From Cryomorphaceae bacterium (GTDB taxonomy: Bacteria > Bacteroidota > Bacteroidia > Flavobacteriales_D > Parvicellaceae): 64,000 bases of DNA. The notes under the pieces are model-generated. The model worked only from the letters and a program-made list of their open reading frames with translations, did not search any database and was not told where the DNA came from. The position numbers and the translations under genes were made by a program. This document shows positions 1-64,000 of the stretch, piece by piece. Every line of letters begins with the position of its first letter. The first letter of the stretch is position 1. Location: NCBI GenBank assembly GCA_905182525.1, contig CAJJBV010000004.1, positions 258,068-322,067 of the forward strand. Direction: 5' to 3'.

Positions 1-50
1 CACTGCTTAGTTTCGTTAATTTCACTAGAAATTTCTTTTATTATGTCCAT
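1..50 (-). CDS. rplS: Probable 50S ribosomal protein L19, N-terminus only (partial)
   Basis: Only 16 codons lie inside the window, starting at an ATG at position 50 on the minus strand (MDIIKEISSEINETKQ) and running off the left edge. The identification rests mainly on context: in Bacteroidota rplS usually follows trmD on the same strand, and trmD lies directly upstream with a gap of about 70 bases. The short charged helix starting MDxIK fits the beginning of L19, but no diagnostic L19 motif is visible. It could be another small protein. Confidence 0.45.
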   Translation of the reverse strand, partial: MDIIKEISSEINETKQ

Positions 51-119
51 GAGTCTTGTTTTAAGGCGTGCAATATTACAAAGAATATTTTATATTCTAT
101 TCAAAGAGAACTTATAATT

Positions 120-806
120 TCATTCCCTTTCATTTTTAGATAGATTAGGCCTTCTAATTTCTGTATTTTCAATAGCTTTTTCCTCTCTCCAAATCTCTAT
201 TTCTTTAAGGTTTCCTGAGGTTAATATTTTAGGAACTTCCCAATCCTTAAATTTTGCTGGTCTTGTATATACAGGAGGTGCAATTAAATCATCTTGAAAT
301 GAGTCAGTTAATGCAGATGTTTCATTGTTTAACACGCCTGGAATAAGTCTAATTATACTATCGCAAAGAACTGCAGCAGGCAGTTCACCACCTGAAAGAA
401 CATAATCTCCAATAGAAATTTCTTTAGTAATTAAATAATCTCTTATTCTTTGGTCTATTCCTTTATAATGCCCGCAAAGAATAATTATATTTTTTTTAAG
501 CGATAGTTGATTAGAATTACGCTGATTTAGATTTTCACCATCTGGAGTCATGAATATTGTCTCATCATAAGATATTTTTTCTTGTAATTTTTTAATACAA
601 TTATAAACTGGTTCTATACTCAATACCATTCCTGCTCCTCCACCAAACGTATAATCATCAATACTTTTTTGCTTATTTGTACTATAGTCTCTTAAATTAT
701 GAATGTTTATTTCTACTATTTTTTTTTCTTTAGCTCGTTTTAAAATAGAGTCATTAAACGGGCTTTCTAGTAGAGATGGAACTGCTGATATTATATCAAT
801 TCTCAT
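120..806 (-). CDS. trmD: tRNA (guanine(37)-N1)-methyltransferase TrmD
   Basis: This SPOUT-class enzyme methylates G37 next to the anticodon of tRNAs reading CNN codons, using S-adenosylmethionine, and so prevents +1 frameshifting. The 228 residues match the family length. Visible motifs are DDYTFGGGAGMV near residue 50, the knot-forming CGHYKGIDQR near 112, EISIGDYVLSGGELPA near 129 and the PGVL segment after it. Two bases separate it from the upstream MBL-fold gene, so the pair is probably co-transcribed. The usual partners rpsP and rimM lie about 29 kb away in this window. Identification is secure. Confidence 0.97.
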   Translation of the reverse strand: MRIDIISAVPSLLESPFNDSILKRAKEKKIVEINIHNLRDYSTNKQKSIDDYTFGGGAGMVLSIEPVYNCIKKLQEKISYDETIFMTPDGENLNQRNSNQLSLKKNIIILCGHYKGIDQRIRDYLITKEISIGDYVLSGGELPAAVLCDSIIRLIPGVLNNETSALTDSFQDDLIAPPVYTRPAKFKDWEVPKILTSGNLKEIEIWREEKAIENTEIRRPNLSKNERE

Positions 807-808
807 AC

Positions 809-1594
809 TTATTGAGATAAATTAATTTTTTGACCATCAAATGCCAATGAGATATTTTTGGGTAATTTTTTTTGAACTTCATCATGTAAACCCATAAAGT
901 GAGATATATGTGTGAGTATTGCCTCTTTTGGTTTCAATTCATTTATTAATGACAATGCTTCTTCTAGATTAAAGTGTGATAAATGTTCTTTAATTCTTAA
1001 TGAATTAATAATTAAAACATCTAATTTTTTTAACTTATTTTTTTCAGATTCTGAAATAGTCTTAGCATCTGTTATATAGGCAAATTTCCCAATTTTAAAG
1101 CCTAATACTGGTAATTTGTAATGCATCACTTCAATGGGTTCAATTTTGATATCTTCAATATATGTATCTATACCTTTATCTAATTTAAATCTTTTGATTT
1201 TTGGAATTCCTGGGTATTGAAATTTAGGATCAAAAATGTAATGAAATTCTCTTTTTAGAGCTTTAAATACTTGGTCATTGCAATAAATATCAATTGGTTT
1301 TTTTTGAGAAAAATTAAATGGCCTTACATCATCTAGTCCTGCAACATGATCTTTATGTTCATGAGTAAACAAAACTGCATCTAAACTCTTTACTTTTAGA
1401 TTTAGCATTTGCTGTCTAAAATCGGGGCCTGTGTCAATAACTATTGATTTTCCTTTATAGTAAATATGTATTGAAGAACGTAATCTTTTATCTTTATAAT
1501 TTTCAGATTTACATACTTTACATTCACATCCAATAACCGGGACTCCTTGTGAGGTTCCTGAACCAGTTATGGTTACTATCATATTATTTTTCAT
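809..1594 (-). CDS. MBL-fold metallo-hydrolase, PhnP-like
   Basis: A 261-residue metallo-beta-lactamase-fold hydrolase of the PhnP/phosphodiesterase type. The N-terminus TITGSGTSQGVPVIGC plus a Cys-x2-Cys pair (CECKVCKS) is typical of this group. The zinc signature HxHxDH appears as THEHKDHVAGLDD near residue 78, followed by a later metal Asp (YITDAK) and a C-terminal LTHISH. Homologues hydrolyse phosphodiesters such as cyclic phosphates, but the substrate cannot be read here. Its start overlaps the end of the cysteine desulfurase gene by 11 bases and trmD follows after 2 bases, so the three genes look like one operon. Confidence 0.9.
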   Translation of the reverse strand: MKNNMIVTITGSGTSQGVPVIGCECKVCKSENYKDKRLRSSIHIYYKGKSIVIDTGPDFRQQMLNLKVKSLDAVLFTHEHKDHVAGLDDVRPFNFSQKKPIDIYCNDQVFKALKREFHYIFDPKFQYPGIPKIKRFKLDKGIDTYIEDIKIEPIEVMHYKLPVLGFKIGKFAYITDAKTISESEKNKLKKLDVLIINSLRIKEHLSHFNLEEALSLINELKPKEAILTHISHFMGLHDEVQKKLPKNISLAFDGQKINLSQ

Positions 1595-2723
1595 TAGAAA
1601 CTATAGTTCTAATTTTATCCAATGTATAGTCTACTTCTTTCTTAGTATTGTATCTACATAAAGAAAATCTTACAGTTTGAAATTTATCTTGATCTGGAAG
1701 TTCTGCTAAGACATGAGAACCTTTATTAGATCCAGCAGAACAAGCACTTCCTCCTGAAGCCGCAATACCAAAAATATCTAAACTAAATAGCAGCATTGAG
1801 TTACAGATATCTTTAGGGAATCCAACACTTAAAACAGTATACAAACTTTTATTTGGATCAGTTTCTCCATGGAAAATAATTCTTGAATCCATTTTATGCA
1901 ATTCTTCTTTCATATAATACTTAAGTTCTCTAACATGCTTTTGATGGTTTTTTAAATCTGAGAAAGCCAATTCCATGGCTTTTGCTAAGCCAATAATTCC
2001 ATAAAGGTTTTCAGTTCCTCCTCTATGGTTTCTTTCTTGGGCACCACCGGTAATTATAGGATTAAGATGAAGATTTTTATTCACATATAAAAAACCTATT
2101 CCCTTTGGACCATGAAATTTATGTGCAGAACAAACTAAAAAGTCGATTTTTAATTTTTTAACATCTAATAAATAATGACACATTGTTTGAACTGTATCAG
2201 AGTGAAAATATACATTTTCATAACTATTGCACAACAAAGAAACTTCTTCAATCGGAAGCAATGTGCCAATTTCATTATTTGCATGCATTAACGAAACCAA
2301 TGTTTTAACCTCTATTTTTAAAAGTTCTTCAAGTTCATCAATTGAGGGATTTCCGTATTTATCTGTGGTTAAATATACTACTTCAATATTGTGTGAGTCT
2401 TTAAGATTTTCTGCTGTATGACCAACTGCGTGATGCTCAATTTTTGAGGTTATAATTCTTTTTACATTTAAGTCTAAAACAGCACACCTCATGGCCATGT
2501 TATCAGCTTCGGTTCCACCAGATGTAAAAATTATTTCACTATTTTCAGCATTGATATAATCTGCAATTTTCTTTCGACTTATTTCTATTGCATTTTTAGT
2601 TTTTCTTCCAAAAGAGTGAGTGCTAGACGGATTTCCAAAGTAAGTGGATAGATAAGGTTCAATTTCTGTAATAACTTCTTTAGCAATTGAAGTTGTAGCG
2701 GCGTTATCTAAGTAGACTTTCAT
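1584..2723 (-). CDS. Cysteine desulfurase (class V aminotransferase, IscS/NifS type)
   Basis: A PLP enzyme of 379 residues that removes sulfur from L-cysteine as a protein-bound persulfide for Fe-S clusters and thiolated tRNA. Features in order: YLDNAATT at the N-terminus, FTSGGTEADNMA near residue 67, the PLP lysine in SAHKFHGPKGIG near 202, GGAQERNHRGGTEN near 230, and the mobile active-site cysteine loop SGGSACSAGS near 324. No iscU or suf genes are adjacent; it sits between the phosphohexomutase and the MBL hydrolase in a minus-strand run. Whether it serves Fe-S assembly or tRNA thiolation is not clear from context. Confidence 0.95.
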   Translation of the reverse strand: MKVYLDNAATTSIAKEVITEIEPYLSTYFGNPSSTHSFGRKTKNAIEISRKKIADYINAENSEIIFTSGGTEADNMAMRCAVLDLNVKRIITSKIEHHAVGHTAENLKDSHNIEVVYLTTDKYGNPSIDELEELLKIEVKTLVSLMHANNEIGTLLPIEEVSLLCNSYENVYFHSDTVQTMCHYLLDVKKLKIDFLVCSAHKFHGPKGIGFLYVNKNLHLNPIITGGAQERNHRGGTENLYGIIGLAKAMELAFSDLKNHQKHVRELKYYMKEELHKMDSRIIFHGETDPNKSLYTVLSVGFPKDICNSMLLFSLDIFGIAASGGSACSAGSNKGSHVLAELPDQDKFQTVRFSLCRYNTKKEVDYTLDKIRTIVSNEK

Positions 2724-2740
2724 TTTGTTTTCAAATATAA

Positions 2741-4127
2741 CTAAATCAAACTTTTTAATTCTTCAACAAACCGTTCTCCAAGTTCATGAGCAGATTTTTC
2801 ATTTTCACTTTCTGCATAAATTCTAATAATTGGTTCGGTATTTGATTTTCTCATATGAACCCATTCATTCTCAAATTCTAGTTTAAGACCGTCAATTTTG
2901 TTTTGATGAACAGCACTATATTTTTTTGATATTTTTTGTAATAAACTATCAATATCAACAGAAGAATTTAATGCTAATTTGTTTTTACTTATTGTAGTAC
3001 TGAGGAAAGGTTTTTTTTAGTTCGCTCATTTTTAAATCCTTATTTGCATAATAAGTTAAGAATAATGCTATTCCAACTAAAGCATCTCTTCCGTAGTGTA
3101 AATCAGGTAAAATCACTCCGCCATTTCCTTCACCACCAATAATTGCATTTTTATCTTTCATCATTTCCACAACGTTTACTTCACCTACAGCAGAAGAATA
3201 ATGCATTCCTCCATTTTTTCTGATTACATCTCCAAGAGCTTTTGTTGAAGACAAATTAGAAACACTGTTTCCGGGTTTTTGAGAAGTTATATGGTCTGCA
3301 ACAGCAACCAAGGTATATTCTTCACCAAATACATCACCATTTTCACAAACAAAGGCTAAACGATCAACATCTGGATCTACAACAATACCAATATCTGCAC
3401 TTTCTTCTATAACTTTATTAGATAAGTCTTTGAGATGCTCTGGCAGTGGTTCCGGATTATGTGGGAATTCTCCATTTGGTTCACAATACAACTTGCTTAT
3501 TACGTTACAATTTAACGCCTCTAATAATTTAGGAATTACAATTCCTCCAGAGCTGTTAACAGCGTCGATAACTACACTTATTTTTGCTTTCTTTATAGCT
3601 ATAACATCTACATATTTGAGGTTTATGATTTCTTTTATGTGATCATCAATATAATGATCTTTGAAAGTAACAGTCCCTAGATTATCAACTTGTGAAAAGG
3701 AAAATTCTTTCCTTGAAATAAAATCCAATAAATCTTCACCATCTTTAGCACTGATAAATTCCCCTTTATTGTTAAGCAGTTTTAATGCATTCCATTGTTT
3801 TGGATTATGACTAGCTGTTAAAATTATTCCACCGTCTGCATTTTCTTTAGGAACAGCAATTTCTACTGTTGGTGTTGTAGATAGGCCAATATTAACAACA
3901 TCTATCCCAAGAGCTTGAAGAGTTCCAATACAAATATTTTCAACCATTTCACCAGAAATTCTAGCATCTCTTCCAATTACTACTTTTATTTTTTTGTTAG
4001 GAAAATCACTTTTTAACCAAGTTCCATAGGCGGATATCGACTCAACAATATCTATTGGGGTTAGATTTTCACCAACATCTCCACCAATAGTTCCACGTAT
4101 TCCTGAAATAGATTTAATTAATGTCAT
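2741..4127 (-). CDS. glmM: Phosphoglucosamine mutase / phosphohexomutase, interrupted by one frameshift
   Basis: Alpha-D-phosphohexomutase family; the Bacteroidota form is normally annotated GlmM, converting glucosamine-6-P to glucosamine-1-P for peptidoglycan and LPS. The main frame (4127 to 2985) contains SISGIRG at the start, the phosphoserine loop TASHNPKQWNALK, the metal loop DPDVDRLAF and the sugar loop GGEGNGGVI, then stops after FPQYYNK. The next frame continues without a gap from about 2990 to the stop at 2741 and supplies the missing C-terminal phosphate-binding domain (RKSNTEPIIRIYAE). One surplus A in TACAATAAG explains the shift. Because the enzyme should be essential, I regard this as a sequence error and the protein as about 461 residues. 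Confidence 0.9.
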
Positions 4128-4150
4128 ATAAAAATTTATTTTTCACAGCT

Positions 4151-4158
4151 CGAAGATA
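4151..4158 (-). promoter_or_regulatory. Putative -7 element TATCTTCG upstream of the phosphohexomutase
   Basis: The minus strand reads TATCTTCG 24 bases before the start codon at 4127, one mismatch from the Bacteroidota -7 consensus TAnnTTTG. The identical octamer lies 19 bases before the DEAD-box helicase gene (23208-23215). No TTG is found at the expected -33 spacing, so support is modest. Confidence 0.35.
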
Positions 4159-4261
4159 AATTAATGAATCTCTAAGTTATTAACTATTTTTTATTTTTTT
4201 CCACACTATTTTTTTTTCAACTTAAATGAGATTTATTTAAACTATAAAAGGTTTGTACAAT

Positions 4262-4295
4262 TTGTTTTTTAAATGCATATATATAGATATATTTG
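4262..4295 (+). promoter_or_regulatory. Putative Bacteroidota promoter for the TPR-protein operon
   Basis: TTG at 4262-4264, a 23-base spacer and TATATTTG at 4288-4295 match the flavobacterial TTG-N17-23-TAnnTTTG promoter. The expected start of transcription lies about 16 bases before the ATG at 4319. The spacer is at the upper limit. Confidence 0.5.
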
Positions 4296-4318
4296 TTTTA
4301 ATAACTTTTTAATAATTT

Positions 4319-5737
4319 ATGCTGCTAGATTCTAACCCTAATAATGATGCTATTAATAAAGTTGCTCTTTTCGAAGCTATGTTAAGGGATAAATCTTTTA
4401 CTTTTTTTGACGTTGAAGATTTTGAATTAATAATTGAGTATTATTTAGAATTTGATTTTAAGAAAAAAGCTAAAAAAGCTCTTGAAATAGCTCTAGATCA
4501 GTATCCAGTTGATTTGTCACTTATTTTATTTCAAGTAGAATTTTTAAATTCTGCTAATAAATTTAAAGAGTCTCTAAAATGTTTAACTAAACTCAGTGAT
4601 TTCTTTCCAAATAATATTGATGTCATTTTTGGATTAGGAAAAGTACATTCATTATTAAATGATAATTCACAGGCACTCAGTTTTTTAAATAACACTTATG
4701 AACTGATATTATTAGACTCTTCTTACAATGAGTATTTACAAGAACTGGCAAATGAATTTATTCAAATCAATGAATATGAAAATGCGGTAAACGTATTAAA
4801 ACATATTTTAAAATTAAATCCCGATGATGAAACTGTTATGATGGAACTTGGAGTTGCTTTTCACGACTCTGAAAAGTTTTCTGAGGCAATTACTTATTTT
4901 GAAGATACTATTGATAAAAATCCATATAATTACATAGCGTGGTTTAACCTAGCAACTATCCATAATATTAATCTTGATTTGGAAGATGCCATTTTTGGTT
5001 ATGAAATGTGTTTAGTTATTAATGAAAAGTTTACTGCTGCTCACTATGGAAAAGCGAATAGTTTCATTCAATTAAAAGAGTATAAAAAAGCTATCGATTC
5101 GTTCAATGAGTCTTTTATATATGAACGCCCTCATGCATATGCATATTGTAGCATTGGCGAATGTTATGAAAAAATTGGAGACTACTCTAAAGCTTTGTTG
5201 TTTTATGAAAAAAGTTTAGAAATTGATGACTCCATTCCTGAGTCTTGGCTGGGAATCGGAGTAGTAAGGGACTTAAATAATCAACCTAATCAAGCTATAA
5301 AATTCATTAAAAAAGCAATTGAATTAGATAAAGAAAATCCTGATTATTGGTATTTATATGCTGAGGTACTAACCAAGCTCAATAAAAATATTGACGCGGA
5401 ATTAGCATTTAAAAAAGTAATTCAATTAGACCCCAACAATATAGATGCCTGGATTGACTACTCAAACTTTTTGTTTGACTATACTTCAAAATCAAAGGCT
5501 ATAAAAGAGGTTGAAAGAGCAATTGCTTCAAATAATAATCAAATTGACTTAAAACTTAGGCTTGTTGCAATGCAAATTTCTACAGGTTCTATTAGTAAAG
5601 CTAAAAATAGTTTGTCAGCAATGCAAAATTTAGATAATAACACTTTTAAGAAATTACTAGATATTTATCCTGAAGTTCTTAATGTTGAGGAAATGAATAA
5701 ATTTTTTCAGCCCTTTATAGATAATTCCAACTCATGA
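4319..5737 (+). CDS. Tetratricopeptide-repeat protein
   Basis: A 472-residue soluble protein made almost entirely of TPR units from about residue 40 to 420, for example NPDDETVMMELGVAFHDSEK, followed by units with the same G/A-x3-Y/F pattern and terminal NPxx turns. No signal peptide or membrane segment is visible, so it should be a cytoplasmic scaffold; its partner is unknown. It is first in a plus-strand run whose next gene, comA-like, overlaps its stop by 4 bases, so translation may be coupled. A promoter-like element lies just upstream. Confidence 0.9.
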   Translation: MLLDSNPNNDAINKVALFEAMLRDKSFTFFDVEDFELIIEYYLEFDFKKKAKKALEIALDQYPVDLSLILFQVEFLNSANKFKESLKCLTKLSDFFPNNIDVIFGLGKVHSLLNDNSQALSFLNNTYELILLDSSYNEYLQELANEFIQINEYENAVNVLKHILKLNPDDETVMMELGVAFHDSEKFSEAITYFEDTIDKNPYNYIAWFNLATIHNINLDLEDAIFGYEMCLVINEKFTAAHYGKANSFIQLKEYKKAIDSFNESFIYERPHAYAYCSIGECYEKIGDYSKALLFYEKSLEIDDSIPESWLGIGVVRDLNNQPNQAIKFIKKAIELDKENPDYWYLYAEVLTKLNKNIDAELAFKKVIQLDPNNIDAWIDYSNFLFDYTSKSKAIKEVERAIASNNNQIDLKLRLVAMQISTGSISKAKNSLSAMQNLDNNTFKKLLDIYPEVLNVEEMNKFFQPFIDNSNS

Positions 5738-6516
5738 GCCTTTCTCATCTTCCAAAGCGAACCGAGAAACCAAGACAAACTGGCCTTACCATGATGATGG
5801 ATAAAGGGTTGAGCACTAGACAAATGGAAGATTTTTTGTCAACTAGTTCTCATTTTACAGATATTATAAAGTTTGGTTTTGGAACTTCGTTAGTTTCAAA
5901 TAATATAAAAGAAAAAGTTTCCTTGATTACTAATTCGGGGATTAAACCTTATTTTGGAGGAACTATGTTTGAAATTTTTTACGTTAGAAATCAAGAAGAT
6001 GAATACTTCAAGATTGTTGATGAGCTTGGAATGGATACTATAGAAATTTCTGATGGTTCTATAGTGCTGGACCACGATGAAAAATGTGAATTGATTTATA
6101 AATATTCTAAAAACTATACTGTTTTAAGTGAAGTTGGTTCTAAGGAAGAAGGTATTTTAATAAGTCCAGCCAAATGGATTAAAATGATGTCTAAAGAATT
6201 AGAAGCTGGTTCTTGGAAAGTTATTGCTGAAGGAAGAGAAAGTGGTTCAGTAGGTATTTTTAGACCAAACGGTAATCCACATACGATACTTATAAATAAA
6301 ATAATTTCAAAAATTGATCCCGATAAAATTTTGTGGGAATCTCCATCCAAAAAGCAACAAACATGGTTTATTAATTTATTTAACCAAAATGTTAATTTAG
6401 GAAATATTGCTACAAATGATGTGTTACCTCTTGAGACATTAAGACAAGGACTAAGAGGAGATACTTTTTTTAATTTTCTTCCAAAAAATATTATTGATGA
6501 AAGAAAACCGAAATAA
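5734..6516 (+). CDS. comA: Phosphosulfolactate synthase family protein (ComA-like)
   Basis: A 260-residue TIM-barrel protein of the ComA family, which adds sulfite to phosphoenolpyruvate to give (2R)-phospho-3-sulfolactate. Family-like segments are KPRQTGLTMMMDKGLS at residues 12-27, FIIKFGFGTS-like text near 45 (DIIKFGFGTS), GIKPYFGGTMFE near 69, ELGMDTIEISDGSI near 97 and EGRESGSVGIF near 167. In archaea this starts coenzyme M synthesis; in Bacteroidota a plausible use is sulfonate or sulfonolipid precursor supply, which is inference. The ATG overlaps the TPR gene stop (ATGA) and the rhodanese gene follows after 18 bases. Confidence 0.85.
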   Translation: MSLSHLPKRTEKPRQTGLTMMMDKGLSTRQMEDFLSTSSHFTDIIKFGFGTSLVSNNIKEKVSLITNSGIKPYFGGTMFEIFYVRNQEDEYFKIVDELGMDTIEISDGSIVLDHDEKCELIYKYSKNYTVLSEVGSKEEGILISPAKWIKMMSKELEAGSWKVIAEGRESGSVGIFRPNGNPHTILINKIISKIDPDKILWESPSKKQQTWFINLFNQNVNLGNIATNDVLPLETLRQGLRGDTFFNFLPKNIIDERKPK

Positions 6517-6534
6517 TTTAAATAGTATTTAAAC

Positions 6535-6840
6535 ATGAATTTAAAAAGAATTCTTCCAAGTGAATTTAATTCACTTTCTAAAATAAATAATCAATTATTA
6601 GTGGTAGATATTCGAGAAGATTATGAAATTCAAATTGATGGGAAATTAAATGGTTCTATTCACATTCCACTGGGAGATCTTATTAATAGATTAAATGAAC
6701 TACCTGTAGATAAACAAATTATTTTTCATTGTAATTCTGGAAGTCGATCAGAAAACATTCTTAATTTTCTAATTATGAATGGATTATATAAAGAGAATTA
6801 TTTCCATTTGGAAGGTGGTTTTAAAGCAATTTCTAAATGA
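6535..6840 (+). CDS. Single-domain rhodanese-like protein
   Basis: A 101-residue rhodanese (sulfurtransferase) domain with no signal peptide. Landmarks are VVDIREDYEIQIDGKLNGSI, then HIPLGDL, and the active-site loop FHCNSGSRS near residue 64, with the catalytic cysteine present. It can carry persulfide sulfur or act on thiols, but the substrate is unknown. It lies between a sulfite-using ComA-like gene and a DUF368 gene, whose ATG overlaps the rhodanese stop (ATGA). Proximity to ComA hints at sulfur metabolism, but that is weak. Confidence 0.9.
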   Translation: MNLKRILPSEFNSLSKINNQLLVVDIREDYEIQIDGKLNGSIHIPLGDLINRLNELPVDKQIIFHCNSGSRSENILNFLIMNGLYKENYFHLEGGFKAISK

Positions 6841-7764
6841 AAAAATATGTCATTTTAATTCTCAAAGGTTTTTCAATGGGTGCAGCAAACGTAATACCCG
6901 GAGTTTCAGGCGGTACTATAGCCCTAATTACAGGCATTTACGAAGAATTAATAGATTCTTTAAAGTCATTTAATATTCAAGCTTTAAAACTTTTATTAAA
7001 GGGTGAATTTAAAACTTTTATTTCTCATATAAATTTAAAATTTTTGTTTGCAGTTTTTTTTGGAACTGCTTTAAGTATAATAAGTCTTGCTAGAGTTTTA
7101 GAATATTTTTTTAAACAAAATGAGCAAATGGTCTGGTCTTTCTTTTTCGGATTAATAATAGCTTCAATATATTACGTAGCAAAAATGATAAACTCTTGGA
7201 ATATATCATCAATAGTTTTTTTACTTGTTGGAATTACCTTTGCCACATCTTTGGCTTTTTTAAAACCACTTTCAGAGAATTCATCTTCATATTACCTTTT
7301 TATCTGTGGTATTGTTTCTGTTGCCAGTATGATACTCCCTGGACTATCTGGTTCTTATGTTTTAATTTTAATGGGCAACTATCATTTAATAATGTTGCAT
7401 TCAGTTTCTGATCCTTTTTCCAATTTAAATATCCTTTTTCCAGTTATATTGGGATCTATTATTGGATTTCTAACTTTATCTCATAGTATTAGTTATGTTC
7501 TTAAAAAACACTATGACTCTACTATTTCATTATTAACTGGCTTTATTGTTGGATCTTTATTAATAATATGGCCTTGGAAAGTTCCTTTAGAAACTATTTT
7601 AGGAAGAAATGGCGATTTAAAAGTAATATCATATCAATTGGATTTTACCAGATTTTGTAGCTATTGAAAATATTTATTGTTTTATTTTGATTTTAGCTGG
7701 TATTGCAGTTGTATTTCTTATTGAGTTTCTGGGAAAAATGAATAATTCAACCTCAGTAGTTTGA
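6837..7764 (+). CDS. DUF368 / PopT-type undecaprenyl-phosphate translocase, frameshifted near the C-terminus
   Basis: A polytopic inner-membrane protein. DUF368 members (PopT) and DedA members (UptA) recycle undecaprenyl phosphate across the membrane for cell-wall synthesis. Both halves carry the family signature: GAANVIPGVSGGTIALITG near residue 15 and ASMILPGLSGSYVLILMG near 162, suggesting an inverted repeat. The first frame ends at 7667 after a meaningless SYQLDFTRFCSY tail. The other frame continues from about 7635 with LPDFVAIENIYCFILILAG, a last membrane helix, and stops at 7764. One indel around 7625-7640 explains this. The end overlaps the TTG start of aroE. Confidence 0.88.
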
Positions 7765-8525
7765 AAACATATGGACTTACAGGTCAAAGCCTATTACATT
7801 CTTTTTCTAAAGATTTTTTTAATAAAAAATTTTTAAGTGAAAATATTTCCGCTAGATACTTAAATTTTGAAATAGAAAAAATTTCACATTTAAGAGAGCT
7901 CTTTATTAAAAATCATATAAGTGGATTAAATGTTACCATTCCATATAAAGAGAAAATTATTCCATATTTAGATAGTCTTGATAATGTATCTAAAAGTGTT
8001 GGTGCTGTAAATACTATCCTACCAAATTATAAAAACGAAAAACTTATTTCCTTAAAAGGATTTAATACAGACGTTTATGGATTTCATCAAATGATAAAAC
8101 CATACTTAACAACTAATCATAGTAAAGCATTAATTCTTGGTGCTGGTGGAGCTTCTAAGGCAGTGGCTTATGTTTTAAAATCTTACAATATAGATGTGAA
8201 TTATATTTCAAGAAAAGAAAGACCTAACGAATTAAATTATTTCACCTGGAAAGATATTAATAATCATATGATTGAAAGTCACCACTTAATTATCAATACA
8301 ACTCCAATAGGAATGTATCCTAACAAGAGTGAAAAAATAATTTTCCCATATGAATTTATAAATTCTAAGCATTTAATAATTGACTTGATATACAATCCTT
8401 CCAAGACTTTTTTCTTGTTAAAATGCGAGGAAAAAAATGCTCAAATTCTTAATGGCTATCAAATGTTAGTTCATCAAGCTCTTAAATCGTGGAACATTTG
8501 GAATTCCTCCATAAATATTGAGTAA
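7761..8525 (+). CDS. aroE: Shikimate dehydrogenase
   Basis: NADP-dependent reduction of 3-dehydroshikimate to shikimate in the aromatic amino-acid pathway. The 254 residues show KTYGLTGQSLLHSFSKDFF (substrate site with the SxS motif), NVTIPYKEKI with the catalytic lysine near residue 63, GAVNTI, GFNTDVYGF, the dinucleotide loop LILGAGGASKAV near 125 and NTTPIGMYP near 180. Translation most likely starts at the TTG at 7761, since the conserved YGL strand begins three codons later and no in-frame ATG precedes it. The TTGA overlap with the DUF368 gene supports coupling. Confidence 0.95.
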   Translation: MKTYGLTGQSLLHSFSKDFFNKKFLSENISARYLNFEIEKISHLRELFIKNHISGLNVTIPYKEKIIPYLDSLDNVSKSVGAVNTILPNYKNEKLISLKGFNTDVYGFHQMIKPYLTTNHSKALILGAGGASKAVAYVLKSYNIDVNYISRKERPNELNYFTWKDINNHMIESHHLIINTTPIGMYPNKSEKIIFPYEFINSKHLIIDLIYNPSKTFFLLKCEEKNAQILNGYQMLVHQALKSWNIWNSSINIE

Positions 8526-8534
8526 TATTGAAAA

Positions 8535-10556
8535 GTGAAGTTTAACTTAAAATCTGATTTTTCTCCTACCGGTGATCAACCTGAAGCTATCAAAGATTTG
8601 GTTCAAGGTATTAATGACGGAATTGCTGCTCAAACTCTCTTAGGAGTTACTGGCTCGGGCAAAACATTTACTATTGCCAATGTTATTGAAAAAGTAGAAA
8701 GACCAACATTAATTCTTTCTCATAACAAAACTTTAGCAGCACAATTATATCAAGAGTTTAAAACTTTTTTTCCTGATAATGCCGTTGAGTATTTTGTGTC
8801 TTACTATGACTATTATCAACCTGAAGCATATTTACCATCTTCGGATACTTATATTGAAAAAGACCTTTCAATTAACGATGATATAGAAAAACTTAGATTA
8901 AGTACTACAACTTCTCTTCTTTCAGGGAGAAAAGACGTTATAGTTGTTTCATCAGTTTCTTGTATTTATGGAATTGGAAACCCTGTGAATTTTAGTAATA
9001 GTATTATTACCATTCAAGTTGGTCAAAAAATAGCAAGGAATGTTTTTCTTAGACAGTTAGTAGATAATTTATACTCTAGAACAACAACAGATTTTAAAAG
9101 AGGAAACTTTAGAGTTATTGGTGATACCATTGATATTCATTTAGCTTACGCTGATTTTGGAATAAGAATTTCTTTTTGGGGAGATGAAATTGAATCAATA
9201 GGAATATTAGACTTAGTAAATAATAAAGTTTTAGAAAATCAAGATCAATATGTAATATATCCGGCTAATATTTTTGTAACTGCAAAGGAAGATGTTAAAA
9301 GATCAATTTTTGAAATCCAGGATGATTTGGTAAAACAGATAGATTTTTTTAATGAAATTGGAAAAAACTTAGAATCTAAAAGAATTCAAAATAGAGTAGA
9401 GCTAGATTTAGAAATGATTAGAGAACTTGGCTATTGTTCAGGAATTGAAAACTATTCAAGATATTTTGACAATAGAAAAACTGGTGATAGACCATTTTGT
9501 TTGTTGGATTACTTTCCTGAGGATTTTCTAATGGTTGTAGATGAATCTCATGTAACTGTGCCGCAAATAAGAGCTATGTATGGAGGAGATCGCTCTAGAA
9601 AAGTAAATTTAGTTGATTATGGTTTTAGATTACCAGCAGCTCTTGACAATCGGCCTTTAAAATTTGAAGAGTTCGAACAAGTTCACAATCAAATTATTTA
9701 TGTAAGTGCAACTCCTGCAGAGTATGAGCTAATGAAGTGTGATGGAGTTGTTACAGAGCAATTAATTAGACCTACTGGATTATTAGATCCAGAGATAACC
9801 ATTAAACCAAAACTTAATCAGGTTGATGACTTGTTAGAAGAAATTCGAAAAGTTGTTGAAGAAGACCATCGAGTTCTTGTAACTACACTTACTAAAAGAA
9901 TGGCTGAAGAATTGGATAAGTATTTTGCTAAAATCGGAATAAGATCCAATTATATTCATTCTGATGTCGATACTTTAGACCGTGTAGAAATATTACAAGA
10001 TTTAAGAAAAGGTGTTTTTGATGTTCTTATAGGGGTTAATCTATTAAGAGAAGGTCTTGACTTGCCAGAAGTTTCTTTAGTAGCTATTCTTGATGCAGAT
10101 AATGAAGGATTTTTAAGATCTGTAAGGTCATTAGTGCAAACAGTAGGAAGAGCCGCAAGAAATATTAATGGTCGTGTAATCATGTATGCTGATAGAATTA
10201 CAAAAGCAATGGATACTACAATTAGTGAAACTAATAGAAGGCGCGAAAAGCAAAGAGAATATAATAAAATTAACGGGATCATCCCAACTCAAATTATAAA
10301 ATCAAATGAGAATAATCTTCTTATTGGCAGAGCTAAGGATGAGGATGAATTGAATGAACTTATTGGCTCAAATGAAATTAAAATTCAGGATCCTGTAGTA
10401 GAAAATATGTCTAGAGTGGATCTGGAGAAAAGTATTAACAACATTCAAAGGCAAATGGAAAAAGAAGCAAAAAAGGAAAATTTTATGCAAGCAGCTGTAC
10501 TAAGAGATGATTTATTTAAGTTGAAAAAAATTCTTTTGAAGAAATTTGATGATTAG
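8535..10556 (+). CDS. uvrB: Excinuclease ABC subunit B
   Basis: The damage-verification helicase of nucleotide excision repair, working with UvrA and UvrC. All 673 residues are intact: Walker A TGSGKTFTIAN near residue 40, the beta-hairpin region YYDYYQPEAYLP near 95, the DESH box MVVDESHVTVPQ near 335, helicase motif VSATPAEYE, motif VI QTVGRAARN near 535, and a C-terminal UVR domain around 630-665. Start is the GTG at 8535, directly before KFNLKSDFSPTGDQ. The stop overlaps the convergent gene at 10553 by 4 bases. Confidence 0.97.
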   Translation: MKFNLKSDFSPTGDQPEAIKDLVQGINDGIAAQTLLGVTGSGKTFTIANVIEKVERPTLILSHNKTLAAQLYQEFKTFFPDNAVEYFVSYYDYYQPEAYLPSSDTYIEKDLSINDDIEKLRLSTTTSLLSGRKDVIVVSSVSCIYGIGNPVNFSNSIITIQVGQKIARNVFLRQLVDNLYSRTTTDFKRGNFRVIGDTIDIHLAYADFGIRISFWGDEIESIGILDLVNNKVLENQDQYVIYPANIFVTAKEDVKRSIFEIQDDLVKQIDFFNEIGKNLESKRIQNRVELDLEMIRELGYCSGIENYSRYFDNRKTGDRPFCLLDYFPEDFLMVVDESHVTVPQIRAMYGGDRSRKVNLVDYGFRLPAALDNRPLKFEEFEQVHNQIIYVSATPAEYELMKCDGVVTEQLIRPTGLLDPEITIKPKLNQVDDLLEEIRKVVEEDHRVLVTTLTKRMAEELDKYFAKIGIRSNYIHSDVDTLDRVEILQDLRKGVFDVLIGVNLLREGLDLPEVSLVAILDADNEGFLRSVRSLVQTVGRAARNINGRVIMYADRITKAMDTTISETNRRREKQREYNKINGIIPTQIIKSNENNLLIGRAKDEDELNELIGSNEIKIQDPVVENMSRVDLEKSINNIQRQMEKEAKKENFMQAAVLRDDLFKLKKILLKKFDD

Positions 10557-11191
10557 ATATTACTGTAACCTACAGCTAAAATAATGGCAGCTTTTGTTAT
10601 TACTCTTTTTTCGTTTCCTTCTTCATCCTCTTCGAAGACTCTTTCACTAGCAGGGATAACGTAATCAATATATAGTTTTTTAACTCTTAACTTTTCAATT
10701 ATTGATTTTTGATAGTTGCGTTCTTCATCTGAAAACTCAGTGTTATTTTCAAGTTCTTTGTTTTTAGCCTTTTTAAGCTCTTCCATCATAATATCAGTTT
10801 CTATTATAAAATCTGAAGCAGTCACATTCTCTTTTTCGTAAAGCAAAATTCTAGTTCTAAATTTTTTAGGTTTATCAAAGATTTTAATTTTTATTCCATC
10901 GCCTGTAATCCCATTAGCATTAAATGATAAGCGATATATTTGATCTTGAATAGTAGCAATCTCAACTTCTTTAGAATAGTCATAATCTTTATATGAAAAG
11001 TGAGTAGTTAAAGCTCCATCATATCGAAATGGCTTAAGAGCTGTTCTGCAATTTTTTCTATATTCTCTTAAAAGAATTAGATATTCTTGATAAGGAGTTG
11101 TTTCTTCTCTTTTTTTATCTTTTTTTTGAGATTCAAAGTTTGGATTCAAAATAAAGATTATTAAAAAAATTAAAATATATCTAATGTTCAT
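10553..11191 (-). CDS. Exported protein of unknown function
   Basis: A 212-residue protein with an N-terminal hydrophobic signal (NIRYILIFLIIFILNP) followed by a charged, lysine-rich mature part. It has no cysteine-based lipobox. A long helical stretch, EELKKAKNKELENNTEFSDE, lies near residue 135. I recognise no family. It is last in a minus-strand run after a lipoprotein gene (10-base gap), a HAD gene and the primary sigma factor, so it may be co-expressed with the lipoprotein and act with it in the periplasm. That link is inferred from order alone. Confidence 0.75.
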   Translation of the reverse strand: MNIRYILIFLIIFILNPNFESQKKDKKREETTPYQEYLILLREYRKNCRTALKPFRYDGALTTHFSYKDYDYSKEVEIATIQDQIYRLSFNANGITGDGIKIKIFDKPKKFRTRILLYEKENVTASDFIIETDIMMEELKKAKNKELENNTEFSDEERNYQKSIIEKLRVKKLYIDYVIPASERVFEEDEEGNEKRVITKAAIILAVGYSNI

Positions 11192-11201
11192 AATATAAAT
11201 A

Positions 11202-12083
11202 TTATAGCGTTATTTCTTCTCTTAATTCTAAAATCATTTCAGAAATAGAAATTACTTCTTCATGTTTTAGCTCCACATCAAGGTATTCGATGTTTTCACC
11301 TTCTTGTTTTACAGACCATAAATTGTGGTAAGCATTTACAACCTCTTCAACATGATCAGTAAGATCAACTAAATCTTCAGTTTGTGATTTAACTGCTCTT
11401 AGACCTCTTATAATTGATCTTGCTATTGTCATTTGTTCGGAAAGTAGAACACTTATTTTGTGATCATCATTACCCAGCATTGTATGAGTACCTATATTCA
11501 TCCCTTCTACCCATGCTCCAGTAAAATATATGACACTTAAATCTGTTAAATCATTGTCATAAATATAATCATCTGTCATCATTTGCACATGAAATAGTAT
11601 TGACATTATACTATCTTGATTCCCAACATTTGCTTCAAATCTATCTACTAAATTATCAGAAAGAAAAATAGATTCCATTCCAATTTTAGCAGCTAAATCT
11701 TTTGAAACTTTAAGATATTTGCTTGCTTCTTCATATTTGTCATTCGTAACACAATAAGCTAAATCACATGCATAAACACCAAAATTAATTGATTGTTTAA
11801 ATTTCGTGGAATATAATTTTGCATTTGAAATATTGTTTGCCAGCCCTTCTTCATATTTCATATTTGCTTTATTTAAAATTGAAGCAATTTGAATTGGTGA
11901 GGGAGGCATAAATACATAATCGTCATCCATTGTGTCAATTTCAATCGAGTGATTCAAATCATCAGAAGAATCATCTTGAACTTCATTTTTGGTTTCAGAA
12001 TTTTCTGACTCACAACTTATATTACAGGTTGCAAAAAGACATAAAAATAACAAGGAATAAATATCGAATTTTCTCATAATCAT
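11202..12083 (-). CDS. Putative lipoprotein of unknown function
   Basis: A 293-residue exported protein. The start is either of two near-adjacent ATGs (MIMRKFD); the signal segment YSLLFLCLFATCNISC ends in a plausible lipobox (NISC), followed by an acidic linker rich in Ser, Glu and Asp. The mature part is predominantly helical in appearance, for example NLVDRFEANVGNQDSIMSIL and LSEQMTIARSIIRGLRAV. No catalytic motif is seen and I do not recognise the family with confidence. Its neighbour at 10553 is also exported and unknown. Confidence 0.75.
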   Translation of the reverse strand: MIMRKFDIYSLLFLCLFATCNISCESENSETKNEVQDDSSDDLNHSIEIDTMDDDYVFMPPSPIQIASILNKANMKYEEGLANNISNAKLYSTKFKQSINFGVYACDLAYCVTNDKYEEASKYLKVSKDLAAKIGMESIFLSDNLVDRFEANVGNQDSIMSILFHVQMMTDDYIYDNDLTDLSVIYFTGAWVEGMNIGTHTMLGNDDHKISVLLSEQMTIARSIIRGLRAVKSQTEDLVDLTDHVEEVVNAYHNLWSVKQEGENIEYLDVELKHEEVISISEMILELREEITL

Positions 12084-12117
12084 AATTGATTAGTGTAAAT
12101 TTAAAAAATTAATGCAA

Positions 12118-12561
12118 TTATTTAGAAATATAATCATCATTGAATACTTCTATTTTTTTTGCAGTCTTAATAAGTGGTGTAAATTTCCCTCTAAACCTGG
12201 TAGCTTTTACCATGTGATTATCTATCCAATGATAGTTACCTCCTCTAGGTTTATTCATCAATAGACCATGATATTTTATATTATGCATCTTAAGCCATGT
12301 TTCTGTTTTTTCTCTATGATTTTCTGTTCTTGATGTGAAAAAAGTAATAATATGACCTTCAGTATACCAATTCTCTAAAACTTCTAGTGCATCTGGAAAT
12401 GGTTTACAAGTTAACATTCGTTCGGGTTCTTCATTAGGAACATCATCAGTTATTGTCCCATCAATATCTATCAAATAATTTTTTATTTCTTTCGGGAGTA
12501 CTGGGCTAAGGTTTTCTCCATCTTTTCCAACTAAATCATTTAGTTTTTTTTGACTATTCAT
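12118..12561 (-). CDS. HAD-superfamily hydrolase-like protein
   Basis: A compact 147-residue HAD-type phosphatase. Motif I is LIDIDGTITDD near residue 32 with both aspartates, motif II is FFTSRT near 75, a candidate motif III lysine lies in the NKPRGGNYHW stretch near 103, and the acidic motif IV is FNDD near 140. It lacks a large cap domain. Homologues in Bacteroidota are sometimes labelled phosphoheptose isomerase, which the sequence does not support. It follows the sigma-factor gene by 11 bases, so it is probably read from the same transcript. The substrate is unknown. Confidence 0.8.
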   Translation of the reverse strand: MNSQKKLNDLVGKDGENLSPVLPKEIKNYLIDIDGTITDDVPNEEPERMLTCKPFPDALEVLENWYTEGHIITFFTSRTENHREKTETWLKMHNIKYHGLLMNKPRGGNYHWIDNHMVKATRFRGKFTPLIKTAKKIEVFNDDYISK

Positions 12562-12572
12562 TAAAGTATGTA

Positions 12573-13436
12573 TTATCCTAAATATGCTTTTAATAATTTA
12601 CTTCTAGAGTTATGCCTTAACCTTCTTATTGCTTTTTCTTTAATCTGTCTTACTCTTTCACGAGTTAAATCAAACTTTGTACCTATTTCTTCTAATGTTA
12701 GACCGTGTTGTCTGCCAATTCCAAAAAACAACATGACTACATCCTTTTCTCTATCACTTAGAGTTGATAGAGATCTTTCAATTTCTCTTTGCAATGACTC
12801 GCGCATTAGAATTAAATCTGCTTTTGGGCTATCGTTATTAACCATTACATCTAAAAGCGAATTATCTTCTCCGTCAACAAATGGAGCATCAACAGAAACA
12901 TGTCTGCCACTTATTTTCATGGTATCTTTAACTTTTTCTTCACTAAGATCAAGAGCAGTCGCTAATTCATCACTACTAGGAGGTCTTTCAAATTCTTGTT
13001 CTAATCTTGAAAAAGCTTTATTTATTTTATTTAACGATCCAACTTGGTTTAAAGGGAGCCTAACTATTCTAGATTGTTCTGCTAAAGCTTGTAAAATAGA
13101 TTGACGAATCCACCAAACAGCATAAGAAATAAATTTAAACCCTCTAGTTTCGTCAAATCTTTGCGCCGCTTTAATTAAACCCAAATTACCTTCGTTTATT
13201 AAATCTGGAAGTGTTAAACCCTGGTTCTGATATTGCTTGGATACAGAAACTACAAATCTTAAATTTGCTTTTGTTAATTTTTCAAGGGCAATTTGATCAC
13301 CTTTTTTTATTCTTTGAGCTAATTCAACTTCCATTTCGGCAGTGATTAACTCTTCTCTCCCAATTTCTTGTAAATATTTATCTAAGGATTGACTTTCTCT
13401 GTTGGTAATTGATTTGGTGATTTTTAATTGTCTCAT
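12573..13436 (-). CDS. rpoD: Primary RNA polymerase sigma factor (SigA/RpoD, short Bacteroidota form)
   Basis: The housekeeping sigma-70 factor. At 287 residues it has the short form typical of Bacteroidota, lacking the long region 1.1 and the non-conserved insert. Region 1.2 begins [16 protein letters not shown]; region 2 has [20 protein letters not shown] and [15 protein letters not shown]; region 3 is rich in [12 protein letters not shown]; region 4 has [20 protein letters not shown] and ends KAIRRLRH. It should recognise the TAnnTTTG-type elements noted elsewhere in this window. A good promoter of that type lies just upstream, suggesting self-recognition. Confidence 0.97.
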
Positions 13437-13459
13437 AGAAAGTAAATAAAAGGTTAATT

Positions 13460-13490
13460 CAAATGTAATTCAAACAGTTTTTCAAATCAA
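13460..13490 (-). promoter_or_regulatory. Putative promoter of the sigma-factor gene
   Basis: On the minus strand TTG (13490-13488), a 20-base spacer and TACATTTG (13467-13460) fit the flavobacterial consensus. Transcription would begin about 17 bases before the start codon at 13436. Confidence 0.55.
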
Positions 13491-13563
13491 GTTTAAATAG
13501 GTTAAATATAAAATATGTTGAAAATTACTTTTTAACAGATATAATATATTGTTAAGAACTTTT

Positions 13564-14478
13564 TTAAAGTACAAAATAGCTTATCTGTGCTCCTGCAAAA
13601 ATTCCAAATCCGTTATTGATATTGCTAAACACCTGAACTGGTTGAGCAAATGGATTTCTAGAAGCATCTACATAAAGTTCTAAACTCGTTCTGTAATAAT
13701 AATAGGATTTGGAAATGTTGTGTAAATATAGTGTTAGAGAAAGAGTTTTTTCAGAGTTTATTTTTCCATTCTCATTAAAAACATAATCTTTTTTAAGTGG
13801 AGGAATTTTTATTTCAAGAGTCTTATTTTGACCATTAAAAAGTAAGTCAGTAAATAGTCCCTGCTCATCTCTTGATTTAAATCCATTGTTTTGAAATACT
13901 ACGTCAGTTAATATCATTCTTTGTTTAATTGTATCTAATTCGTATTCTAGTGTATCTTGATTTATTGTAGTTAATGATGCTCTAACTACATATGTTTCCA
14001 CTAAATAAAAGTTTTGACTGTTTGCAGGATCTGTAAAATTTAGATTTATTTGAAGTCTATTTTCATTATTGGGTTCAATAACTGTAATAGTATCTAAATA
14101 ATTTATAGATATTGGAATAGGCAATGAGTCTGATGCAGATATATTTGTATAGTTTAAATGGTCTACTTCAAGGGTGTAAATTTGATTTTCAACTGGTTTT
14201 TTTTGACCGACATAAAAACCATTTTGAGAATGACTTAGAGTTTCAATAATATTTCCATTTTCATTTTTTATAGAAACAACAGCATCATTAATATTTTTAA
14301 AAGAAGCAGTGTCAATAACACTTCTGCTACTACTTACATGTACTTTAAATGAGGAGTCGCTTTCAAAAATAGAATTAATAACCAATTTTGGAATTGTAAT
14401 ATCCCCCTCAAAAGGAATAATTTTTTCACATGAAACATAAATCAAAGAAATAATGATAATAAAAAATAATTTTTTCAT
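13564..14478 (-). CDS. DUF4249 domain-containing lipoprotein
   Basis: A 304-residue outer-membrane-associated lipoprotein with signal KKLFFIIIISLIYVSC (Cys at residue 17) and the DUF4249 opening EGDITIPKLVINSIF. The body is beta-rich with an Ig-like first half (AVVSIKNENGNIIETL). DUF4249 genes in Bacteroidota regularly follow TonB receptors with a CarboxypepD_reg domain, and here it starts 2 bases after such a receptor, so the two should form an import or binding unit. The ligand is unknown. Confidence 0.88.
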   Translation of the reverse strand: MKKLFFIIIISLIYVSCEKIIPFEGDITIPKLVINSIFESDSSFKVHVSSSRSVIDTASFKNINDAVVSIKNENGNIIETLSHSQNGFYVGQKKPVENQIYTLEVDHLNYTNISASDSLPIPISINYLDTITVIEPNNENRLQINLNFTDPANSQNFYLVETYVVRASLTTINQDTLEYELDTIKQRMILTDVVFQNNGFKSRDEQGLFTDLLFNGQNKTLEIKIPPLKKDYVFNENGKINSEKTLSLTLYLHNISKSYYYYRTSLELYVDASRNPFAQPVQVFSNINNGFGIFAGAQISYFVL

Positions 14479-14480
14479 AA

Positions 14481-16910
14481 TTAAAATTTAAACGAATAGG
14501 TTATTGAAGGTATTAAAGGAAATAAACTAAACTGTGAAAGTTGAGGATCTCCATTTTCATTTCTAGTAAATTCTAAATAAAATGGATTTTGTCTACTGTA
14601 AGCATTGTAAACTCCAAAGCTTAGTGTTCTTTCCCCCCATTTCATTTCTTTTTTAATATTTACAGAAACATCCAATCTATGATAAGCAGGCATTCTGTAG
14701 TTATTTCTGCTATTAATATGATCTACGGTTGTTACACTTGGGTTTGACAGATTAAAATTTGGTAAATTACCTACCATTGAACTATTAAAAGAGGAATATG
14801 ATTCTAAACCTAGTGTAACAGCATTTCCTGTTCCGTAAACCCAAACAATTCCACAATTAATCCTTTCATTAAATTCATGAGTAATAGCTATCCCAATATC
14901 ATGTCTTCTATCGTATCTATATGGATAAGTATTTCCAAAATTAATAGAATCAAATTGTCTATTTGTCCAAGATAATGTATAGCCAATCCAACCAGTAGTT
15001 TTACCTATTTTTTTCTCAATTAATAATTCTAGGCCATAGGAAGATCCTTTGCCGATATAAACTTTTTCTTGCCAATCATTCTGAGCATCTCCAAATGAAG
15101 CGCCGTCTTTATATTCAATTAAGTTATTCATAGTTTTATAGTAACCTTCCAAGGAAAGTTCAATTTTATCCTTAAAAGTTCTTGCATATCCAATAGCAAT
15201 TTGATCTGAAAACTGAGGTTTAATTTTTTCAGTTGCAGGCACCCAGAGATCTGTTGGTAAACCAATTCCAGAATTTGTAAGTAAATGAAGAAATTGTCCC
15301 ATTTTAGAATACCCCATTTTAAAAGAAGATTTGTCATTAATTAAGTACCTTAAACTTAACCTAGGTTGTAAAAAAGAGTAGTTTTTACTACCAACAAAAA
15401 ATGTGCTAAAGTGAATACCTGCATTTCCTTTTAAATTTTTGTTTACTTTCCAATCATCTTCCCCATAAAATGAAACCTCATGTGCATAATGGTTTTTTCC
15501 TCCGTAATTTAAGCTCGTATTACTATCATCTATTTCAAAACCAATTGTGGTAACTCCAGGGATGAAGGTGTGATAAATATCACCAACCCCAAATTTCACT
15601 AGATGGTCTGGATTTGGCATCCAATCTACATCTACTTTTGCAGACCAATCTTCTATATTGCTCAAATAAGCATAGGATAAGCTATTGTTATTTATAGAGC
15701 TAGTATTGTTAGAATTTAATGAAGTTTCTGAACTATTATTTTCAAAGGCTATTAAAAAATCATATTTACTATATCTTAAAGTAGTATTTATAAAAACTTT
15801 ATTATTAATCATATAATTCCAACGTAGGGCACTTATTATATTACCCCAACTTAACTCGCTTTGTGAGTTGTCGGTTACTAATAAAGAATCTATATTATAT
15901 CTGTCACTGGAATTTAAATATGCTTTATCTCTTCCCATATAATTACTTAAGTAAAGTCTATGCTTCTCGTTAATTTTATGGTTTATTTTTCCATTAAAAT
16001 CATAAAAATAATATCCTCCACTGGTTGAGCTACTAGAATTTTCTGATCCTTTACTAGTTTGATTTCTTTGATTTGCTGCAATAAATGGTTTAGCTAAAAT
16101 GTCTAAATAAGTTCTTCTAGCAGAAATAATAAATGAAGTTTTGTCTTTAATAATTGGACCTTCTAATGATATTTTTGATGCAATTAGTCCAATAGATCCT
16201 TGTCCATGAAATTTTTTCATATTCCCTTCTTTCATTTTAATATCAATTACAGAGGACAATCTACCTCCATATCTAGCAGGGAATCCACCTTTTACTAGTT
16301 TCGTTGAGTTGATGGCATCTGAATTAAATACAGAAAAGAAACCAAATAGGTGAGAGGCATTATAAACTGGAACTCCATCTAGTAGAATTAAATTTTGATC
16401 TGGGCCACCTCCTCTTACATAAATACCTGATGTGCCTTCACTTCCTGTCTGAACTCCGGGAAGTAGCTGTATGGTTTTCATAATATCATTTTCACCAAAA
16501 AAGGCAGGAAGGTTTTTCACTTTATCCATAGATAAATCGATACTGCTCATTTCAGATTTTTGATGAATAAATTCTTCTTTAGAAGAAAGTATTTCAACTT
16601 CATTCAACATTTGATTTTTTAAAGAAAAATTTATCTGAATATCATTTTCGAGATAGTCTTCAAAAACCTGGGTTGTGAAACCAATATAACTTACTCTAAT
16701 TCTAACAGAATCTATCGGAAGAGTAAGACTATAAAATCCGTAATCATTGGTAACTGTCCCCTTTCCTGAGTTTAGATCATAAATTGTTCCTCCTAATAGC
16801 TTTTCTCCAGTTTCTGATTCATCAAGATATCCACTAATGGTTATGGTTTTCTGTGAAAAAATAAATAATGGAAAAAATAAAATCAGAGTTGATAAAAATT
16901 TATTATTCAT
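14481..16910 (-). CDS. TonB-dependent receptor with CarboxypepD_reg N-terminal domain
   Basis: An 809-residue outer-membrane receptor. After the signal peptide (about 19 residues) comes a CarboxypepD_reg-like domain (TISGYLDESETGEKLLGGTI), then the plug domain with LLPGVQTGSEGTSGIYVRGG and LILLDGVPVYNASHLFG near residues 150-190, then the beta barrel ending in an aromatic terminus (SITYSFKF) suited to BAM-dependent insertion. It takes up an unknown substrate with TonB energy, partnered by the DUF4249 lipoprotein immediately downstream. No PhoB-type repeats are seen upstream, unlike the receptor at 35403. Confidence 0.95.
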   Translation of the reverse strand: MNNKFLSTLILFFPLFIFSQKTITISGYLDESETGEKLLGGTIYDLNSGKGTVTNDYGFYSLTLPIDSVRIRVSYIGFTTQVFEDYLENDIQINFSLKNQMLNEVEILSSKEEFIHQKSEMSSIDLSMDKVKNLPAFFGENDIMKTIQLLPGVQTGSEGTSGIYVRGGGPDQNLILLDGVPVYNASHLFGFFSVFNSDAINSTKLVKGGFPARYGGRLSSVIDIKMKEGNMKKFHGQGSIGLIASKISLEGPIIKDKTSFIISARRTYLDILAKPFIAANQRNQTSKGSENSSSSTSGGYYFYDFNGKINHKINEKHRLYLSNYMGRDKAYLNSSDRYNIDSLLVTDNSQSELSWGNIISALRWNYMINNKVFINTTLRYSKYDFLIAFENNSSETSLNSNNTSSINNNSLSYAYLSNIEDWSAKVDVDWMPNPDHLVKFGVGDIYHTFIPGVTTIGFEIDDSNTSLNYGGKNHYAHEVSFYGEDDWKVNKNLKGNAGIHFSTFFVGSKNYSFLQPRLSLRYLINDKSSFKMGYSKMGQFLHLLTNSGIGLPTDLWVPATEKIKPQFSDQIAIGYARTFKDKIELSLEGYYKTMNNLIEYKDGASFGDAQNDWQEKVYIGKGSSYGLELLIEKKIGKTTGWIGYTLSWTNRQFDSINFGNTYPYRYDRRHDIGIAITHEFNERINCGIVWVYGTGNAVTLGLESYSSFNSSMVGNLPNFNLSNPSVTTVDHINSRNNYRMPAYHRLDVSVNIKKEMKWGERTLSFGVYNAYSRQNPFYLEFTRNENGDPQLSQFSLFPLIPSITYSFKF

Positions 16911-17024
16911 AAACTTATTAATATGTTTTAAAAAATATTAAAATTAGAACGTCGAAATACGCAATATATTTTACAGGAATAAAGTCAGTAAATGGTTAGT
17001 AAAAATTGATTATAATATTCTCGA

Positions 17025-18164
17025 TTAAAAAGATGCTTTTATTTTTCTAGTTTTGTTAATGTTGGCATTTTTATACCACTTAGAATGACCAGCGAATTTT
17101 TTGTACATACTAAAAGTGACAAATCCATAATAATCATTACTACTCGATCCTCCCCTTTGTTGTCCAACAGCATTCCAAGTAGGTTCATCACCAGATCTTG
17201 TTCCAGACATTGTTGCAGCAAGTTCTGCTTTGTCTCCTAAATGAGGATTTGTTGCAAGAAGTTCTTTGCTGTAGTAGGTACCGCTAACATCATCAATATA
17301 ATCTGTAAAAGTAAATCTAGAGGCAAACTCAATCTTAATTCCCATATCATTATTGAACGCTTTTTCAATTCCAAAACCTACTGGTATGCACATTGAAACT
17401 AATTTATAAGTTTTATTTTCTTTGAAAATCTTACCGCGATTTACACCCTCAAAATCAGTACTAAGACCATTACTTGTTATAAAACCTTGCCCTTCTGTGT
17501 GTAAGGGCCTTAATCTATGATACTTATTGTTGTCAATTAAGTTGTGATTACTTAGGTAAGCAGCATTTTCTGGATCGTTAACATCATAAGTAGAATTAAT
17601 CTTAGCTCTTGGTGTGTAAAGAAAACCACCGACTCCCGCAATGACATATAGTCCTATGTGCCCTAAGGATCCTTTAGCTAATTTATGTCCACTAACATCT
17701 TTTAGGTTGAATTTATTTCCTGTAGATGGCTTAAATATGTAATATTCAGTTAATGCAGTGAATTCTACAATATCTGTTCTAAAACTTAAATTTCTATTCA
17801 CTCGATAATTTATTGATGATTGATCGTCAGATCCTGATAAAAAAGCAAATGCTAAATTTCCTCTAAGATTAACTTTTGGTTTTAGGTGATAAATAAAGGC
17901 ACCAGTTAAAACTATATTAGACTTAGCAATATCTGTATCGTAAACACCTCTTAATAAAGTGCCTCCAAACTTTTTTTTAAGTTCACTTTCTGTTAAATCT
18001 GAACCACCAACATCAGAAAGGCAACTAGAAGCACCAATACCAAAGTTATATTCGAATCTGTTTTTTAAAAACCCATCATCGTCGTAAAAACTTTTATGCT
18101 GTGAGAAAATTGTAAAATTTATCAATATAAAGCCTACAATAAGAATATTTCTAGTTTTTAACAT
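17025..18164 (-). CDS. Outer-membrane beta-barrel protein, DUF6089-like
   Basis: A 379-residue exported protein with signal LKTRNILIVGFILINFTIFS. The mature part alternates Gly/aromatic strands (FEYNFGIGASSCLSDVGGSD, LGHIGLYVIAGVGGFLY, VSMCIPVGFGIEKAF) typical of an 8-12 strand OmpW/DUF6089-like barrel. The region near residue 330 is rich in Gly and Ser (GQQRGGSSSND). Its cargo or role is unknown. It lies between the TonB receptor and an HtrA-type protease that could assist outer-membrane protein quality control, but the gaps of 114 and 45 bases give no proof of an operon. Confidence 0.75.
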   Translation of the reverse strand: MLKTRNILIVGFILINFTIFSQHKSFYDDDGFLKNRFEYNFGIGASSCLSDVGGSDLTESELKKKFGGTLLRGVYDTDIAKSNIVLTGAFIYHLKPKVNLRGNLAFAFLSGSDDQSSINYRVNRNLSFRTDIVEFTALTEYYIFKPSTGNKFNLKDVSGHKLAKGSLGHIGLYVIAGVGGFLYTPRAKINSTYDVNDPENAAYLSNHNLIDNNKYHRLRPLHTEGQGFITSNGLSTDFEGVNRGKIFKENKTYKLVSMCIPVGFGIEKAFNNDMGIKIEFASRFTFTDYIDDVSGTYYSKELLATNPHLGDKAELAATMSGTRSGDEPTWNAVGQQRGGSSSNDYYGFVTFSMYKKFAGHSKWYKNANINKTRKIKASF

Positions 18165-18209
18165 CTACACAAAAGTAAAGAATTTTATTTAAATACAATA
18201 TTTTAAAAA

Positions 18210-19406
18210 TTACAGCTTTCTTTTTGAGATTTCAATCGTTCCTTTATCGTTTCTAAGTTTAATTTTAACTGTCTTATTGATTCCATCTCTATGAATAATT
18301 AAATTAACAACATCTCCAGGTTTATATTTAGCAATTTGTTCTTGAAGTTCAGGGACATCATTAACTTTAATTTTTTCAACTTTTAATATGATATCGTTAA
18401 TTTTAATTCCAGCTTCTTTAGCTGCACCTCCAATAGAAAGTCCACTTACCAAAACTCCGTTAGTGTTTTCCAAGTCTAGATCATCCATTACAAATTGGGT
18501 TACATCTTGAATAATTACTCCAATAAAAGCTCGCTGAACTTCACCATAATTTTTTAAATCATTAACTACTTTTAAAGCAATATTTGAGGGTATTGCAAAT
18601 GAATATCCGCTGTAAGATCCAGTTCTAGATGCAATCGCTGTATTAATTCCAACAAGTAAGCCATCGGGGTTTACCAAAGCACCACCACTATTTCCCGGAT
18701 TGACTGCAGCATCTGTCTGGATGAAAGATTCTAATGGAAAAATATTTTTTTCCGAGCTATTTCTTCGTAAAATATTTATATTTCTAGCTTTAGCACTTAC
18801 AATACCTGCAGTAACGGTTGATGTTAAATTAAATGGATTGCCAACTGCCAATACCCAGTCACCTAATTTAACTTCATCAGAATTTCCAAACTTTGCAAAT
18901 GAAAGATTCATTTCTTTAATTTTTAAAAGTGCTAAATCTGTATTTGGGTCTGCACCGATGATTTCTGCATTTAGTTCTCTTCCATCATTTAATATTACAA
19001 GGAGTTTTGAAGATCCCTCGACTACATGATTATTAGTTACAATGTATCCATCACTTGAAATTAAAACACCAGACCCTGCAGAAATTTGACTTTTTTTGCT
19101 GTAATTTCCATTAGGGCCTAAAAAGTAATCCATTAAAGGGTCTGAATCATAATTATTTGAATATTCACTTTTAATATGAACTACAGAATTTACAGTTTTT
19201 TCAGCTGCAATTGTGAAATCTAAATCGTTTGAAATTGGATAATTATTTTTTGTTAATTTAAAAGATTGGGTTAAACTGGTATTATCATTTTCTGATGAAT
19301 TTTCTAAACTTTTTGATGCTGATTTATTGGTTGTTATGTTTAAAATATAAAAAGTTACAAGACCACTAAATAAACCAATTAATATAAAATATAATATTTT
19401 TTTCAT
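18210..19406 (-). CDS. Do/DegP-type periplasmic serine protease (HtrA family)
   Basis: A 398-residue trypsin-like protease anchored by one N-terminal helix (ILYFILIGLFSGLVTFYIL). The triad is visible: His in IVTNNHVVEGSS near residue 125, Asp in DPNTDLALLKI near 157, Ser in AVNPGNSGGALVNPDG near 237. One PDZ domain follows (about residues 290-385, GVLVSGLSIGGAAKEAG). It degrades or refolds misfolded envelope proteins. Bacteroidota DegP proteins often have two PDZ domains, so this is closer to the DegS/HtrA single-PDZ arrangement. Confidence 0.93.
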   Translation of the reverse strand: MKKILYFILIGLFSGLVTFYILNITTNKSASKSLENSSENDNTSLTQSFKLTKNNYPISNDLDFTIAAEKTVNSVVHIKSEYSNNYDSDPLMDYFLGPNGNYSKKSQISAGSGVLISSDGYIVTNNHVVEGSSKLLVILNDGRELNAEIIGADPNTDLALLKIKEMNLSFAKFGNSDEVKLGDWVLAVGNPFNLTSTVTAGIVSAKARNINILRRNSSEKNIFPLESFIQTDAAVNPGNSGGALVNPDGLLVGINTAIASRTGSYSGYSFAIPSNIALKVVNDLKNYGEVQRAFIGVIIQDVTQFVMDDLDLENTNGVLVSGLSIGGAAKEAGIKINDIILKVEKIKVNDVPELQEQIAKYKPGDVVNLIIHRDGINKTVKIKLRNDKGTIEISKRKL

Positions 19407-19500
19407 TACTTAAATTTACTTATTAATAGTGTTGATTTTAACTTTTAGATGTATTGTCGTGTTAAATATTGTTAAGCATAATTTTAGTTACTTTTGATTA

Positions 19501-20274
19501 ATGACAATTAAATTTTATAAATACCATGGTACTGGAAATGATTTTATAATTATTGATTTAACTAAGGATGATTTTAAATTTACCGAGAATCAAATAAAAA
19601 AAATCTGTGATAGAAAGTATGGGATTGGTGCCGATGGCTTAATATTAATTTTTAATCACGATAGTGTTAGTTTTGAAATGAAATTTTTTAACCCTGACGG
19701 AACTGCTAGCTTTTGTGGAAATGGAAGTAGATGTGCTGTTTTATATTGTTTTCATCAAGGAATTGTTCAGTCAAATTGTTCTTTTATTACTAACGATGGA
19801 ATTCATCAAGGACAAGTTTTAGAAGATGAAAATATTAAAATCAGTATTAAAAGTCCTGTCTTAGTAGATAAATTGAGTAATGGAGATTTTGAAGTTAACA
19901 CAGGCTCTCCACACTATGTTCAGATTGCTAATAGTTTAGATAATATAGCCTTTAACAAGCATTGTAGGTTGATTAGAAATAATGACAAATATTTTCAAAA
20001 TGGGATAAATGTTAATTTGGTTAAAGTAGAAGATAATTTTTTGGATATGAGAACCTATGAAAGAGGAGTTGAAGACGAAACACTCTCGTGTGGTTCTGGA
20101 GTAACTGCTTCAGCACTAGCCATTGCCTATGAAAATAAAATAGATAATTCTCTCTTTGTTAAAACACGCGGAGGGAAGCTGAAAGTTAATTTTGAAAGAA
20201 TAGAAAATAGCTTTGAAAAAGTATTTCTTACAGGCCCAGTAAAGTTTGTTTTCAGTGGAGATTATGATTTGTAA
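19501..20274 (+). CDS. dapF: Diaminopimelate epimerase
   Basis: Interconverts LL- and meso-diaminopimelate for lysine and peptidoglycan synthesis, without a cofactor. The 257 residues show KYHGTGNDFIIIDL at the N-terminus, the first active-site cysteine in FNPDGTASFCGNGSRC near residue 73, and the second in ETLSCGSGVTASALA near 198. Both catalytic cysteines are present. The ATG at 19501 fits the family N-terminus exactly. A GNAT gene follows after 25 bases. Confidence 0.97.
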   Translation: MTIKFYKYHGTGNDFIIIDLTKDDFKFTENQIKKICDRKYGIGADGLILIFNHDSVSFEMKFFNPDGTASFCGNGSRCAVLYCFHQGIVQSNCSFITNDGIHQGQVLEDENIKISIKSPVLVDKLSNGDFEVNTGSPHYVQIANSLDNIAFNKHCRLIRNNDKYFQNGINVNLVKVEDNFLDMRTYERGVEDETLSCGSGVTASALAIAYENKIDNSLFVKTRGGKLKVNFERIENSFEKVFLTGPVKFVFSGDYDL

Positions 20275-20299
20275 TATCTATCCTTAAAAATCCATTAAA

Positions 20300-20800
20300 A
20301 TGACAAAAAATGTTACTTTAAGAAGGCCAAAATTATTGGATTTAGACCAGCTTCTTTTATGGGAAAATAATTTAGACAATTCTCTTTATTCTGATAATCC
20401 TATTTTTTATACTAGAGAGCAGATTGAACAATTTTTAACTTCCGATCAAGATATATTCTTAGATCGGAAAATAAGATTTATGATTGATAGTAGTGATTCA
20501 CCCATAGGCTGTGTTGATTTATTTGAATATGACATGGTTAATTCTAGAGCTGGTGTAGGTATTTTTATTGATGAAAAATTTAGAAATATGGGATTTGGCA
20601 CCAAAGCATTATCCCTACTAAAATCCATTTGCATGAAAGATTATTTTATTTCAAATCTACACGTCAATATTTTATATACCAATAAAGAAAGTATACAGCT
20701 TTTTGAAAGGGCTGGATTTACTAAAAACGGGGTTAAAGAAAATTGGATTAGAACTGAAAACTCAATGTTGGATGTATGGTTTTTTCAATGTTTTCTTTAA
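20300..20800 (+). CDS. GNAT-family N-acetyltransferase (SpeG/RimJ-like)
   Basis: A 166-residue acetyl-CoA-dependent acetyltransferase. The acetyl-CoA binding motif A is VGIFIDEKFRNMGFGTKALSL near residues 95-115, followed by NILYTNKESIQLFERAGFTK, the usual C-terminal motif. N-terminal text (VTLRRPKLLDLDQLLLWE) matches the diamine or ribosomal-protein acetyltransferase subgroup. The acceptor substrate is unknown. It lies 25 bases after dapF and may share its transcript. Confidence 0.88.
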   Translation: MTKNVTLRRPKLLDLDQLLLWENNLDNSLYSDNPIFYTREQIEQFLTSDQDIFLDRKIRFMIDSSDSPIGCVDLFEYDMVNSRAGVGIFIDEKFRNMGFGTKALSLLKSICMKDYFISNLHVNILYTNKESIQLFERAGFTKNGVKENWIRTENSMLDVWFFQCFL

Positions 20801-20855
20801 GCTTAGCTAAATTTATTGTAGTTTAAATATTTACATTAATCATAAATCAATTTAA

Positions 20856-21273
20856 ATGAAAACTAAATTAATTTTTACAATCAATGGATGTATTCATCTA
20901 TTAATAGGTGCTTTTTTATGGGTTCAAGCAGTAATCGTTGGGAAGGCAGGGATTCTCAGAACAACTTAAAAAAAAAGCTCCTGGACAAGAATTAACCGAT
21001 GGAATTTATTTGGTTCTTGCAAGTACAGTAGATACTGTTGGAGCATTCAATATTGGGATTGGGTTGATGCTTGTATCCATAAGCAATCTCATAGATTTAG
21101 AATCAGTAAGAAAAGTTTTGAGAGGGCATACATTCCTATGTGCGTGTGGATTATTACTTTCGGCATTATTCAATACGATTTTCTTAAAAGGTGGTCCTCC
21201 ACTCCCAGTATTTATTCTTCTAATCATAGCAGTTAACCTTGCTGCTTATGGTTCAAGAAAAAGAACTATTTAA
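20856..21273 (+). CDS. Small membrane protein of unknown family, frameshifted
   Basis: Translation from the ATG at 20856 gives KTKLIFTINGCIHLLIGAFL with a first membrane helix, then runs out of frame near 20945. The +1 frame continues with GFSEQLKKKAPGQELTDGIY and three more hydrophobic segments (GAFNIGIGLMLVSI, HTFLCACGLLLSALF, LPVFILLIIAVNLAA) to the stop at 21273. Dropping one G from the GG at the AAGGCAGGG site joins them into a 139-residue four-helix protein. No function can be assigned. Confidence 0.65.
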
Positions 21274-21449
21274 ACCTTCGGCATATCCTATTCATTAAGT
21301 ACATACACTTCTAAATCCTATTAAATAAGTTAAACTAAAGTTTATAGAAGAATGTCCAATGAAAAAGTGGGATTAGACTATATATGTAACCCATTCTCTA
21401 TATCTTAAAGGTATTATTAAGCAAATCAATTAAAATCAAAAAAATATTT

Positions 21450-23189
21450 CTATCTCCTCCTGCCACCGCTTCCGCTATTTCCCCCTCTAAAAGAATTTCT
21501 ATCTCTACTTCTTCCTCTATCTCTATCTCTACTTCTTCCTCTATCTCTGTCTCTATCTCTGCTTCTTCCTCTGTCTCTAGATCTAGAATTTGAACCTTCA
21601 TTAGATGCAATTTCTACTTTAAAAGTGTTTCCATCGTATTCTTTATCCTTTAAATTTTCTAAAATAACATCGGATAATTTCTTGTCTACCTCAAAAAATG
21701 AGAAATCGTTGAAAAGATCAAGGGATCCAATAGACTTAGAGTCTATATCGGTGTTTGAACATATTAGTCTTAATAGTCCCCCTTTGTTAAGCCCTTTGCT
21801 AAGGCCTAAACTTATAAAGAATCTTTGATGGTCATCACTTGTAACTCTTGCCCCTTTACTGCCTTTGTCATTGACAATATCTCTAGAGTTCTCATAATAT
21901 TTTAAAAGTTGATTAAACTCAATACCAATCATTCTTTTGATAAGTTCTTCTTTGGTGAATTCTTCAAAGTTTTTACTTATAGCTGGAATTAAATCTGATA
22001 TCTCTTCTTCGTTAATTTTAACATTTTTAATTTTCTCAACATAACCAATTAATTGTTGCTCACATATTTCTTTTCCTGTTGGTAGTTTTCCAGCATCAAA
22101 TTTTATTTTAATTTTTCTCTCAATTTGAGAAATTTTATTTTGATCTTTATTAGAAACAATTGCTATAGACACCCCTTTTTTACCAGCTCTAGCAGTTCGT
22201 CCACTTCTATGGGTATAGCTTTCAGATTCATCAGGTAAATGATAATTAATTACGTGTGAAATATCATTTACATCAATTCCTCGTGCAGCAACGTCAGTAG
22301 CAACTAGAACTTGAAGAGTTTTATCTCTAAATTTTTCCATTGCTTTATCTCTTTGCATTTGAGATAAATCTCCATGCAATGGAGCAGCATTATAACCCTC
22401 TTTAAGTAGTTTGTCAGCGACATCTTGTGTTGTTCTCCTAGTTCTACAAAATATAAGTCCATATATATTTGGATTAAAATCTAATATCCTTTTTACTGCT
22501 TTGTACCTATCTCTTTCAGGAACATTATAAAAAACATGTTGAATATTTTCTGCGCCTACGTTTTTACTTCCAACAGTAATTTCTAAGGGGTTAGTCATAT
22601 ACGACTTTGAGATTTTCTCAACATCTCTTGGCATTGTTGCTGAAAATAGCCATGTTGATTTTTCATCAGGTGTATGACTTAATATACCATCTATATCTTC
22701 TTTGAAACCCATGTTTAGCATTTCATCTGCTTCGTCTAAAACAACATAAGAAACATTATTTATCTTTATCATCTTTCTTTTCATCATGTCCATAAGTCTA
22801 CCAGGCGTCGCTACTACTATTTGAGCACCTGATCTTATTTCTCTTGATTGTTTATCCATACTTGCGCCACCATATATAGTAGCTATTGACAATCCCTTGA
22901 CAAATTTTGAAAAATCTTTAAAGTCATTTGATATTTGAACACACAGTTCTCTAGTTGGAGCAATTACTAATCCTTGGACAATATTTTTAGAAACATCGAT
23001 TTTTTGAATCATTGGAAGTCCAAAAGCTGCTGTCTTACCTGTACCTGTTTGAGCTAATCCAATTAGATCTCTATCCTCATTAATGAGTAGAGGAATTGAT
23101 TCCTCTTGAACAGGTGTTGGTGAAGTAAAGCCAAGAGCTTCAACTCCTTTTAGTATGTTAGAATCTAGAGGAAGATCGGAAAACTGCAT
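21450..23189 (-). CDS. DEAD-box RNA helicase (DeaD/DbpA type) with Arg-Ser/Arg-Asp tail
   Basis: A 579-residue ATP-dependent RNA helicase for ribosome assembly or cold-stress RNA remodelling. Q motif FTSPTPVQEESIP near residue 23, Walker A AQTGTGKTAAFGLP, DEAD box VLDEADEMLNMGF near 148, SAT motif FSATMPRD, HRSGRTARAG near 325. A DbpA-like RNA-binding domain follows at about 460-535 (FFISLGLSKGLNKGGLLRL). The last 45 residues are repeats of SRDRDRGR type ending GGNSGSGGRRR, a disordered RNA-binding tail. RNase P RNA is encoded directly upstream on the same strand. Confidence 0.95.
   Translation of the reverse strand: MQFSDLPLDSNILKGVEALGFTSPTPVQEESIPLLINEDRDLIGLAQTGTGKTAAFGLPMIQKIDVSKNIVQGLVIAPTRELCVQISNDFKDFSKFVKGLSIATIYGGASMDKQSREIRSGAQIVVATPGRLMDMMKRKMIKINNVSYVVLDEADEMLNMGFKEDIDGILSHTPDEKSTWLFSATMPRDVEKISKSYMTNPLEITVGSKNVGAENIQHVFYNVPERDRYKAVKRILDFNPNIYGLIFCRTRRTTQDVADKLLKEGYNAAPLHGDLSQMQRDKAMEKFRDKTLQVLVATDVAARGIDVNDISHVINYHLPDESESYTHRSGRTARAGKKGVSIAIVSNKDQNKISQIERKIKIKFDAGKLPTGKEICEQQLIGYVEKIKNVKINEEEISDLIPAISKNFEEFTKEELIKRMIGIEFNQLLKYYENSRDIVNDKGSKGARVTSDDHQRFFISLGLSKGLNKGGLLRLICSNTDIDSKSIGSLDLFNDFSFFEVDKKLSDVILENLKDKEYDGNTFKVEIASNEGSNSRSRDRGRSRDRDRDRGRSRDRDRGRSRDRNSFRGGNSGSGGRRR
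21465..21595 (-). repeat. Low-complexity tandem repeat coding the Arg/Asp/Ser tail of the helicase
   Basis: The DNA repeats short CT-rich units (CTATCTCTACTTCTTCCT type on the plus strand) of 6, 12 and 18 bases, coding SRDRGR and DRDRDR strings. Such a tract can change length by slippage. Frame is kept here. Confidence 0.75.
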
Positions 23190-23207
23190 TTTTTGTTAAA
23201 TTTTTCG

Positions 23208-23215
23208 CGAAGATA
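23208..23215 (-). promoter_or_regulatory. Putative -7 element TATCTTCG upstream of the DEAD-box helicase
   Basis: Same octamer as at 4151-4158, 19 bases before the start codon at 23189 and one mismatch from TAnnTTTG. No well-spaced TTG is seen, so it is tentative. Confidence 0.35.
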
Positions 23216-23242
23216 AACTAATAAATCAAGTAAAAGTAAAAA

Positions 23243-23582
23243 AAAGTTAAACCTGTAAGCCGGATTCTGTCGAGGTCCATCATTTATCTAGGCTAATTAT
23301 CACTAATTAGCTCGAGCGACCTACCCTCCAAGTTGAGCGAGCAACTCTTCAACAAAGTAACCTTGGTTTATTTGGTCTTTCAGCGCATGAGGTTTACCTT
23401 GCTAACGATGTCACCATCGTCACGGTGAGCTCTTACCTCACCTTTTCACCATTGCCATTACTGGCTGTTTATTTTCTGTGGCACTAGCTGTATTTTAAAA
23501 AATCCTTCCTGTTAGGAAGCATGCTGCTCTAAGCTGTCCGGACTTTCCTCTTGCAAAGCAAGCGATGAACCAGTTTAACTTT
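23243..23582 (-). ncRNA. rnpB: RNase P RNA (bacterial type A)
   Basis: The catalytic RNA of RNase P, which matures tRNA 5' ends. The minus strand begins AGTTAAACTGGTTCATCGCT near 23580, continues with the conserved GAGGAAAGTCCGGACAGC (about 23533-23550), and ends with GACAGAATCCGGCTTAC near 23256, the universal 3' segment. The two ends pair to form helix P1 (AGTTAAAC with GTTTAACTT). A run of eight T follows P1 on the minus strand (about 23237-23246) and can serve as the terminator tail. The length of about 340 bases is typical. End coordinates are approximate to a few bases. Confidence 0.95.
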
Positions 23583-23650
23583 TTATCAAATTTATAAATC
23601 TAAAATGAAGTAAACAAGATTTAAATAAGAAGATTATGTTTTTAGATGTT

Positions 23651-24739
23651 TTAAAAAAGAATTTCAACTGAAATAGCTTTATGATCAGAAAGAAGTTCTG
23701 GATGCGTTTGGAAATTAAACGAATTTAATAATTTATCATGCCATATGTAATCTATTCGTAAAAATGGTAATTTCCCTATATATGTCCCCCCGACTCCAAA
23801 TCCAGATTTTGTAAAACTATCAATGTACAGTTTATTAAACTCATTATAAGCGTAGGATATTGGGGTGTCATTTAAATCACAACAAATAATTTTTTTGAAT
23901 GGACTAATTTCTATAACTGGAATTAATTTTTTAAGTTGTATTGACCTATTTTTAAAACCAATTTTAAGTTTATTTATAATATTTTGTTTTGGTTTTTTTT
24001 GATTTGATCTAATTGGGCGCCCCTTTCCCCCTATAATTTTATAATCAGAGTAATTAAACCTTATTGATCCTAGATGAGCATTAAAAACTCTCAAAGTATC
24101 TTTCTTAAAAACAATATCTGACCACATACAATGATTAGATTTTTCATCATTGAACTCTATTTTTTCTTTATTAATAATGGGGTATTTACTAAAAGTTGCT
24201 AAACCAAACATTGAATTCTTATTACTTTCACTACTAAAACTCTCATGATAATATTTAAAGCTTAATTCCTCTAAAATATTTTCTCTAGTGATAAACTTTT
24301 TATTGTTATCATAAAAATATTCTTGTAAACAAACAATATCTGGTTTTTGATCTTTAATAAGAGCTATTATTTTAGATTTTATCTCTTCATTTTTCTTCCA
24401 GTTATATAAGTCAAATAAACGAACGTTAAAACTCATGACTTTTAATTTGTCCTTGTAAGAAATATTACTTGATATTTTAGGGTTTAGTTGTATGAATCTA
24501 CTATGATGGTACATCCCCAATATAATAATTATCAAAGTTGGTAAAAAGTAGATGTTTCTTTTTAAAAAACCAAATCAAAAATAAAACCAGGTTTAAAAAT
24601 AAAATTGCAGGATATAAAAGCCCAGCTAAAGCTATCCACGTATTTTTAGCTGGATCAGATAAAAAGCTAAATAGCTTATGATTAATAAAAAGTTAAAAAC
24701 TATGGTGGCGTAAGCTAATACTTTAGCTTTCCATTTCAT
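23651..24739 (-). CDS. Endonuclease/exonuclease/phosphatase (EEP) family membrane protein, two frameshifts in the N-terminal part
   Basis: The C-terminal 270 residues (frame to 24535) form an EEP domain: KVMSFNVRLFDLYNW, DIVCLQEY, FNAHLGSIRF, IICCDLNDTP, RIDYIWHD and LSDHKAISV hold the metal and catalytic residues. Upstream, other frames code the helices expected for this Bacteroidota family: MKWKAKVLAYATIVFNFLL from the ATG at 24739, then PAKNTWIALAGLLYPAILF, then KRNIYFLPTLIIIILGMYHH. Two indels, in the poly-T near 24685 and in the TTTTTTAAAAA near 24565, connect them into about 362 residues. The catalytic domain faces the periplasm by topology; the substrate is unknown. It is last in the mutL-rhomboid run. 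Confidence 0.85.
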
Positions 24740-24755
24740 TTTTTTAATTCCAAAG

Positions 24756-25640
24756 TTAAATATGCTTACTGGCATCGAATAAATAGTCTTTTTCTTTTTT
24801 CGAAAGACTCTCGTAGCCTGACAGTTTTATTTTATCTAATATCTCGTCTACTTTTTCTTGTCTTGATTTTGAATTTGAAAAAGTTGCTTTTTTTTCTTGT
24901 TTTTTCTTTTTATATACAATTTTAATTTTACGTTTTATTGAAAGACCCTTTATTTTACCTAGAAAATCATCAAACCAGTATGCGATATCTTTACCCTTTC
25001 TAAAATTACTTACATAAAAATATCCCCAAAAGGCTCCTCCTAAGTGAGCAAAATGAGCAATTCCATCGGAATTAGATAAGCCTATAATGTCAAAAGCTAC
25101 CCAAGTCATAGCCAAATATTTCATTTTGATTTTAATTACTCCAAATAACATTACTTCAAAATTTGGAGTGTAGGTTGCTAGCCCTACAAAAACCGCCATT
25201 ACAGCAGCTGAAGCACCCAGCATTGGAATATTACCCATGTCTTTAAATAATGGAAATAAATTATGAGTAATAAGATAAAGTATTGCACCACAAAAACCTC
25301 CAATTATATAGGTACTTAAAGAAGATTTTTTTCCCAGCAGATCTTCGTACATTTTTGCAGTGAAAAAATAAATAAGCATATTATTAAAAATATGCCAGAA
25401 GGATCCATGTAAAAACATGTAAGTTAAAATTGTCCATGGTCTTTTTAAAAATACAATAGGAGAGGAGTTAAAGCTAAAATAATCATTGATGTTACTAATC
25501 CCAGATGGATTCCATTTCATTAGAATAAAGAAATTACCTAGTATTAAAAACAGCAAATAGACTAATATGTTTATATATATTATTTTAATATAAACGCCAC
25601 CCGACTTAAATTGATATTTTAATTTATCTATAATTGTCAT
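24756..25640 (-). CDS. Rhomboid-family intramembrane serine protease
   Basis: A 294-residue polytopic membrane protein. The rhomboid signatures are present: HGSFWHIFNNMLIYFF near residue 85 (oxyanion-side His/Asn), the catalytic Ser in MLGASAAVMAVFVG near 145, and the catalytic His in IAHFAHLGGAFWGY near 197. The C-terminal third is a basic cytosolic tail (KRKIKIVYKKKKQEKKATF) not shared with its neighbour. It cleaves membrane proteins within the bilayer; substrates are unknown. Its ATG overlaps the stop of the second rhomboid gene by one base (TAATG), indicating coupling. Confidence 0.93.
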   Translation of the reverse strand: MTIIDKLKYQFKSGGVYIKIIYINILVYLLFLILGNFFILMKWNPSGISNINDYFSFNSSPIVFLKRPWTILTYMFLHGSFWHIFNNMLIYFFTAKMYEDLLGKKSSLSTYIIGGFCGAILYLITHNLFPLFKDMGNIPMLGASAAVMAVFVGLATYTPNFEVMLFGVIKIKMKYLAMTWVAFDIIGLSNSDGIAHFAHLGGAFWGYFYVSNFRKGKDIAYWFDDFLGKIKGLSIKRKIKIVYKKKKQEKKATFSNSKSRQEKVDEILDKIKLSGYESLSKKEKDYLFDASKHI

Positions 25641-26371
25641 TAAAAAAAACTATTTCTTTTTTTACTCCAATATAAAACAATAATTATTCCAATTAATGCT
25701 CCTCCTAAATGTGCAAAATGTGCTACATTATCACTAGGATTATTAGAAATGCCTAAATAAAGTTCTAAAACAGCATATCCAATTACAAAATACTTTGCTT
25801 TTATGGGTATTGGAGGGAAAAGTAACATGAGTTCTGTATTTGGGAATAAGTATCCAAAGGCAGCTAAAAGTCCAAAAATAGCTCCTGAAGCACCTAGCAT
25901 TGGAGAATTATGTAGAATATTTAATTGAGCCAAAATAGGATCTTTAAAATTCATTCCTTTTTGAAATGCTTCAAACGCATTAGCTCTAAATAGTTCTAGA
26001 TCTTCTAGTGATAGTCCCGTTTCTATACTTTGAATTCTAAAATAAGTAACACCTAAATGTAAAATAGATGCTCCCAAAGCACAACTAATATAATAAATTA
26101 AAAACTTTTGAGGTCCCCATATTTTTTCTAGTTGTGATCCGAAAATTACCAAAGCAAACATGTTGAAAAAGATATGTCCGATGGAATATGGACTATGCAT
26201 AAAAAAGTGTGTAGCCAACTGCCAAGGTCGAAATTGTTCGGATGTTATAGGATATAATTCAAAGTTTTGAGTAAATGATGGAATAGTCCATTGAGCAACA
26301 TAAAAAATAACATTTATTAGTAAAATATTTTTTACTACAGGACTAATATTTTTTAAAATGTTATTAAACAT
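25640..26371 (-). CDS. Rhomboid-family intramembrane serine protease (second copy)
   Basis: A 243-residue six-helix rhomboid without the basic tail of its partner. Key segments: HSPYSIGHIFFNMFALVIFG near residue 58, catalytic Ser in MLGASGAIFGLLAAFG near 158, catalytic His in VAHFAHLGGALIGII near 217. A loop insert of about 40 residues (RIQSIETGLSLEDLELFRAN) lies between helices before the Ser helix. Its ATG overlaps the stop of mutL by one base (ATTAATG) and the other rhomboid follows with the same coupling. The order mutL-rhomboid-rhomboid-EEP is a known Bacteroidota arrangement. Confidence 0.93.
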   Translation of the reverse strand: MFNNILKNISPVVKNILLINVIFYVAQWTIPSFTQNFELYPITSEQFRPWQLATHFFMHSPYSIGHIFFNMFALVIFGSQLEKIWGPQKFLIYYISCALGASILHLGVTYFRIQSIETGLSLEDLELFRANAFEAFQKGMNFKDPILAQLNILHNSPMLGASGAIFGLLAAFGYLFPNTELMLLFPPIPIKAKYFVIGYAVLELYLGISNNPSDNVAHFAHLGGALIGIIIVLYWSKKRNSFF

Positions 26372-28136
26372 TAATTGAATTTCTTAATAATTTCTTTTTG
26401 ATCTATTTCTTTAACAATAAAAAGTCCTTTAGTATTTCTTATTGGAGACTTGCAAGAAAATAAACAATCTGTTAAATGAGCCATTTCTTTACTGTTCATT
26501 GATCTTAATCTACTATGAGCATAGTTTTTTGATATATTCCAAGCAATTTTATCAAATGGGTTTTTGAATTCATCATTGCTATTTTTAATGTTCTCTAAAC
26601 AATCTTCAATAAACTTTTTACCATTTATATTTTTCGTGTCATTTGGAAAACTATTAATCACAATACAATTTTTTCCAAATTGATCTATTTCTATACCTAA
26701 TCTTTCTAATTCTTCTTTTAATTCCATGCACAAAACAAAATCACTCGGGTTTAATTCTACTTCAATAGGATGGAGTAGTTTTTGTGATAACACTTCTCCA
26801 TTTCCATACATTTCTTTAAGTTCTTCAAACTTCACTTGTTGATGAGCTCTAAAAATATCTATAATTAATAATCCATTTTTTTTGACTGCTAGTATATAAC
26901 GGTTATCAAATTGTAAAAATAGGTTAGAACTTTGTGGAACGTCACTTTGTTCTTCAAAATTTTCAGAAATTTCTAAATCTTTTTGATAATTACTTTTTAA
27001 TAAATCAAAATTACCACTTAACTGACCTTTATCTTCTCTTTGAAAAGGGTTATAACTAGTATCAACTTTAATAGAAGGTATTTTAATAGATTCTCCAGGC
27101 TTAATATCTGGAAAATTAAATGAGGTTTCTTGGTTAAAATCAATTGAAGGAGCAATATTATTTTTACCTAGTGAACTTCTTACACTTGATTTAACAAGCT
27201 CGTAAACAGCTCTCTCGTCTTCAAACTTAATCTCAGTTTTACTTGGATGAATATTAACATCAATAGAGTCCAAGGGTAATGTTAAATATATAAAGTATGA
27301 AGGGAAATATTCATTACCTATTAAATCTTTAAAAACAACTTTAATAGCATGATTAATAGAATTATTTCTAATAAATCGATTATTAATAAATAAAAATTGT
27401 TCTCCTCGTGTTCTTTTTGAGAACTCTGGCTTTAATACAAAACCACTAATTTTTGTTATGCTAGTTTCCTCTTCTACAGGAACTAGCCTTTCATTATATT
27501 TTTTTCCAAATATTGAAACAATTCTTTGTCTTGTGTTACTAGAAGGTAAATCAAAAATTAAATTTTTATTGTGATGCATTGTAAAATGAATCTCGGGGTG
27601 GGTAAGTGCAACTCTATGAAATTCGTCTATAATATGTTTTGTTTCAACCCCTTAGACTTCAAAAAATTTCTTCGAGCAGGAACATTGAAAAATAAATTTT
27701 TCATTGATATACTAGTTCCGTTTGTATAAGCACAAGCTTCAGAGTTAGTAATTTTTGATGCTTCAATTTTAATTTGATGACCTATATCACTATTTTTTTG
27801 TTTTGTTTTAAGTTCTACTTGAGAAACAGCTGCTATACTAGAAAGAGCTTCTCCTCGGAACCCTTTAGAAGAAATTGCAAATAAATCTTCTGTTAACTTT
27901 ATTTTAGATGTAGCATGTTTTTTAAAACATATTTCCGCATCTTCTTTAGTCATCCCAGAACCATTATCAATTACCTGAACTAAACTTTCACCAGCATCTT
28001 TAATTATTAGTTGAATTAATGTGCTATTTGCATCAATAGCATTTTCTAACAATTCCTTTACTGCTGATGCAGGTCTTTGAATTACCTCACCAGCAGCAAT
28101 TTGATTAGCTACATGTTCTGAAAGTAATTCTATCAT
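26371..28136 (-). CDS. mutL: DNA mismatch repair protein MutL, interrupted by one frameshift
   Basis: A GHKL ATPase coordinating mismatch repair after MutS recognition. The N-terminal frame (28136 to 27627) carries [30 protein letters not shown] and [11 protein letters not shown], the ATP-binding motifs. It breaks at AAGGGGTTGAAAC; adding one G restores [20 protein letters not shown] and joins the second frame, with [15 protein letters not shown] (transducer domain) and [12 protein letters not shown]. The C-terminal dimerisation domain has [16 protein letters not shown] where endonuclease-type MutL has DQHAxxE, so endonuclease activity is doubtful. The joined protein is about 588 residues. 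Confidence 0.93.
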
Positions 28137-28137
28137 T

Positions 28138-28449
28138 TTATTTAAAACTTGATTTTGTTAAAGCTTCTAAAACTGAATCTATCTGTGAATAGATAAATGC
28201 AAATCCTAAAATAAGAACTGAAAAAATAATAAGTAATCTGATAGTTTCCCAGTTTTGATTCCAAGTTTTTAGATTTGTTTTCGAATTAAATGAGTTCTTA
28301 ATTCTCAGTGAATAATCCTCTGTTTTAGTTTCTCTTATAATTTTGTCAGGATCATTTTTATTTTCGTCATAATATCTGGCTGCAAAGTCAAATGTTTTGT
28401 ATTGTGGCAGCTTAAAAAATCTAGACTTTAAAAAAGGCTTTTGGCTCAT
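28138..28449 (-). CDS. Small single-helix membrane protein conserved next to mutL
   Basis: 103 residues: a basic, soluble N-terminal two-thirds ([20 protein letters not shown]) and one C-terminal membrane helix ([17 protein letters not shown]). Small proteins with an F-xx-RYYDExK segment commonly precede mutL in Bacteroidota and are often mislabelled riboflavin synthase subunit. It ends one base before mutL and is probably co-translated. Function unknown. Confidence 0.75.
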
Positions 28450-28475
28450 TCTGTAAATTTAAATAAATAATACAA

Positions 28476-29198
28476 CTAGTTAAAAATCGTATAGAATTCT
28501 CTTGTTAATTTTTTATAATTGTCGGTATAGTTATGTCTACCATCATTTTCAATAATTAATGATTGACTTTCCAATGTTTTTTTTGTTTTAGAAAGTTCTA
28601 TTAATAATCTATGAGGATTTTTATTTGGTTTAGGAAACACTATACATTCTTTACTAACATATAAACCAAATTTTTCAGCATATTCAATAACTTCTTGTTT
28701 TTGATCAATAGGTAGAATAAGGTTAATGGTGCCATTTTTTAATAAATGCTTTTCGCTAAAGTTTAAAACATCTTTATAATTTAAACTTTCTTCGTGTCTA
28801 GCCTTTAATCTATCTAAATCTTTTGGCTTTAAACTTTTTTTAAAATATGGAGGATTACTAATTATTAAATCATATTTATTTTCAGTTGAAAATAATTTTA
28901 AATCTGCATGCTTTAATTTAATTCTTTTATTCCATTTGCAGTTTTTAATATTTTTTTTTGCATCTACTACAGCTCTTTCTGAAACTTCAATACTATCAAT
29001 TTCTAATATTTCATTTCTTTGGCACAGCATAATTGAGATTACACCTGTTCCTGAACCAATATCTATTCCTTTTTTTTTATCTGATAAGTCTGCCCATGCA
29101 CCAAGTAGGATACCATCAGTACCTATTTTCATTGCTGCATTATTTTGATGAATTGTAAACTCTTTAAACTCAAATGGCTTATAATTTTTTTTATTCAT
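28476..29198 (-). CDS. trmN6: tRNA1(Val) (adenine(37)-N6)-methyltransferase (TrmN6/YfiC-like)
   Basis: A Rossmann-fold SAM methyltransferase of about 240 residues. It has FKEFTIHQNNAAMKIGTDGI, typical of YfiC, then SAM motif I GIDIGSGTGVISIML, an acidic loop (IEVSERAV) and the N6-adenine catalytic motif IISNPPYF near residue 120. The start was placed at the ATG that overlaps the rimM stop (ATGAATAA); an ATG five codons upstream (29213) is also possible but extends further into rimM. Modification of A37 in tRNA-Val is the family function. Confidence 0.9.
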   Translation of the reverse strand: MNKKNYKPFEFKEFTIHQNNAAMKIGTDGILLGAWADLSDKKKGIDIGSGTGVISIMLCQRNEILEIDSIEVSERAVVDAKKNIKNCKWNKRIKLKHADLKLFSTENKYDLIISNPPYFKKSLKPKDLDRLKARHEESLNYKDVLNFSEKHLLKNGTINLILPIDQKQEVIEYAEKFGLYVSKECIVFPKPNKNPHRLLIELSKTKKTLESQSLIIENDGRHNYTDNYKKLTREFYTIFN

Positions 29199-29712
29199 CT
29201 GTGTATAATTCAATTAAGCCATCTGGGACTTGAACTTTTACTAGCTTTTTGGAATGGTCAAGTAAAATTATATTTTGTTTATTAAAAGGTAATAGTACTT
29301 CAATATCATTAATATAAATTTGTATCAGATTATTATTTTTTATATCTATTACTGAATTTACATTTCCTAAAATATCGTTGTTTTGGTTCGTTACTGAGTA
29401 TCCAGAAATATTGTTTTTATCAAACTTTTCATCTGGTAAATTAATATCGATAGGATTTATGTAAATAGATTTGTTTTTTAACTCTTCTGCTTTTATTTTA
29501 TTTACGTTAAGTAGAGAAACGACTAATTTATTTTTATTAAGTTCTTTAATTTCTTGTATTCTGAATGGAGAGATTATTCCTGAAACTTGTACCCATATTG
29601 TAGTTTCTTTATTTAAAATCGACGATTTTTCTTTAATAAATGAAATTACAAGTTTTCCACTATATCCGTGAAGTCTTGAAAAATGACCTATTTCTTTTAA
29701 ATTTTCTAACAT
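29191..29712 (-). CDS. rimM: Ribosome maturation factor RimM
   Basis: 16S rRNA processing factor that binds S19 during 30S assembly. The N-terminus LKEIGHFSRLHGYSGKLVIS is the RimM barrel signature (G-x-hG-x-G), and the C-terminal PRC-barrel part is SVIDIKNNNLIQIYINDIEV followed by LLPF and VQVPDGLIEL. I start it at the ATG at 29712 rather than at the upstream ATG (29724), because codons 1-4 of the longer form (MAFF) come from the T-run of a terminator hairpin. rpsP lies upstream and trmN6 overlaps its end. Confidence 0.92.
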   Translation of the reverse strand: MLENLKEIGHFSRLHGYSGKLVISFIKEKSSILNKETTIWVQVSGIISPFRIQEIKELNKNKLVVSLLNVNKIKAEELKNKSIYINPIDINLPDEKFDKNNISGYSVTNQNNDILGNVNSVIDIKNNNLIQIYINDIEVLLPFNKQNIILLDHSKKLVKVQVPDGLIELYTDE

Positions 29713-29740
29713 AAAAAAAGCCATGTGTTATACATGGCTC
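29713..29740 (-). terminator. Intrinsic terminator or attenuator between rpsP and rimM
   Basis: The minus strand reads AGCCATGT-ATAAC-ACATGGCT (29739 to 29719), a perfect 8-bp stem with a 5-base loop, followed by seven T (29719-29713). The T-run abuts the rimM ATG at 29712. It should end most rpsP transcripts, letting only read-through reach rimM. Confidence 0.85.
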
Positions 29741-29778
29741 AAATTTAGAAATTCTTTTAAGAAGTATTTTTATTAACC

Positions 29779-30609
29779 TTATTTCTTTTCTTCTTTCTTT
29801 TTAGGAGCTTCTTTTGCTTTAGGAGTTTCTTCTACTTTTGGAGCTTCTTCTGCTTTTGGAGTTTCTTCTGCTTTTGGAGTTTCTTCTGCTTTTGGAGTTT
29901 CTTCTAGCTTCTTAGGAGCTTCTTCTACTTTTGGAGTTTCTTCTGCTTTTGGAGTTTCTTCTCTGGAGTTCTTCTGCTTGGAGTTTCTTCTGCTTTTGGA
30001 GTTTCTTCTGCTTTGGAGTTTCTTCTGCTTTGGAGCTTCTTCTACTTTGGGAGCTTCTTCTACTTTTGGAGTTTCATCAGCTACAGGAGCTTCTCCAGAT
30101 TCAGCAGTTTCTTCAGATTCAGCAGTTTCTTGCTCTGCTTTAGTAATTTGAACAGCTTCTGCTTCTGCAATTGCTTTAGCTCTTGCTGCATTTTTTTCTT
30201 TTTCTGCGTTTAATGCATCAGATTTCGCTTTTTGATTAGCATTTTCTAAAGAAGATATTTTAGTTTCTATTTTATTTTCTTTTTCTTCAAGCCATTTATT
30301 AAATTTCTCTTCTGCTTGAGCTTCAGTTAACGCACCTTTTTTTATCCCTTTAATAAGGTGGTTTTTATATAAAACTCCTCGATATGATAACATTCCTCTA
30401 ACTGTATCAGTTGGTTGTGCACCAACTCCTACCCAGTGTAATGCTCTTTCAAAATCAATATCTATAATTGCTGGATTTTTGTTAGGATCGTAAGATCCAA
30501 TTCTTTCGATATATCTTCCGTCTCTTTTTGATCTAGAGTCAGCTATAACTACGTGATAAAATGGTTTTCCTTTTTTACCATGTCTTGCAAGTCTAATTTT
30601 TGTTGCCAT
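29779..30609 (-). CDS. rpsP: 30S ribosomal protein S16 with long acidic repeat tail
   Basis: Residues 1-115 are a standard S16 ([56 protein letters not shown]), which stabilises the 16S 5' domain. A helical Ala/Glu/Lys linker follows (about 116-170), then a tail of six-residue repeats ([12 protein letters not shown]) to residue 276. Residues 195-216 (29962-30027) leave this pattern and read [16 protein letters not shown], an out-of-frame reading of the same repeat DNA caused by short-by-one units, after which the frame recovers. Extended S16 tails of this style occur in Flavobacteriales. The core call is secure; tail length is uncertain. Confidence 0.95.
29795..30085 (-). repeat. 18-bp tandem repeat coding [12 protein letters not shown] units in the rpsP tail
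   Basis: On the plus strand the unit is GGAGTTTCTTCTGCTTTT (18 bases) with variants GGAGCTTCTTCTACTTTT. About a dozen and a half units or partial units occur. Several between 29945 and 30035 lack one or two T of the TTTT run, which shifts the frame. Such a tract is prone to slippage in vivo and to consensus errors in assembly. Confidence 0.85.
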
Positions 30610-30706
30610 ATTAATTGTTTTAGAAGGGTCCTAAACCCAGTTTTATTTAATTTGGCTGCAAATATGACTTATTTTTATTATTAATAAAAAATATATTGCT
30701 CTAATT

Positions 30707-31810
30707 TTATAATAAACTTAATATGTAGCCCATCAAACCACCACCTATAACAATATATGCGCTATTTATTTTCTTGAAAACAAATACTATTGTTAAACTA
30801 AATATTCCAATTAATATCATTTTCCAGTCCGTAATTATTCCTTTTACCATTTCAATACTTACAGCTGCAATAATTGCTACAGCCGCTATATTTACCGCAT
30901 CTAAAAAACTACCGATTAATTTAGATTTTCTCATTTTAGGAATCAATGGATTTAAAATGGCAACAAATATAAATGATGGAATAAAAATCCCAATTGTAGC
31001 AGCAATAGCGCCATAGAAACCATTTATTTGCCAACCAATGAAAGTTGCAGTTGACAATACTGGCCCTGGTGTAAACTGTCCAATTGCTACAGCATCCATT
31101 AATTCATTTCTAGATAACCATCCATTAGCAACTAGTTCAGCATCCAGAAAAGCAAATAGTACATAGCCGCTACCATAAAGTATAGATCCAATTTTTAAGA
31201 AAGTCATGAATATTTTAAAACTTCCTATTGATTTAAATCCTGGAATTAATAAAAATGAATTTGTAAAATTTCTGTTTTTTATTAAATGAAGTAATGTCCC
31301 CATAATTCCACAACTAAAAAGTGCCAAAATTTCATTCATTCCAACTAGACAGACTATTAATGTCCCTATTCCTAATATTCCAATTTCAAAAGACTTAAGT
31401 GCTTTTTTTCCTAACTTATATGCTGCCATAATTATAATTGAAATTACAGCGGGTTTTATACCATATAAAAATGGTTTAACATTGGGTAATTGACCGTATT
31501 GTTCATAAAACCAAGCAAATAATGCTGTAATTAAAACAGCTGGAAAAATAAAACATATCCCTGCAGTAATTAATCCTTTCCACCCTGCACGTTCGTAACC
31601 GCAGTGCATAGTCATTTCGGTTGAATTTGGACCTGGAATTAAATTGGTAGCACCAATTAGGTCAAGAAAATGTTCACGTGTTATCCATTTTCTTTTTTTG
31701 ACAATTTCATCCTCCATCATAGCAATATGAGCAGCAGGACCTCCAAAAGAAATAGCTCCCAGTTTAAAAAAAAGTAATGCTATTTCTTTTAATTTACTGT
31801 TATTAGACAT
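30707..31810 (-). CDS. chrA: Chromate transporter family protein (ChrA)
   Basis: A 367-residue CHR-family inner-membrane transporter with two homologous halves. The N-terminal half has FFKLGAISFGGPAAHIAMM and LIGATNLIPGPNSTEMTMHC; the second half repeats the theme with FLKIGSILYGSGYVLFAFLD and AVAIGQFTPGPVLSTATFIG. The paired GGP/PGPN and PGPV signatures define the family. Some members export chromate, others have unknown oxyanion roles. It starts 12 bases after the corrected end of the DUF6428 gene, itself 7 bases after the Na/Pi symporter gene, so the three form an operon likely controlled from the symporter promoter. Confidence 0.92.
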   Translation of the reverse strand: MSNNSKLKEIALLFFKLGAISFGGPAAHIAMMEDEIVKKRKWITREHFLDLIGATNLIPGPNSTEMTMHCGYERAGWKGLITAGICFIFPAVLITALFAWFYEQYGQLPNVKPFLYGIKPAVISIIIMAAYKLGKKALKSFEIGILGIGTLIVCLVGMNEILALFSCGIMGTLLHLIKNRNFTNSFLLIPGFKSIGSFKIFMTFLKIGSILYGSGYVLFAFLDAELVANGWLSRNELMDAVAIGQFTPGPVLSTATFIGWQINGFYGAIAATIGIFIPSFIFVAILNPLIPKMRKSKLIGSFLDAVNIAAVAIIAAVSIEMVKGIITDWKMILIGIFSLTIVFVFKKINSAYIVIGGGLMGYILSLL

Positions 31811-31822
31811 TACAAATAATGA

Positions 31823-32294
31823 TTAACAACAGCCGTCTTCAGGATTACAAGAGTTTGAATTGTTTCCAAAAGTAACTTAGTGGTTTTTTGATTTTCACTT
31901 GACTAATTCCACACTTGTCTTTAGAAAGACAATCAGTCATTTTATTAATTAAAACAAAATTATTACCATTATAAGAAACATCGTACTTTCCTATGGTATC
32001 ATTTTGGTATTCAACTTCTATGTCCAAGTTTTCAAAAGAGAATTGTTTTTCAGATAGTTCTATAATATCTATAATTTTGCTTGGTTTTAGTATGTGGTTG
32101 GTATCATTAGAATACCAAAGCTGAAAGTTGATGACTTTTTCGTGTCGAACTTCACCCCCACAATCAATAAAATCCTTTGTAATTACACCAACTTCAGTTA
32201 TATGAAAGTGCTGGGGAATATGTAGTCCATTTTCAAATTGAAAACTAATTTTGGAAAGTGTTTTAAGTATATTTTTTAGTTCTAATAATTTCAT
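31823..32294 (-). CDS. DUF6428 family protein, frameshift near the end hides a Cys-rich C-terminus
   Basis: The 149-residue open frame reads IPQHFHITEVGVITKDFIDCGG, then EVRHEKVINFQLWY and IIDIIELSEKQF, as in DUF6428 proteins, and has a CLSKDKCG cysteine pair. It ends early in WKQFKLL. Removing one T from the TTTTT just before (ACTTTTTGG on the coding strand) gives NNSNSCNPEDGCC and a stop at 31823, a C-terminus like the Cys-Pro-Gly-Cys-Cys endings I recall for this family. His and Cys content suggests a metal or metalloid role; homologues often sit near arsenic genes (recalled, not checked). Confidence 0.8.
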
Positions 32295-32301
32295 TTTAAA
32301 A

Positions 32302-33993
32302 TTATATTTTACCAGCTACAGCTTCACTCACGTTTATAATATGGTCACCAACCTTTTCGCAAGATGAAAAAATATCGTTATACATAATTCCAGATTGAAA
32401 TTTGTATTTTCCTTTTTCTGCTTGCTCAAGATAGGATGTTCTTAATTCATTTCTAAGTTGATTTATTTCTGTTTCTGCTTTTTCTGCATCATCTGTAATT
32501 ATGTGTCCATATTCAGAATTTAAATTTGCAATCATAATTCCAAAAGCTTTTTCAACTTTATCAAGCATTCTATTTATATTATCTCTTTGTTCAGGGAGAA
32601 AATATAGTTTATTTTCGTCCTTTCTTTCAATAGTTTTTGACATTTGATAGTATATATCTCCGATTCTTTCTAAGTCATTTGTAATACTTAGCATCGCTCT
32701 AATTTGAGACGAAGTATTTTGACTAACTTCTTTAGTTGATAAATTTTCTAAATAACTAGCAATTTCCACTTCTACACGATCGGTTATTTCTTCGTATTTT
32801 TTTAGCTTATTAAACATTTTATTTCTAGTTTTTTTGTCTTGATCGTTGATTAATGATTTAATAAACTCATTCATTCTCATAGTAACATCTCCAAATTTAG
32901 CTACCTCTTTTTTTGCTTCTAGAATAGCTACTTCTGGTAATGCAATTCCAGCAGCGCTTATATAATCAAGCTTAAATTCTTCATCTGCATCTCCTTTAGA
33001 CTTTACAAGGCTAGTAGCTATTTTAGCCATAAATGGAACAAAACCCACTAAAAGTAAAACATTGAAAATATTGAAAGTAGTGTGGAAAATTGAAAGTCCA
33101 AGAGGGACAGTAGCAGATTTGTCTTCTGGGTTGAGTGGAGACATGCCCATATAGGTAGTCATATATTGATCAATTAATTCTATAACAAAAGGAAAAGCAA
33201 TAATCATCCATATTACCCCAAATACATTAAATATAAAGTGCGCTCGAGCAGCACGCTTAGCGTGTACATTTGCTACTAATGCAGCTAAATTTGCTGTGAT
33301 AGTTGTTCCGATATTTTCGCCAAGTACCATTGCAGCAGCAAGTTCAAACGGAATGTAGCCTTCAAAACACATTACAAGTGTAAGGGCCATAGCTGCACTT
33401 GATGATTGAACGACAAGAGTTAAAATAGTTCCAACCCCAATAAAAATTATAGTTGAAAAATATCCCTTGTCAGCATAATCAGCTAAAAAACTTAGAAAAC
33501 CAGGGTTTTGTTTTAAATCTGGCACAGCATGTTTTAATTCATCTAGGCCCATAAAAAGTAATGCAAAACCAATTAATACTTCAGCCCAAGCTTTTATATT
33601 TGATTTTTTAGAAAACATTAGCGGAAATCCTACTGCGATTATAGGTAATGCTATAGTAGAAATTTTTATTTTAAAACCTAAAATTGAAATTAGCCAGGCA
33701 GTAATAGTTGTTCCAATATTTGCACCCATTATAACTCCTATAGATTCTACTAGACTTAATAATCCTGCATTTACAAAACTTACTGTCATTACTGTTGTTG
33801 CAGATGATGATTGTAATAAAGCAGTTATAAGAAATCCAGTTGTAATTCCAAGAAACCTATTTGAGGTCATACTACTAAGAATATTTCGCATTTTACTTCC
33901 AGCTACTTTTTGGATGCCATCGCTCATTACTTTCATTCCGTATATAAAGAATCCCAAAGCGCCAATTATTATTAAAAAATCAAAAAATGTCAT
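32302..33993 (-). CDS. Na+/phosphate cotransporter family protein with PhoU-like domain
   Basis: A 563-residue inner-membrane symporter of the NptA/PNaS type. The duplicated QSSS motifs are LLQSSSATTVMTVSF near residue 60 and VVQSSSAAMALTLVM near 198, each paired with a GANIGTTITAW / GENIGTTITANL motif. The last 200 residues are soluble and PhoU-like (SITNDLERIGDIYYQMSKTI). It imports phosphate driven by sodium. A TAGATTTG element and an array of TTAACATAAGG repeats lie upstream, so it is probably phosphate-controlled. It heads an operon with DUF6428 and chrA. Confidence 0.95.
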   Translation of the reverse strand: MTFFDFLIIIGALGFFIYGMKVMSDGIQKVAGSKMRNILSSMTSNRFLGITTGFLITALLQSSSATTVMTVSFVNAGLLSLVESIGVIMGANIGTTITAWLISILGFKIKISTIALPIIAVGFPLMFSKKSNIKAWAEVLIGFALLFMGLDELKHAVPDLKQNPGFLSFLADYADKGYFSTIIFIGVGTILTLVVQSSSAAMALTLVMCFEGYIPFELAAAMVLGENIGTTITANLAALVANVHAKRAARAHFIFNVFGVIWMIIAFPFVIELIDQYMTTYMGMSPLNPEDKSATVPLGLSIFHTTFNIFNVLLLVGFVPFMAKIATSLVKSKGDADEEFKLDYISAAGIALPEVAILEAKKEVAKFGDVTMRMNEFIKSLINDQDKKTRNKMFNKLKKYEEITDRVEVEIASYLENLSTKEVSQNTSSQIRAMLSITNDLERIGDIYYQMSKTIERKDENKLYFLPEQRDNINRMLDKVEKAFGIMIANLNSEYGHIITDDAEKAETEINQLRNELRTSYLEQAEKGKYKFQSGIMYNDIFSSCEKVGDHIINVSEAVAGKI

Positions 33994-34017
33994 GTTGTTG
34001 TTTTATTAAATTTTAAA

Positions 34018-34025
34018 CAAATCTA
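34018..34025 (-). promoter_or_regulatory. Putative -7 element TAGATTTG of the Na/Pi symporter operon
   Basis: Minus-strand TAGATTTG matches TAnnTTTG and lies 24 bases before the start codon at 33993. No TTG sits at the right -33 distance; instead the last unit of the repeat array ends 27 bases upstream, as expected for an activator-dependent promoter. Confidence 0.5.
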
Positions 34026-34052
34026 TATATCTAAACAACAAGTTTTGTTGAC

Positions 34053-34096
34053 TTAATTAAAGCTTAACATAAGGTTAACATAAGGTCAATTTAACC
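34053..34096 (-). promoter_or_regulatory. Putative Pho-box array for the Na/Pi symporter operon
   Basis: Four contiguous 11-bp units. On the minus strand: GGTTAAATTGA, CCTTATGTTAA, CCTTATGTTAA, GCTTTAATTAA. Two are identical, two degenerate. The ATGTTAA core at 11-bp spacing resembles Pho boxes (TGTCA repeats in E. coli, the TTAACA repeats of Bacillus on the other strand). It lies between the symporter and the porin genes. Confidence 0.6.
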
Positions 34097-34158
34097 AATT
34101 GATTATCAATTACTTTACGTGTATAAATTTTTTATTAACATGATTAATCTGGCTAAAA

Positions 34159-34206
34159 TTAAAGCAACATTAATTAATTGTTAAGATTGACAATGTTTAA
34201 TGTTAA
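34159..34206 (+). promoter_or_regulatory. Putative Pho-box array for the porin gene
   Basis: TTAA cores begin at 34159, 34170, 34181 and 34203, all on an 11-bp register (the 34192 position is degenerate). Two of them are full TGTTAA (34179-34184 and 34201-34206), in the orientation of the porin gene that starts at 34255. No good TAnnTTTG follows, so this array is weaker than the other two. Confidence 0.45.
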
Positions 34207-34254
34207 AACAAAATTTTATTGTTCAATTTGTTGAAATAATTCAAATATTTAAAC

Positions 34255-35391
34255 ATGAAAAAAATATTTATTCTAACATTAATCTTAATCGTTGGTTCTC
34301 TTAATGCACAAGACATTACCAACAATAGATTTGGTAAAGGACTTATTAATGTATTTGCAAAAGATTCTTCTTGGTCTTCTAAAGTTGCTTTTAGATACCA
34401 AACAAGGTATGAAGGAAATTTTGACTTAGAAGAAAGTGATTACTCAGGAAGAGCATTTGTAAGAAGAGCGAGAATTAAAGGGAATGGATTTGCTTTTAGC
34501 CCTAAAGTCACCTATAAATTTGAATACGATGTCGCTAATGGCTATGTTCTAGATGCTGTTGTGAAATGGAATTTTACAGGAAATTGGACGCTTTGGTTTG
34601 GACAAACTAAACTTCCTGGAAACATAGAAAGAGTATTTTCATCTCAAAAACTACAGTTAGTTGATAGATCTCTTCTAAATTCCAAATTCACCCTTGATCG
34701 AGATGCAGGTGCCCAATTAAGACATCACTTTAAATTAGGAAATACATTTTTAGTTAGAGAAATATTTTCATTTTCTCAAGGGGAAGGACTTAACCAAACT
34801 GTTAATTCTACAGGAAATGATTATACGGGGAGAATTGAACTATTGCCATTTGGAAATTTCACTAAAAAGGGAGATTATTTTGCTGCTGATTTAAAACGCG
34901 AAAAAACTCCAAAGCTAATGCTAAGTGCTACTTACGATTTTAACCAAGATGCAATGCGTTCAAGGGGACAAAAAGGAGACTATCTTTTAGGAGATTTAAA
35001 ATCTCTACAAACCCTTTTTATAGATGTACATTTTAAATACCAAGGCTTTTCCTTCTTTGGAGAATTTGTTGACAGAAAAACTTCGGATGGATCAGCTCTT
35101 TTAGAAGGAAGTTTTTCAGATGATGGATTACCTTTAAATGAATCTTACTACACAGGAAAAGCAATTAATCTTCAACTGGGATATTTAATGAATAACAACT
35201 GGGAAATTGCTGGAAGATATACTTCCGTCAATGCTAATGAATATAATAATGATATTAATCAATATACAATTGGATTTTCAAGATATGTAGTAGGTCATAA
35301 TTTAAAAGTTCAAACAGATTTTAGCTATACTACAGAACAAGGGCAAAATGATAAATTATTATTTAGATTACAAACAGAATTTAATTTTTAG
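34255..35391 (+). CDS. Phosphate-selective porin O/P family protein
   Basis: A 378-residue outer-membrane barrel of the OprO/OprP type. The signal peptide is KKIFILTLILIVGSLNAQ. Family features include FRYQTRYEGNFDLEES, then SGRAFVRRARIKGNGF (the arginine-rich segment after the first strands), KYEFEYD-like YKFEYDVANGYVLDAVVKWN, GQTKLPGNIERVFSS and LDRDAGAQLRHHFK. The terminus ends in a phenylalanine strand (LQTEFNF). It would admit phosphate or other anions. It faces away from the Na/Pi symporter gene across a 260-bp region with two repeat arrays, consistent with joint phosphate control. Confidence 0.92.
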   Translation: MKKIFILTLILIVGSLNAQDITNNRFGKGLINVFAKDSSWSSKVAFRYQTRYEGNFDLEESDYSGRAFVRRARIKGNGFAFSPKVTYKFEYDVANGYVLDAVVKWNFTGNWTLWFGQTKLPGNIERVFSSQKLQLVDRSLLNSKFTLDRDAGAQLRHHFKLGNTFLVREIFSFSQGEGLNQTVNSTGNDYTGRIELLPFGNFTKKGDYFAADLKREKTPKLMLSATYDFNQDAMRSRGQKGDYLLGDLKSLQTLFIDVHFKYQGFSFFGEFVDRKTSDGSALLEGSFSDDGLPLNESYYTGKAINLQLGYLMNNNWEIAGRYTSVNANEYNNDINQYTIGFSRYVVGHNLKVQTDFSYTTEQGQNDKLLFRLQTEFNF

Positions 35392-35402
35392 ATAATTTAA
35401 TT

Positions 35403-38240
35403 TTAAAATTTATAGTTATATCCAAAACTAAATAATCTTCCAGGATTCCTTAGACTGAAATTAAGACTTTCAGTACTAAATGATTCAAACTTACTCTCTA
35501 AAGAGTCATTTAAAATATTATTAATTTTGAAGTTTAAAGAAGATCTTCTGTTTTTCCCTATTTCCTTATTAAAATTAAAATTAAGACTATGAAAAGGCAT
35601 AGTGTATACATCAGGTAAAAATCCTGTACCTACTATTTCTAAAGTTTTTCCTTGAATATTATAAAAAAGTCCAGTTTGTAATCCTTTATCAGAATTGGAA
35701 TAATTCAATCCAGTATTAACAAGAAATGGAGCTTGTCCCTGAAGAGTTCTGTAATTACCTAATGTTTCTCCAGCTCGCAGCATATTTTGTCTTAAATTAT
35801 ATTCACTTTCTGAAAAAGACAACTTTGAATTGATGAAAGAGGCATTTATATTTATACTAATATTTTTAAAAATTTTATTTAAAAATGATAAATTTTTTCT
35901 TATTTCAAATTCAACACCTAAAAGAGATGCAGAACCTAAATTTTTAGGTGTAAAATTTGTTGGTGCAGACTCAAAATAGGTCATTTCTATAGGGTCTTGG
36001 AAGTTTTTATAAAACAGGCTAACTGCAAACATTTGTGAAAAATCTCCAAAGTGCTCATATCTTAAATCATAATTTTGTATATAAGATGGCTTAAGGTCAA
36101 TATTTCCTATAAAAGTCATATTTGATAATGGATCGTAAATTTCTGCAATTGAAGCTTCTTTAAAAGATGGTCTTGCAGTAGTTCTAGTTGCACAACCTCT
36201 TATATTACTTTTTTCATTCACTTGTAAAATCAGATTCGCAGTTGGGAATATATCTAATTTATTAATAACATTTTCTCTTATAAAATTAATTCCTTGTTGT
36301 GAGTTTTTTCCTGAATAATACAAATCAAACTTTTCTGCTCTTATTCCTAGTATAGTTCTAATGGAACCAAAAATTTTCACTTCGTTAGAAAGATATCCAG
36401 AGAAATTAGTTTTTTCGGCATTAAATCTTCGAGCATCTTCAAATATTGTAGTATTTGGATTGATGTAAGTTCCTTGATTGTTATTTTCGTTCCATATATT
36501 GTTTACTGTTAGTAAAGAATCTGAAACACCATTATAATTATTCCATTCTTCTAGTGAGGTATATGTAGAACTTATTGAATATTGTCCTATTTCAAAATCT
36601 CGTACTTGATAGCTTGTTAAAACCCCAAATTTAAATTTCGATTTTTTTCCTTCTTGCCCATAATTTTTTGTGAAATCTAGTTTTCCATTCAAATGGTTTT
36701 CGTTTAAAAATCGCCATATTCTTTTGGGTTCAGTGTTTTCCTGAAAACTAAATACGCCGTCTTCATCCTGAAAAGTAGTTGTTCTAATATCTTTATCGTG
36801 AATTCTTGAAATTGTGGGAGATAATTTCCACTCGGTTTTCAACGAAGCATCTTGTGAAGTATGTGTTCCTTGAATCATAAAATTAGTAATACTCCTTTGG
36901 GTATACTCAAGATTATCTTTATTAAAGTCTATAAAATCTGAAAATCTAGTTTGTTGTCTGAATTTACCAGATTTTGACTCTCCATTTTGAATGTGAAGAA
37001 GTGTTAATTTATATTTTGAATGATTAGTTCTGTAAGAAATACCACCAAGAGAACTTAAAATCACATTGTTAATTCCAATATTTCCTTTTTGAGTTCTATT
37101 AGTGTCTAGTGAGAAAATATTTATGTTTGAGTTCTTATTAAAAAAGTTGTTTTCCGCGTTTTCATAAAATTCAGTTTGATTGCTGTATGATAAACTGCCT
37201 ATAATTCCTAAAGTATGCTCATTTTTGCCAACTTCAAATTGATTTCCTATAGAATATCCAAATGAATAATTCATTAAACTTTTAATTTTTACCGCAGACA
37301 TTTGAGGATTAAATTCTTTTGTAAAATTGGATACTCTAAGAGCATCTCCTGAAGATAAATTAAATCTTGGATCTATAATTTGACTAGAATTTCTTAAACT
37401 GGGTAACGCTCTTTTTCCATTGTCAAAACCTAAAAAATCTGTTGAGCTTCCGCTGTTAGTTAAATAATTAGAATTTAAGTGCATTTGAGGGTTAAATCCA
37501 ATTTTTATTTTTAATAATGATGATTTTTTTGAATAAAAATCCTTTGTGATAATATTTACCAAACCACCTGTGAAATCTGCTGGTAAATTAGCACTAAATG
37601 ATTTAGTTATTTGAACATTTTCTAAAATATTTGTTGGAAATAAATCCATTTGAATAGTATTTCTATCAGGATCTAAACCAGGAATATTAATGCCATTTAA
37701 AATTGACTTTGAATATCTATCTCCTAAACCTCTGACATATATATATTTTCCACCCATGATGGAAATTCCAGGAACTCTTTTTATAGCATTTGCTAAATTA
37801 CTTGCCCCTATTTTTTTAAATGATTCTGATGAAATCCCATCCATTAAATTTGCAGATTTTTTTTGCATCCTTAAAAGTGCTTCTTCTGAATTTTTTTTGT
37901 TTGAAACAGAAACGACTAATTCTTTTAATCCAACTGAGGAAGATTCAAGAGATACATTTATATCTTTAATTTCATTTTCTAAAACTTCAACATTTATTAT
38001 TTCCTTTGTTTTGTAACCTACAAATGAATAAATTAAAGTGTATGTACCTGGCGAGATAATAATTGAATAATTTCCATCAAAATCAGTTGTAACCCCTTTA
38101 CTAGATCCTTTTACTAAAACGTTTGCAAAAGGCATTGTTTCATTGAATTCTTCATCTAAAACTTTACCCACTATTTTACTCTGTGAATATCCAATTATAC
38201 TTGTTAAAAGTATTAATAATGTACCTATTGATTTAATCAT
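35403..38240 (-). CDS. TonB-dependent receptor, Pho-cluster member
   Basis: A 945-residue receptor: signal peptide, CarboxypepD_reg domain (VGKVLDEEFNETMPFANVLV), plug with IKRVPGISIMGGKYIYVRGL and LNGINIPGLDPDRNTIQMDL, then a large barrel ending SFGYNYKF. The plug sequence YVRGLGDRYSKSILNG marks a distinct receptor subgroup common in marine Flavobacteriia. Its upstream partner is a beta-helix lipoprotein and the surrounding genes concern phosphate, so it probably imports a phosphorus-containing ligand; the ligand is inference. A perfect hairpin lies 15 bases before its ATG. Confidence 0.94.
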   Translation of the reverse strand: MIKSIGTLLILLTSIIGYSQSKIVGKVLDEEFNETMPFANVLVKGSSKGVTTDFDGNYSIIISPGTYTLIYSFVGYKTKEIINVEVLENEIKDINVSLESSSVGLKELVVSVSNKKNSEEALLRMQKKSANLMDGISSESFKKIGASNLANAIKRVPGISIMGGKYIYVRGLGDRYSKSILNGINIPGLDPDRNTIQMDLFPTNILENVQITKSFSANLPADFTGGLVNIITKDFYSKKSSLLKIKIGFNPQMHLNSNYLTNSGSSTDFLGFDNGKRALPSLRNSSQIIDPRFNLSSGDALRVSNFTKEFNPQMSAVKIKSLMNYSFGYSIGNQFEVGKNEHTLGIIGSLSYSNQTEFYENAENNFFNKNSNINIFSLDTNRTQKGNIGINNVILSSLGGISYRTNHSKYKLTLLHIQNGESKSGKFRQQTRFSDFIDFNKDNLEYTQRSITNFMIQGTHTSQDASLKTEWKLSPTISRIHDKDIRTTTFQDEDGVFSFQENTEPKRIWRFLNENHLNGKLDFTKNYGQEGKKSKFKFGVLTSYQVRDFEIGQYSISSTYTSLEEWNNYNGVSDSLLTVNNIWNENNNQGTYINPNTTIFEDARRFNAEKTNFSGYLSNEVKIFGSIRTILGIRAEKFDLYYSGKNSQQGINFIRENVINKLDIFPTANLILQVNEKSNIRGCATRTTARPSFKEASIAEIYDPLSNMTFIGNIDLKPSYIQNYDLRYEHFGDFSQMFAVSLFYKNFQDPIEMTYFESAPTNFTPKNLGSASLLGVEFEIRKNLSFLNKIFKNISININASFINSKLSFSESEYNLRQNMLRAGETLGNYRTLQGQAPFLVNTGLNYSNSDKGLQTGLFYNIQGKTLEIVGTGFLPDVYTMPFHSLNFNFNKEIGKNRRSSLNFKINNILNDSLESKFESFSTESLNFSLRNPGRLFSFGYNYKF

Positions 38241-38254
38241 ATTATTTTATAATA

Positions 38255-38290
38255 AATAACTGCCTTATGAAAATTCACAAGGCAGTTATT
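38255..38290. promoter_or_regulatory. Perfect 12-bp inverted repeat just upstream of the TonB receptor ATG
   Basis: AATAACTGCCTT (38255-38266) and AAGGCAGTTATT (38279-38290) form a perfect hairpin with a 12-base loop. On the transcript from the lipoprotein gene it lies before the receptor start codon (38240). It lacks a U-run on its 3' side in that direction; on the plus strand it is followed by AAAAAA. It may be an mRNA-stability or attenuation structure between the two genes. Confidence 0.6.
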
Positions 38291-38313
38291 AAAAAACTAT
38301 TTAAGTTGTTAAT

Positions 38314-39630
38314 TTATAATGCTCCTTTTTCATTTGCATATGTCCATGAAAATTCAGATTCATCCGCACCTACGCTATTAGAATTATTACTTACTATGTT
38401 ACATATTGTAATACCATCGGATTCAAAAGTTGATCCAACAGAAGATCTATCGTTGAAAATAGAGCCGTTTGTTAGGTTTGTTGTAAAACAATCATTGCCA
38501 TCGGAGTTTGATGGAGAAAACTCAAACCCTGAAAACTTCAAGTTTCCAGATTTGTAGCTTAATGCATCTGCATCTGCATCTAGCTCGATATCTTTTCCGC
38601 TAGTAAAATTTTTTATAAAAATATTTAAATTGTTTCCAGTTGCTCCTTTTCTATAATCTGCAATTTCCCCATCAACGCCAGTTGCAATGCACTCGTTATT
38701 TGTTCCAACTAATGTTAAATTATTTAAGGTAAAACTTCCAGTAGCAGAGCCCTCTGGGCCATCAATTTCTAAAGCATGATCAGATGCATCGTTTAAAATA
38801 ACCATAGAGTTAGATATTGTCCCTGAATAAGCTTGGTCAATATCCAATCCATCGTCTCCTTGTCCCCAAACTAATAATTCAGAAGCATTAACTGTACCGC
38901 CAAAAAATTCTATTCCATCATCTACATTTCCTACTATTTCTATATGGTCAATAGTTGTTGCTGAGCCAACACAACCAAGAGTTAGTCCATTGATTTCATT
39001 GCCTTCTCCAATTTCAGCACCACCATGTCTTATAGATAAATATTGAATAATTCCTGAATTATCTAAAGGGTTATTCCCCCCATAAAGTCCGTTTGTTTCA
39101 GATGCAGGAATACCTTCAATTTGAAACTCTATGACATCTCCAGAAAAAGATCCAGGGGCATATCCTAGTATTAATAAACCTCCCCAGAGTCCTCTTACAT
39201 TTTCTGATAAAGAAGATCCAGAATTAGAGCCAATTGAAATATCATCTGATTCTGAAGTCATTATAATAGGTGAACTCTCAGTTCCTTGAGCAAATAATTT
39301 TCCACCTCTAGCAATAACTAAAGAAGTTGCATTAGCACCTGTTCCAGCCTTAGATTTAATAATGGTTCCTGCAGGAATTGTTAATGTAACCCCATTTGGA
39401 ACAATAACCCTTCCTTGCATAGACCAAATTACAGTAGGATCTAATGTTTTATCTGAATTTAAGGTTCCAGTTAGTAAATAATCCTCTTGGATATATTCAC
39501 AACTACCATCATCTTTACTTGTTTGTGAGTTATAATTTGTTGCGTTTGGATCAGTACATCCTTTTTTTTGACAACTGCAAATTGATATGCAAATTATAAT
39601 TAGAATAGAAGTTAATTTTGTATTTTTCAT
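38314..39630 (-). CDS. Right-handed beta-helix lipoprotein, partner of the TonB receptor
   Basis: A 438-residue lipoprotein. The signal ends in ISICSCQ with the lipid cysteine; then the Flavobacteriia Cys motif GCTDPNATNYNSQTSKDDGSC (a short calcium-loop-like segment), and a parallel beta-helix body. It has repeated turns such as GVTLTIPAGTIIKSKAG, IQYLSIRHGGAEIG, DHIEIVGNVDDGIEFFGG and ELLVWGQGDDGLDID. A surface-exposed ligand-binding or enzyme role is likely. It is transcribed just before the receptor gene, with a hairpin between. Positioned next to phoB with a shared control region. Confidence 0.88.
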   Translation of the reverse strand: MKNTKLTSILIIICISICSCQKKGCTDPNATNYNSQTSKDDGSCEYIQEDYLLTGTLNSDKTLDPTVIWSMQGRVIVPNGVTLTIPAGTIIKSKAGTGANATSLVIARGGKLFAQGTESSPIIMTSESDDISIGSNSGSSLSENVRGLWGGLLILGYAPGSFSGDVIEFQIEGIPASETNGLYGGNNPLDNSGIIQYLSIRHGGAEIGEGNEINGLTLGCVGSATTIDHIEIVGNVDDGIEFFGGTVNASELLVWGQGDDGLDIDQAYSGTISNSMVILNDASDHALEIDGPEGSATGSFTLNNLTLVGTNNECIATGVDGEIADYRKGATGNNLNIFIKNFTSGKDIELDADADALSYKSGNLKFSGFEFSPSNSDGNDCFTTNLTNGSIFNDRSSVGSTFESDGITICNIVSNNSNSVGADESEFSWTYANEKGAL

Positions 39631-39734
39631 TTTTATTAATTCGAAGTTTATTTTTAGTTTTTAATTTCTCCAACAAAGGAATATAATGTTGATCATATCT
39701 TTGTTTTTCAAATAGTTATTAAACTTTTATATAT

Positions 39735-39842
39735 ATGTTACTCCCATGTTAATGCGTATTAAGTAAATGTTAACTGATTTAATTTTTTAATGTTAATTTA
39801 ATGTTCCATTAACTTTACTCACACACTAATAAAATAATTTTG
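39735..39842 (+). promoter_or_regulatory. Putative Pho-box array and -7 element controlling phoB
   Basis: TTAA-type cores begin at 39738 (TTAC), 39749, 39759, 39770, 39779, 39793 and 39804 (TTCC), i.e. spacings of 11, 10, 11, 9, 14, 11. Three are preceded by ATG to give ATGTTAA. TAATTTTG (39835-39842), a perfect TAnnTTTG, begins 27 bases after the last unit, the same spacing as at the symporter promoter. Transcription would start near 39849, favouring translation from the ATG at 39870. The same region may also serve the divergent lipoprotein gene. Confidence 0.6.
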
Positions 39843-39869
39843 ATGCCAGATAATATTGAAAAGAAACCT

Positions 39870-40544
39870 ATGCCAAAAATCCTACTAGTAGATGACGAGC
39901 CAGATATTATTGAATTAATTCAATATCATCTTGAAAAGGAAGGTTATTTAGTTAAAACAGCTAAAAATGGAGTAGAAGGTTTAAAAGTTGCTAAATCTTT
40001 TGTGCCTGATTTAATACTTTTGGATGTAATGATGCCCGAAATGGATGGTATTGAAGCTTGTATTGAGCTTAGAAAAGACAATACTTTAAATAGTACTTTA
40101 ATAGCATTTCTGACAGCAAGAGCTGAAGATTATTCTCATGTAGCAGGCTTAGATTCTGGAGCCGATGATTACATAACTAAACCCATAAAACCAAGAGTAT
40201 TATTAAGTAAAATTAAAGCATTATTACGAAGGTCAACCGTAAATCAAATTATTAAAAATGATAAAGTTTCTTTAGAAATAAACAGAGATAAATATATTGT
40301 AATATGTGAAGGTAAAGAGTTTACACTACCTAAAAAAGAATTTGAATTACTGGCACTTCTTTTTTCAAAACCTGGAAACGTTTTTACTAGAGAAGCAATA
40401 TTGGCCAAGGTTTGGGGAGATGATATTGTGGTAGGGGATAGAACAATTGATGTTCACATAAGAAAATTAAGAGAAAAAATTGGAGATGTAAATATTAAAA
40501 CAATTAAAGGAGTGGGGTATAAGCTAAACTTGAATGTCAATTAA
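39870..40544 (+). CDS. phoB: PhoB-like response regulator (OmpR/PhoB family)
   Basis: A two-domain response regulator of 225-234 residues. The receiver has KILLVDDEPDIIELI (acidic pair), LILLDVMMPEMDGIE (phosphoacceptor Asp), the LTARAED Thr region and DDYITKPIKP (conserved Lys). A winged-helix effector ends with RTIDVHIRKLREKIG and IKTIKGVGYKL. I prefer the ATG at 39870 since MPKILLVDDE is the usual beginning and a promoter element covers 39835-39842; an ATG at 39843 adds nine residues. No histidine kinase lies beside it, unlike most phoB loci. It probably binds the local repeat arrays, including its own. Confidence 0.88.
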   Translation: MPKILLVDDEPDIIELIQYHLEKEGYLVKTAKNGVEGLKVAKSFVPDLILLDVMMPEMDGIEACIELRKDNTLNSTLIAFLTARAEDYSHVAGLDSGADDYITKPIKPRVLLSKIKALLRRSTVNQIIKNDKVSLEINRDKYIVICEGKEFTLPKKEFELLALLFSKPGNVFTREAILAKVWGDDIVVGDRTIDVHIRKLREKIGDVNIKTIKGVGYKLNLNVN

Positions 40545-41159
40545 TTTTCTAAACTCGTTTAAGATAACACTAGTTGCTCCCCAAACAACTTTGTTGTTTA
40601 AATCTAGGAAAGGAACATCATAATTTGTATTATTTCCATTCTTTTTAAAAGTCATTTTTTTTCTTTTGACAACTTCTTTTTTATAAAGTTCCTTGATATT
40701 AACCTCAATTATATTTTTAACCTCTCTAGAGTTGGGTTTGAAATTTGGAGCAAAATCACAATAACCTACAAAAGGATGAATTAAATAGTTGCTTGGTGGA
40801 ATATAAACTTGAGTTAATTCACCAATAATATTAACTGATAAAGTTTCTACTCCAACCTCTTCATGCGTTTCTCTAATTGCAGTTTGTTTTATTGTTTCTC
40901 CACTCTCATTTTTTCCACCAGGAAATGATATTTGGTTGCTATGTGTTCCCTCATATTCTTGTCTCTCAATTAAGCAAAAAAATATTTCATAATCTTTTGG
41001 ATATAGAAGTAATAATGTACTTGCAATTTTAGGATTTTTCTCTTTAAAATTTAATTCTGATTTATTTCTATAAGGTGCTAACTCTACATGAGCCTGATAC
41101 CCAGGTAAAGGTTTATTAAAAGATTCAAAAATTTCAAGAATAGTACTTTTAAAGTCCAA
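40524..41159 (-). CDS. Nudix hydrolase, CoA pyrophosphatase type (NudL-like)
   Basis: A 211-residue Nudix protein. The Nudix box GGKNESGETIKQTAIRETHE followed by EVG has every key residue (GX5EX7REUXEEXGU). The CoA-type hallmark upstream is the RQEYEGTHSNQISFPGGK region, close to the UPF0035 motif. Family members hydrolyse coenzyme A to 3',5'-ADP and 4'-phosphopantetheine. The gene converges on phoB and their ends overlap by 21 bases. Confidence 0.9.
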   Translation of the reverse strand: MDFKSTILEIFESFNKPLPGYQAHVELAPYRNKSELNFKEKNPKIASTLLLLYPKDYEIFFCLIERQEYEGTHSNQISFPGGKNESGETIKQTAIRETHEEVGVETLSVNIIGELTQVYIPPSNYLIHPFVGYCDFAPNFKPNSREVKNIIEVNIKELYKKEVVKRKKMTFKKNGNNTNYDVPFLDLNNKVVWGATSVILNEFRKLIDIQV

Positions 41160-41244
41160 AATAGATTAATAAATGATCAACAATTTATAAATAAGAGAAT
41201 TGAATTGGAACAATGCCAATTTGTTTTTTAATTTTGATAAAAAT

Positions 41245-41652
41245 ATGAAAGAACTTTGGTTGTCAGACACATTTTGGAGATTTTTAATAAATTCTATTGG
41301 TGCTTTATCAATATTTTTTGGTTCATGGTTATTATATAGGCTAATTAAATTCATTTATAATTCAACTAGAAATAAAACTTTGAATGATGAAAATTACATT
41401 AACCTAATGAGTCTTCCTGACACTTTTAAAGATCAAGTTCAGATTGGTCTTATCTTAAAAAATACTCAAAAAATTGATTTTAATATTTTAGATTTAAATG
41501 AAAATATTTTATTAAATATTTATAATGGTGAACTTCCAATTGGAGATAAAATATTTATAATTGATTCTTTGAAATTAAAAAATGGAGAATATTATTTTTC
41601 AATAAAAACCATTCATCAAAATATTTTTAGAAAAATTATAGTTAGTAATTAA
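41245..41652 (+). CDS. Small membrane-anchored protein with an Ig-like/T9SS-tail-like C-terminal domain
   Basis: About 135 residues from the ATG at 41245 (an in-frame TTG at 41200 would add 15). One membrane helix (RFLINSIGALSIFFGSWLLY) precedes a region that reads like the sorting-domain fold of secreted Bacteroidota proteins: VQIGLILKNTQKIDFNILDL, then ENILLNIYNGELPIGDKIF and LKNGEYYFSIKTIHQ. No signal peptidase site is evident and the helix-first order is unusual. It directly precedes the arginine-deiminase-like gene. Function unknown. Confidence 0.6.
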   Translation: MKELWLSDTFWRFLINSIGALSIFFGSWLLYRLIKFIYNSTRNKTLNDENYINLMSLPDTFKDQVQIGLILKNTQKIDFNILDLNENILLNIYNGELPIGDKIFIIDSLKLKNGEYYFSIKTIHQNIFRKIIVSN

Positions 41653-42587
41653 TTGACCAAAGAAAATCACATAACCTTAAATATTTCAAGTGAAACTGAT
41701 GTTTTAAAATCTGTAGTTTTAGGTATCTCTGATTCTATGGGAAAAACACCTGAAATTCACCAATGTTATGATCCAGATTCAAAATATCATGTAGAAAACA
41801 AAACATATCCTAAATCGAAAAATATTTCAATAGAATTAGATGGCTTTTTAAATATCCTAAATAAATATAATGTTGAGGTTTTAAGACCAGATAATATTCA
41901 TGATCTTAATCAAGTTTTTGCTAGAGATCTTGGTTTTGTAATAAAGAATAGATTTATTATTTCTAATATTATTACAGAAAGATCTCAAGAAATTCCTGCT
42001 CTTGAATAATATAATTAACCTTTTTTCAAATGATAAAGTTTTAAAAATCTCAAGAAATTCTAAAATTGAAGGTGGAGATATTTCAATTTTTAAAAATCAT
42101 ATTTTTATTGGAGCTTCCAATTCATGAAGATTTTAAAAAATTTAAAGTTGCAAGAACAAATTTTGAAGCAGTGAAAAATATTCAAGATCTTTTTCCGGAA
42201 ATGAAAGTTATGGGATTTGAGCTCTTTAAATCTGATGAAAATAAAGACGATAATACTTTACATTTAGACTGTTGTTTTCAGCCTGTTGGAAACAATTTGG
42301 CAATTATTGCTCCTAGTTCTTTTAAAAATAAAAGTGATATCGAATATTTAGAAAATTTATTTGGAAAGCCTAATTTATTTTATCTTGATGATTTTGAGAA
42401 AAATAAAATGTTTTCTAATGTTTTCTCCATTTCTACTAAAGTTGTAGTTTCTGATGTTAGATTCATTAAACTAAACAATTGGTTAAAACAAAATAATATT
42501 TTTGTAGAAGAAATTAACTATTCTGAAATATCCAAAATGGGAGGATTATTTAGATGTTCTACATTACCTTTAAAAAGAGAAAAATGA
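41653..42587 (+). CDS. Arginine deiminase-related (amidinotransferase-superfamily) protein, two frameshifts
   Basis: Guanidino-group-modifying superfamily (arginine deiminase, DDAH, amidinotransferase). A TTG start at 41653 gives VLKSVVLGISDSMGKTPEIH and LNQVFARDLGFVI; the frame stops at 42009. The next frame supplies IINLFSNDKVLKISRNSKIE then GGDISIFKNHIFIGAS, and a third frame DFKKFKVARTNFEAVKNIQD to the stop at 42587. Joined, it has the catalytic Glu/Asp region IEGGDI, the His motif LHLDCCFQPVG and the nucleophile Cys in LFRCSTLPL. Two indels near 42005 and 42125 break it. CtlX follows with ATGA overlap. Substrate unproven. Confidence 0.85.
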
Positions 42588-43513
42588 GTCAGATAACTAA
42601 TAATATTTTAATGGTACGGCCTACTGGGTTTACTTATAACGAGGAAACCGCAGTAAATAACCATTTTCAAAATCCAATCAAGAATATTAATTCTAAAAAA
42701 GTTACAGAAAATGCCATTAGAGAGTTTGATGAAATGGTTGCTTTATTAGGTAATAAAGGTGTGAGTGTACATGTTGTAGATCCAAAAGGGAATAAAAATA
42801 ACCCAGATGCAGTCTTTCCTAATAATTGGTTTTCAATACACGAAGATGGAACTAGAATTATCTATCCTATGTTTGCTAAAAGTAGAAGAAAGGAAAGAAA
42901 CTTAGATATTTTTAAAAGTCTTGAAAAGAACATCTTATTTAATTTAAAAAAGAATATTGATCTCACTTTTTATGAAGATGAAAATTTATTTTTAGAGGGA
43001 ACTGGTAGTATGGTTTTTGACCGAGTTAATAAAATTGCTTATGCTACTCTTTCTGAAAGAACTTCTTTAAAGGTACTAAGAGATTTTTCAAAAACAATGA
43101 GATATAAAATGGTTTATTTTGATTCCTTTCATGATAATAAAGATAAAAAAAGTCCAGTTTATCATACAAATGTCATGTTAAGTGTTGGTAATCACTTTGC
43201 TGTTGTATGCTCTAATACAATAAGCGATAGAATTGAAAAATTCAAATTAATGGAATCTTTTGAAATTTCAGGTAAAGAAGTTGTTGAAATTTCTGTTTCC
43301 CAAATGAATAATTTTGCAGGAAATATATTGCAAGTAATGGGCTCTAACGAAACTCCATTGATCGTGATTTCTAAAACTGCTTTTAACTCAATGGAAAAAG
43401 CACAGCTTAGTAAATTAGAAAAGTATGGAGAGCTAATTGTTCCATCACTTGAAACTATTGAAACCTATGGCGGAGGAAGTGCAAGGTGTATGATGGCAGA
43501 ACTATTTTTTTAA
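42584..43513 (+). CDS. ctlX: Citrulline utilization hydrolase CtlX-type amidinotransferase
   Basis: A 309-residue member of the arginine-deiminase fold. The start is the ATG at 42584, overlapping the previous stop (ATGA); longer frames begin inside that gene. Landmarks: NILMVRPTGFTYNEETAVNN, FPNNWFSIHEDGTRIIYPMF, LEGTGSMVFDRVNKIAYATL, catalytic His in PVYHTNVMLSVG near residue 205, and catalytic Cys in GGGSARCMMAELFF at the C-terminus. CtlX proteins act on citrulline or arginine-like guanidino/ureido compounds. Paired arginine-hydrolase-type genes are a known Flavobacteriia arrangement. Confidence 0.9.
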   Translation: MSQITNNILMVRPTGFTYNEETAVNNHFQNPIKNINSKKVTENAIREFDEMVALLGNKGVSVHVVDPKGNKNNPDAVFPNNWFSIHEDGTRIIYPMFAKSRRKERNLDIFKSLEKNILFNLKKNIDLTFYEDENLFLEGTGSMVFDRVNKIAYATLSERTSLKVLRDFSKTMRYKMVYFDSFHDNKDKKSPVYHTNVMLSVGNHFAVVCSNTISDRIEKFKLMESFEISGKEVVEISVSQMNNFAGNILQVMGSNETPLIVISKTAFNSMEKAQLSKLEKYGELIVPSLETIETYGGGSARCMMAELFF

Positions 43514-43514
43514 A

Positions 43515-44805
43515 TTATTCATTTTTATTAATATAATCTTTTTTTAAAGATTTTCTAATATTGTTTTTTAAAAAAACATATGCTAACGTTAAAGAAAGTA
43601 TATAAAAAACACATTGCGTAAAGGAAATAACGTAAAGTATCTTTATATTATTACCAAACAAATTATGTCCCAGGTACAAAGCGATTAGTATAATTAATAA
43701 ATGAAATAAATCAAAAAAGAAAATCTCTTTTTGCCTACCAAGTCTAATAAATATGTAGGAAAGTGATGATGTAACAAACATTATTCCCATCCAAGGAGAT
43801 ATTATTTTAATAATATAAAGTAATCCAGACCATTTCTCTCCAAGTATATATTCAACTAATGATGGAGGAATAAAATATAATATGATCCATCCTAATATAG
43901 CTACCAATGTTAGCCTTTTTACCCAGTAATTATACGATGAGATTAATTTTTCAGGATTATCTATTTGAGCTATTTCATTGTAGTAAACTTGTGCAAAAGA
44001 TGTAGAAAAAATCATACAAATTAAACCTAGATATTGAATCCCAGCTGCAGTAAGACCGCTAAATTCTTCACCATAAAATCGAGTTAGTACAACTAGAATG
44101 ACAAGATTAATAGAACTTCCAATAAAAAAACCAGGAGAAGTAAATGAAATAAATTTTTTATGTTTTTTAAGCAATCTTTTTTCTTCTAAATCATGTTTTT
44201 TTAGCCATTTAAAAGATTTAAAAAATTGTTTAAAATAAATTAAATTGGCAGAAAATAAGCCAATCATTCTTCCAATTATTAGTCCAGTAAAATTAAATCC
44301 AATGATTCCATTTAATACTTGAGTTAAACCTCCAGTGAAGCTGTGAGTTATTTTTGATAAGCTAATACTTGAAAACTGCTTTGATCTTGTGAAAAACGAT
44401 TGAGAAATCTGAATCATACCATTTGCAAGAATTCCTAGAGGCATTAATAGTAGAAGTATCCATTCATGTTTAAAAACCTCAATTTCATTATAATAATAAA
44501 TAGTAAATAGTAATCCACCAATTATAGATGTATATATACAATATTTAATACATATTCTAAGTAAAGTCAATGCAGGTTTATCTTCCCTTTCTAAAATTAA
44601 TCCACTTTCTAGTCTTAGGGAGCTAACGCTGCTAAATACTAAAGAAAATTCAAAAAACAACCTAAAAGGTGCGTATTCTTCAGGGGAATAAAAGTAGCGC
44701 TGAAGTATAACTAAAGCTATGAAATTAATTATTTGAGCTAACCAAGCCCCAGAAAATAAATTACCTACATTTTTTAAAAAATTGTATGTTTCAGATTTTA
44801 GTCAA
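43515..44805 (-). CDS. Oligosaccharide flippase (Wzx/MOP superfamily), frameshift near the start
   Basis: A membrane transporter that flips lipid-linked sugar repeat units for surface polysaccharide. The uninterrupted frame begins with a spurious TTG (MFFEFSLVF); reading back in frame gives NFLKNVGNLFSGAWLAQIIN and ILQRYFYSPEEYAPFRLFF, the normal flippase N-terminus. Removing one A at TTGACTAAAATCTG links this to a TTG start at 44805, two bases after the previous stop. Twelve or so helices follow, with YGEEFSGLTAAGIQYLGLIC and LRLGRQKEIFFFDL-like motifs (IRLGRQKEIFFFD). About 430 residues in all. Confidence 0.82.
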
Positions 44806-44807
44806 TT

Positions 44808-46107
44808 CTAAGAAATGTTTTTATCTACCCATTGGAAGAAAAATAACGTGTTAAATACAGCAAAAAAAACAACACCACTTTGGGTTTCAAGCATTGATTC
44901 AGTAAGGAAATTAATTGTAATCAGTATTAGAAATAATGAGTATAGATAATCTTTGGTTTTTAAACTTTTAAAAAGCATTATAATTGTAAAAAAAATAATT
45001 GTGCAGCCTCCGATTAGCCCATGATCAAGAAAACATTGTAAAAATTGGTTGTGACTGTTTAAATTTTTATTATCTAATTGTTTATAGTCTTTATTTTTAT
45101 ATAGTTTATTTAATTCAACACCACTCAATCCTTCTCCATATCCAAATATAATTTTTTCACTAATCAACTCTAAAGAACATTTCCATGTAATAATTCTAGT
45201 AGCTGATGATGAAAAATAACTTGATTCTTTTGTCAGTTTCAAAAATATTATGACTGATATAATTAATTAGTCGATTAGATCTAGATTTTACAGAAGGGAC
45301 TGTTTTGAAAATTAGTTATAAATGATAAAATAATAGCCAATAAAAACCAAAATTAATTTTGTTAAAAGACTTTCTTTTTATTGAAAAACATAACAAATAA
45401 AGTAGTAATTAAAATATTTGATATCCATCCTGTTTTTGACGAAAGTAGTATTATAAAAAAGTAAAAAGTAAAATTAAAATATAAGTCAAGGGTCTATTAA
45501 TATTAAAACTCTTAATCGGACTTATTAAATGATAATATAATATTCCAACTATGAAGTTTAAATACATTGCAAAATAACTTGGATGATGAAAGTAAGATAG
45601 ATTTTGATACGTAAAAGCACTTCTATTATCTAAAAAGTAAAAATTACAAATTGATATAATAAGGCAAATTATTACTGCAACTAATTCCCCCAGAATAAAT
45701 ACTTTTAAAAAAGTATATAAATATTTCTATTTTAAATTCTATTGCAATTAAACAATAATTGGTATAAAAATAAGCGATAATTTTACTTCTAGTTCTTACC
45801 AATAAGTATCAACAGAATTTAAAAATAGTAAATGAAAGAAGGGGATTAACCATAGTAAAACTGTTGTAAGTTTAATCCAAACATTTTTTTTTTTAAAAAG
45901 AGAATAGTCACCTGCAATTATGCCCGAAATAGTAAATAAAATAATGATAGAACCCATTAGATCTAATTATGTAGGTATTATCAAATAATTGAATTCTGGA
46001 ATGTTTTTAATAATGGAATGAAGAAAGCTATTCCAAAAAAAAGAAATAATATTTAGTTTTTTATAATTTAAATATTTAGAATTAAATATATTCTTTATTA
46101 TATTCAT
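44808..46107 (-). pseudogene. O-antigen ligase/polymerase (Wzy/WaaL-like), disrupted by several indels
   Basis: An ATG at 46107, two bases after the epimerase stop, begins MNIIKNIFNSKYLNYKKLNI, and pieces of one membrane protein then appear in alternating frames: GSIIILFTISGIIAGDYSLF, ELEVKLSLIFIPIIV, FYFLDNRSAFTYQNLSYFHH, IILLSSKTGWISNILITTLF, and finally the intact C-terminal frame (45242 to 44808) with SHNQFLQCFLDHGLIGG and ESMLETQSGVVFFAVF. These match the O-antigen ligase domain (SSKTGW and the HNxxLQ loop). At least five or six lesions fall in about 900 bases, far more than in neighbours. It is either a decaying gene or poorly resolved sequence. Confidence 0.75.
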
Positions 46108-46109
46108 AT

Positions 46110-47096
46110 TTAATTAATTTTAAAATAGTTCCAATACCATTCTATAGCTGAAGTGAGACCTTCTTTTAAGCTGTGAGAAGGGTTGTAGCCAAGTAATTTG
46201 TTTGCCTTCTCTATTGACGCTAGTGAGTGTTTAACATCTCCAATTCTCTCAGGACCATTAATTACAGTAATATTTTTAATTTCTGGGTCAAAATTAGAGA
46301 GTAATGATTTTAAATTCTCAATTAATTCAATGAGTAAAGACTGACTACCACAAGCTACATTATAAACTTGATTTAAAGCATCTGTATTCTTTGTCGTTGC
46401 TGCAAGTTCATTTGCCTGAATAACATTATCAATATATGTAAAATCTCTACTTTGAGATCCATCTCCATGAAGAATTGGAGACTGATGATTTATAAAAGAT
46501 TTAATAAATTTTGGAATAGCAGCAGCATATGCTCCATCAGGATCCTGCTTTCTTCCAAATACATTAAAATATCTTAATCCAATTAGTTCAAGACCGTATA
46601 AATTTGAAAAAACACCTGCATACAATTCATTGACATATTTAGTTACTGCATATGGGGACAATGGTAAACCTATTTCACTTTCTATCTTAGGAAGCTTTTT
46701 AGAATCTCCATATGTTGAAGAACTTGCTGCATATACCACTCTAGATACCTTATTATTTTTAGCTGCCCATAAAATGTTTAAAAAACCATTAATATTAACC
46801 TCATTAGTTTTTAAAGGGTTCTCAATTGATCTAGGTACCGATCCTAAAGCAGCTTGGTGAAGAATAATGTCGATGTTTTCAGTAGCTTTTTGGCAATCTT
46901 CAATTTTTGTGATATCTCCATTAATAAGCTTAAAATTAGGATTATCTAAAAAGTTCTCAATATTTTCTTTTTTCCCAGTTGAAAAGTTATCTAAACAGGT
47001 GATTTTATTATTTTTTTGAAGTAAGTATTCTATAATGTTAGAACCAATAAATCCAGCTCCACCAGTAACAAGTACTTTTTTATTTTCTAATGACAT
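46110..47096 (-). CDS. UDP-N-acetylglucosamine 4-epimerase-type NAD-dependent epimerase (WbpP/TviC-like)
   Basis: A 328-residue SDR-fold nucleotide-sugar epimerase. NAD loop VLVTGGAGFIGSNIIEYLL, catalytic Ser-rich strand VVYAASSSTYGDSKKLP near residue 122, and YxxxK in SPYAVTKYVNEL near 148. The stretch LHQAALGSVPRSIENPLKTN and NVFGRKQDPDGAYAAAIPKF are typical of WbpP/Gne enzymes converting UDP-GlcNAc and UDP-GalNAc. It heads a polysaccharide run with the ligase and flippase on the minus strand. Confidence 0.92.
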   Translation of the reverse strand: MSLENKKVLVTGGAGFIGSNIIEYLLQKNNKITCLDNFSTGKKENIENFLDNPNFKLINGDITKIEDCQKATENIDIILHQAALGSVPRSIENPLKTNEVNINGFLNILWAAKNNKVSRVVYAASSSTYGDSKKLPKIESEIGLPLSPYAVTKYVNELYAGVFSNLYGLELIGLRYFNVFGRKQDPDGAYAAAIPKFIKSFINHQSPILHGDGSQSRDFTYIDNVIQANELAATTKNTDALNQVYNVACGSQSLLIELIENLKSLLSNFDPEIKNITVINGPERIGDVKHSLASIEKANKLLGYNPSHSLKEGLTSAIEWYWNYFKIN

Positions 47097-47114
47097 AAAT
47101 TAAATATAAAGTAT

Positions 47115-47387
47115 TCAGTTTTCTAATTCCTCTTTAAGTTTCATGATTTCTTCACTAAGATGATCAAACTCCACAGAACTGTTTTTTCTTATAGATTCCG
47201 TAGCATATTCTAAAGAGGTCATGGCTAATAGATCTTGCATATCTACAACAGCATAATTATCTTTTAAATTCTTAATATTATTATCAATTTCAGAAACAGC
47301 TTTTCTTATTTTTTCTTCCTCTTCTCTTTTAATAGTCAAAGGATATGTCCTTCCTCCAACAATTACTTTTATAGAAAGTTCACTCAT
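47115..47387 (-). CDS. zapA: Cell division protein ZapA
   Basis: A 90-residue ZapA, which bundles FtsZ filaments at midcell. The N-terminal globular part has LSIKVIVGGRTYPLTIKREE, and the C-terminal coiled coil includes DMQDLLAMTSLEYATESIRK. It follows a small coiled-coil gene by 3 bases, an arrangement common in Bacteroidota. The expected rny gene is not downstream here; polysaccharide genes follow instead. Confidence 0.93.
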   Translation of the reverse strand: MSELSIKVIVGGRTYPLTIKREEEEKIRKAVSEIDNNIKNLKDNYAVVDMQDLLAMTSLEYATESIRKNSSVEFDHLSEEIMKLKEELEN

Positions 47388-47390
47388 CTT

Positions 47391-47684
47391 TTATTTATTA
47401 ATTAAGGCAATACATTTATCTATTTCTCTAACCATTTCATTAATCATTAACTTAACATCAGTTGTTGAACCCACTTCATTACCATCTAATTGACTCGCTA
47501 ATTTCAGCATTTTGAGCTGATCATTTAATACAGTTATATTAGAATTTAGAGCACTTATTTCTTGTTCTTTAGACAAAATATTTTCTTTAATTTTTGAGTT
47601 TTCATGATTTTTAAGATTTAATTCATCTTTCAAATTATTGATAAAAACTCTAATGTCATTAATTGCAGAAATTTCTTTATCCAT
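47391..47684 (-). CDS. Small coiled-coil protein encoded upstream of zapA
   Basis: 97 residues, almost entirely heptad-patterned (INDIRVFINNLKDELNLKNH, NITVLNDQLKMLKLASQLDG), with no signal peptide. Coiled-coil proteins of this size precede zapA in many Bacteroidota and may be division partners comparable to ZapB, but the family is not characterised. A strong promoter-like sequence lies 18 bases upstream of the start codon. Confidence 0.8.
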   Translation of the reverse strand: MDKEISAINDIRVFINNLKDELNLKNHENSKIKENILSKEQEISALNSNITVLNDQLKMLKLASQLDGNEVGSTTDVKLMINEMVREIDKCIALINK

Positions 47685-47701
47685 GTATTAAAATATTTTC
47701 A

Positions 47702-47731
47702 CAAAGTTAAATCTATATTGATATTCTCAAA
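47702..47731 (-). promoter_or_regulatory. Putative promoter of the coiled-coil/zapA operon
   Basis: Minus strand: TTTG (47731-47728), 18-base spacer, TAACTTTG (47709-47702), a complete Bacteroidota consensus. Start codon at 47684. Confidence 0.65.
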
Positions 47732-47803
47732 TTTAAAATTAATTGTGAATAAAAAATCAAATTTATAGTATCTATTTTCTATAATTATCATAAGATTTGT
47801 CAA

Positions 47804-49494
47804 ATGCACTTCAATATTAAAGTTCTTACCCTAATTTTATTTTTATTCTTCTCCAAACCAATTTTTTCCCAAGTAAAGATTAATAATAATTTTAGATCTC
47901 CAATTGGTATTCCAATTGCACTTTCTGGAAACTTTGGAGAATTAAGATCAAATCATTTTCATACGGGTATAGACATTAAAACTAATGGTACTATAAATTA
48001 TAAAGTTTATTCAATAGAAAGTGGATATGTATCAAGAATAAATATTTCTCATTGGGGATATGGAAAAGCTATTTATATAGACCATCCAAATGGTTATACT
48101 AGTGTATATGCACACTTAGATCATTTCCCCGAAAAGATTGAAAAAATAATAAGAAAAGAACAATACAATTTAAAAACAGAAACTTTAACTTATTATTTAG
48201 ATAGTTTGGCAATTAAGGTTGAAAAAGGCGAAGTAATTGCATACTCTGGAAATACAGGTGGATCATCTGGACCCCATCTTCATTTTGAAATTAGAGAAAC
48301 TATTTCTGAACATCCTGTAAATCCTCAATTATTTAATTTTGATATTTCAGACAATAAAAGTCCAGTCATAGAGAAATTAAAACTTTATGTATTTGACAAT
48401 AAAGATTTTTCACCAAACTTTAAAGAAAAATATTTCAATTTAATTAGAAAGGAAAACCAGTTTTTTTTGAAATATGATAGTGTTATAAGTTTAAAAAAAG
48501 GTTTTTTTGGTTTTGGTCTTAAAGCTTTTGACAATTATGATAATAGTAATAATAAATGTGGAATATATTCTATAGAAATGCTAGTTGATGGACAATTAAA
48601 ATATGAATTATTTTTTGATGAAATTGATTTTGAGACCAATAGAGAAATAAACATTCATAAAGACTTTAAAGCTTACCAAAATAAAAGAGAGAAAACGCAC
48701 AAGTTATTTATTCATCCCAAGAATGATTTGCAAATTTATAATAGGGAATTAGGAAATGGATTGCTTTGTTTTAAAGATACTTTACAACATAAAATTAAAA
48801 TACTAGTAAAAGATTTAAATAAAAACAGTTCAGAATTAAATTTTTATGTTCAAAACGAATTGCCTAAATCTTGTGATAACTATTTAGGAAATTCAAAGCC
48901 ATTTATTAATAAATTTTACTCTTTGGACAGTCAAATGGTAATTACTATCGATTCTAACTCTTTATTTGATAATGTAGTAATAGAACCTGTTATTAAGGAG
49001 ACGTTTATACTTTTAAAAACAAAATTATCCCAGTTAAATCTAATTTTATTTTGGCAATTAAATTAAACGATAGTCAGTTAAATAATGCTGATAATTTATT
49101 CATTGGTTATTTTACAAAAAACGGAAACATTAGCAATAAAAATGGTATTGTTTCTAATGGATTTATTAGTGCAGAATTAAATAGTTTTAGAAATTATAAA
49201 ATATTCCTGGACAATTCGCCACCAATAATTAAGCATGCTGTAAATAACATGCAAAAGAATAATAATCAAGAATTAATTTTCACAATAACAGATTCTAAAA
49301 GTGGTGTTGATGTTTACAATGTATTTATTGATGATAATTGGGTGCTTTCCAAGTACAGTTATGAAAATAAAAAGCTAATAGTTCCTTTGGATAAATACTC
49401 AAATATTTTACCTGGCAAACATCGCTGTAGGGTAGAGGCTTTAGACGAACTTAAAAATAAATCATTTTTAGAATTTGAATTCTTACTTAACTAA
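47804..49494 (+). CDS. M23-family metallopeptidase (LytM-like), frameshifted
   Basis: A secreted peptidoglycan endopeptidase of about 563 residues. After a signal peptide (LTLILFLFFSKPIFSQ), the zinc peptidase domain is at residues 25-180: SNHFHTGIDIKTNG (His and Asp ligands), TSVYAHLDHFPE and GGSSGPHLHFEIRE (His-x-His). The second half is beta-rich and Ig-like. The first frame ends at 49066 in a meaningless LLKTKLSQLNLILFWQLN; the other frame reads VYTFKNKIIPVKSNFILAIK before KLNDSQLNNADN and continues to 49494. One indel near 49000 explains this. Confidence 0.9.
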
Positions 49495-49564
49495 ATATTA
49501 ACAATCTAAAAATTGATTATAATTTCTGACTTTATTAATAATAAAATGTTTTTCTTTATTGTAA

Positions 49565-50899
49565 ATGCCTAAACCTACTAAGCAAAATAAAATATTTGTT
49601 CTAGATACTTCTGTGATTTTACACGATCACAACTCTTTGCATTGTTTTGAAGAGAATGACATTGCTATACCCATTACTGTTTTAGAAGAATTAGATAATT
49701 TTAAAAGAGGCAATGACATTAAAAATTTTGAAGCAAGAGAATTTATTAGAATTTTAGATAGGTTAAGTAAAGACTCTACACTATTAGATTGGATTCCAAT
49801 AAATGGTCCTGGGAAAGGGAATTTTAAAATTATAATGGAAGATGAAAATCTTACGACAGATGCAGTTAAAATTTTCGGAAATAAAAATGACCATAAAATT
49901 TTAAATGCTGCTTTAAGCTTAAAAATTTCTAATAAAAAAGATAAAGTAATATTAGTTTCAAAAGATATTAATTTAAGATTAAAGGCGAAATCTCTAAATA
50001 TAATTGCAGAAGATTTTCAGACAGGTAAAATTGACAGGGATAGTACGTTATATAATGGCAAACAATTAATTGAGGAAATTGAATCTGACTTTATAAATAA
50101 ACTTCATAAACAAGGTCAATTACAAGATCTAAGTGTTCTCAAAAATAGAGTTGTTTCCAACGGGTTTTATATTATGAAAAATGGTAAAAGCTCTGCTTTA
50201 GCATATTACAATCCTTTTGAACATCAATTAGAGAAAGTAGATAAACAATATGTTTATGGAATTAAGCCAAAAAACGCGGAACAAACATTTGCATTACACG
50301 CTCTTTTAAATCCAGATATAAAACTAGTTTCTTTGCAGGGGGTTGCTGGTACAGGAAAAACATTATTGGCATTAGCTAGTGCTTTAGAACAACATAATTT
50401 ATATCAGCAAATTGTTTTAGCTAGACCAATTGTTCCTTTAAGTAATAATGACATAGGGTATTTACCAGGCAATGCTGATGAGAAAATCAACCCCTATATG
50501 CAGCCACTATTTGACAATTTAAAATTCATTAAAAGTCAATTTGGGGAAAACGAGAAGAAGTTTAAAAAAATTGTTGAAATGGAAGAAAAGGGGAAGCTTA
50601 AAATTTCTGCTCTTGCATTTATTCGAGGAAGAAGCCTTTCCAATGTTATTTTTATTGTAGACGAAGCACAGAATTTAACACCTCATGAAGTAAAAACAAT
50701 TATTTCAAGAGCTGGGGAAAACACAAAAATCATATTTACAGGTGATGTTTTTCAAATAGATACTCCGTATTTGGATGAACAAAGTAACGGGCTTTCTTAT
50801 TTAATAGATAGGTTAAAAGGAAACGATTTGTTCGCTCATATTACTTTAGAAAAAGGAGAAAGATCAGAGTTAGCTAATTTATCAAATGAATTATTATAA
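49565..50899 (+). CDS. PhoH family protein: PIN domain plus ATPase (PhoH2/YlaK-like)
   Basis: A 444-residue fusion. Residues 10-150 are a PIN ribonuclease domain (IFVLDTSVILHDHNSL, ITVLEELDNFKRG, ILVSKDINLRLKAKS with conserved acidic residues). Residues 235-440 are the PhoH ATPase: Walker A GVAGTGKTLLALAS, Walker B VIFIVDEAQNLTPHEVKTII, then FTGDVFQIDTPYLD. PhoH2 proteins act as RNA helicase/ribonuclease. Despite its name it has no shown link with the Pho cluster here and no repeat array upstream. Confidence 0.94.
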   Translation: MPKPTKQNKIFVLDTSVILHDHNSLHCFEENDIAIPITVLEELDNFKRGNDIKNFEAREFIRILDRLSKDSTLLDWIPINGPGKGNFKIIMEDENLTTDAVKIFGNKNDHKILNAALSLKISNKKDKVILVSKDINLRLKAKSLNIIAEDFQTGKIDRDSTLYNGKQLIEEIESDFINKLHKQGQLQDLSVLKNRVVSNGFYIMKNGKSSALAYYNPFEHQLEKVDKQYVYGIKPKNAEQTFALHALLNPDIKLVSLQGVAGTGKTLLALASALEQHNLYQQIVLARPIVPLSNNDIGYLPGNADEKINPYMQPLFDNLKFIKSQFGENEKKFKKIVEMEEKGKLKISALAFIRGRSLSNVIFIVDEAQNLTPHEVKTIISRAGENTKIIFTGDVFQIDTPYLDEQSNGLSYLIDRLKGNDLFAHITLEKGERSELANLSNELL

Positions 50900-51811
50900 G
50901 TGATTGATTATAAAAAAGCTAGAAAGTTTGGGACTCTTGAGCTCTTGGCAAAACAAGTAGTGGAGGGTTTTATAACTGGGCTGCACCAAAGTCCATTTCA
51001 TGGTTTTTCGGTTGAGTTTGCCGAACATAGGTTGTACAATAGTGGGGAGTCTGTTAAGCATTTAGATTGGAAATTATTAGCTAGGACTGATAAGCTTTTT
51101 ATAAAAAGATATGAAGAAGAAACTAATTTAAGATGTCATATAATAATTGATGCTTCATCTTCTATGATGTTCCCAATTGATCAACCCTACAATAAATTCA
51201 CTTTTTCTGTTGATGCAGCAGCGGCTCTTATTTTTTTAATGAGAAAACAAAGAGATGCATTTGGTCTTTCACTTTGTAGCGATCAATTAGATTTTTATGC
51301 CCCTAGTAAATCTTCTTTAACTCATCAACATTTTTTACTTTCTAATTTAGAAAAAGAATTAGAAAAAAAGAAAGGTGATTTTAAAAATCAAAAAACAGAT
51401 ATTGCTTCAATGATTAATTCATTAGCTTCTAAAATTCATAAACGCTCTTTGGTTTTTATTTTTTCAGATTTCATGGCCATTAATAATTCTGAAGAATTTG
51501 CCAATTCCATAAAACATTTAAGACATCATTTACATGAGATTGTAGTCTTTGATGTTTCTCATAATAATTTAGAGAACCAGCTAGATCTTAAAAATAAATA
51601 TTATAATGTAGTAGATGTAGAAACGGGAGAGTCTATTAAAATGCATCCTAAAGAAATCAAGGAAAAATATATTAAGGAAAGAAGTTTGCGAATAAATGAG
51701 ATTCATGATATGCTAAAGCACCAAAAAGTGGACTTAGTTAGTGCAGATATTGAAAGTGGATTTGAGCAAATTTTATTAGAATATTTATTAAAAAGAAAAA
51801 AAATAAATTAA
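50900..51811 (+). CDS. DUF58 domain-containing protein
   Basis: A 303-residue cytosolic protein of the DUF58/von Willebrand A-like group found with MoxR ATPases and BatA proteins. The family core SVEFAEHRLYNSGESVKHLD, WKLLARTDKLFIKRYEEE, and a MIDAS-like IIIDASSSMMFPID are all present. Translation starts at a GTG directly after the PhoH stop, so the two are coupled. The usual MoxR partner is absent from the window. Function is unresolved. Confidence 0.9.
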   Translation: MIDYKKARKFGTLELLAKQVVEGFITGLHQSPFHGFSVEFAEHRLYNSGESVKHLDWKLLARTDKLFIKRYEEETNLRCHIIIDASSSMMFPIDQPYNKFTFSVDAAAALIFLMRKQRDAFGLSLCSDQLDFYAPSKSSLTHQHFLLSNLEKELEKKKGDFKNQKTDIASMINSLASKIHKRSLVFIFSDFMAINNSEEFANSIKHLRHHLHEIVVFDVSHNNLENQLDLKNKYYNVVDVETGESIKMHPKEIKEKYIKERSLRINEIHDMLKHQKVDLVSADIESGFEQILLEYLLKRKKIN

Positions 51812-51867
51812 AAAAGTATTTATTTTCTTGTAACTCTATTCAAAAAAATTAAATTTGCCATCAATTA

Positions 51868-51941
51868 GGACCGGTAGTTCAGTTGGTTAGAATACCTGCC
51901 TGTCACGCAGGGGGTCGCGGGTTCGAGTCCCGTCCGGTCCG
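51868..51941 (+). tRNA. tRNA-Asp (anticodon GTC)
   Basis: Cloverleaf: acceptor GGACCGG paired with CCGGTCC (51934-51940), discriminator G; anticodon stem CCTGC/GCAGG with loop CTGTCAC giving GTC; T-arm GCGGG-TTCGAGT-CCCGT. CCA is not encoded. A terminator follows at once. Confidence 0.97.
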
Positions 51942-51944
51942 CTT

Positions 51945-51974
51945 AAGCTCTCTCAATTAGGGAGAGCTTTTTTT
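51945..51974 (+). terminator. Intrinsic terminator after tRNA-Asp
   Basis: AAGCTCTC (51945-51952) pairs with GAGAGCTT (51962-51969) around a 9-base loop, followed by a T-run continuing to 51974. Confidence 0.9.
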
Positions 51975-52060
51975 ATCTCAAATTTATTCAATCTATTTCT
52001 TTTTCATCTCATATATATATTATATTATCTTTACAGCTTTATTACTACTCCCTGTAAATA

Positions 52061-53776
52061 ATGAAGCTAAGTATATCTATTTTACTTTTTTTAATAGTCT
52101 CAAATTCTTTGTTATCACAAGATTTTAGTAACATGGAGAAAAAAGATTTGGTTAAATTAAGTGGTGCTTTATCTTTAAACTCCACATTTTATTTAGGTTC
52201 CGCCGAAAGACCACCTTTTTTTTGGCAAATGTCTGGAAATTTAAATATAGTAACACCTCTCTTTACAATTCCAATTTCTTTAACTCTTAGTCAACAACAG
52301 AAATTTTCTTTCAACGATTTTTTTGATTCACAATCAAAAGCTGCTGCTCAACCTTTTAATCAGTTTGGTATGAGCCCAAAGTACAAAAGTGTGACCTCTC
52401 ATATTGGCTATAGATCTTTAAAGTTTTCAGAATTCTCTTTAAGTGGAAATCAGTTTATGGGATTGGGTCTAGACATTAATCCAAAAGATAAATTTGTCAA
52501 ATTAAAACTTGTTTATGGAAGATTTGCTAAAGCAATTGATACCATTGTTCCAGGAAATCTTTCAAAAACCTTTGAAAGGTGGGGTTATGGAATAAATACA
52601 ATAATTGGTACTGAAAAAAATAATTTAGGATTTTTACTTTTTAAAGCAAAAGATATTAAAACATCGATATCTGGTTTTGATACTTTAGTAACATCTAAGC
52701 CAGCTGATAATTTAATTTTGGGAATTACTACAAAACAAAAAATAAGTAAAAATCTAACTTTCGAAGGGGAAATTGATTGGAGTGCCTATACTTACGATAC
52801 TAGAAAAACAGATACGAAATTAGAAGGATACACTTATCTTAATAATTTAGGTTCTTTATTTTATGCAAATAATTCTTCTTCGCTTTCTAAGGCAATGTTA
52901 TGGAATTTGAATTATAAAAAAGACAAACTAAATCTTAAGTTTGGGTACCGAAGAGTAGATCCAGATTATAGAACTATGGGTTCTGTTTACCTAAATAATG
53001 ATTTTGAAGATTTAACAGGTAATATTAAGTATAAATTCTTCGCTGGAAAAATGGGGTTTGCTTTTACAAGTGGTCTCCAAAGAAATAACTTAAATAACGA
53101 TAAAACATCTGAAACTTTAAGATTAATAAGTTCTGTAAATTCTAATTATTCGCCAAAAGATAATAAATGGAACTTAAATATTGGATTTTCAAATTTCAAC
53201 TCTAAAAGTACAATGACAGCTATTAATTTAGGAGTTTCTGATACTATGAGGTTTGCTCAAGTAACCAAAAGTATTAATGCTCAATATAGTATAAACGGTA
53301 AACTAAAAAAGAATAGTTTAAGTACTTTTATTTCTTTTAATTTTCAAAATGCAGAAGTAGGAAGTAATATTGGGGCTCAAAATCAAGAAAAAGCAGAAAC
53401 TAGATTTTATAACTCTTCGATTGGTTCTACTTTGATGATTCCAAGTTTTAATGGATCTATAAGCATTATGGTAAATGGTATTAATAATATAAATAACGAC
53501 TTTAGTACTAGTGCATTAGGTCCATCTTTAAATATATCTAAGAGTTTTCAAACTAAAAAAAATCCAATTCGGTGTAATTTTTCTTTTTCTACACTTAAAT
53601 CATTTCTTGATTTTGTTTCTTCTGGAACTATTTTAAACGGATTTTTCACAGCTAATTATCAAGTAACTAAAAAACAAACCATTGGTATCAACACTTCTTT
53701 ATCTAAAAGAACAGCTAATCAAGGTGATACTACTGAAGAATCAATTGTAACTTTTAATTATAATTATAGATTTTGA
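52061..53776 (+). CDS. Outer-membrane beta-barrel protein, first gene of the surface operon
   Basis: A 571-residue exported protein: signal peptide KLSISILLFLIVSNSLLSQ, then a long series of amphipathic strands (LSGALSLNSTFYLGSAERPP, FTIPISLTLSQQQKFSFNDF, LNIGFSNFNSKSTMTAINLG) ending in the aromatic strand IVTFNYNYRF suited to BAM. No family is recognised. It overlaps the giant gene by 4 bases (TTGA), so the two are translationally coupled and may form a channel/passenger or anchor/adhesin pair. The gene starts 87 bases after the tRNA-Asp terminator. Confidence 0.75.
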   Translation: MKLSISILLFLIVSNSLLSQDFSNMEKKDLVKLSGALSLNSTFYLGSAERPPFFWQMSGNLNIVTPLFTIPISLTLSQQQKFSFNDFFDSQSKAAAQPFNQFGMSPKYKSVTSHIGYRSLKFSEFSLSGNQFMGLGLDINPKDKFVKLKLVYGRFAKAIDTIVPGNLSKTFERWGYGINTIIGTEKNNLGFLLFKAKDIKTSISGFDTLVTSKPADNLILGITTKQKISKNLTFEGEIDWSAYTYDTRKTDTKLEGYTYLNNLGSLFYANNSSSLSKAMLWNLNYKKDKLNLKFGYRRVDPDYRTMGSVYLNNDFEDLTGNIKYKFFAGKMGFAFTSGLQRNNLNNDKTSETLRLISSVNSNYSPKDNKWNLNIGFSNFNSKSTMTAINLGVSDTMRFAQVTKSINAQYSINGKLKKNSLSTFISFNFQNAEVGSNIGAQNQEKAETRFYNSSIGSTLMIPSFNGSISIMVNGINNINNDFSTSALGPSLNISKSFQTKKNPIRCNFSFSTLKSFLDFVSSGTILNGFFTANYQVTKKQTIGINTSLSKRTANQGDTTEESIVTFNYNYRF

Positions 53777-56700
53777 ATTTAAAAAAACACATAACAATTA
53801 TTTTGTTTTTTATTTCAATTTTAAATTGTAATAGTTTATTTGCGCAGGTATACCCTGTAAACGCTAGTGTAATACTTACACCTCCACACCCTATAACTTA
53901 CTCTAAATATACTGACATTGGTTCAAATTCAATTCAGGCAAATCTAAGTTTTGTGGACCTCAATGAGCCTAGTTGGGATGTTTATATTTCTTTAACAATT
54001 GAAAGTCAGGATCTTAAGATTTCAACAAGTCCAAATTTTAAACCCTCATTACCAATAACACTTTATTCTGGGGTTCCAAAAATTTTAAGAGGTTCTGATT
54101 TTTATGAATACTTTGATTTTAATAACGTTGTTTTTCAAAATATAGATGCTACTACAATTAATTCTACAGGAAATTTGCCGGAGGGCTTTTATACTTTTTG
54201 CATTACTGTCCTGGATTATAAATCTGGCATTCCTATTTCAAGTACTTCATGTAATTCTGCATATCTATCTTTAGAAACTCCACCAATTATTATTTCTCCT
54301 TCATGTGAATCGGCTATAGAACCATCTAGCAGTTCAAATATTTTCTTTAATTGGCAAATGTCAGGTGGAAGTTCTCCTACCACTACTTTTAATTCAACTT
54401 ATAAAATATTTTTATATCAAATTACGGATGATGATACAGATTATCAAAGTGCAGTTCAGAATAATAAGGCAATTCTTGTTTTAGAAACTGACTATTTAAC
54501 AGTTCCTAATTTTATTTTAAACTCCACTAATCCTGCATTTGCAAATTTACAAACTGGAGAAAGATATGTCTTCAGAATTCGAGCTTTAGATGCCCAACAA
54601 AATAATATTTATAATAACAACGGATATACAGAATGGTGTTGGTTTTATTATGGATACCCCGATGACGGTGTCATTAATATAAATTTTCCAGAAGACAATC
54701 ATATTTTCGGTAAAATGGATCTTCCATATTTAAGTTTCGACGCTTCCGATAAGGCTTCATCTGGTCAGCAATTTAATTATGAAATAAAAATTTATGAGGT
54801 TAATGAAAATCAGACTCCAAAAGAAGCAGCAGAAATAAATAATTTTTGGCTTTCTGAAACGCTTCCTCCATCCCAAAATCCTGGCGGTGAAATTTTTAAT
54901 ATCACAAAAACTTTTAAAACAGGGACAAAATATTCATGGTTTGTTCAATCTTCAACTTCAGGGCAATTGGTTGCTAGTAGTGATACTTTATCTTTTAATT
55001 CCCCTCCACTTATTTCCTCTTTTAAAGCTGGAAACACAGTAGGTTAAAGTCGTTTCTTTAGAAAATAATAACTTAGATAGTCTAAGGGGAATTGGAAGAA
55101 TTCAGCTTTCTAATGATCCACAAGATTATATTGAAACATCATTTAGTAATATTGAAATCATTTCAGGAGTTTCTGATTTCGTATTAAATTCTGGACAAAT
55201 AATATTTGATTTAGCTCAAAGAGATAGTCTTTCTTTATCTCCTAATCTTTTTGAAAATGGGGATGGTTATTTTATTTACGATAAAGGTAGAGTTAATAGA
55301 GATGGATTTAATGTCTTTGGTAAAATTCATTGGCCACTACCACATCCTGTTTCTAACAATAGTAAAAATATAGTATCAACTAATAAAAGTTGGTTTGGAG
55401 TTAAATCAAATTTCACAATTTTCGGACAAGCCAAGTTAGATTCTTCAAATATTTTTGATTTAATAGACCCAATGAATTTTAGATTGGATCTTTCTTCAAA
55501 CTCTAAGATTATTGTTAATGATAATAATTATGATCTAATGTTTTTAGGCGATGTTTATATTAATAGTGATGTTAAAACCAGCGATGATTCTCAATACAGG
55601 TTTTATTTCGGTTATCCAACACCTGAATCCCAACTAAATTATATTAAGGTAACTGGCATTCAAAATTCTTCAAACAGCCCCAAAAATTTTATTACGCCTG
55701 TAGATAATTTAAATATGGGTATATTTTTTAAAGAAGCGATAATTGATTTTTCGGAAACAAAATCTCCTGATAAATTATCTGGTGATCTTTTTTGGAAAGG
55801 TGTTTACATTAATAAATTCTTTGTTAGAATGTACGAAAGTAGTTTTGATGGTAGTAATCAAATATCAATTCCTAAAACTTTTGATTTCGATGAAGATTTA
55901 TCCGCAGGTCATGAATTATGGGTTAACTCTCAAGGCTTACATTTTAAATATGAAAATTCAATTTTGAATTATGATGAAACTTCATTTAATGAGTTTAAGA
56001 GTGATTTATATACTTCAATTAATATTGTAGACAATCATGTTGAGTCTAATAAAAGTTTTATTAAGGGAGCTATTAATATTCCTTTAGTGAGTAAGACGGA
56101 GGAGTTTTCTTTCCAAATACCTATAGCAGATAATGGTTTGCAAGATGGATTTTTGGATGAAGACTTAACTCAAAGAGTTTTAAACTTCAATCCATATGGT
56201 GGAGAAAATGCTGTAAATATATCACTAAAAAGAGCTATTTTTTCCGATAATGATCATTTGAAGTTTGAAATTGATTTTGAGGTTCCTGCCTTATCTTCCA
56301 CAGTTACTGGAGTTGATGACTTTAGAGTATATGGCAATGGTCTTATTGGGTTTGGAGGTATTAATAAATCTCGAGCATTAACAAATCAAGTTTCTGGTAC
56401 GTATAAACAATACAGTACATTTATTGAAGAAGTAGGTGCAGCATTTATCAATGGAGATTATGCTTTTTCTTATAAAGCAACCATTGATATGGGATCTGAT
56501 GTTAATGGAGCTAGTGGACCACCAGTAATGGCTATTTCATCTGTTGAATCTGCTGGTGATATAGATTATGTTAAGCCAATAGGTTCTTCCCTTCCTGAAC
56601 CTGATATTGAAGTTCCTGATAGTTCTGCTGGTTCACAAGAATTAACAATGGCAGACATGAAAATTTCTATTAATAACGCAATTGTAGAAATAGATGGATA

Positions 56701-59700
56701 TCTAAATTTTAAACAAAATGATCCTAAGTGGGGAACGTGTTTTAAGGGAGGCATTAATGGACAATTAAAAATACCTTCAAAAGTAGATCTTGGAGCTAAC
56801 ATTATTGCCGGTCAGATTAACGATATGGACTACTGGTATTTTGATGCCTATTTTAATGACACTGAAGGTATGGGTCTTTCTGTATTTGGCGCATTTAATC
56901 TTACAGCGCTTGAAGGAAGAATTTATCGCCACATGTCATATGATACCATTGACAAAGAATATACTGTAGACCCAAGTGTTAATTTCGGTGCTGGACTATA
57001 CATGCAAATTATTGACCCTTCTGGTGGTAGAATGCTTGCTGCAGATATTGCTGCAGAAGTTGAAGTTACGGGAAAAGATTTCGTAGTTAATGTTCAGGGA
57101 GATCTTAAAATGATCAACGATGATGGCCGAAGTCCTGGAGGGAAAAGTGGTGCTATTAAAGCAGCCGGAAAAGTAATTGTAGAAGAAGCAATCGCAGCTA
57201 TTGGGCCTATATCACTTGATATTCCTATTGCTGGAGGAAATATGAAAGTTACAGCAGAAGGGAACTAAAAGTGGTTCTTTAAACTACACTAAAAATAGTC
57301 TTGAATTTGGACTTTCTGCAGATGTTAGTTCCACACCATCGGTAAACTTTTTGTATAAAAACAACAGTAACGATTTTAATTTTGGCGCTTCAGCAGAAGG
57401 TGATTTCGATCTTGGCCTTTCTCTTTCTGATGGTAAGTCAATTTCTATGGGAATGGCTGGTACTAAAAGTGGTTTTTTCAAAATGAATTTTGATGATATT
57501 TCTTTTAACTCTTCAATTGATAGAACCAATAAAACTGGGAGTTTAGGTTTTTCTTTTGGAGATAAGGCTTTGTCTTTTGATGTGCTTAGTGATGGAGGAA
57601 GATTTGACTTGCAAATTGATCAAAGTAATAATTTCAATGCAGGATTTAGTACTTCTGGATCTGCTTATTTAGGTTTTAAAATTGATAATAATATTTTTAA
57701 TATATCTGGTGATAAATCAGCAGGAACTGGTCTTCTAGATTTAGATATAAATGGTGTTGGAATGACTACTTCTTTCAATACTTCTGAAAAAAGCGCTGCT
57801 TTTAATTTAAATACTTCTGGTATAAAATTAGATGTTGCTGGAAAATATAATGTTGGTGGTTCTTTCTTATTGGAATCTGGAAATACCAAGTTTGATGTCG
57901 CTGCAGATTTACCTTCTAAAACTGGACATGTTAAATTTGAAACTGGAGATACTCGTTTAGAAGCTATACTTGATGCTGATAAAACAGGAAGCTTAATGGT
58001 TAAGCACGGAGCAGTAGAACTAGGTGTTTCCGGAAATAGCACAGGAACTGCTGGAAGTGTTCATTATAAGGATAATAATTCTGAATTTACTGTTGCTTCA
58101 GATATGGATAATAGTACCGGAAGTGTTGTTTTATCTTATGCAAATACATCGATATCTTCATCTATTTCCCCTGATTCAACTGGAGTTCATATTGGTGTAA
58201 ATTCCTTTGAGTTAGATATGTCTACTAATATGTCTTCTACAGGAAACCTTAGCTTTAAAAATGGTTATCAATTTATTGAACTAAGTGCAGATTTAGATAA
58301 TAATATTGGATCAATTATAGTTAATCAATCTGTTGATTCTTTAAATCCAACAACTATTTCTATGGTTGATGGAACTATTCAATATGATTTTTCAGGAAAT
58401 GTAGTAATAGTTAAAAAATCTGGTAACATATACTCTTTACAATACAGTGATTATATAGCCACTATTAGTAGCTCTATTTTTAAAGTTGATATACAAGGAG
58501 ATAAACAAATTTCGGTTGATAAGATTTCTCAGGAATTAGCTTTTAAATATGATGATATTCAAGTTTCTTTTAGTAAAAGTGAAGCTCTTACTTTTAGTGA
58601 TGGTCAGCGTTCATTCTCTTTAGCATCCACAGGGTTTTCTCTCTCAGATGGTGACAAAAGTTTGTCAGTATTAAATGATAATGGAGAAACATCATTAAAA
58701 CTTATTAATGGTAATGATAGCTATTTTGTTAATCAAAGTGGATTTTCTATTGATTATGATAATCGAAAATACGCAATCAATAAACAAGAATATCTTCACA
58801 TTGATTTTGATGCATCAACTTATATTAAAGTTGATAATAACAGTGCAGTTTTTAATAAAGACGGAAAAGAATTTATAATTGGAGGGTCAACTAACTTTTT
58901 GGAATTAAAAGATAGTAAAAGAAGTATTGCTCTTGATCAAAACCAAACTCTTGTTTATAACGAAGGTTCCTATTCTGCTAGTTTATCTAAGGAATTAAAA
59001 GTTGAACTTTCGGATGGAACTAGAACCCTGAATTTATTTGATGATAATCACGTATTAAAATACAGTCAAGGAAATTACGAATTTGGAATTAGGGGAGGGT
59101 CTGGAAATAAACCTGGGATTGACTTAACTGTTGACGGCAATACTATTTTTGTAGAAGGTAGTAAAAGTAAAGATGTAACTGTTGGTCTAGTCTCTCAAGA
59201 ATTTGGATCTGTTTCTGTAACATGTGATAAGAATAAGAATATTGAAGGTGCATTTTCATATAACGGTGAGGATTTTTCTCTAAAAGCTGGAAAACAAGGC
59301 TTATCATTTGTTGATCCAAACGATGACTCTCAAAATGCACAAGCAGAAATTTTAGATGGTGCTACACCCGCTCCTGAAATGAACGGTCCTCAGTACATTG
59401 GTGACAAAATAACAGATGGTGTCGGTGGAAGAGTTTCTGGACTCGTTCAAGTTTATTACAATAGTGCTAAAAAGCATTTTATTGGAAACGCTGCTGTTTC
59501 TTCTACTGCTCCTCCCTGTGTAGAAGCTGGTTTAGCAATTGAAGTAACTCCGGATTATTGGAAATTTGATTTGGGAACCGAGACAAATATGATTCAAATC
59601 TACCCAACTTGCTCTGGGTTTGGAGGAGGAGGTTGGCTTGGATTAACCCCATCAGAATTTAATGTTGGTGTATTTGTAGGATGGAGAGCTGGTGGATCTG

Positions 59701-60023
59701 TTAAAATTGGTGGAAGTGTTCTAGGTTGTAGAGTATGGGGAGAAGCATCAGCAGAGTTAGGTGTAAGAGCTAGTGGAGAATACAAACCTAAATTTAAAAT
59801 ACAAAGAGCAGGAGTTTGGGTAAGTATTTACGTAGGTATTGGGGTTGATTATTGGTTTTTTGGAGGATCTGGAAGCTTAACAATAGCTGAAGCTGCACTT
59901 GCAGGAACACTAGACCTTTATTTTGAAGATAAAACCAGGGTAGTAGGAACCCTTGAAGGAAGAATTGTTGTTTTAAGTATAATAAAAGCAGACTTTAAAA
60001 TGAAATTTGAAACCACTGTTTAA
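53773..60023 (+). CDS. Giant exported beta-repeat surface protein (about 2,080 residues), two frameshifts
   Basis: A TTG start gives a signal peptide (NLKKHITIILFFISILNCNS) and QVYPVNASVILTPPHPITYS, similar to large Bacteroidota proteins I recall as TANFOR-domain proteins (unverified). The frame breaks at 55047 (one surplus G at GTAGGTTAAAG) and at 57268 (surplus A in GGGAACTAAAAG); joining gives one continuous product to 60023. Regions: N-terminal beta domains with FnIII-like text (YVFRIRALDAQQNN) to about residue 420; mixed beta domains to about 1,180; about 22-residue repeats at about 1,250-1,520; a second repeat set to about 1,780; and a Gly/aromatic C-terminal domain with GWRAGGSVKIGGSVLGCRVW. 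It probably sits on the cell surface. No sorting domain was identified. Confidence 0.8.
57537..58335 (+). repeat. Protein-level tandem repeats of about 22 residues inside the giant gene
   Basis: Successive units such as HVKFETGDTRLEAILDADKTG, then SVHYKDNNSEFTVASDMDNSTG-type units and NLSFKNGYQFIELSADLDNN, fit the pattern G-[ST]-hydrophobic-x-hydrophobic, then four to six polar residues, x-hydrophobic-x-hydrophobic-x-hydrophobic-D, then five polar residues and G. At least ten units are seen. The pattern suggests stacked beta hairpins or a solenoid. DNA identity between units is low, so the array is old. Confidence 0.7.
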
Positions 60024-62102
60024 ATGAGATTACTATTATATACATATCTTATTTTACCATTTGTGATAAATGCACAATTTGATAGTACTCAATGAGAGGT
60101 TAATATAGATACAACTTTAAATACTAGTATAGTATCAAAGGATACTATTAATGATACGGATGGAGGAAAGTCAGCCGAAATTTTTGTTAGTAATAATTTT
60201 AATAATCAAGATGGCCTAGTTATTAAATGGATAACATCAACAATTTATGGCTTAAAGGGATATGATTTATATAGAAAAGAAGAAGGACAAGATTGGGTGA
60301 AATTAAATGAAACACCAATTAGTTTAATTAAAAATGATCAAATAGATAGTAATCTTAATAAAGATGAACAGGGTTTATATAATTTCACTGTAAATACTAA
60401 TTATGATGAATTTCAAAAGAGTTTTCCAAGGGTTTTTGTTTTAATTAAGTCCATATATAATAATTATATGGCAAATTTAATAGGTATAATTTATTATGAC
60501 AAAACTGCTATTAAAGAAATAAGTTATCAATATAAATTACTTGATGGAAACTCGGATAATGAGTTAGCTGTTTCTAAAAAGTATAAATGTGGTAGTTACA
60601 TTAAAGAATCTCCACCTGACTCCATTAATGTAGAAAGGTTTAAAAAAAGATGTGATATCAATTGGGAACCAGATATTAATAGATATTATGGGGTTGATAT
60701 TTATAGAAAAACTAATGATAGCGCTTTTAAAAAAATTACAATCACACCCAGAGCTATTCAAAAATCAGAAGATAAAAAAGGGAATTTAACTTTTCCTGAA
60801 GTTTGTTATGTAGATGAAGCTGTTAATAAAGAACATACTTACACCTATAAATTTGTAGCTATTAATTATTTTGGGCAACCATCTATAGAGTCTGAAGAAA
60901 TTTTTGTTCCTAAAGAAGATTTTGATCCGCCAGAGAAGCCGTTTAATTTAGTGCCAGTGAAGCATGATTCTAAAATGACTATAGATTTAAGTTGGGATTT
61001 TATTCCGGCAGATGATTTAGCAGGTTTTAATTTATATAGAAGTAATTTATTAGAAGGGCCTTATGTGAAATTAAATTTTGATATAATACCTAGTACAAAT
61101 ACTTATTTCAACGATAAGTTGAATTTAGTAGGCGATTATTATTATTACTGTTCTAGCATAGATTATTCTGGAAATGAATCTTATTCTGGAAAAATTTATT
61201 TACAAATTCATGACATGTTTCCACCGGAAGCTCCCAATAACTTGAAATCTGAAACAGGCCCGGGTTTTATAAATCTTACTTGGGATAATAATATAGAGTC
61301 TGATTTAATGGGTTATTTCATTCAAAGATCATTAAATGATGAAGATAATTCTGACAATCATTTTATTAATATTAATTCTGTTCCAACAGTTTTAAATTCA
61401 TTCTCTGAGAAATTATCAAAAAATGTTAGAAATAAATTTGTTTACAGGATTATTGCTGTTGACACCTCTTTTAACAGGAGTAAACCATCTATTAATTCTT
61501 TAGCACAAATGCCGGATGTAACACCACCAAATCATCCGGTGATTAAAAGCATAGATTTTAAAGATAACATGATGGTAATTTATTGGATTCCTAATATTGA
61601 AAGTGATTTAGAAGGTTATAATTTGTTTAGAAAATTAAAAAATGATTCTTTAGACTTTAGAAAAATAAATAATTTAATTATTCCCAAAGATATCACTTCT
61701 TATAGAGACAGGTTAACAACACCAGGTAATGAATACTTATATTTGGTAAAAGCTATAGATGTAAATGGTAATATATCGCTTCCTTCAAAAGAATTTTACG
61801 GATACAATCCTAAAGAAAAATTATCTACAAAACTTATTTTAAATTCCAGTTTAAATAAAAAAAGAAAAAAAGTAACTCTTTCATGGAACTTAGAAAATAG
61901 CGAAATTCCTGTCCAGGGAAGTATTGTTTTAAGATCTACTGGTGATAATGTGTTAAAACCTTATTCGAAATTAATTCAAGAAAATTCATTTATTGACAAT
62001 ATATCTCCTGGTAAATACAACTACCAGCTTAGAACTTATACTAAAGATGGTTTAGTTATAAAATCGGAAGTAATAAATATTGAACTAATTAAAACTGAAT
62101 AA
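60024..62102 (+). CDS. Fibronectin type III repeat protein with an in-frame TGA after the signal peptide
   Basis: The ATG at 60024 follows the giant gene stop directly and gives a signal peptide RLLLYTYLILPFVINAQ, then TGA at 60093-60095, then the same frame stays open to 62102 (EVNIDTTLNTSIVSKDTIND onward). Read through, it has about 692 residues with at least three FnIII domains: PPEKPFNLVPV...LSWDF...YRSN, PPEAPNNLKSE...LTWDNN...QRS, and TPPNHPVIKSI...YWIPN...LFRK. A single substitution of TGG or another sense codon would explain the stop. It is probably an exported adhesive or scaffold protein of the surface operon. Confidence 0.75.
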
Positions 62103-62120
62103 TTATCTAATTTTATATTC

Positions 62121-63152
62121 ATGAAAAAGTCATCTATATTCTTTTTATTCTCCATTTTTTGGATTAATTTATTTGGACAGGTAACTATAGGGAATTCTAA
62201 TACACCAAATTCAAATGTCATTTTAGATCTTACAAATAGTGATAGTAAGGGGTTGCAATTGAACTCAACAACTACACCACCAACAGCTCCAGTTGGAAAT
62301 ATTGTTTTTGATAATATCTATAATATGCTTTCTTTAGTAGATACTAGTGGTAAGGTTAATCTTTTATCTCCTTGGAATTATGACCCATCAGCAGAATTAA
62401 TAATATATTTAAAAGATGGTCTTGATGTTGGACTTGGAACAAGTATTCCAAATACAAAATTACATATCATTGGAAGTACCCCAGCTTCTAAATTAGGAGG
62501 AGGAGGATTTTTTAAATTAGGTGGAAATGATCAACATATTGTTATGGACAATACCAAAATTATTTCAAAGTCAAATGGCGTTACTGAATCTGATCTTCAG
62601 TTACAAGAAGAAGGTCATTTAAATGTTGGAAATCATTTTACAACAAATGTTCAGGACAATACTCCAAATTTAAGTGGCCCTGTTCCATCTGGTGGAATTA
62701 TTATGTGGAGTGGTTACAGTGGAACGATTCCAACTGGTTGGAAAATTTGTGATGGTACTGATAACACCCCAAATCTTTCAGGTAGATTTATTGTTGGAAT
62801 TGGCTCGACTGTTGGGGGTGCAGAAAACTATCCTTATGGGAATAATCCAAATAATAATGGAATAGGAGGTGAAAATATGGTAACACTAACCAAAAATCAA
62901 ATGCCACAACATAACCATACCGGATTTACAGTAAATGATGGGAATCATAGTCATGGATTGAAATTAGGAAAAGAGGGTGATGATTCTAATAATGGAGGTT
63001 CATATGACGAATATACTTCAAGCCCCAATCTACAAATGTTTACACGGAAAATGACGGAAATCATTCTCACGACAATTCCAAACTCCGGTGGTAATCTGCC
63101 TCACGAAAACAGACCTAAATTTTGGGCATTGGCATATATTATGAAAAAATAA
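62121..63152 (+). CDS. Exported protein with phage tail-collar-like C-terminal domain (copy 1)
   Basis: A 343-residue secreted protein. Signal peptide KSSIFFLFSIFWINLFGQ; N-terminal surface motif VTIGNSNTPNSNVILDLTNS and GLQLNS, common in flavobacterial tail-fibre-like proteins; C-terminal tail-collar domain with PTGWKICDGTDNTPNLSGRF, MPQHNHTGFTVNDGNHSHG and the terminal HENRPKFWALAYIMKK. Between about 63030 and 63090 the frame slips and returns: the hidden frame reads TNVYTENDGNHSHDNS, a better match to the His-rich loop than the annotated FTRKMTEIILTTIP. Two compensating indels are likely. Confidence 0.85.
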   Translation: MKKSSIFFLFSIFWINLFGQVTIGNSNTPNSNVILDLTNSDSKGLQLNSTTTPPTAPVGNIVFDNIYNMLSLVDTSGKVNLLSPWNYDPSAELIIYLKDGLDVGLGTSIPNTKLHIIGSTPASKLGGGGFFKLGGNDQHIVMDNTKIISKSNGVTESDLQLQEEGHLNVGNHFTTNVQDNTPNLSGPVPSGGIIMWSGYSGTIPTGWKICDGTDNTPNLSGRFIVGIGSTVGGAENYPYGNNPNNNGIGGENMVTLTKNQMPQHNHTGFTVNDGNHSHGLKLGKEGDDSNNGGSYDEYTSSPNLQMFTRKMTEIILTTIPNSGGNLPHENRPKFWALAYIMKK

Positions 63153-63158
63153 AAAAAA

Positions 63159-64000
63159 ATGAAAAAAATATTTATAATTTATTTATGCTCCATTATTGGA
63201 ATAAACTCTTTTGGACAGGTAAGTATTGGTAATGCACTTGAACCAGATTCAAACGTTATTTTAGATCTCAGTAATCCTGATGGTAATGGTTTACTATTGC
63301 CTCAAAATAAATATCTCTTAGAGAGCCTGTAGGAAATATTTTTTATAATTCTTCTAAAAATATGATTGGTGTTGTCGATTCTATTTCAAGTGGTGTAAAT
63401 GTGGTTAATTATTTATCTCCATGGAGACATACAGACGCAAATTCTGACGTTACTTATTCATCAGGTGCTGGAAAAGTAATAATTACTAATACAGATGCTG
63501 CTAATGATAGAAGAGAGGTTTTAGAAGTTCAAGATGGAAGTATAAAAGTTAATAATGGAGATATAAATGTTCAAGGCGGAAAAATTAAAGAGGAAGGCAA
63601 TGCGCTTTTACCTACAGGAGTAATTGTTATGTTTTCGGGAACAACTGCTCCTCCAGGATGGGTGCTTTGTGACGGCAGTTCAGCTTCTAATCTCTTAGGT
63701 GCTCCAGACTTAAAAGGGCGATTTATTGTAGGTTATGATCCGTCTAATGCAGATTATAATACTATTGGTAATCTTGGTGGTTCTAAGATAATGTCACACA
63801 CTCATGATGTTGACCCACTAAACAGAACAACAACAGCAGGTGGAGCTCATTCTCATACTGGAACTACAGCTGGGCCCGTCGGAAGTAGAAGTGTAGGCAA
63901 TAATCAGTCAGCAGTGGCACAACTGTGCCAAATAAGCTCATACCCATATTATTAATGATGAACCTGACCACACACATGATCTAGATATTCCAAATTTCAC
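63159..64000 (+). CDS. Exported tail-collar-like protein (copy 2), partial and frameshifted
   Basis: Paralogue of the preceding gene, running off the right edge. ATG at 63159: signal KKIFIIYLCSIIGINSFGQ and VSIGNALEPDSNVILDLSNP, matching copy 1. The frame breaks near 63315 (after LLLPQNKY) and resumes as REPVGNIFYNSSKNMIGVVD. The collar domain is TGVIVMFSGTTAPPGWVLCD, then APDLKGRFIVGYDP and SHTHDVDPLNR. A second break near 63920 leads to a false stop at 63955, while another frame continues HTHIINDEPDHTHDLDIPNF to the edge. It ends the visible surface operon. Confidence 0.8.

Follow-up and report, generated by a model that had tools for sequence, protein, structure and literature searches.

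Candidate Pho boxes in a flavobacterial phosphate cluster: 11-bp direct repeats held in fixed phase to the -7 element

Introduction

What would bind the TGTTAA-like repeats that punctuate a flavobacterial phosphate gene cluster, and how would the bound protein act on the promoters beside them? In the window (the whole stretch of DNA analysed, 64,000 nucleotides), arrays of such repeats at an 11-bp register precede the genes for a Na/Pi symporter, a phosphate-selective-type porin and a PhoB-type response regulator, and a first-pass annotation had taken them to mark a candidate flavobacterial Pho box. The sigmaA promoter of Bacteroidota is unusual. Its consensus is TAnnTTTG at -12 to -5 (PMC9723704). 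The Pho box as a kind is already known: that of E. coli PhoB consists of 11-bp tandem direct repeats on which OmpR-type monomers sit head-to-tail and activate phosphate uptake genes (PMC4415409).

Results

Unseeded motif discovery in the phoB and Na/Pi symporter promoters of relatives returned cTTAACATTnnnTTAACATt, direct repeats 11 bp apart, with a log-likelihood of 296 versus at most 85 in shuffles. The reverse complement of this motif is the TGTTAA word reported earlier, and the single site is TTAACATT (complement AATGTTAA) with a period of 11 bp. A PWM scan of the 64 kb window recovers the three arrays of the first-pass annotation as the three best matches, with the symporter array ranked first (21.1 bits at 34063) and the porin array third (18.5 bits at 34166). 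When 391 kb of sequence drawn from 20 genomes was scanned, 40 PWM matches reached at least 14 bits; 31 of them precede the five cluster genes, and a single one overlaps an open reading frame, which is an extended phoB frame. The 11-bp repeats are kept upstream of phoB, symporter, porin and PstS-type orthologues in related Flavobacteriales, where their phase relative to the -7 box is fixed as well, and this conservation at orthologous genes supports the candidate Pho box, with binding as a prediction from sequence. The features of the cluster are collected in Table 1.

Table 1 Coordinates of the phosphate cluster genes, putative Pho boxes and -7 elements in the window
Feature	Position	Strand	Description
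Na/Pi symporter with PhoU-like tail	32302..33993	-	proposed target gene; PF02690 6e-61, PF01895 5e-12
Symporter -7 element TAGATTTG	34018..34025	-	predicted TSS ~34013, 5'UTR ~20 nt
Putative symporter Pho-box array	34053..34096	-	reversed polarity, ATGTTAA toward gene
Putative porin Pho-box array	34168..34206	+	reversed polarity: CATTAA 34168, TGTTAA 34179, TGTTAA 34201
Porin -7-like element TCAATTTG	34223..34230	+	TTTG conserved, TA not
Phosphate-selective-type porin	34255..35391	+	proposed target gene; PF07396 7e-08
TonB-dependent receptor of the cluster	35403..38240	-	PF13715, PF07715; synteny, position of Fjoh_0545
Lipoprotein, divergent from phoB	38314..39630	-	probable target; position of F. 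johnsoniae FII/Fjoh_0546; no Pfam match
Distal part of phoB-lipoprotein intergenic array	39734..39773	-	TTAACATG (5' base 39752), GTAACATA (39741), TTAACATT (39773)
Putative phoB-proximal Pho box	39787..39816	+	canonical polarity: TTAATGTT 39787, TTAATGTT 39798, TTAACTTT 39809
phoB -7 element TAATTTTG	39835..39842	+	in orthologues TAATTTAG, TAATTTAT or TACCTTTA
phoB, OmpR/PhoB-type response regulator	39870..40544	+	Response_reg + Trans_reg_C

Could these arrays be nothing more than TTAA words that arise by chance in AT-rich intergenic DNA, or AT-rich elements common to promoters in general? At a GC content of 29%, the word arrays by themselves are marginal against chance: no three-unit array in the window scores above 16/18, and of 20 Markov sequences 2 attained this score. 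Nor do exact pairs outnumber the reversed control (one TGTTAAN5TGTTAA in the 2.19 Mb genome versus three). Word-array statistics of the window were for this reason set aside as evidence, and a regulon list from word patterns in this genome (22 matches versus 12 in the control, many of them intragenic) was rejected as too weak. The significance of the arrays derives instead from placement, conservation and geometry. The genome matches the TGTTAA-N5-TGTTAA-N38-TAnnTTTG composite exactly at one place only, in the symporter promoter.

The geometry is apparent when the units are measured from the -7 box. At phoB, the symporter and the lipoprotein gene, TTAACATT starts 26, 37, 48 or 59 bp before TAnnTTTG, and in most promoters and genomes, phoB included, the units read TTAACATT toward the gene at 26+11k bp before -7. 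This canonical phase of 4 mod 11 is non-random in the symporter (p 6/2000) and phoB (0/2000) sets, as well as in two sets held out from motif training, the lipoprotein (0/2000) and PstS-type promoters (13/2000). Phase is flat in mgsA control promoters (1408/2000). Symporter and porin promoters of this genus and some relatives carry the opposite polarity at 24+11k bp and are still phase-locked, at 2 mod 11 (p 0/2000 in each set). Spacing and phase are thus conserved in several genes and families, and neither is seen in the mgsA controls. The box plus its spacing to -7 was also matched 52 times in 199 genomes of the order, versus 7 times in the reversed control. Together, these results leave an origin by chance or by general AT-richness scarcely conceivable. 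Genes behind the order-wide matches include symporters, a Pst-type permease, polyphosphate kinase and PhoU-like proteins.

At the symporter, the core units are TGTTAA at 34080-34075 and 34069-34064 of the minus strand, flanked by the degenerate outer units AATTGA (34091) and AATTAA (34058). Counted upstream from the -7 box, the two TGTTAA words start at 55 and 44 bp, as do units in seven orthologous symporter promoters (L054-L060), while a second symporter family has units at 54/43 or 55. All seven close orthologues have TAGATTTG or TAAATTTG as the -7 element. Upstream of 30 symporter orthologues, 17 GTTAA pairs spaced by 11 bp were counted versus 0.1 expected; among the orthologue promoters examined, the array is absent from several symporters outside Flavobacteriales.

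Counted upstream from the -7-like element, the porin units start at 55, 44 and 22 bp. Their TTAA cores lie at 34159, 34170, 34181 and 34203, just as first described, and the 34192 position is empty. In porin orthologues AATGTTAA offsets peak at 24, 46 and 57, and the TTTG is kept in 8 of 8 aligned promoters.

Upstream of phoB, cores occur at 39738, 39749, 39759, 39770, 39793 and 39804, and the core steps of 11, 10, 11, 23 and 11 bp show that the register is broken. The proximal units, 48, 37 and 26 bp upstream of -7, have the polarity and spacing of phoB in the rest of the order, where these same three offsets top the orthologue profile. In five close orthologues this block is near-invariant and the alignment is gap-free, so that the distance from array to -7 is fixed; a clear array is absent in four other phoB orthologues (L027, L038, L047 and L053). 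The first-pass annotation had all three arrays pointing TGTTAA toward the nearest downstream gene, which describes the symporter and porin but not phoB, where the conserved proximal units read in the TTAACATT polarity. It had also noted that the last unit ends 27 bases before the -7 element in two arrays. The arithmetic is right, but those last units are degenerate (AATTAA, TGTTCC) and the conserved spacing differs; we therefore use 55/44 for the symporter and 48/37/26 for phoB instead. The absence of a -33 TTG was borne out: for each of the three -7 boxes, inspection found no TTG at a distance of 17-23 bp upstream.

The phoB coding sequence likely starts at ATG 39870 (MPKILLVDDE) rather than at 39840/39843. 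A start at 39843 was rejected since it lies upstream of the predicted TSS and the second ATG is conserved, being kept in all five aligned array-bearing orthologues.

To which gene do the distal units of the phoB-lipoprotein intergenic region belong? The distal TGTTAC/TGTTAA pair (39736-39752) is better read as TTAACA units, and the distal units are probably a box of the divergent lipoprotein gene, as judged from orthologous promoters. There, TTAACATT units occur at 59, 37 and 70; in the window, the pair is found 71 and 60 bp from TTCCTTTG (39681-39674) on its upstream side and misses the 70/59 phase by a single base. Lipoprotein upstream regions reach at least 11 bits in 29 of 30 cases, against a null 95th percentile of 9.9. 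The gene is present in 162 of the 199 genomes of the order and adjoins phoB and the TonB receptor gene in most relatives. A second lipoprotein gene (C1:464184, L007) was rejected as a target on account of its weak score and lack of phase to a -7 box.

The phoB product carries receiver and winged-helix domains, as a PhoB response regulator does. Its two best families are the NCBIfam PhoB equivalogs NF053854 and TIGR02154, despite scores below their curated cut-offs (204 versus 270 and 203 versus 296 bits), so that the name phoB is owed to the box and to synteny with Fjoh_0544 rather than to an equivalog model. The recognition helix DRTIDVHIRKLR is kept in nearly all phoB orthologues read. A PhoR-like kinase gene (C2:414188-415225) is unlinked to phoB; its product is 50% identical to the phoB-linked kinase of another genome (G022), and its promoter is without the box. 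A search of the genome found no PstS.

In this genome, mgsA (methylglyoxal synthase) has a box at exactly canonical geometry; as a conserved target it was rejected, with the box not kept upstream of 25 other mgsA homologues, and it is recorded as a lead only.

Discussion

The arrays combine two or more direct repeats of 11-bp period, a location upstream of phosphate acquisition and regulator genes that is kept in orthologues, and a fixed position relative to a core promoter with a poor -35/-33 element. We therefore have high confidence in the reading of these arrays as Pho boxes, namely head-to-tail sites for the neighbouring PhoB-type regulator at activator-dependent promoters, and the repeats are very probably the landing sites of this phosphate-starvation switch. 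Several observations speak against it: the regulator scores below the PhoB equivalog cut-offs, PstS is missing from the genome, the PhoR-like kinase gene is unlinked and box-free, the array is not clear at some phoB orthologues and is absent at several symporters outside Flavobacteriales, and the OprP porin of the F. johnsoniae locus shows no induction (PMC8115612). A different OmpR-family regulator, either ArcA-like or a second PhoB-like paralogue, might be proposed to bind the arrays instead, with control of the cluster unrelated to phosphate. The direct repeat recognised by E. coli ArcA is similar, the Riemerella PhoP motif is noted as ArcA-like (PMC9603813), and a second, ~36%-identical regulator lies in the cluster of some relatives (L144, L145 and L147). 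However, the order-wide matches precede phosphate genes, the box is found in the phoB promoter itself, a PhoB-type regulator is encoded in the cluster of nearly all relatives, and this genome has no second strong PhoB homologue at E <= 1e-50, which makes control by another regulator improbable.

Under the preferred Pho box reading, the PhoR-like kinase encoded elsewhere in the genome would phosphorylate PhoB when phosphate is scarce, as its homology suggests, and PhoB dimers would bind at least two adjacent units in tandem, as expected from the repeat geometry and known PhoB structures. The sequence shows that the array so occupied is locked in helical phase to the TAnnTTTG -7 element downstream of it. 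Since the -7 element lacks a good -33 TTG and the array stands in fixed phase to it, we propose that bound PhoB recruits sigmaA RNA polymerase. Such recruitment would switch on phoB itself together with the symporter and porin genes, and probably also the lipoprotein-TonB receptor unit that diverges from phoB.

How can arrays of two polarities serve one regulator? We know of no rule that makes one repeat polarity obligatory in Pho boxes. One hypothesis is that either polarity can serve for activation by a single PhoB whose recognition helix is unchanged, as long as the cores stay close to one helical phase relative to -7 (TTAACATT at 26+11k, AATGTTAA at 24+11k); we hold this view tentatively, and if it is true, activation in this sigma system depends on phase and not on the direction of the tandem array. 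An alternative hypothesis retains a single polarity and treats the symporter and porin units as same-strand TTAACNTT copies overlapping the palindromic TTAA. Many of these units are indeed followed by TTAANNTT, and scores in the TTAACATT polarity at offsets 42 and 53 are next best, but AATGTTAA scores clearly higher (7.4 and 5.9 versus 4.4 and 2.0) and its core departs from the canonical core phase by no more than 2 bp, whereas the alternative would be about half a turn off. A single polarity is for these reasons unlikely. The two polarities raise the mechanistic question of whether tandem PhoB arrays need to point at the polymerase at all, and the phase offers a simple promoter-shift test of an OmpR-type activator working with the Bacteroidota polymerase. 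Moreover, because the same repeats stand at a fixed promoter distance across the order, the phosphate response can be read from sequence, and a box with measurable phase to TAnnTTTG would make phosphate regulons predictable in uncultured flavobacteria.

In the open-licence literature searched, we found neither the order-wide sequence, promoter geometry and two-polarity layout nor a description of an activator site at a defined distance to the Bacteroidota sigmaA promoter. Like the E. coli PhoB box, the arrays are 11-bp tandem repeats close upstream of promoters of phosphate uptake genes; the unit here is TTAACATT and that of E. coli CTGTCAT, and the promoter served is the TAnnTTTG type of Bacteroidota. 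The E. coli box is placed 10 bp upstream of the -10 hexamer (PMC1906773), whereas the present arrays mostly extend to a greater distance, with units 26 to 59 bp before -7. The same source describes the cyanobacterial SphR box as 8-bp direct repeats with 3-bp linkers, and its CTTAACCT is very close to the cTTAACAT of these arrays (PMC1906773). The SphR unit ends in CCT and ours in CAT, the promoter class differs and, unlike here, use in two polarities is not described for SphR in that part of the paper (PMC1906773). Within the same bacterial order, DNA binding by PhoP of Riemerella anatipestifer, a possible orthologue of the regulator, was found in DAP-seq and EMSA, and self-regulation was shown by EMSA (PMC9603813). 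The most conserved letters of its motif are TTTAACA; in the part of the report used here, the motif is described as ArcA-like with 583 peaks and is not tied to an 11-bp architecture, a -7 box or phosphate uptake genes (PMC9603813).

By synteny, the cluster matches the phosphate-starvation-induced PhoBR locus of Flavobacterium johnsoniae. The F. johnsoniae PhoBR operon/PUSIV cluster likewise gathers porin, phoB, TonB receptor and lipoprotein genes in one neighbourhood, and the paper describing it makes no mention of a Pho box (PMC8115612). That cluster is largely induced by phosphate depletion, with log2FC values in phosphate starvation of 3.1 for phoB, 8.0 for the receptor and 9.9 for the lipoprotein, and its OprP porin is without induction (PMC8115612). 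In contrast to F. johnsoniae, phoR is unlinked here and the symporter gene lies within the cluster.

Conservation of an 11-bp repeat in front of phosphate genes

TTAA words are common in the window, which has a GC content of 29%. Words alone prove nothing here, because the top three-unit TGTTAA array in the window, that of the symporter, was matched by 2 of 20 Markov sequences, the exact TGTTAA pair at 11-bp spacing occurs once in the genome, and a three-unit search of the genome returned 22 matches versus 12 in the control. The case is carried by placement and conservation.

Orthologues of phoB and of the Na/Pi symporter are present in 51 and 44 of 60 relatives, respectively. GTTAA pairs spaced by 11 bp occur 17 times upstream of 30 symporters, with a second peak at 22 bp, and 6 times upstream of 30 phoB genes, versus 0.1 expected from dinucleotide shuffles in each case; the sequences are related and the counts not independent, and the matches are spread across several families. 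Moreover, unseeded motif discovery on both strands of 54 upstream regions converged from many starts on cTTAACATTaAaTTAAcATt, with a log-likelihood of 296 versus 72 to 85 for shuffled sets. Over the whole window, the three best matches to this matrix lie at 34063 (21.1 bits), 39755 (19.3 bits) and 34166 (18.5 bits), the next reaching 13.7 bits, and they are the three arrays that the first-pass annotation had put forward as a candidate Pho box before symporter, porin and phoB; all its array coordinates were correct on rechecking. Scoring of 391 kb from 20 relatives gave 40 places of at least 14 bits. Of these, 31 precede the five cluster genes (symporter, OprO/P-like porin, TonB-dependent receptor, lipoprotein and phoB), many of whose promoters were in the training set, while the rest of the 391 kb and of the window DNA lay outside it. 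All but one of the 40 are intergenic, the fortieth overlapping only an over-extended phoB frame, and most of those not in front of a cluster gene adjoin small secreted proteins from this neighbourhood.

Promoter geometry and phase

How are the repeats placed relative to the promoter? Flavobacterial sigmaA promoters carry TAnnTTTG at -12 to -5 (PMC9723704), here called the -7 element, and offsets run from unit start to this element. A TGTTAA-type unit stands exactly 55 and 44 bp upstream in seven symporter promoters, drawn from three genera, and three from another family have units at 54/43 or 55. In other Flavobacteriales symporters, TTAACATT at 48 and 37 gives the top two of 102 offsets, and the top three at phoB promoters are 26, 37 and 48. 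The strongest test of this geometry is the lipoprotein gene, which lay outside training, as did the genomes supplying its 12 promoters of family f8; its top four offsets are 59, 48, 37 and 26. Symporter, phoB and lipoprotein promoters all fall at phase 4 modulo 11, with random-roll p values of 6/2000, 0/2000 and 0/2000. So do PstS-type genes (13/2000), which served nominally as a control despite being phosphate genes; the mgsA control was flat, with no phase to -7. Reversed-polarity sets, in which TGTTAA points toward the gene, have phase 2 in common at symporter and porin (0/2000 each). The DNA itself establishes repeat unit, period, phase to the -7 element, conservation and target genes, and binding to the arrays would activate transcription.

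In three symporter upstreams annotated as Portibacter/Saprospiraceae (L192, L210 and L251), the distance from box start to TAnnTTTG is 28 bp. This is shorter by two units than the usual 49 bp of Flavobacteriales symporters and close to the spacing in E. coli.

Promoter elements and repeat units in the window
Feature	Sequence	Position	Strand	Remark
Symporter -7	TAGATTTG	34025-34018	minus	
Symporter units		34080 and 34069	minus	reversed polarity
Porin -7	TCAATTTG	34223-34230		
Porin units		34168, 34179, 34201		reversed polarity
phoB -7	TAATTTTG	39835-39842		
phoB units	TTAATGTT, TTAATGTT, TTAACTTT	39787, 39798, 39809		canonical
Distal units		39734-39773		read TTAACA toward divergent lipoprotein gene

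The distal units had been assigned to phoB at first pass, but their polarity faces the lipoprotein gene instead. Upstream of TTCCTTTG (39681-39674), they stand at distances of 71 and 60 bp, and the relatives' peaks fall at 70 and 59. Translation of phoB probably begins at 39870, since the first ATG precedes the predicted transcription start and the 5 aligned orthologues conserve the second. With these starts, symporter, porin and phoB have leaders of about 20 to 23 nt, similar to the published median, 24 nt (PMC9723704). Reversed polarity at symporter and porin is the structural point held with least certainty, because the unit contains the palindromic TTAA.

An order-wide scan without gene information

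The canonical composite TTAACATT-N3-TTAACATT-N29-TAnnTTTG, allowing at most 2 mismatches and using no gene information, had 52 matches in 199 genomes versus 7 for the pattern read backwards. Most have a gene start about 15 to 60 bases downstream, and some further (119 bases for a polyphosphate kinase). The genes behind them include several Na/Pi symporters, a Pst-type permease, two PhoU_div proteins, a PhoB-type regulator, a TonB receptor, one OmpA protein and a chromate transporter, a type of gene that also adjoins the symporter in the window.

The only canonical-geometry match in the window's own genome is upstream of mgsA (G000:C1:24285-24340, minus strand; loci L003/L255), where a TTAACGTAAGGTTAACATT box stands at the exact canonical distance from TAGTTTTA; it is not conserved in the other mgsA upstreams examined. 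Since methylglyoxal synthase releases phosphate, mgsA could be a species-specific target.

Regulator, kinase and cluster genes

Which protein would act at these arrays? We infer that it is PhoB. The two top NCBIfam families of the regulator are PhoB, with scores below both cut-offs. Its recognition helix GDRTIDVHIRKLRE is identical in nearly all orthologues read from both polarity groups (one genus has GERTIDVHIRKLRE, and one orthologue contains unresolved letters), and for this reason polarity does not track a change in the DNA-reading helix. A PhoR-like kinase gene (G000:C2:414188-415225, L312) is unlinked to phoB and has no Pho box, and its product is 50% identical to a relative's kinase that is linked to phoB; several relatives have a kinase-sized gene directly 3' of phoB. 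One relative (G016) has two phoB copies (L140:3767-4462 and 9153-9845), each about 83% identical to that of the window, flanking the lipoprotein-TonB receptor pair. Some relatives (L144:10075-10776, L145:13731-14417 and L147:6665-7363) have in their phosphate cluster another OmpR-type regulator with about 36% identity to PhoB, which adjoins the symporter in two of them.

In the 2.19-Mb genome, which probably belongs to the Flavobacteriales judging by its genes and by the named loci closest to it, Pfam assigns the cluster a Na/Pi symporter with a PhoU-like tail, a Porin_O_P porin, a TonB-dependent receptor and an OmpR-type response regulator; the lipoprotein has no Pfam match. The symporter is the plausible main phosphate importer, because neither the genome nor its genus has a PstS by PF12849. 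A ChrA-family (chromate-transporter) gene at 30707-31810 (minus strand) adjoins symporter or phoB in several genomes, has its own canonical box at canonical spacing in one relative (L338), and may be an anion transporter that serves the phosphate response. A ribosomal protein S16-like ORF (29779-30609, minus strand) has a long low-complexity C-terminal extension of PKAEETPK type, part of which turns into a KSRRNSK-like reading, as though frame-shifted.

Relation to known systems

We found no earlier description of this order-wide box in the open-licence papers searched. Phosphate depletion induces the matching F. johnsoniae locus (OprP, PhoR, PhoB, TonB receptor and lipoprotein FII), with strong induction of receptor and lipoprotein, hardly any of PhoR (log2FC 0.8) and none of OprP (-1.3), in a paper that does not mention a Pho box (PMC8115612). 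Phosphate starvation would be the signal here. In a DAP-seq study of DNA bound by a Riemerella anatipestifer PhoP, the most conserved letters are TTTAACA, with EMSA support (PMC9603813); by analogy, this makes the core word less novel and raises confidence that regulators of this type read it. Elsewhere, Pho boxes consist of 11-bp direct repeats (PMC4415409), and the cyanobacterial unit CTTAACCT is nearly identical to the one found here (PMC1906773).

Matches of 18-25 bits also precede small secreted proteins in relatives (L150:10501, L142:14509, L149:1422 and L144:18727). These proteins of ~130-155 aa look alike, lie within or beside the phosphate cluster, and are a candidate for an unstudied phosphate-starvation protein family.
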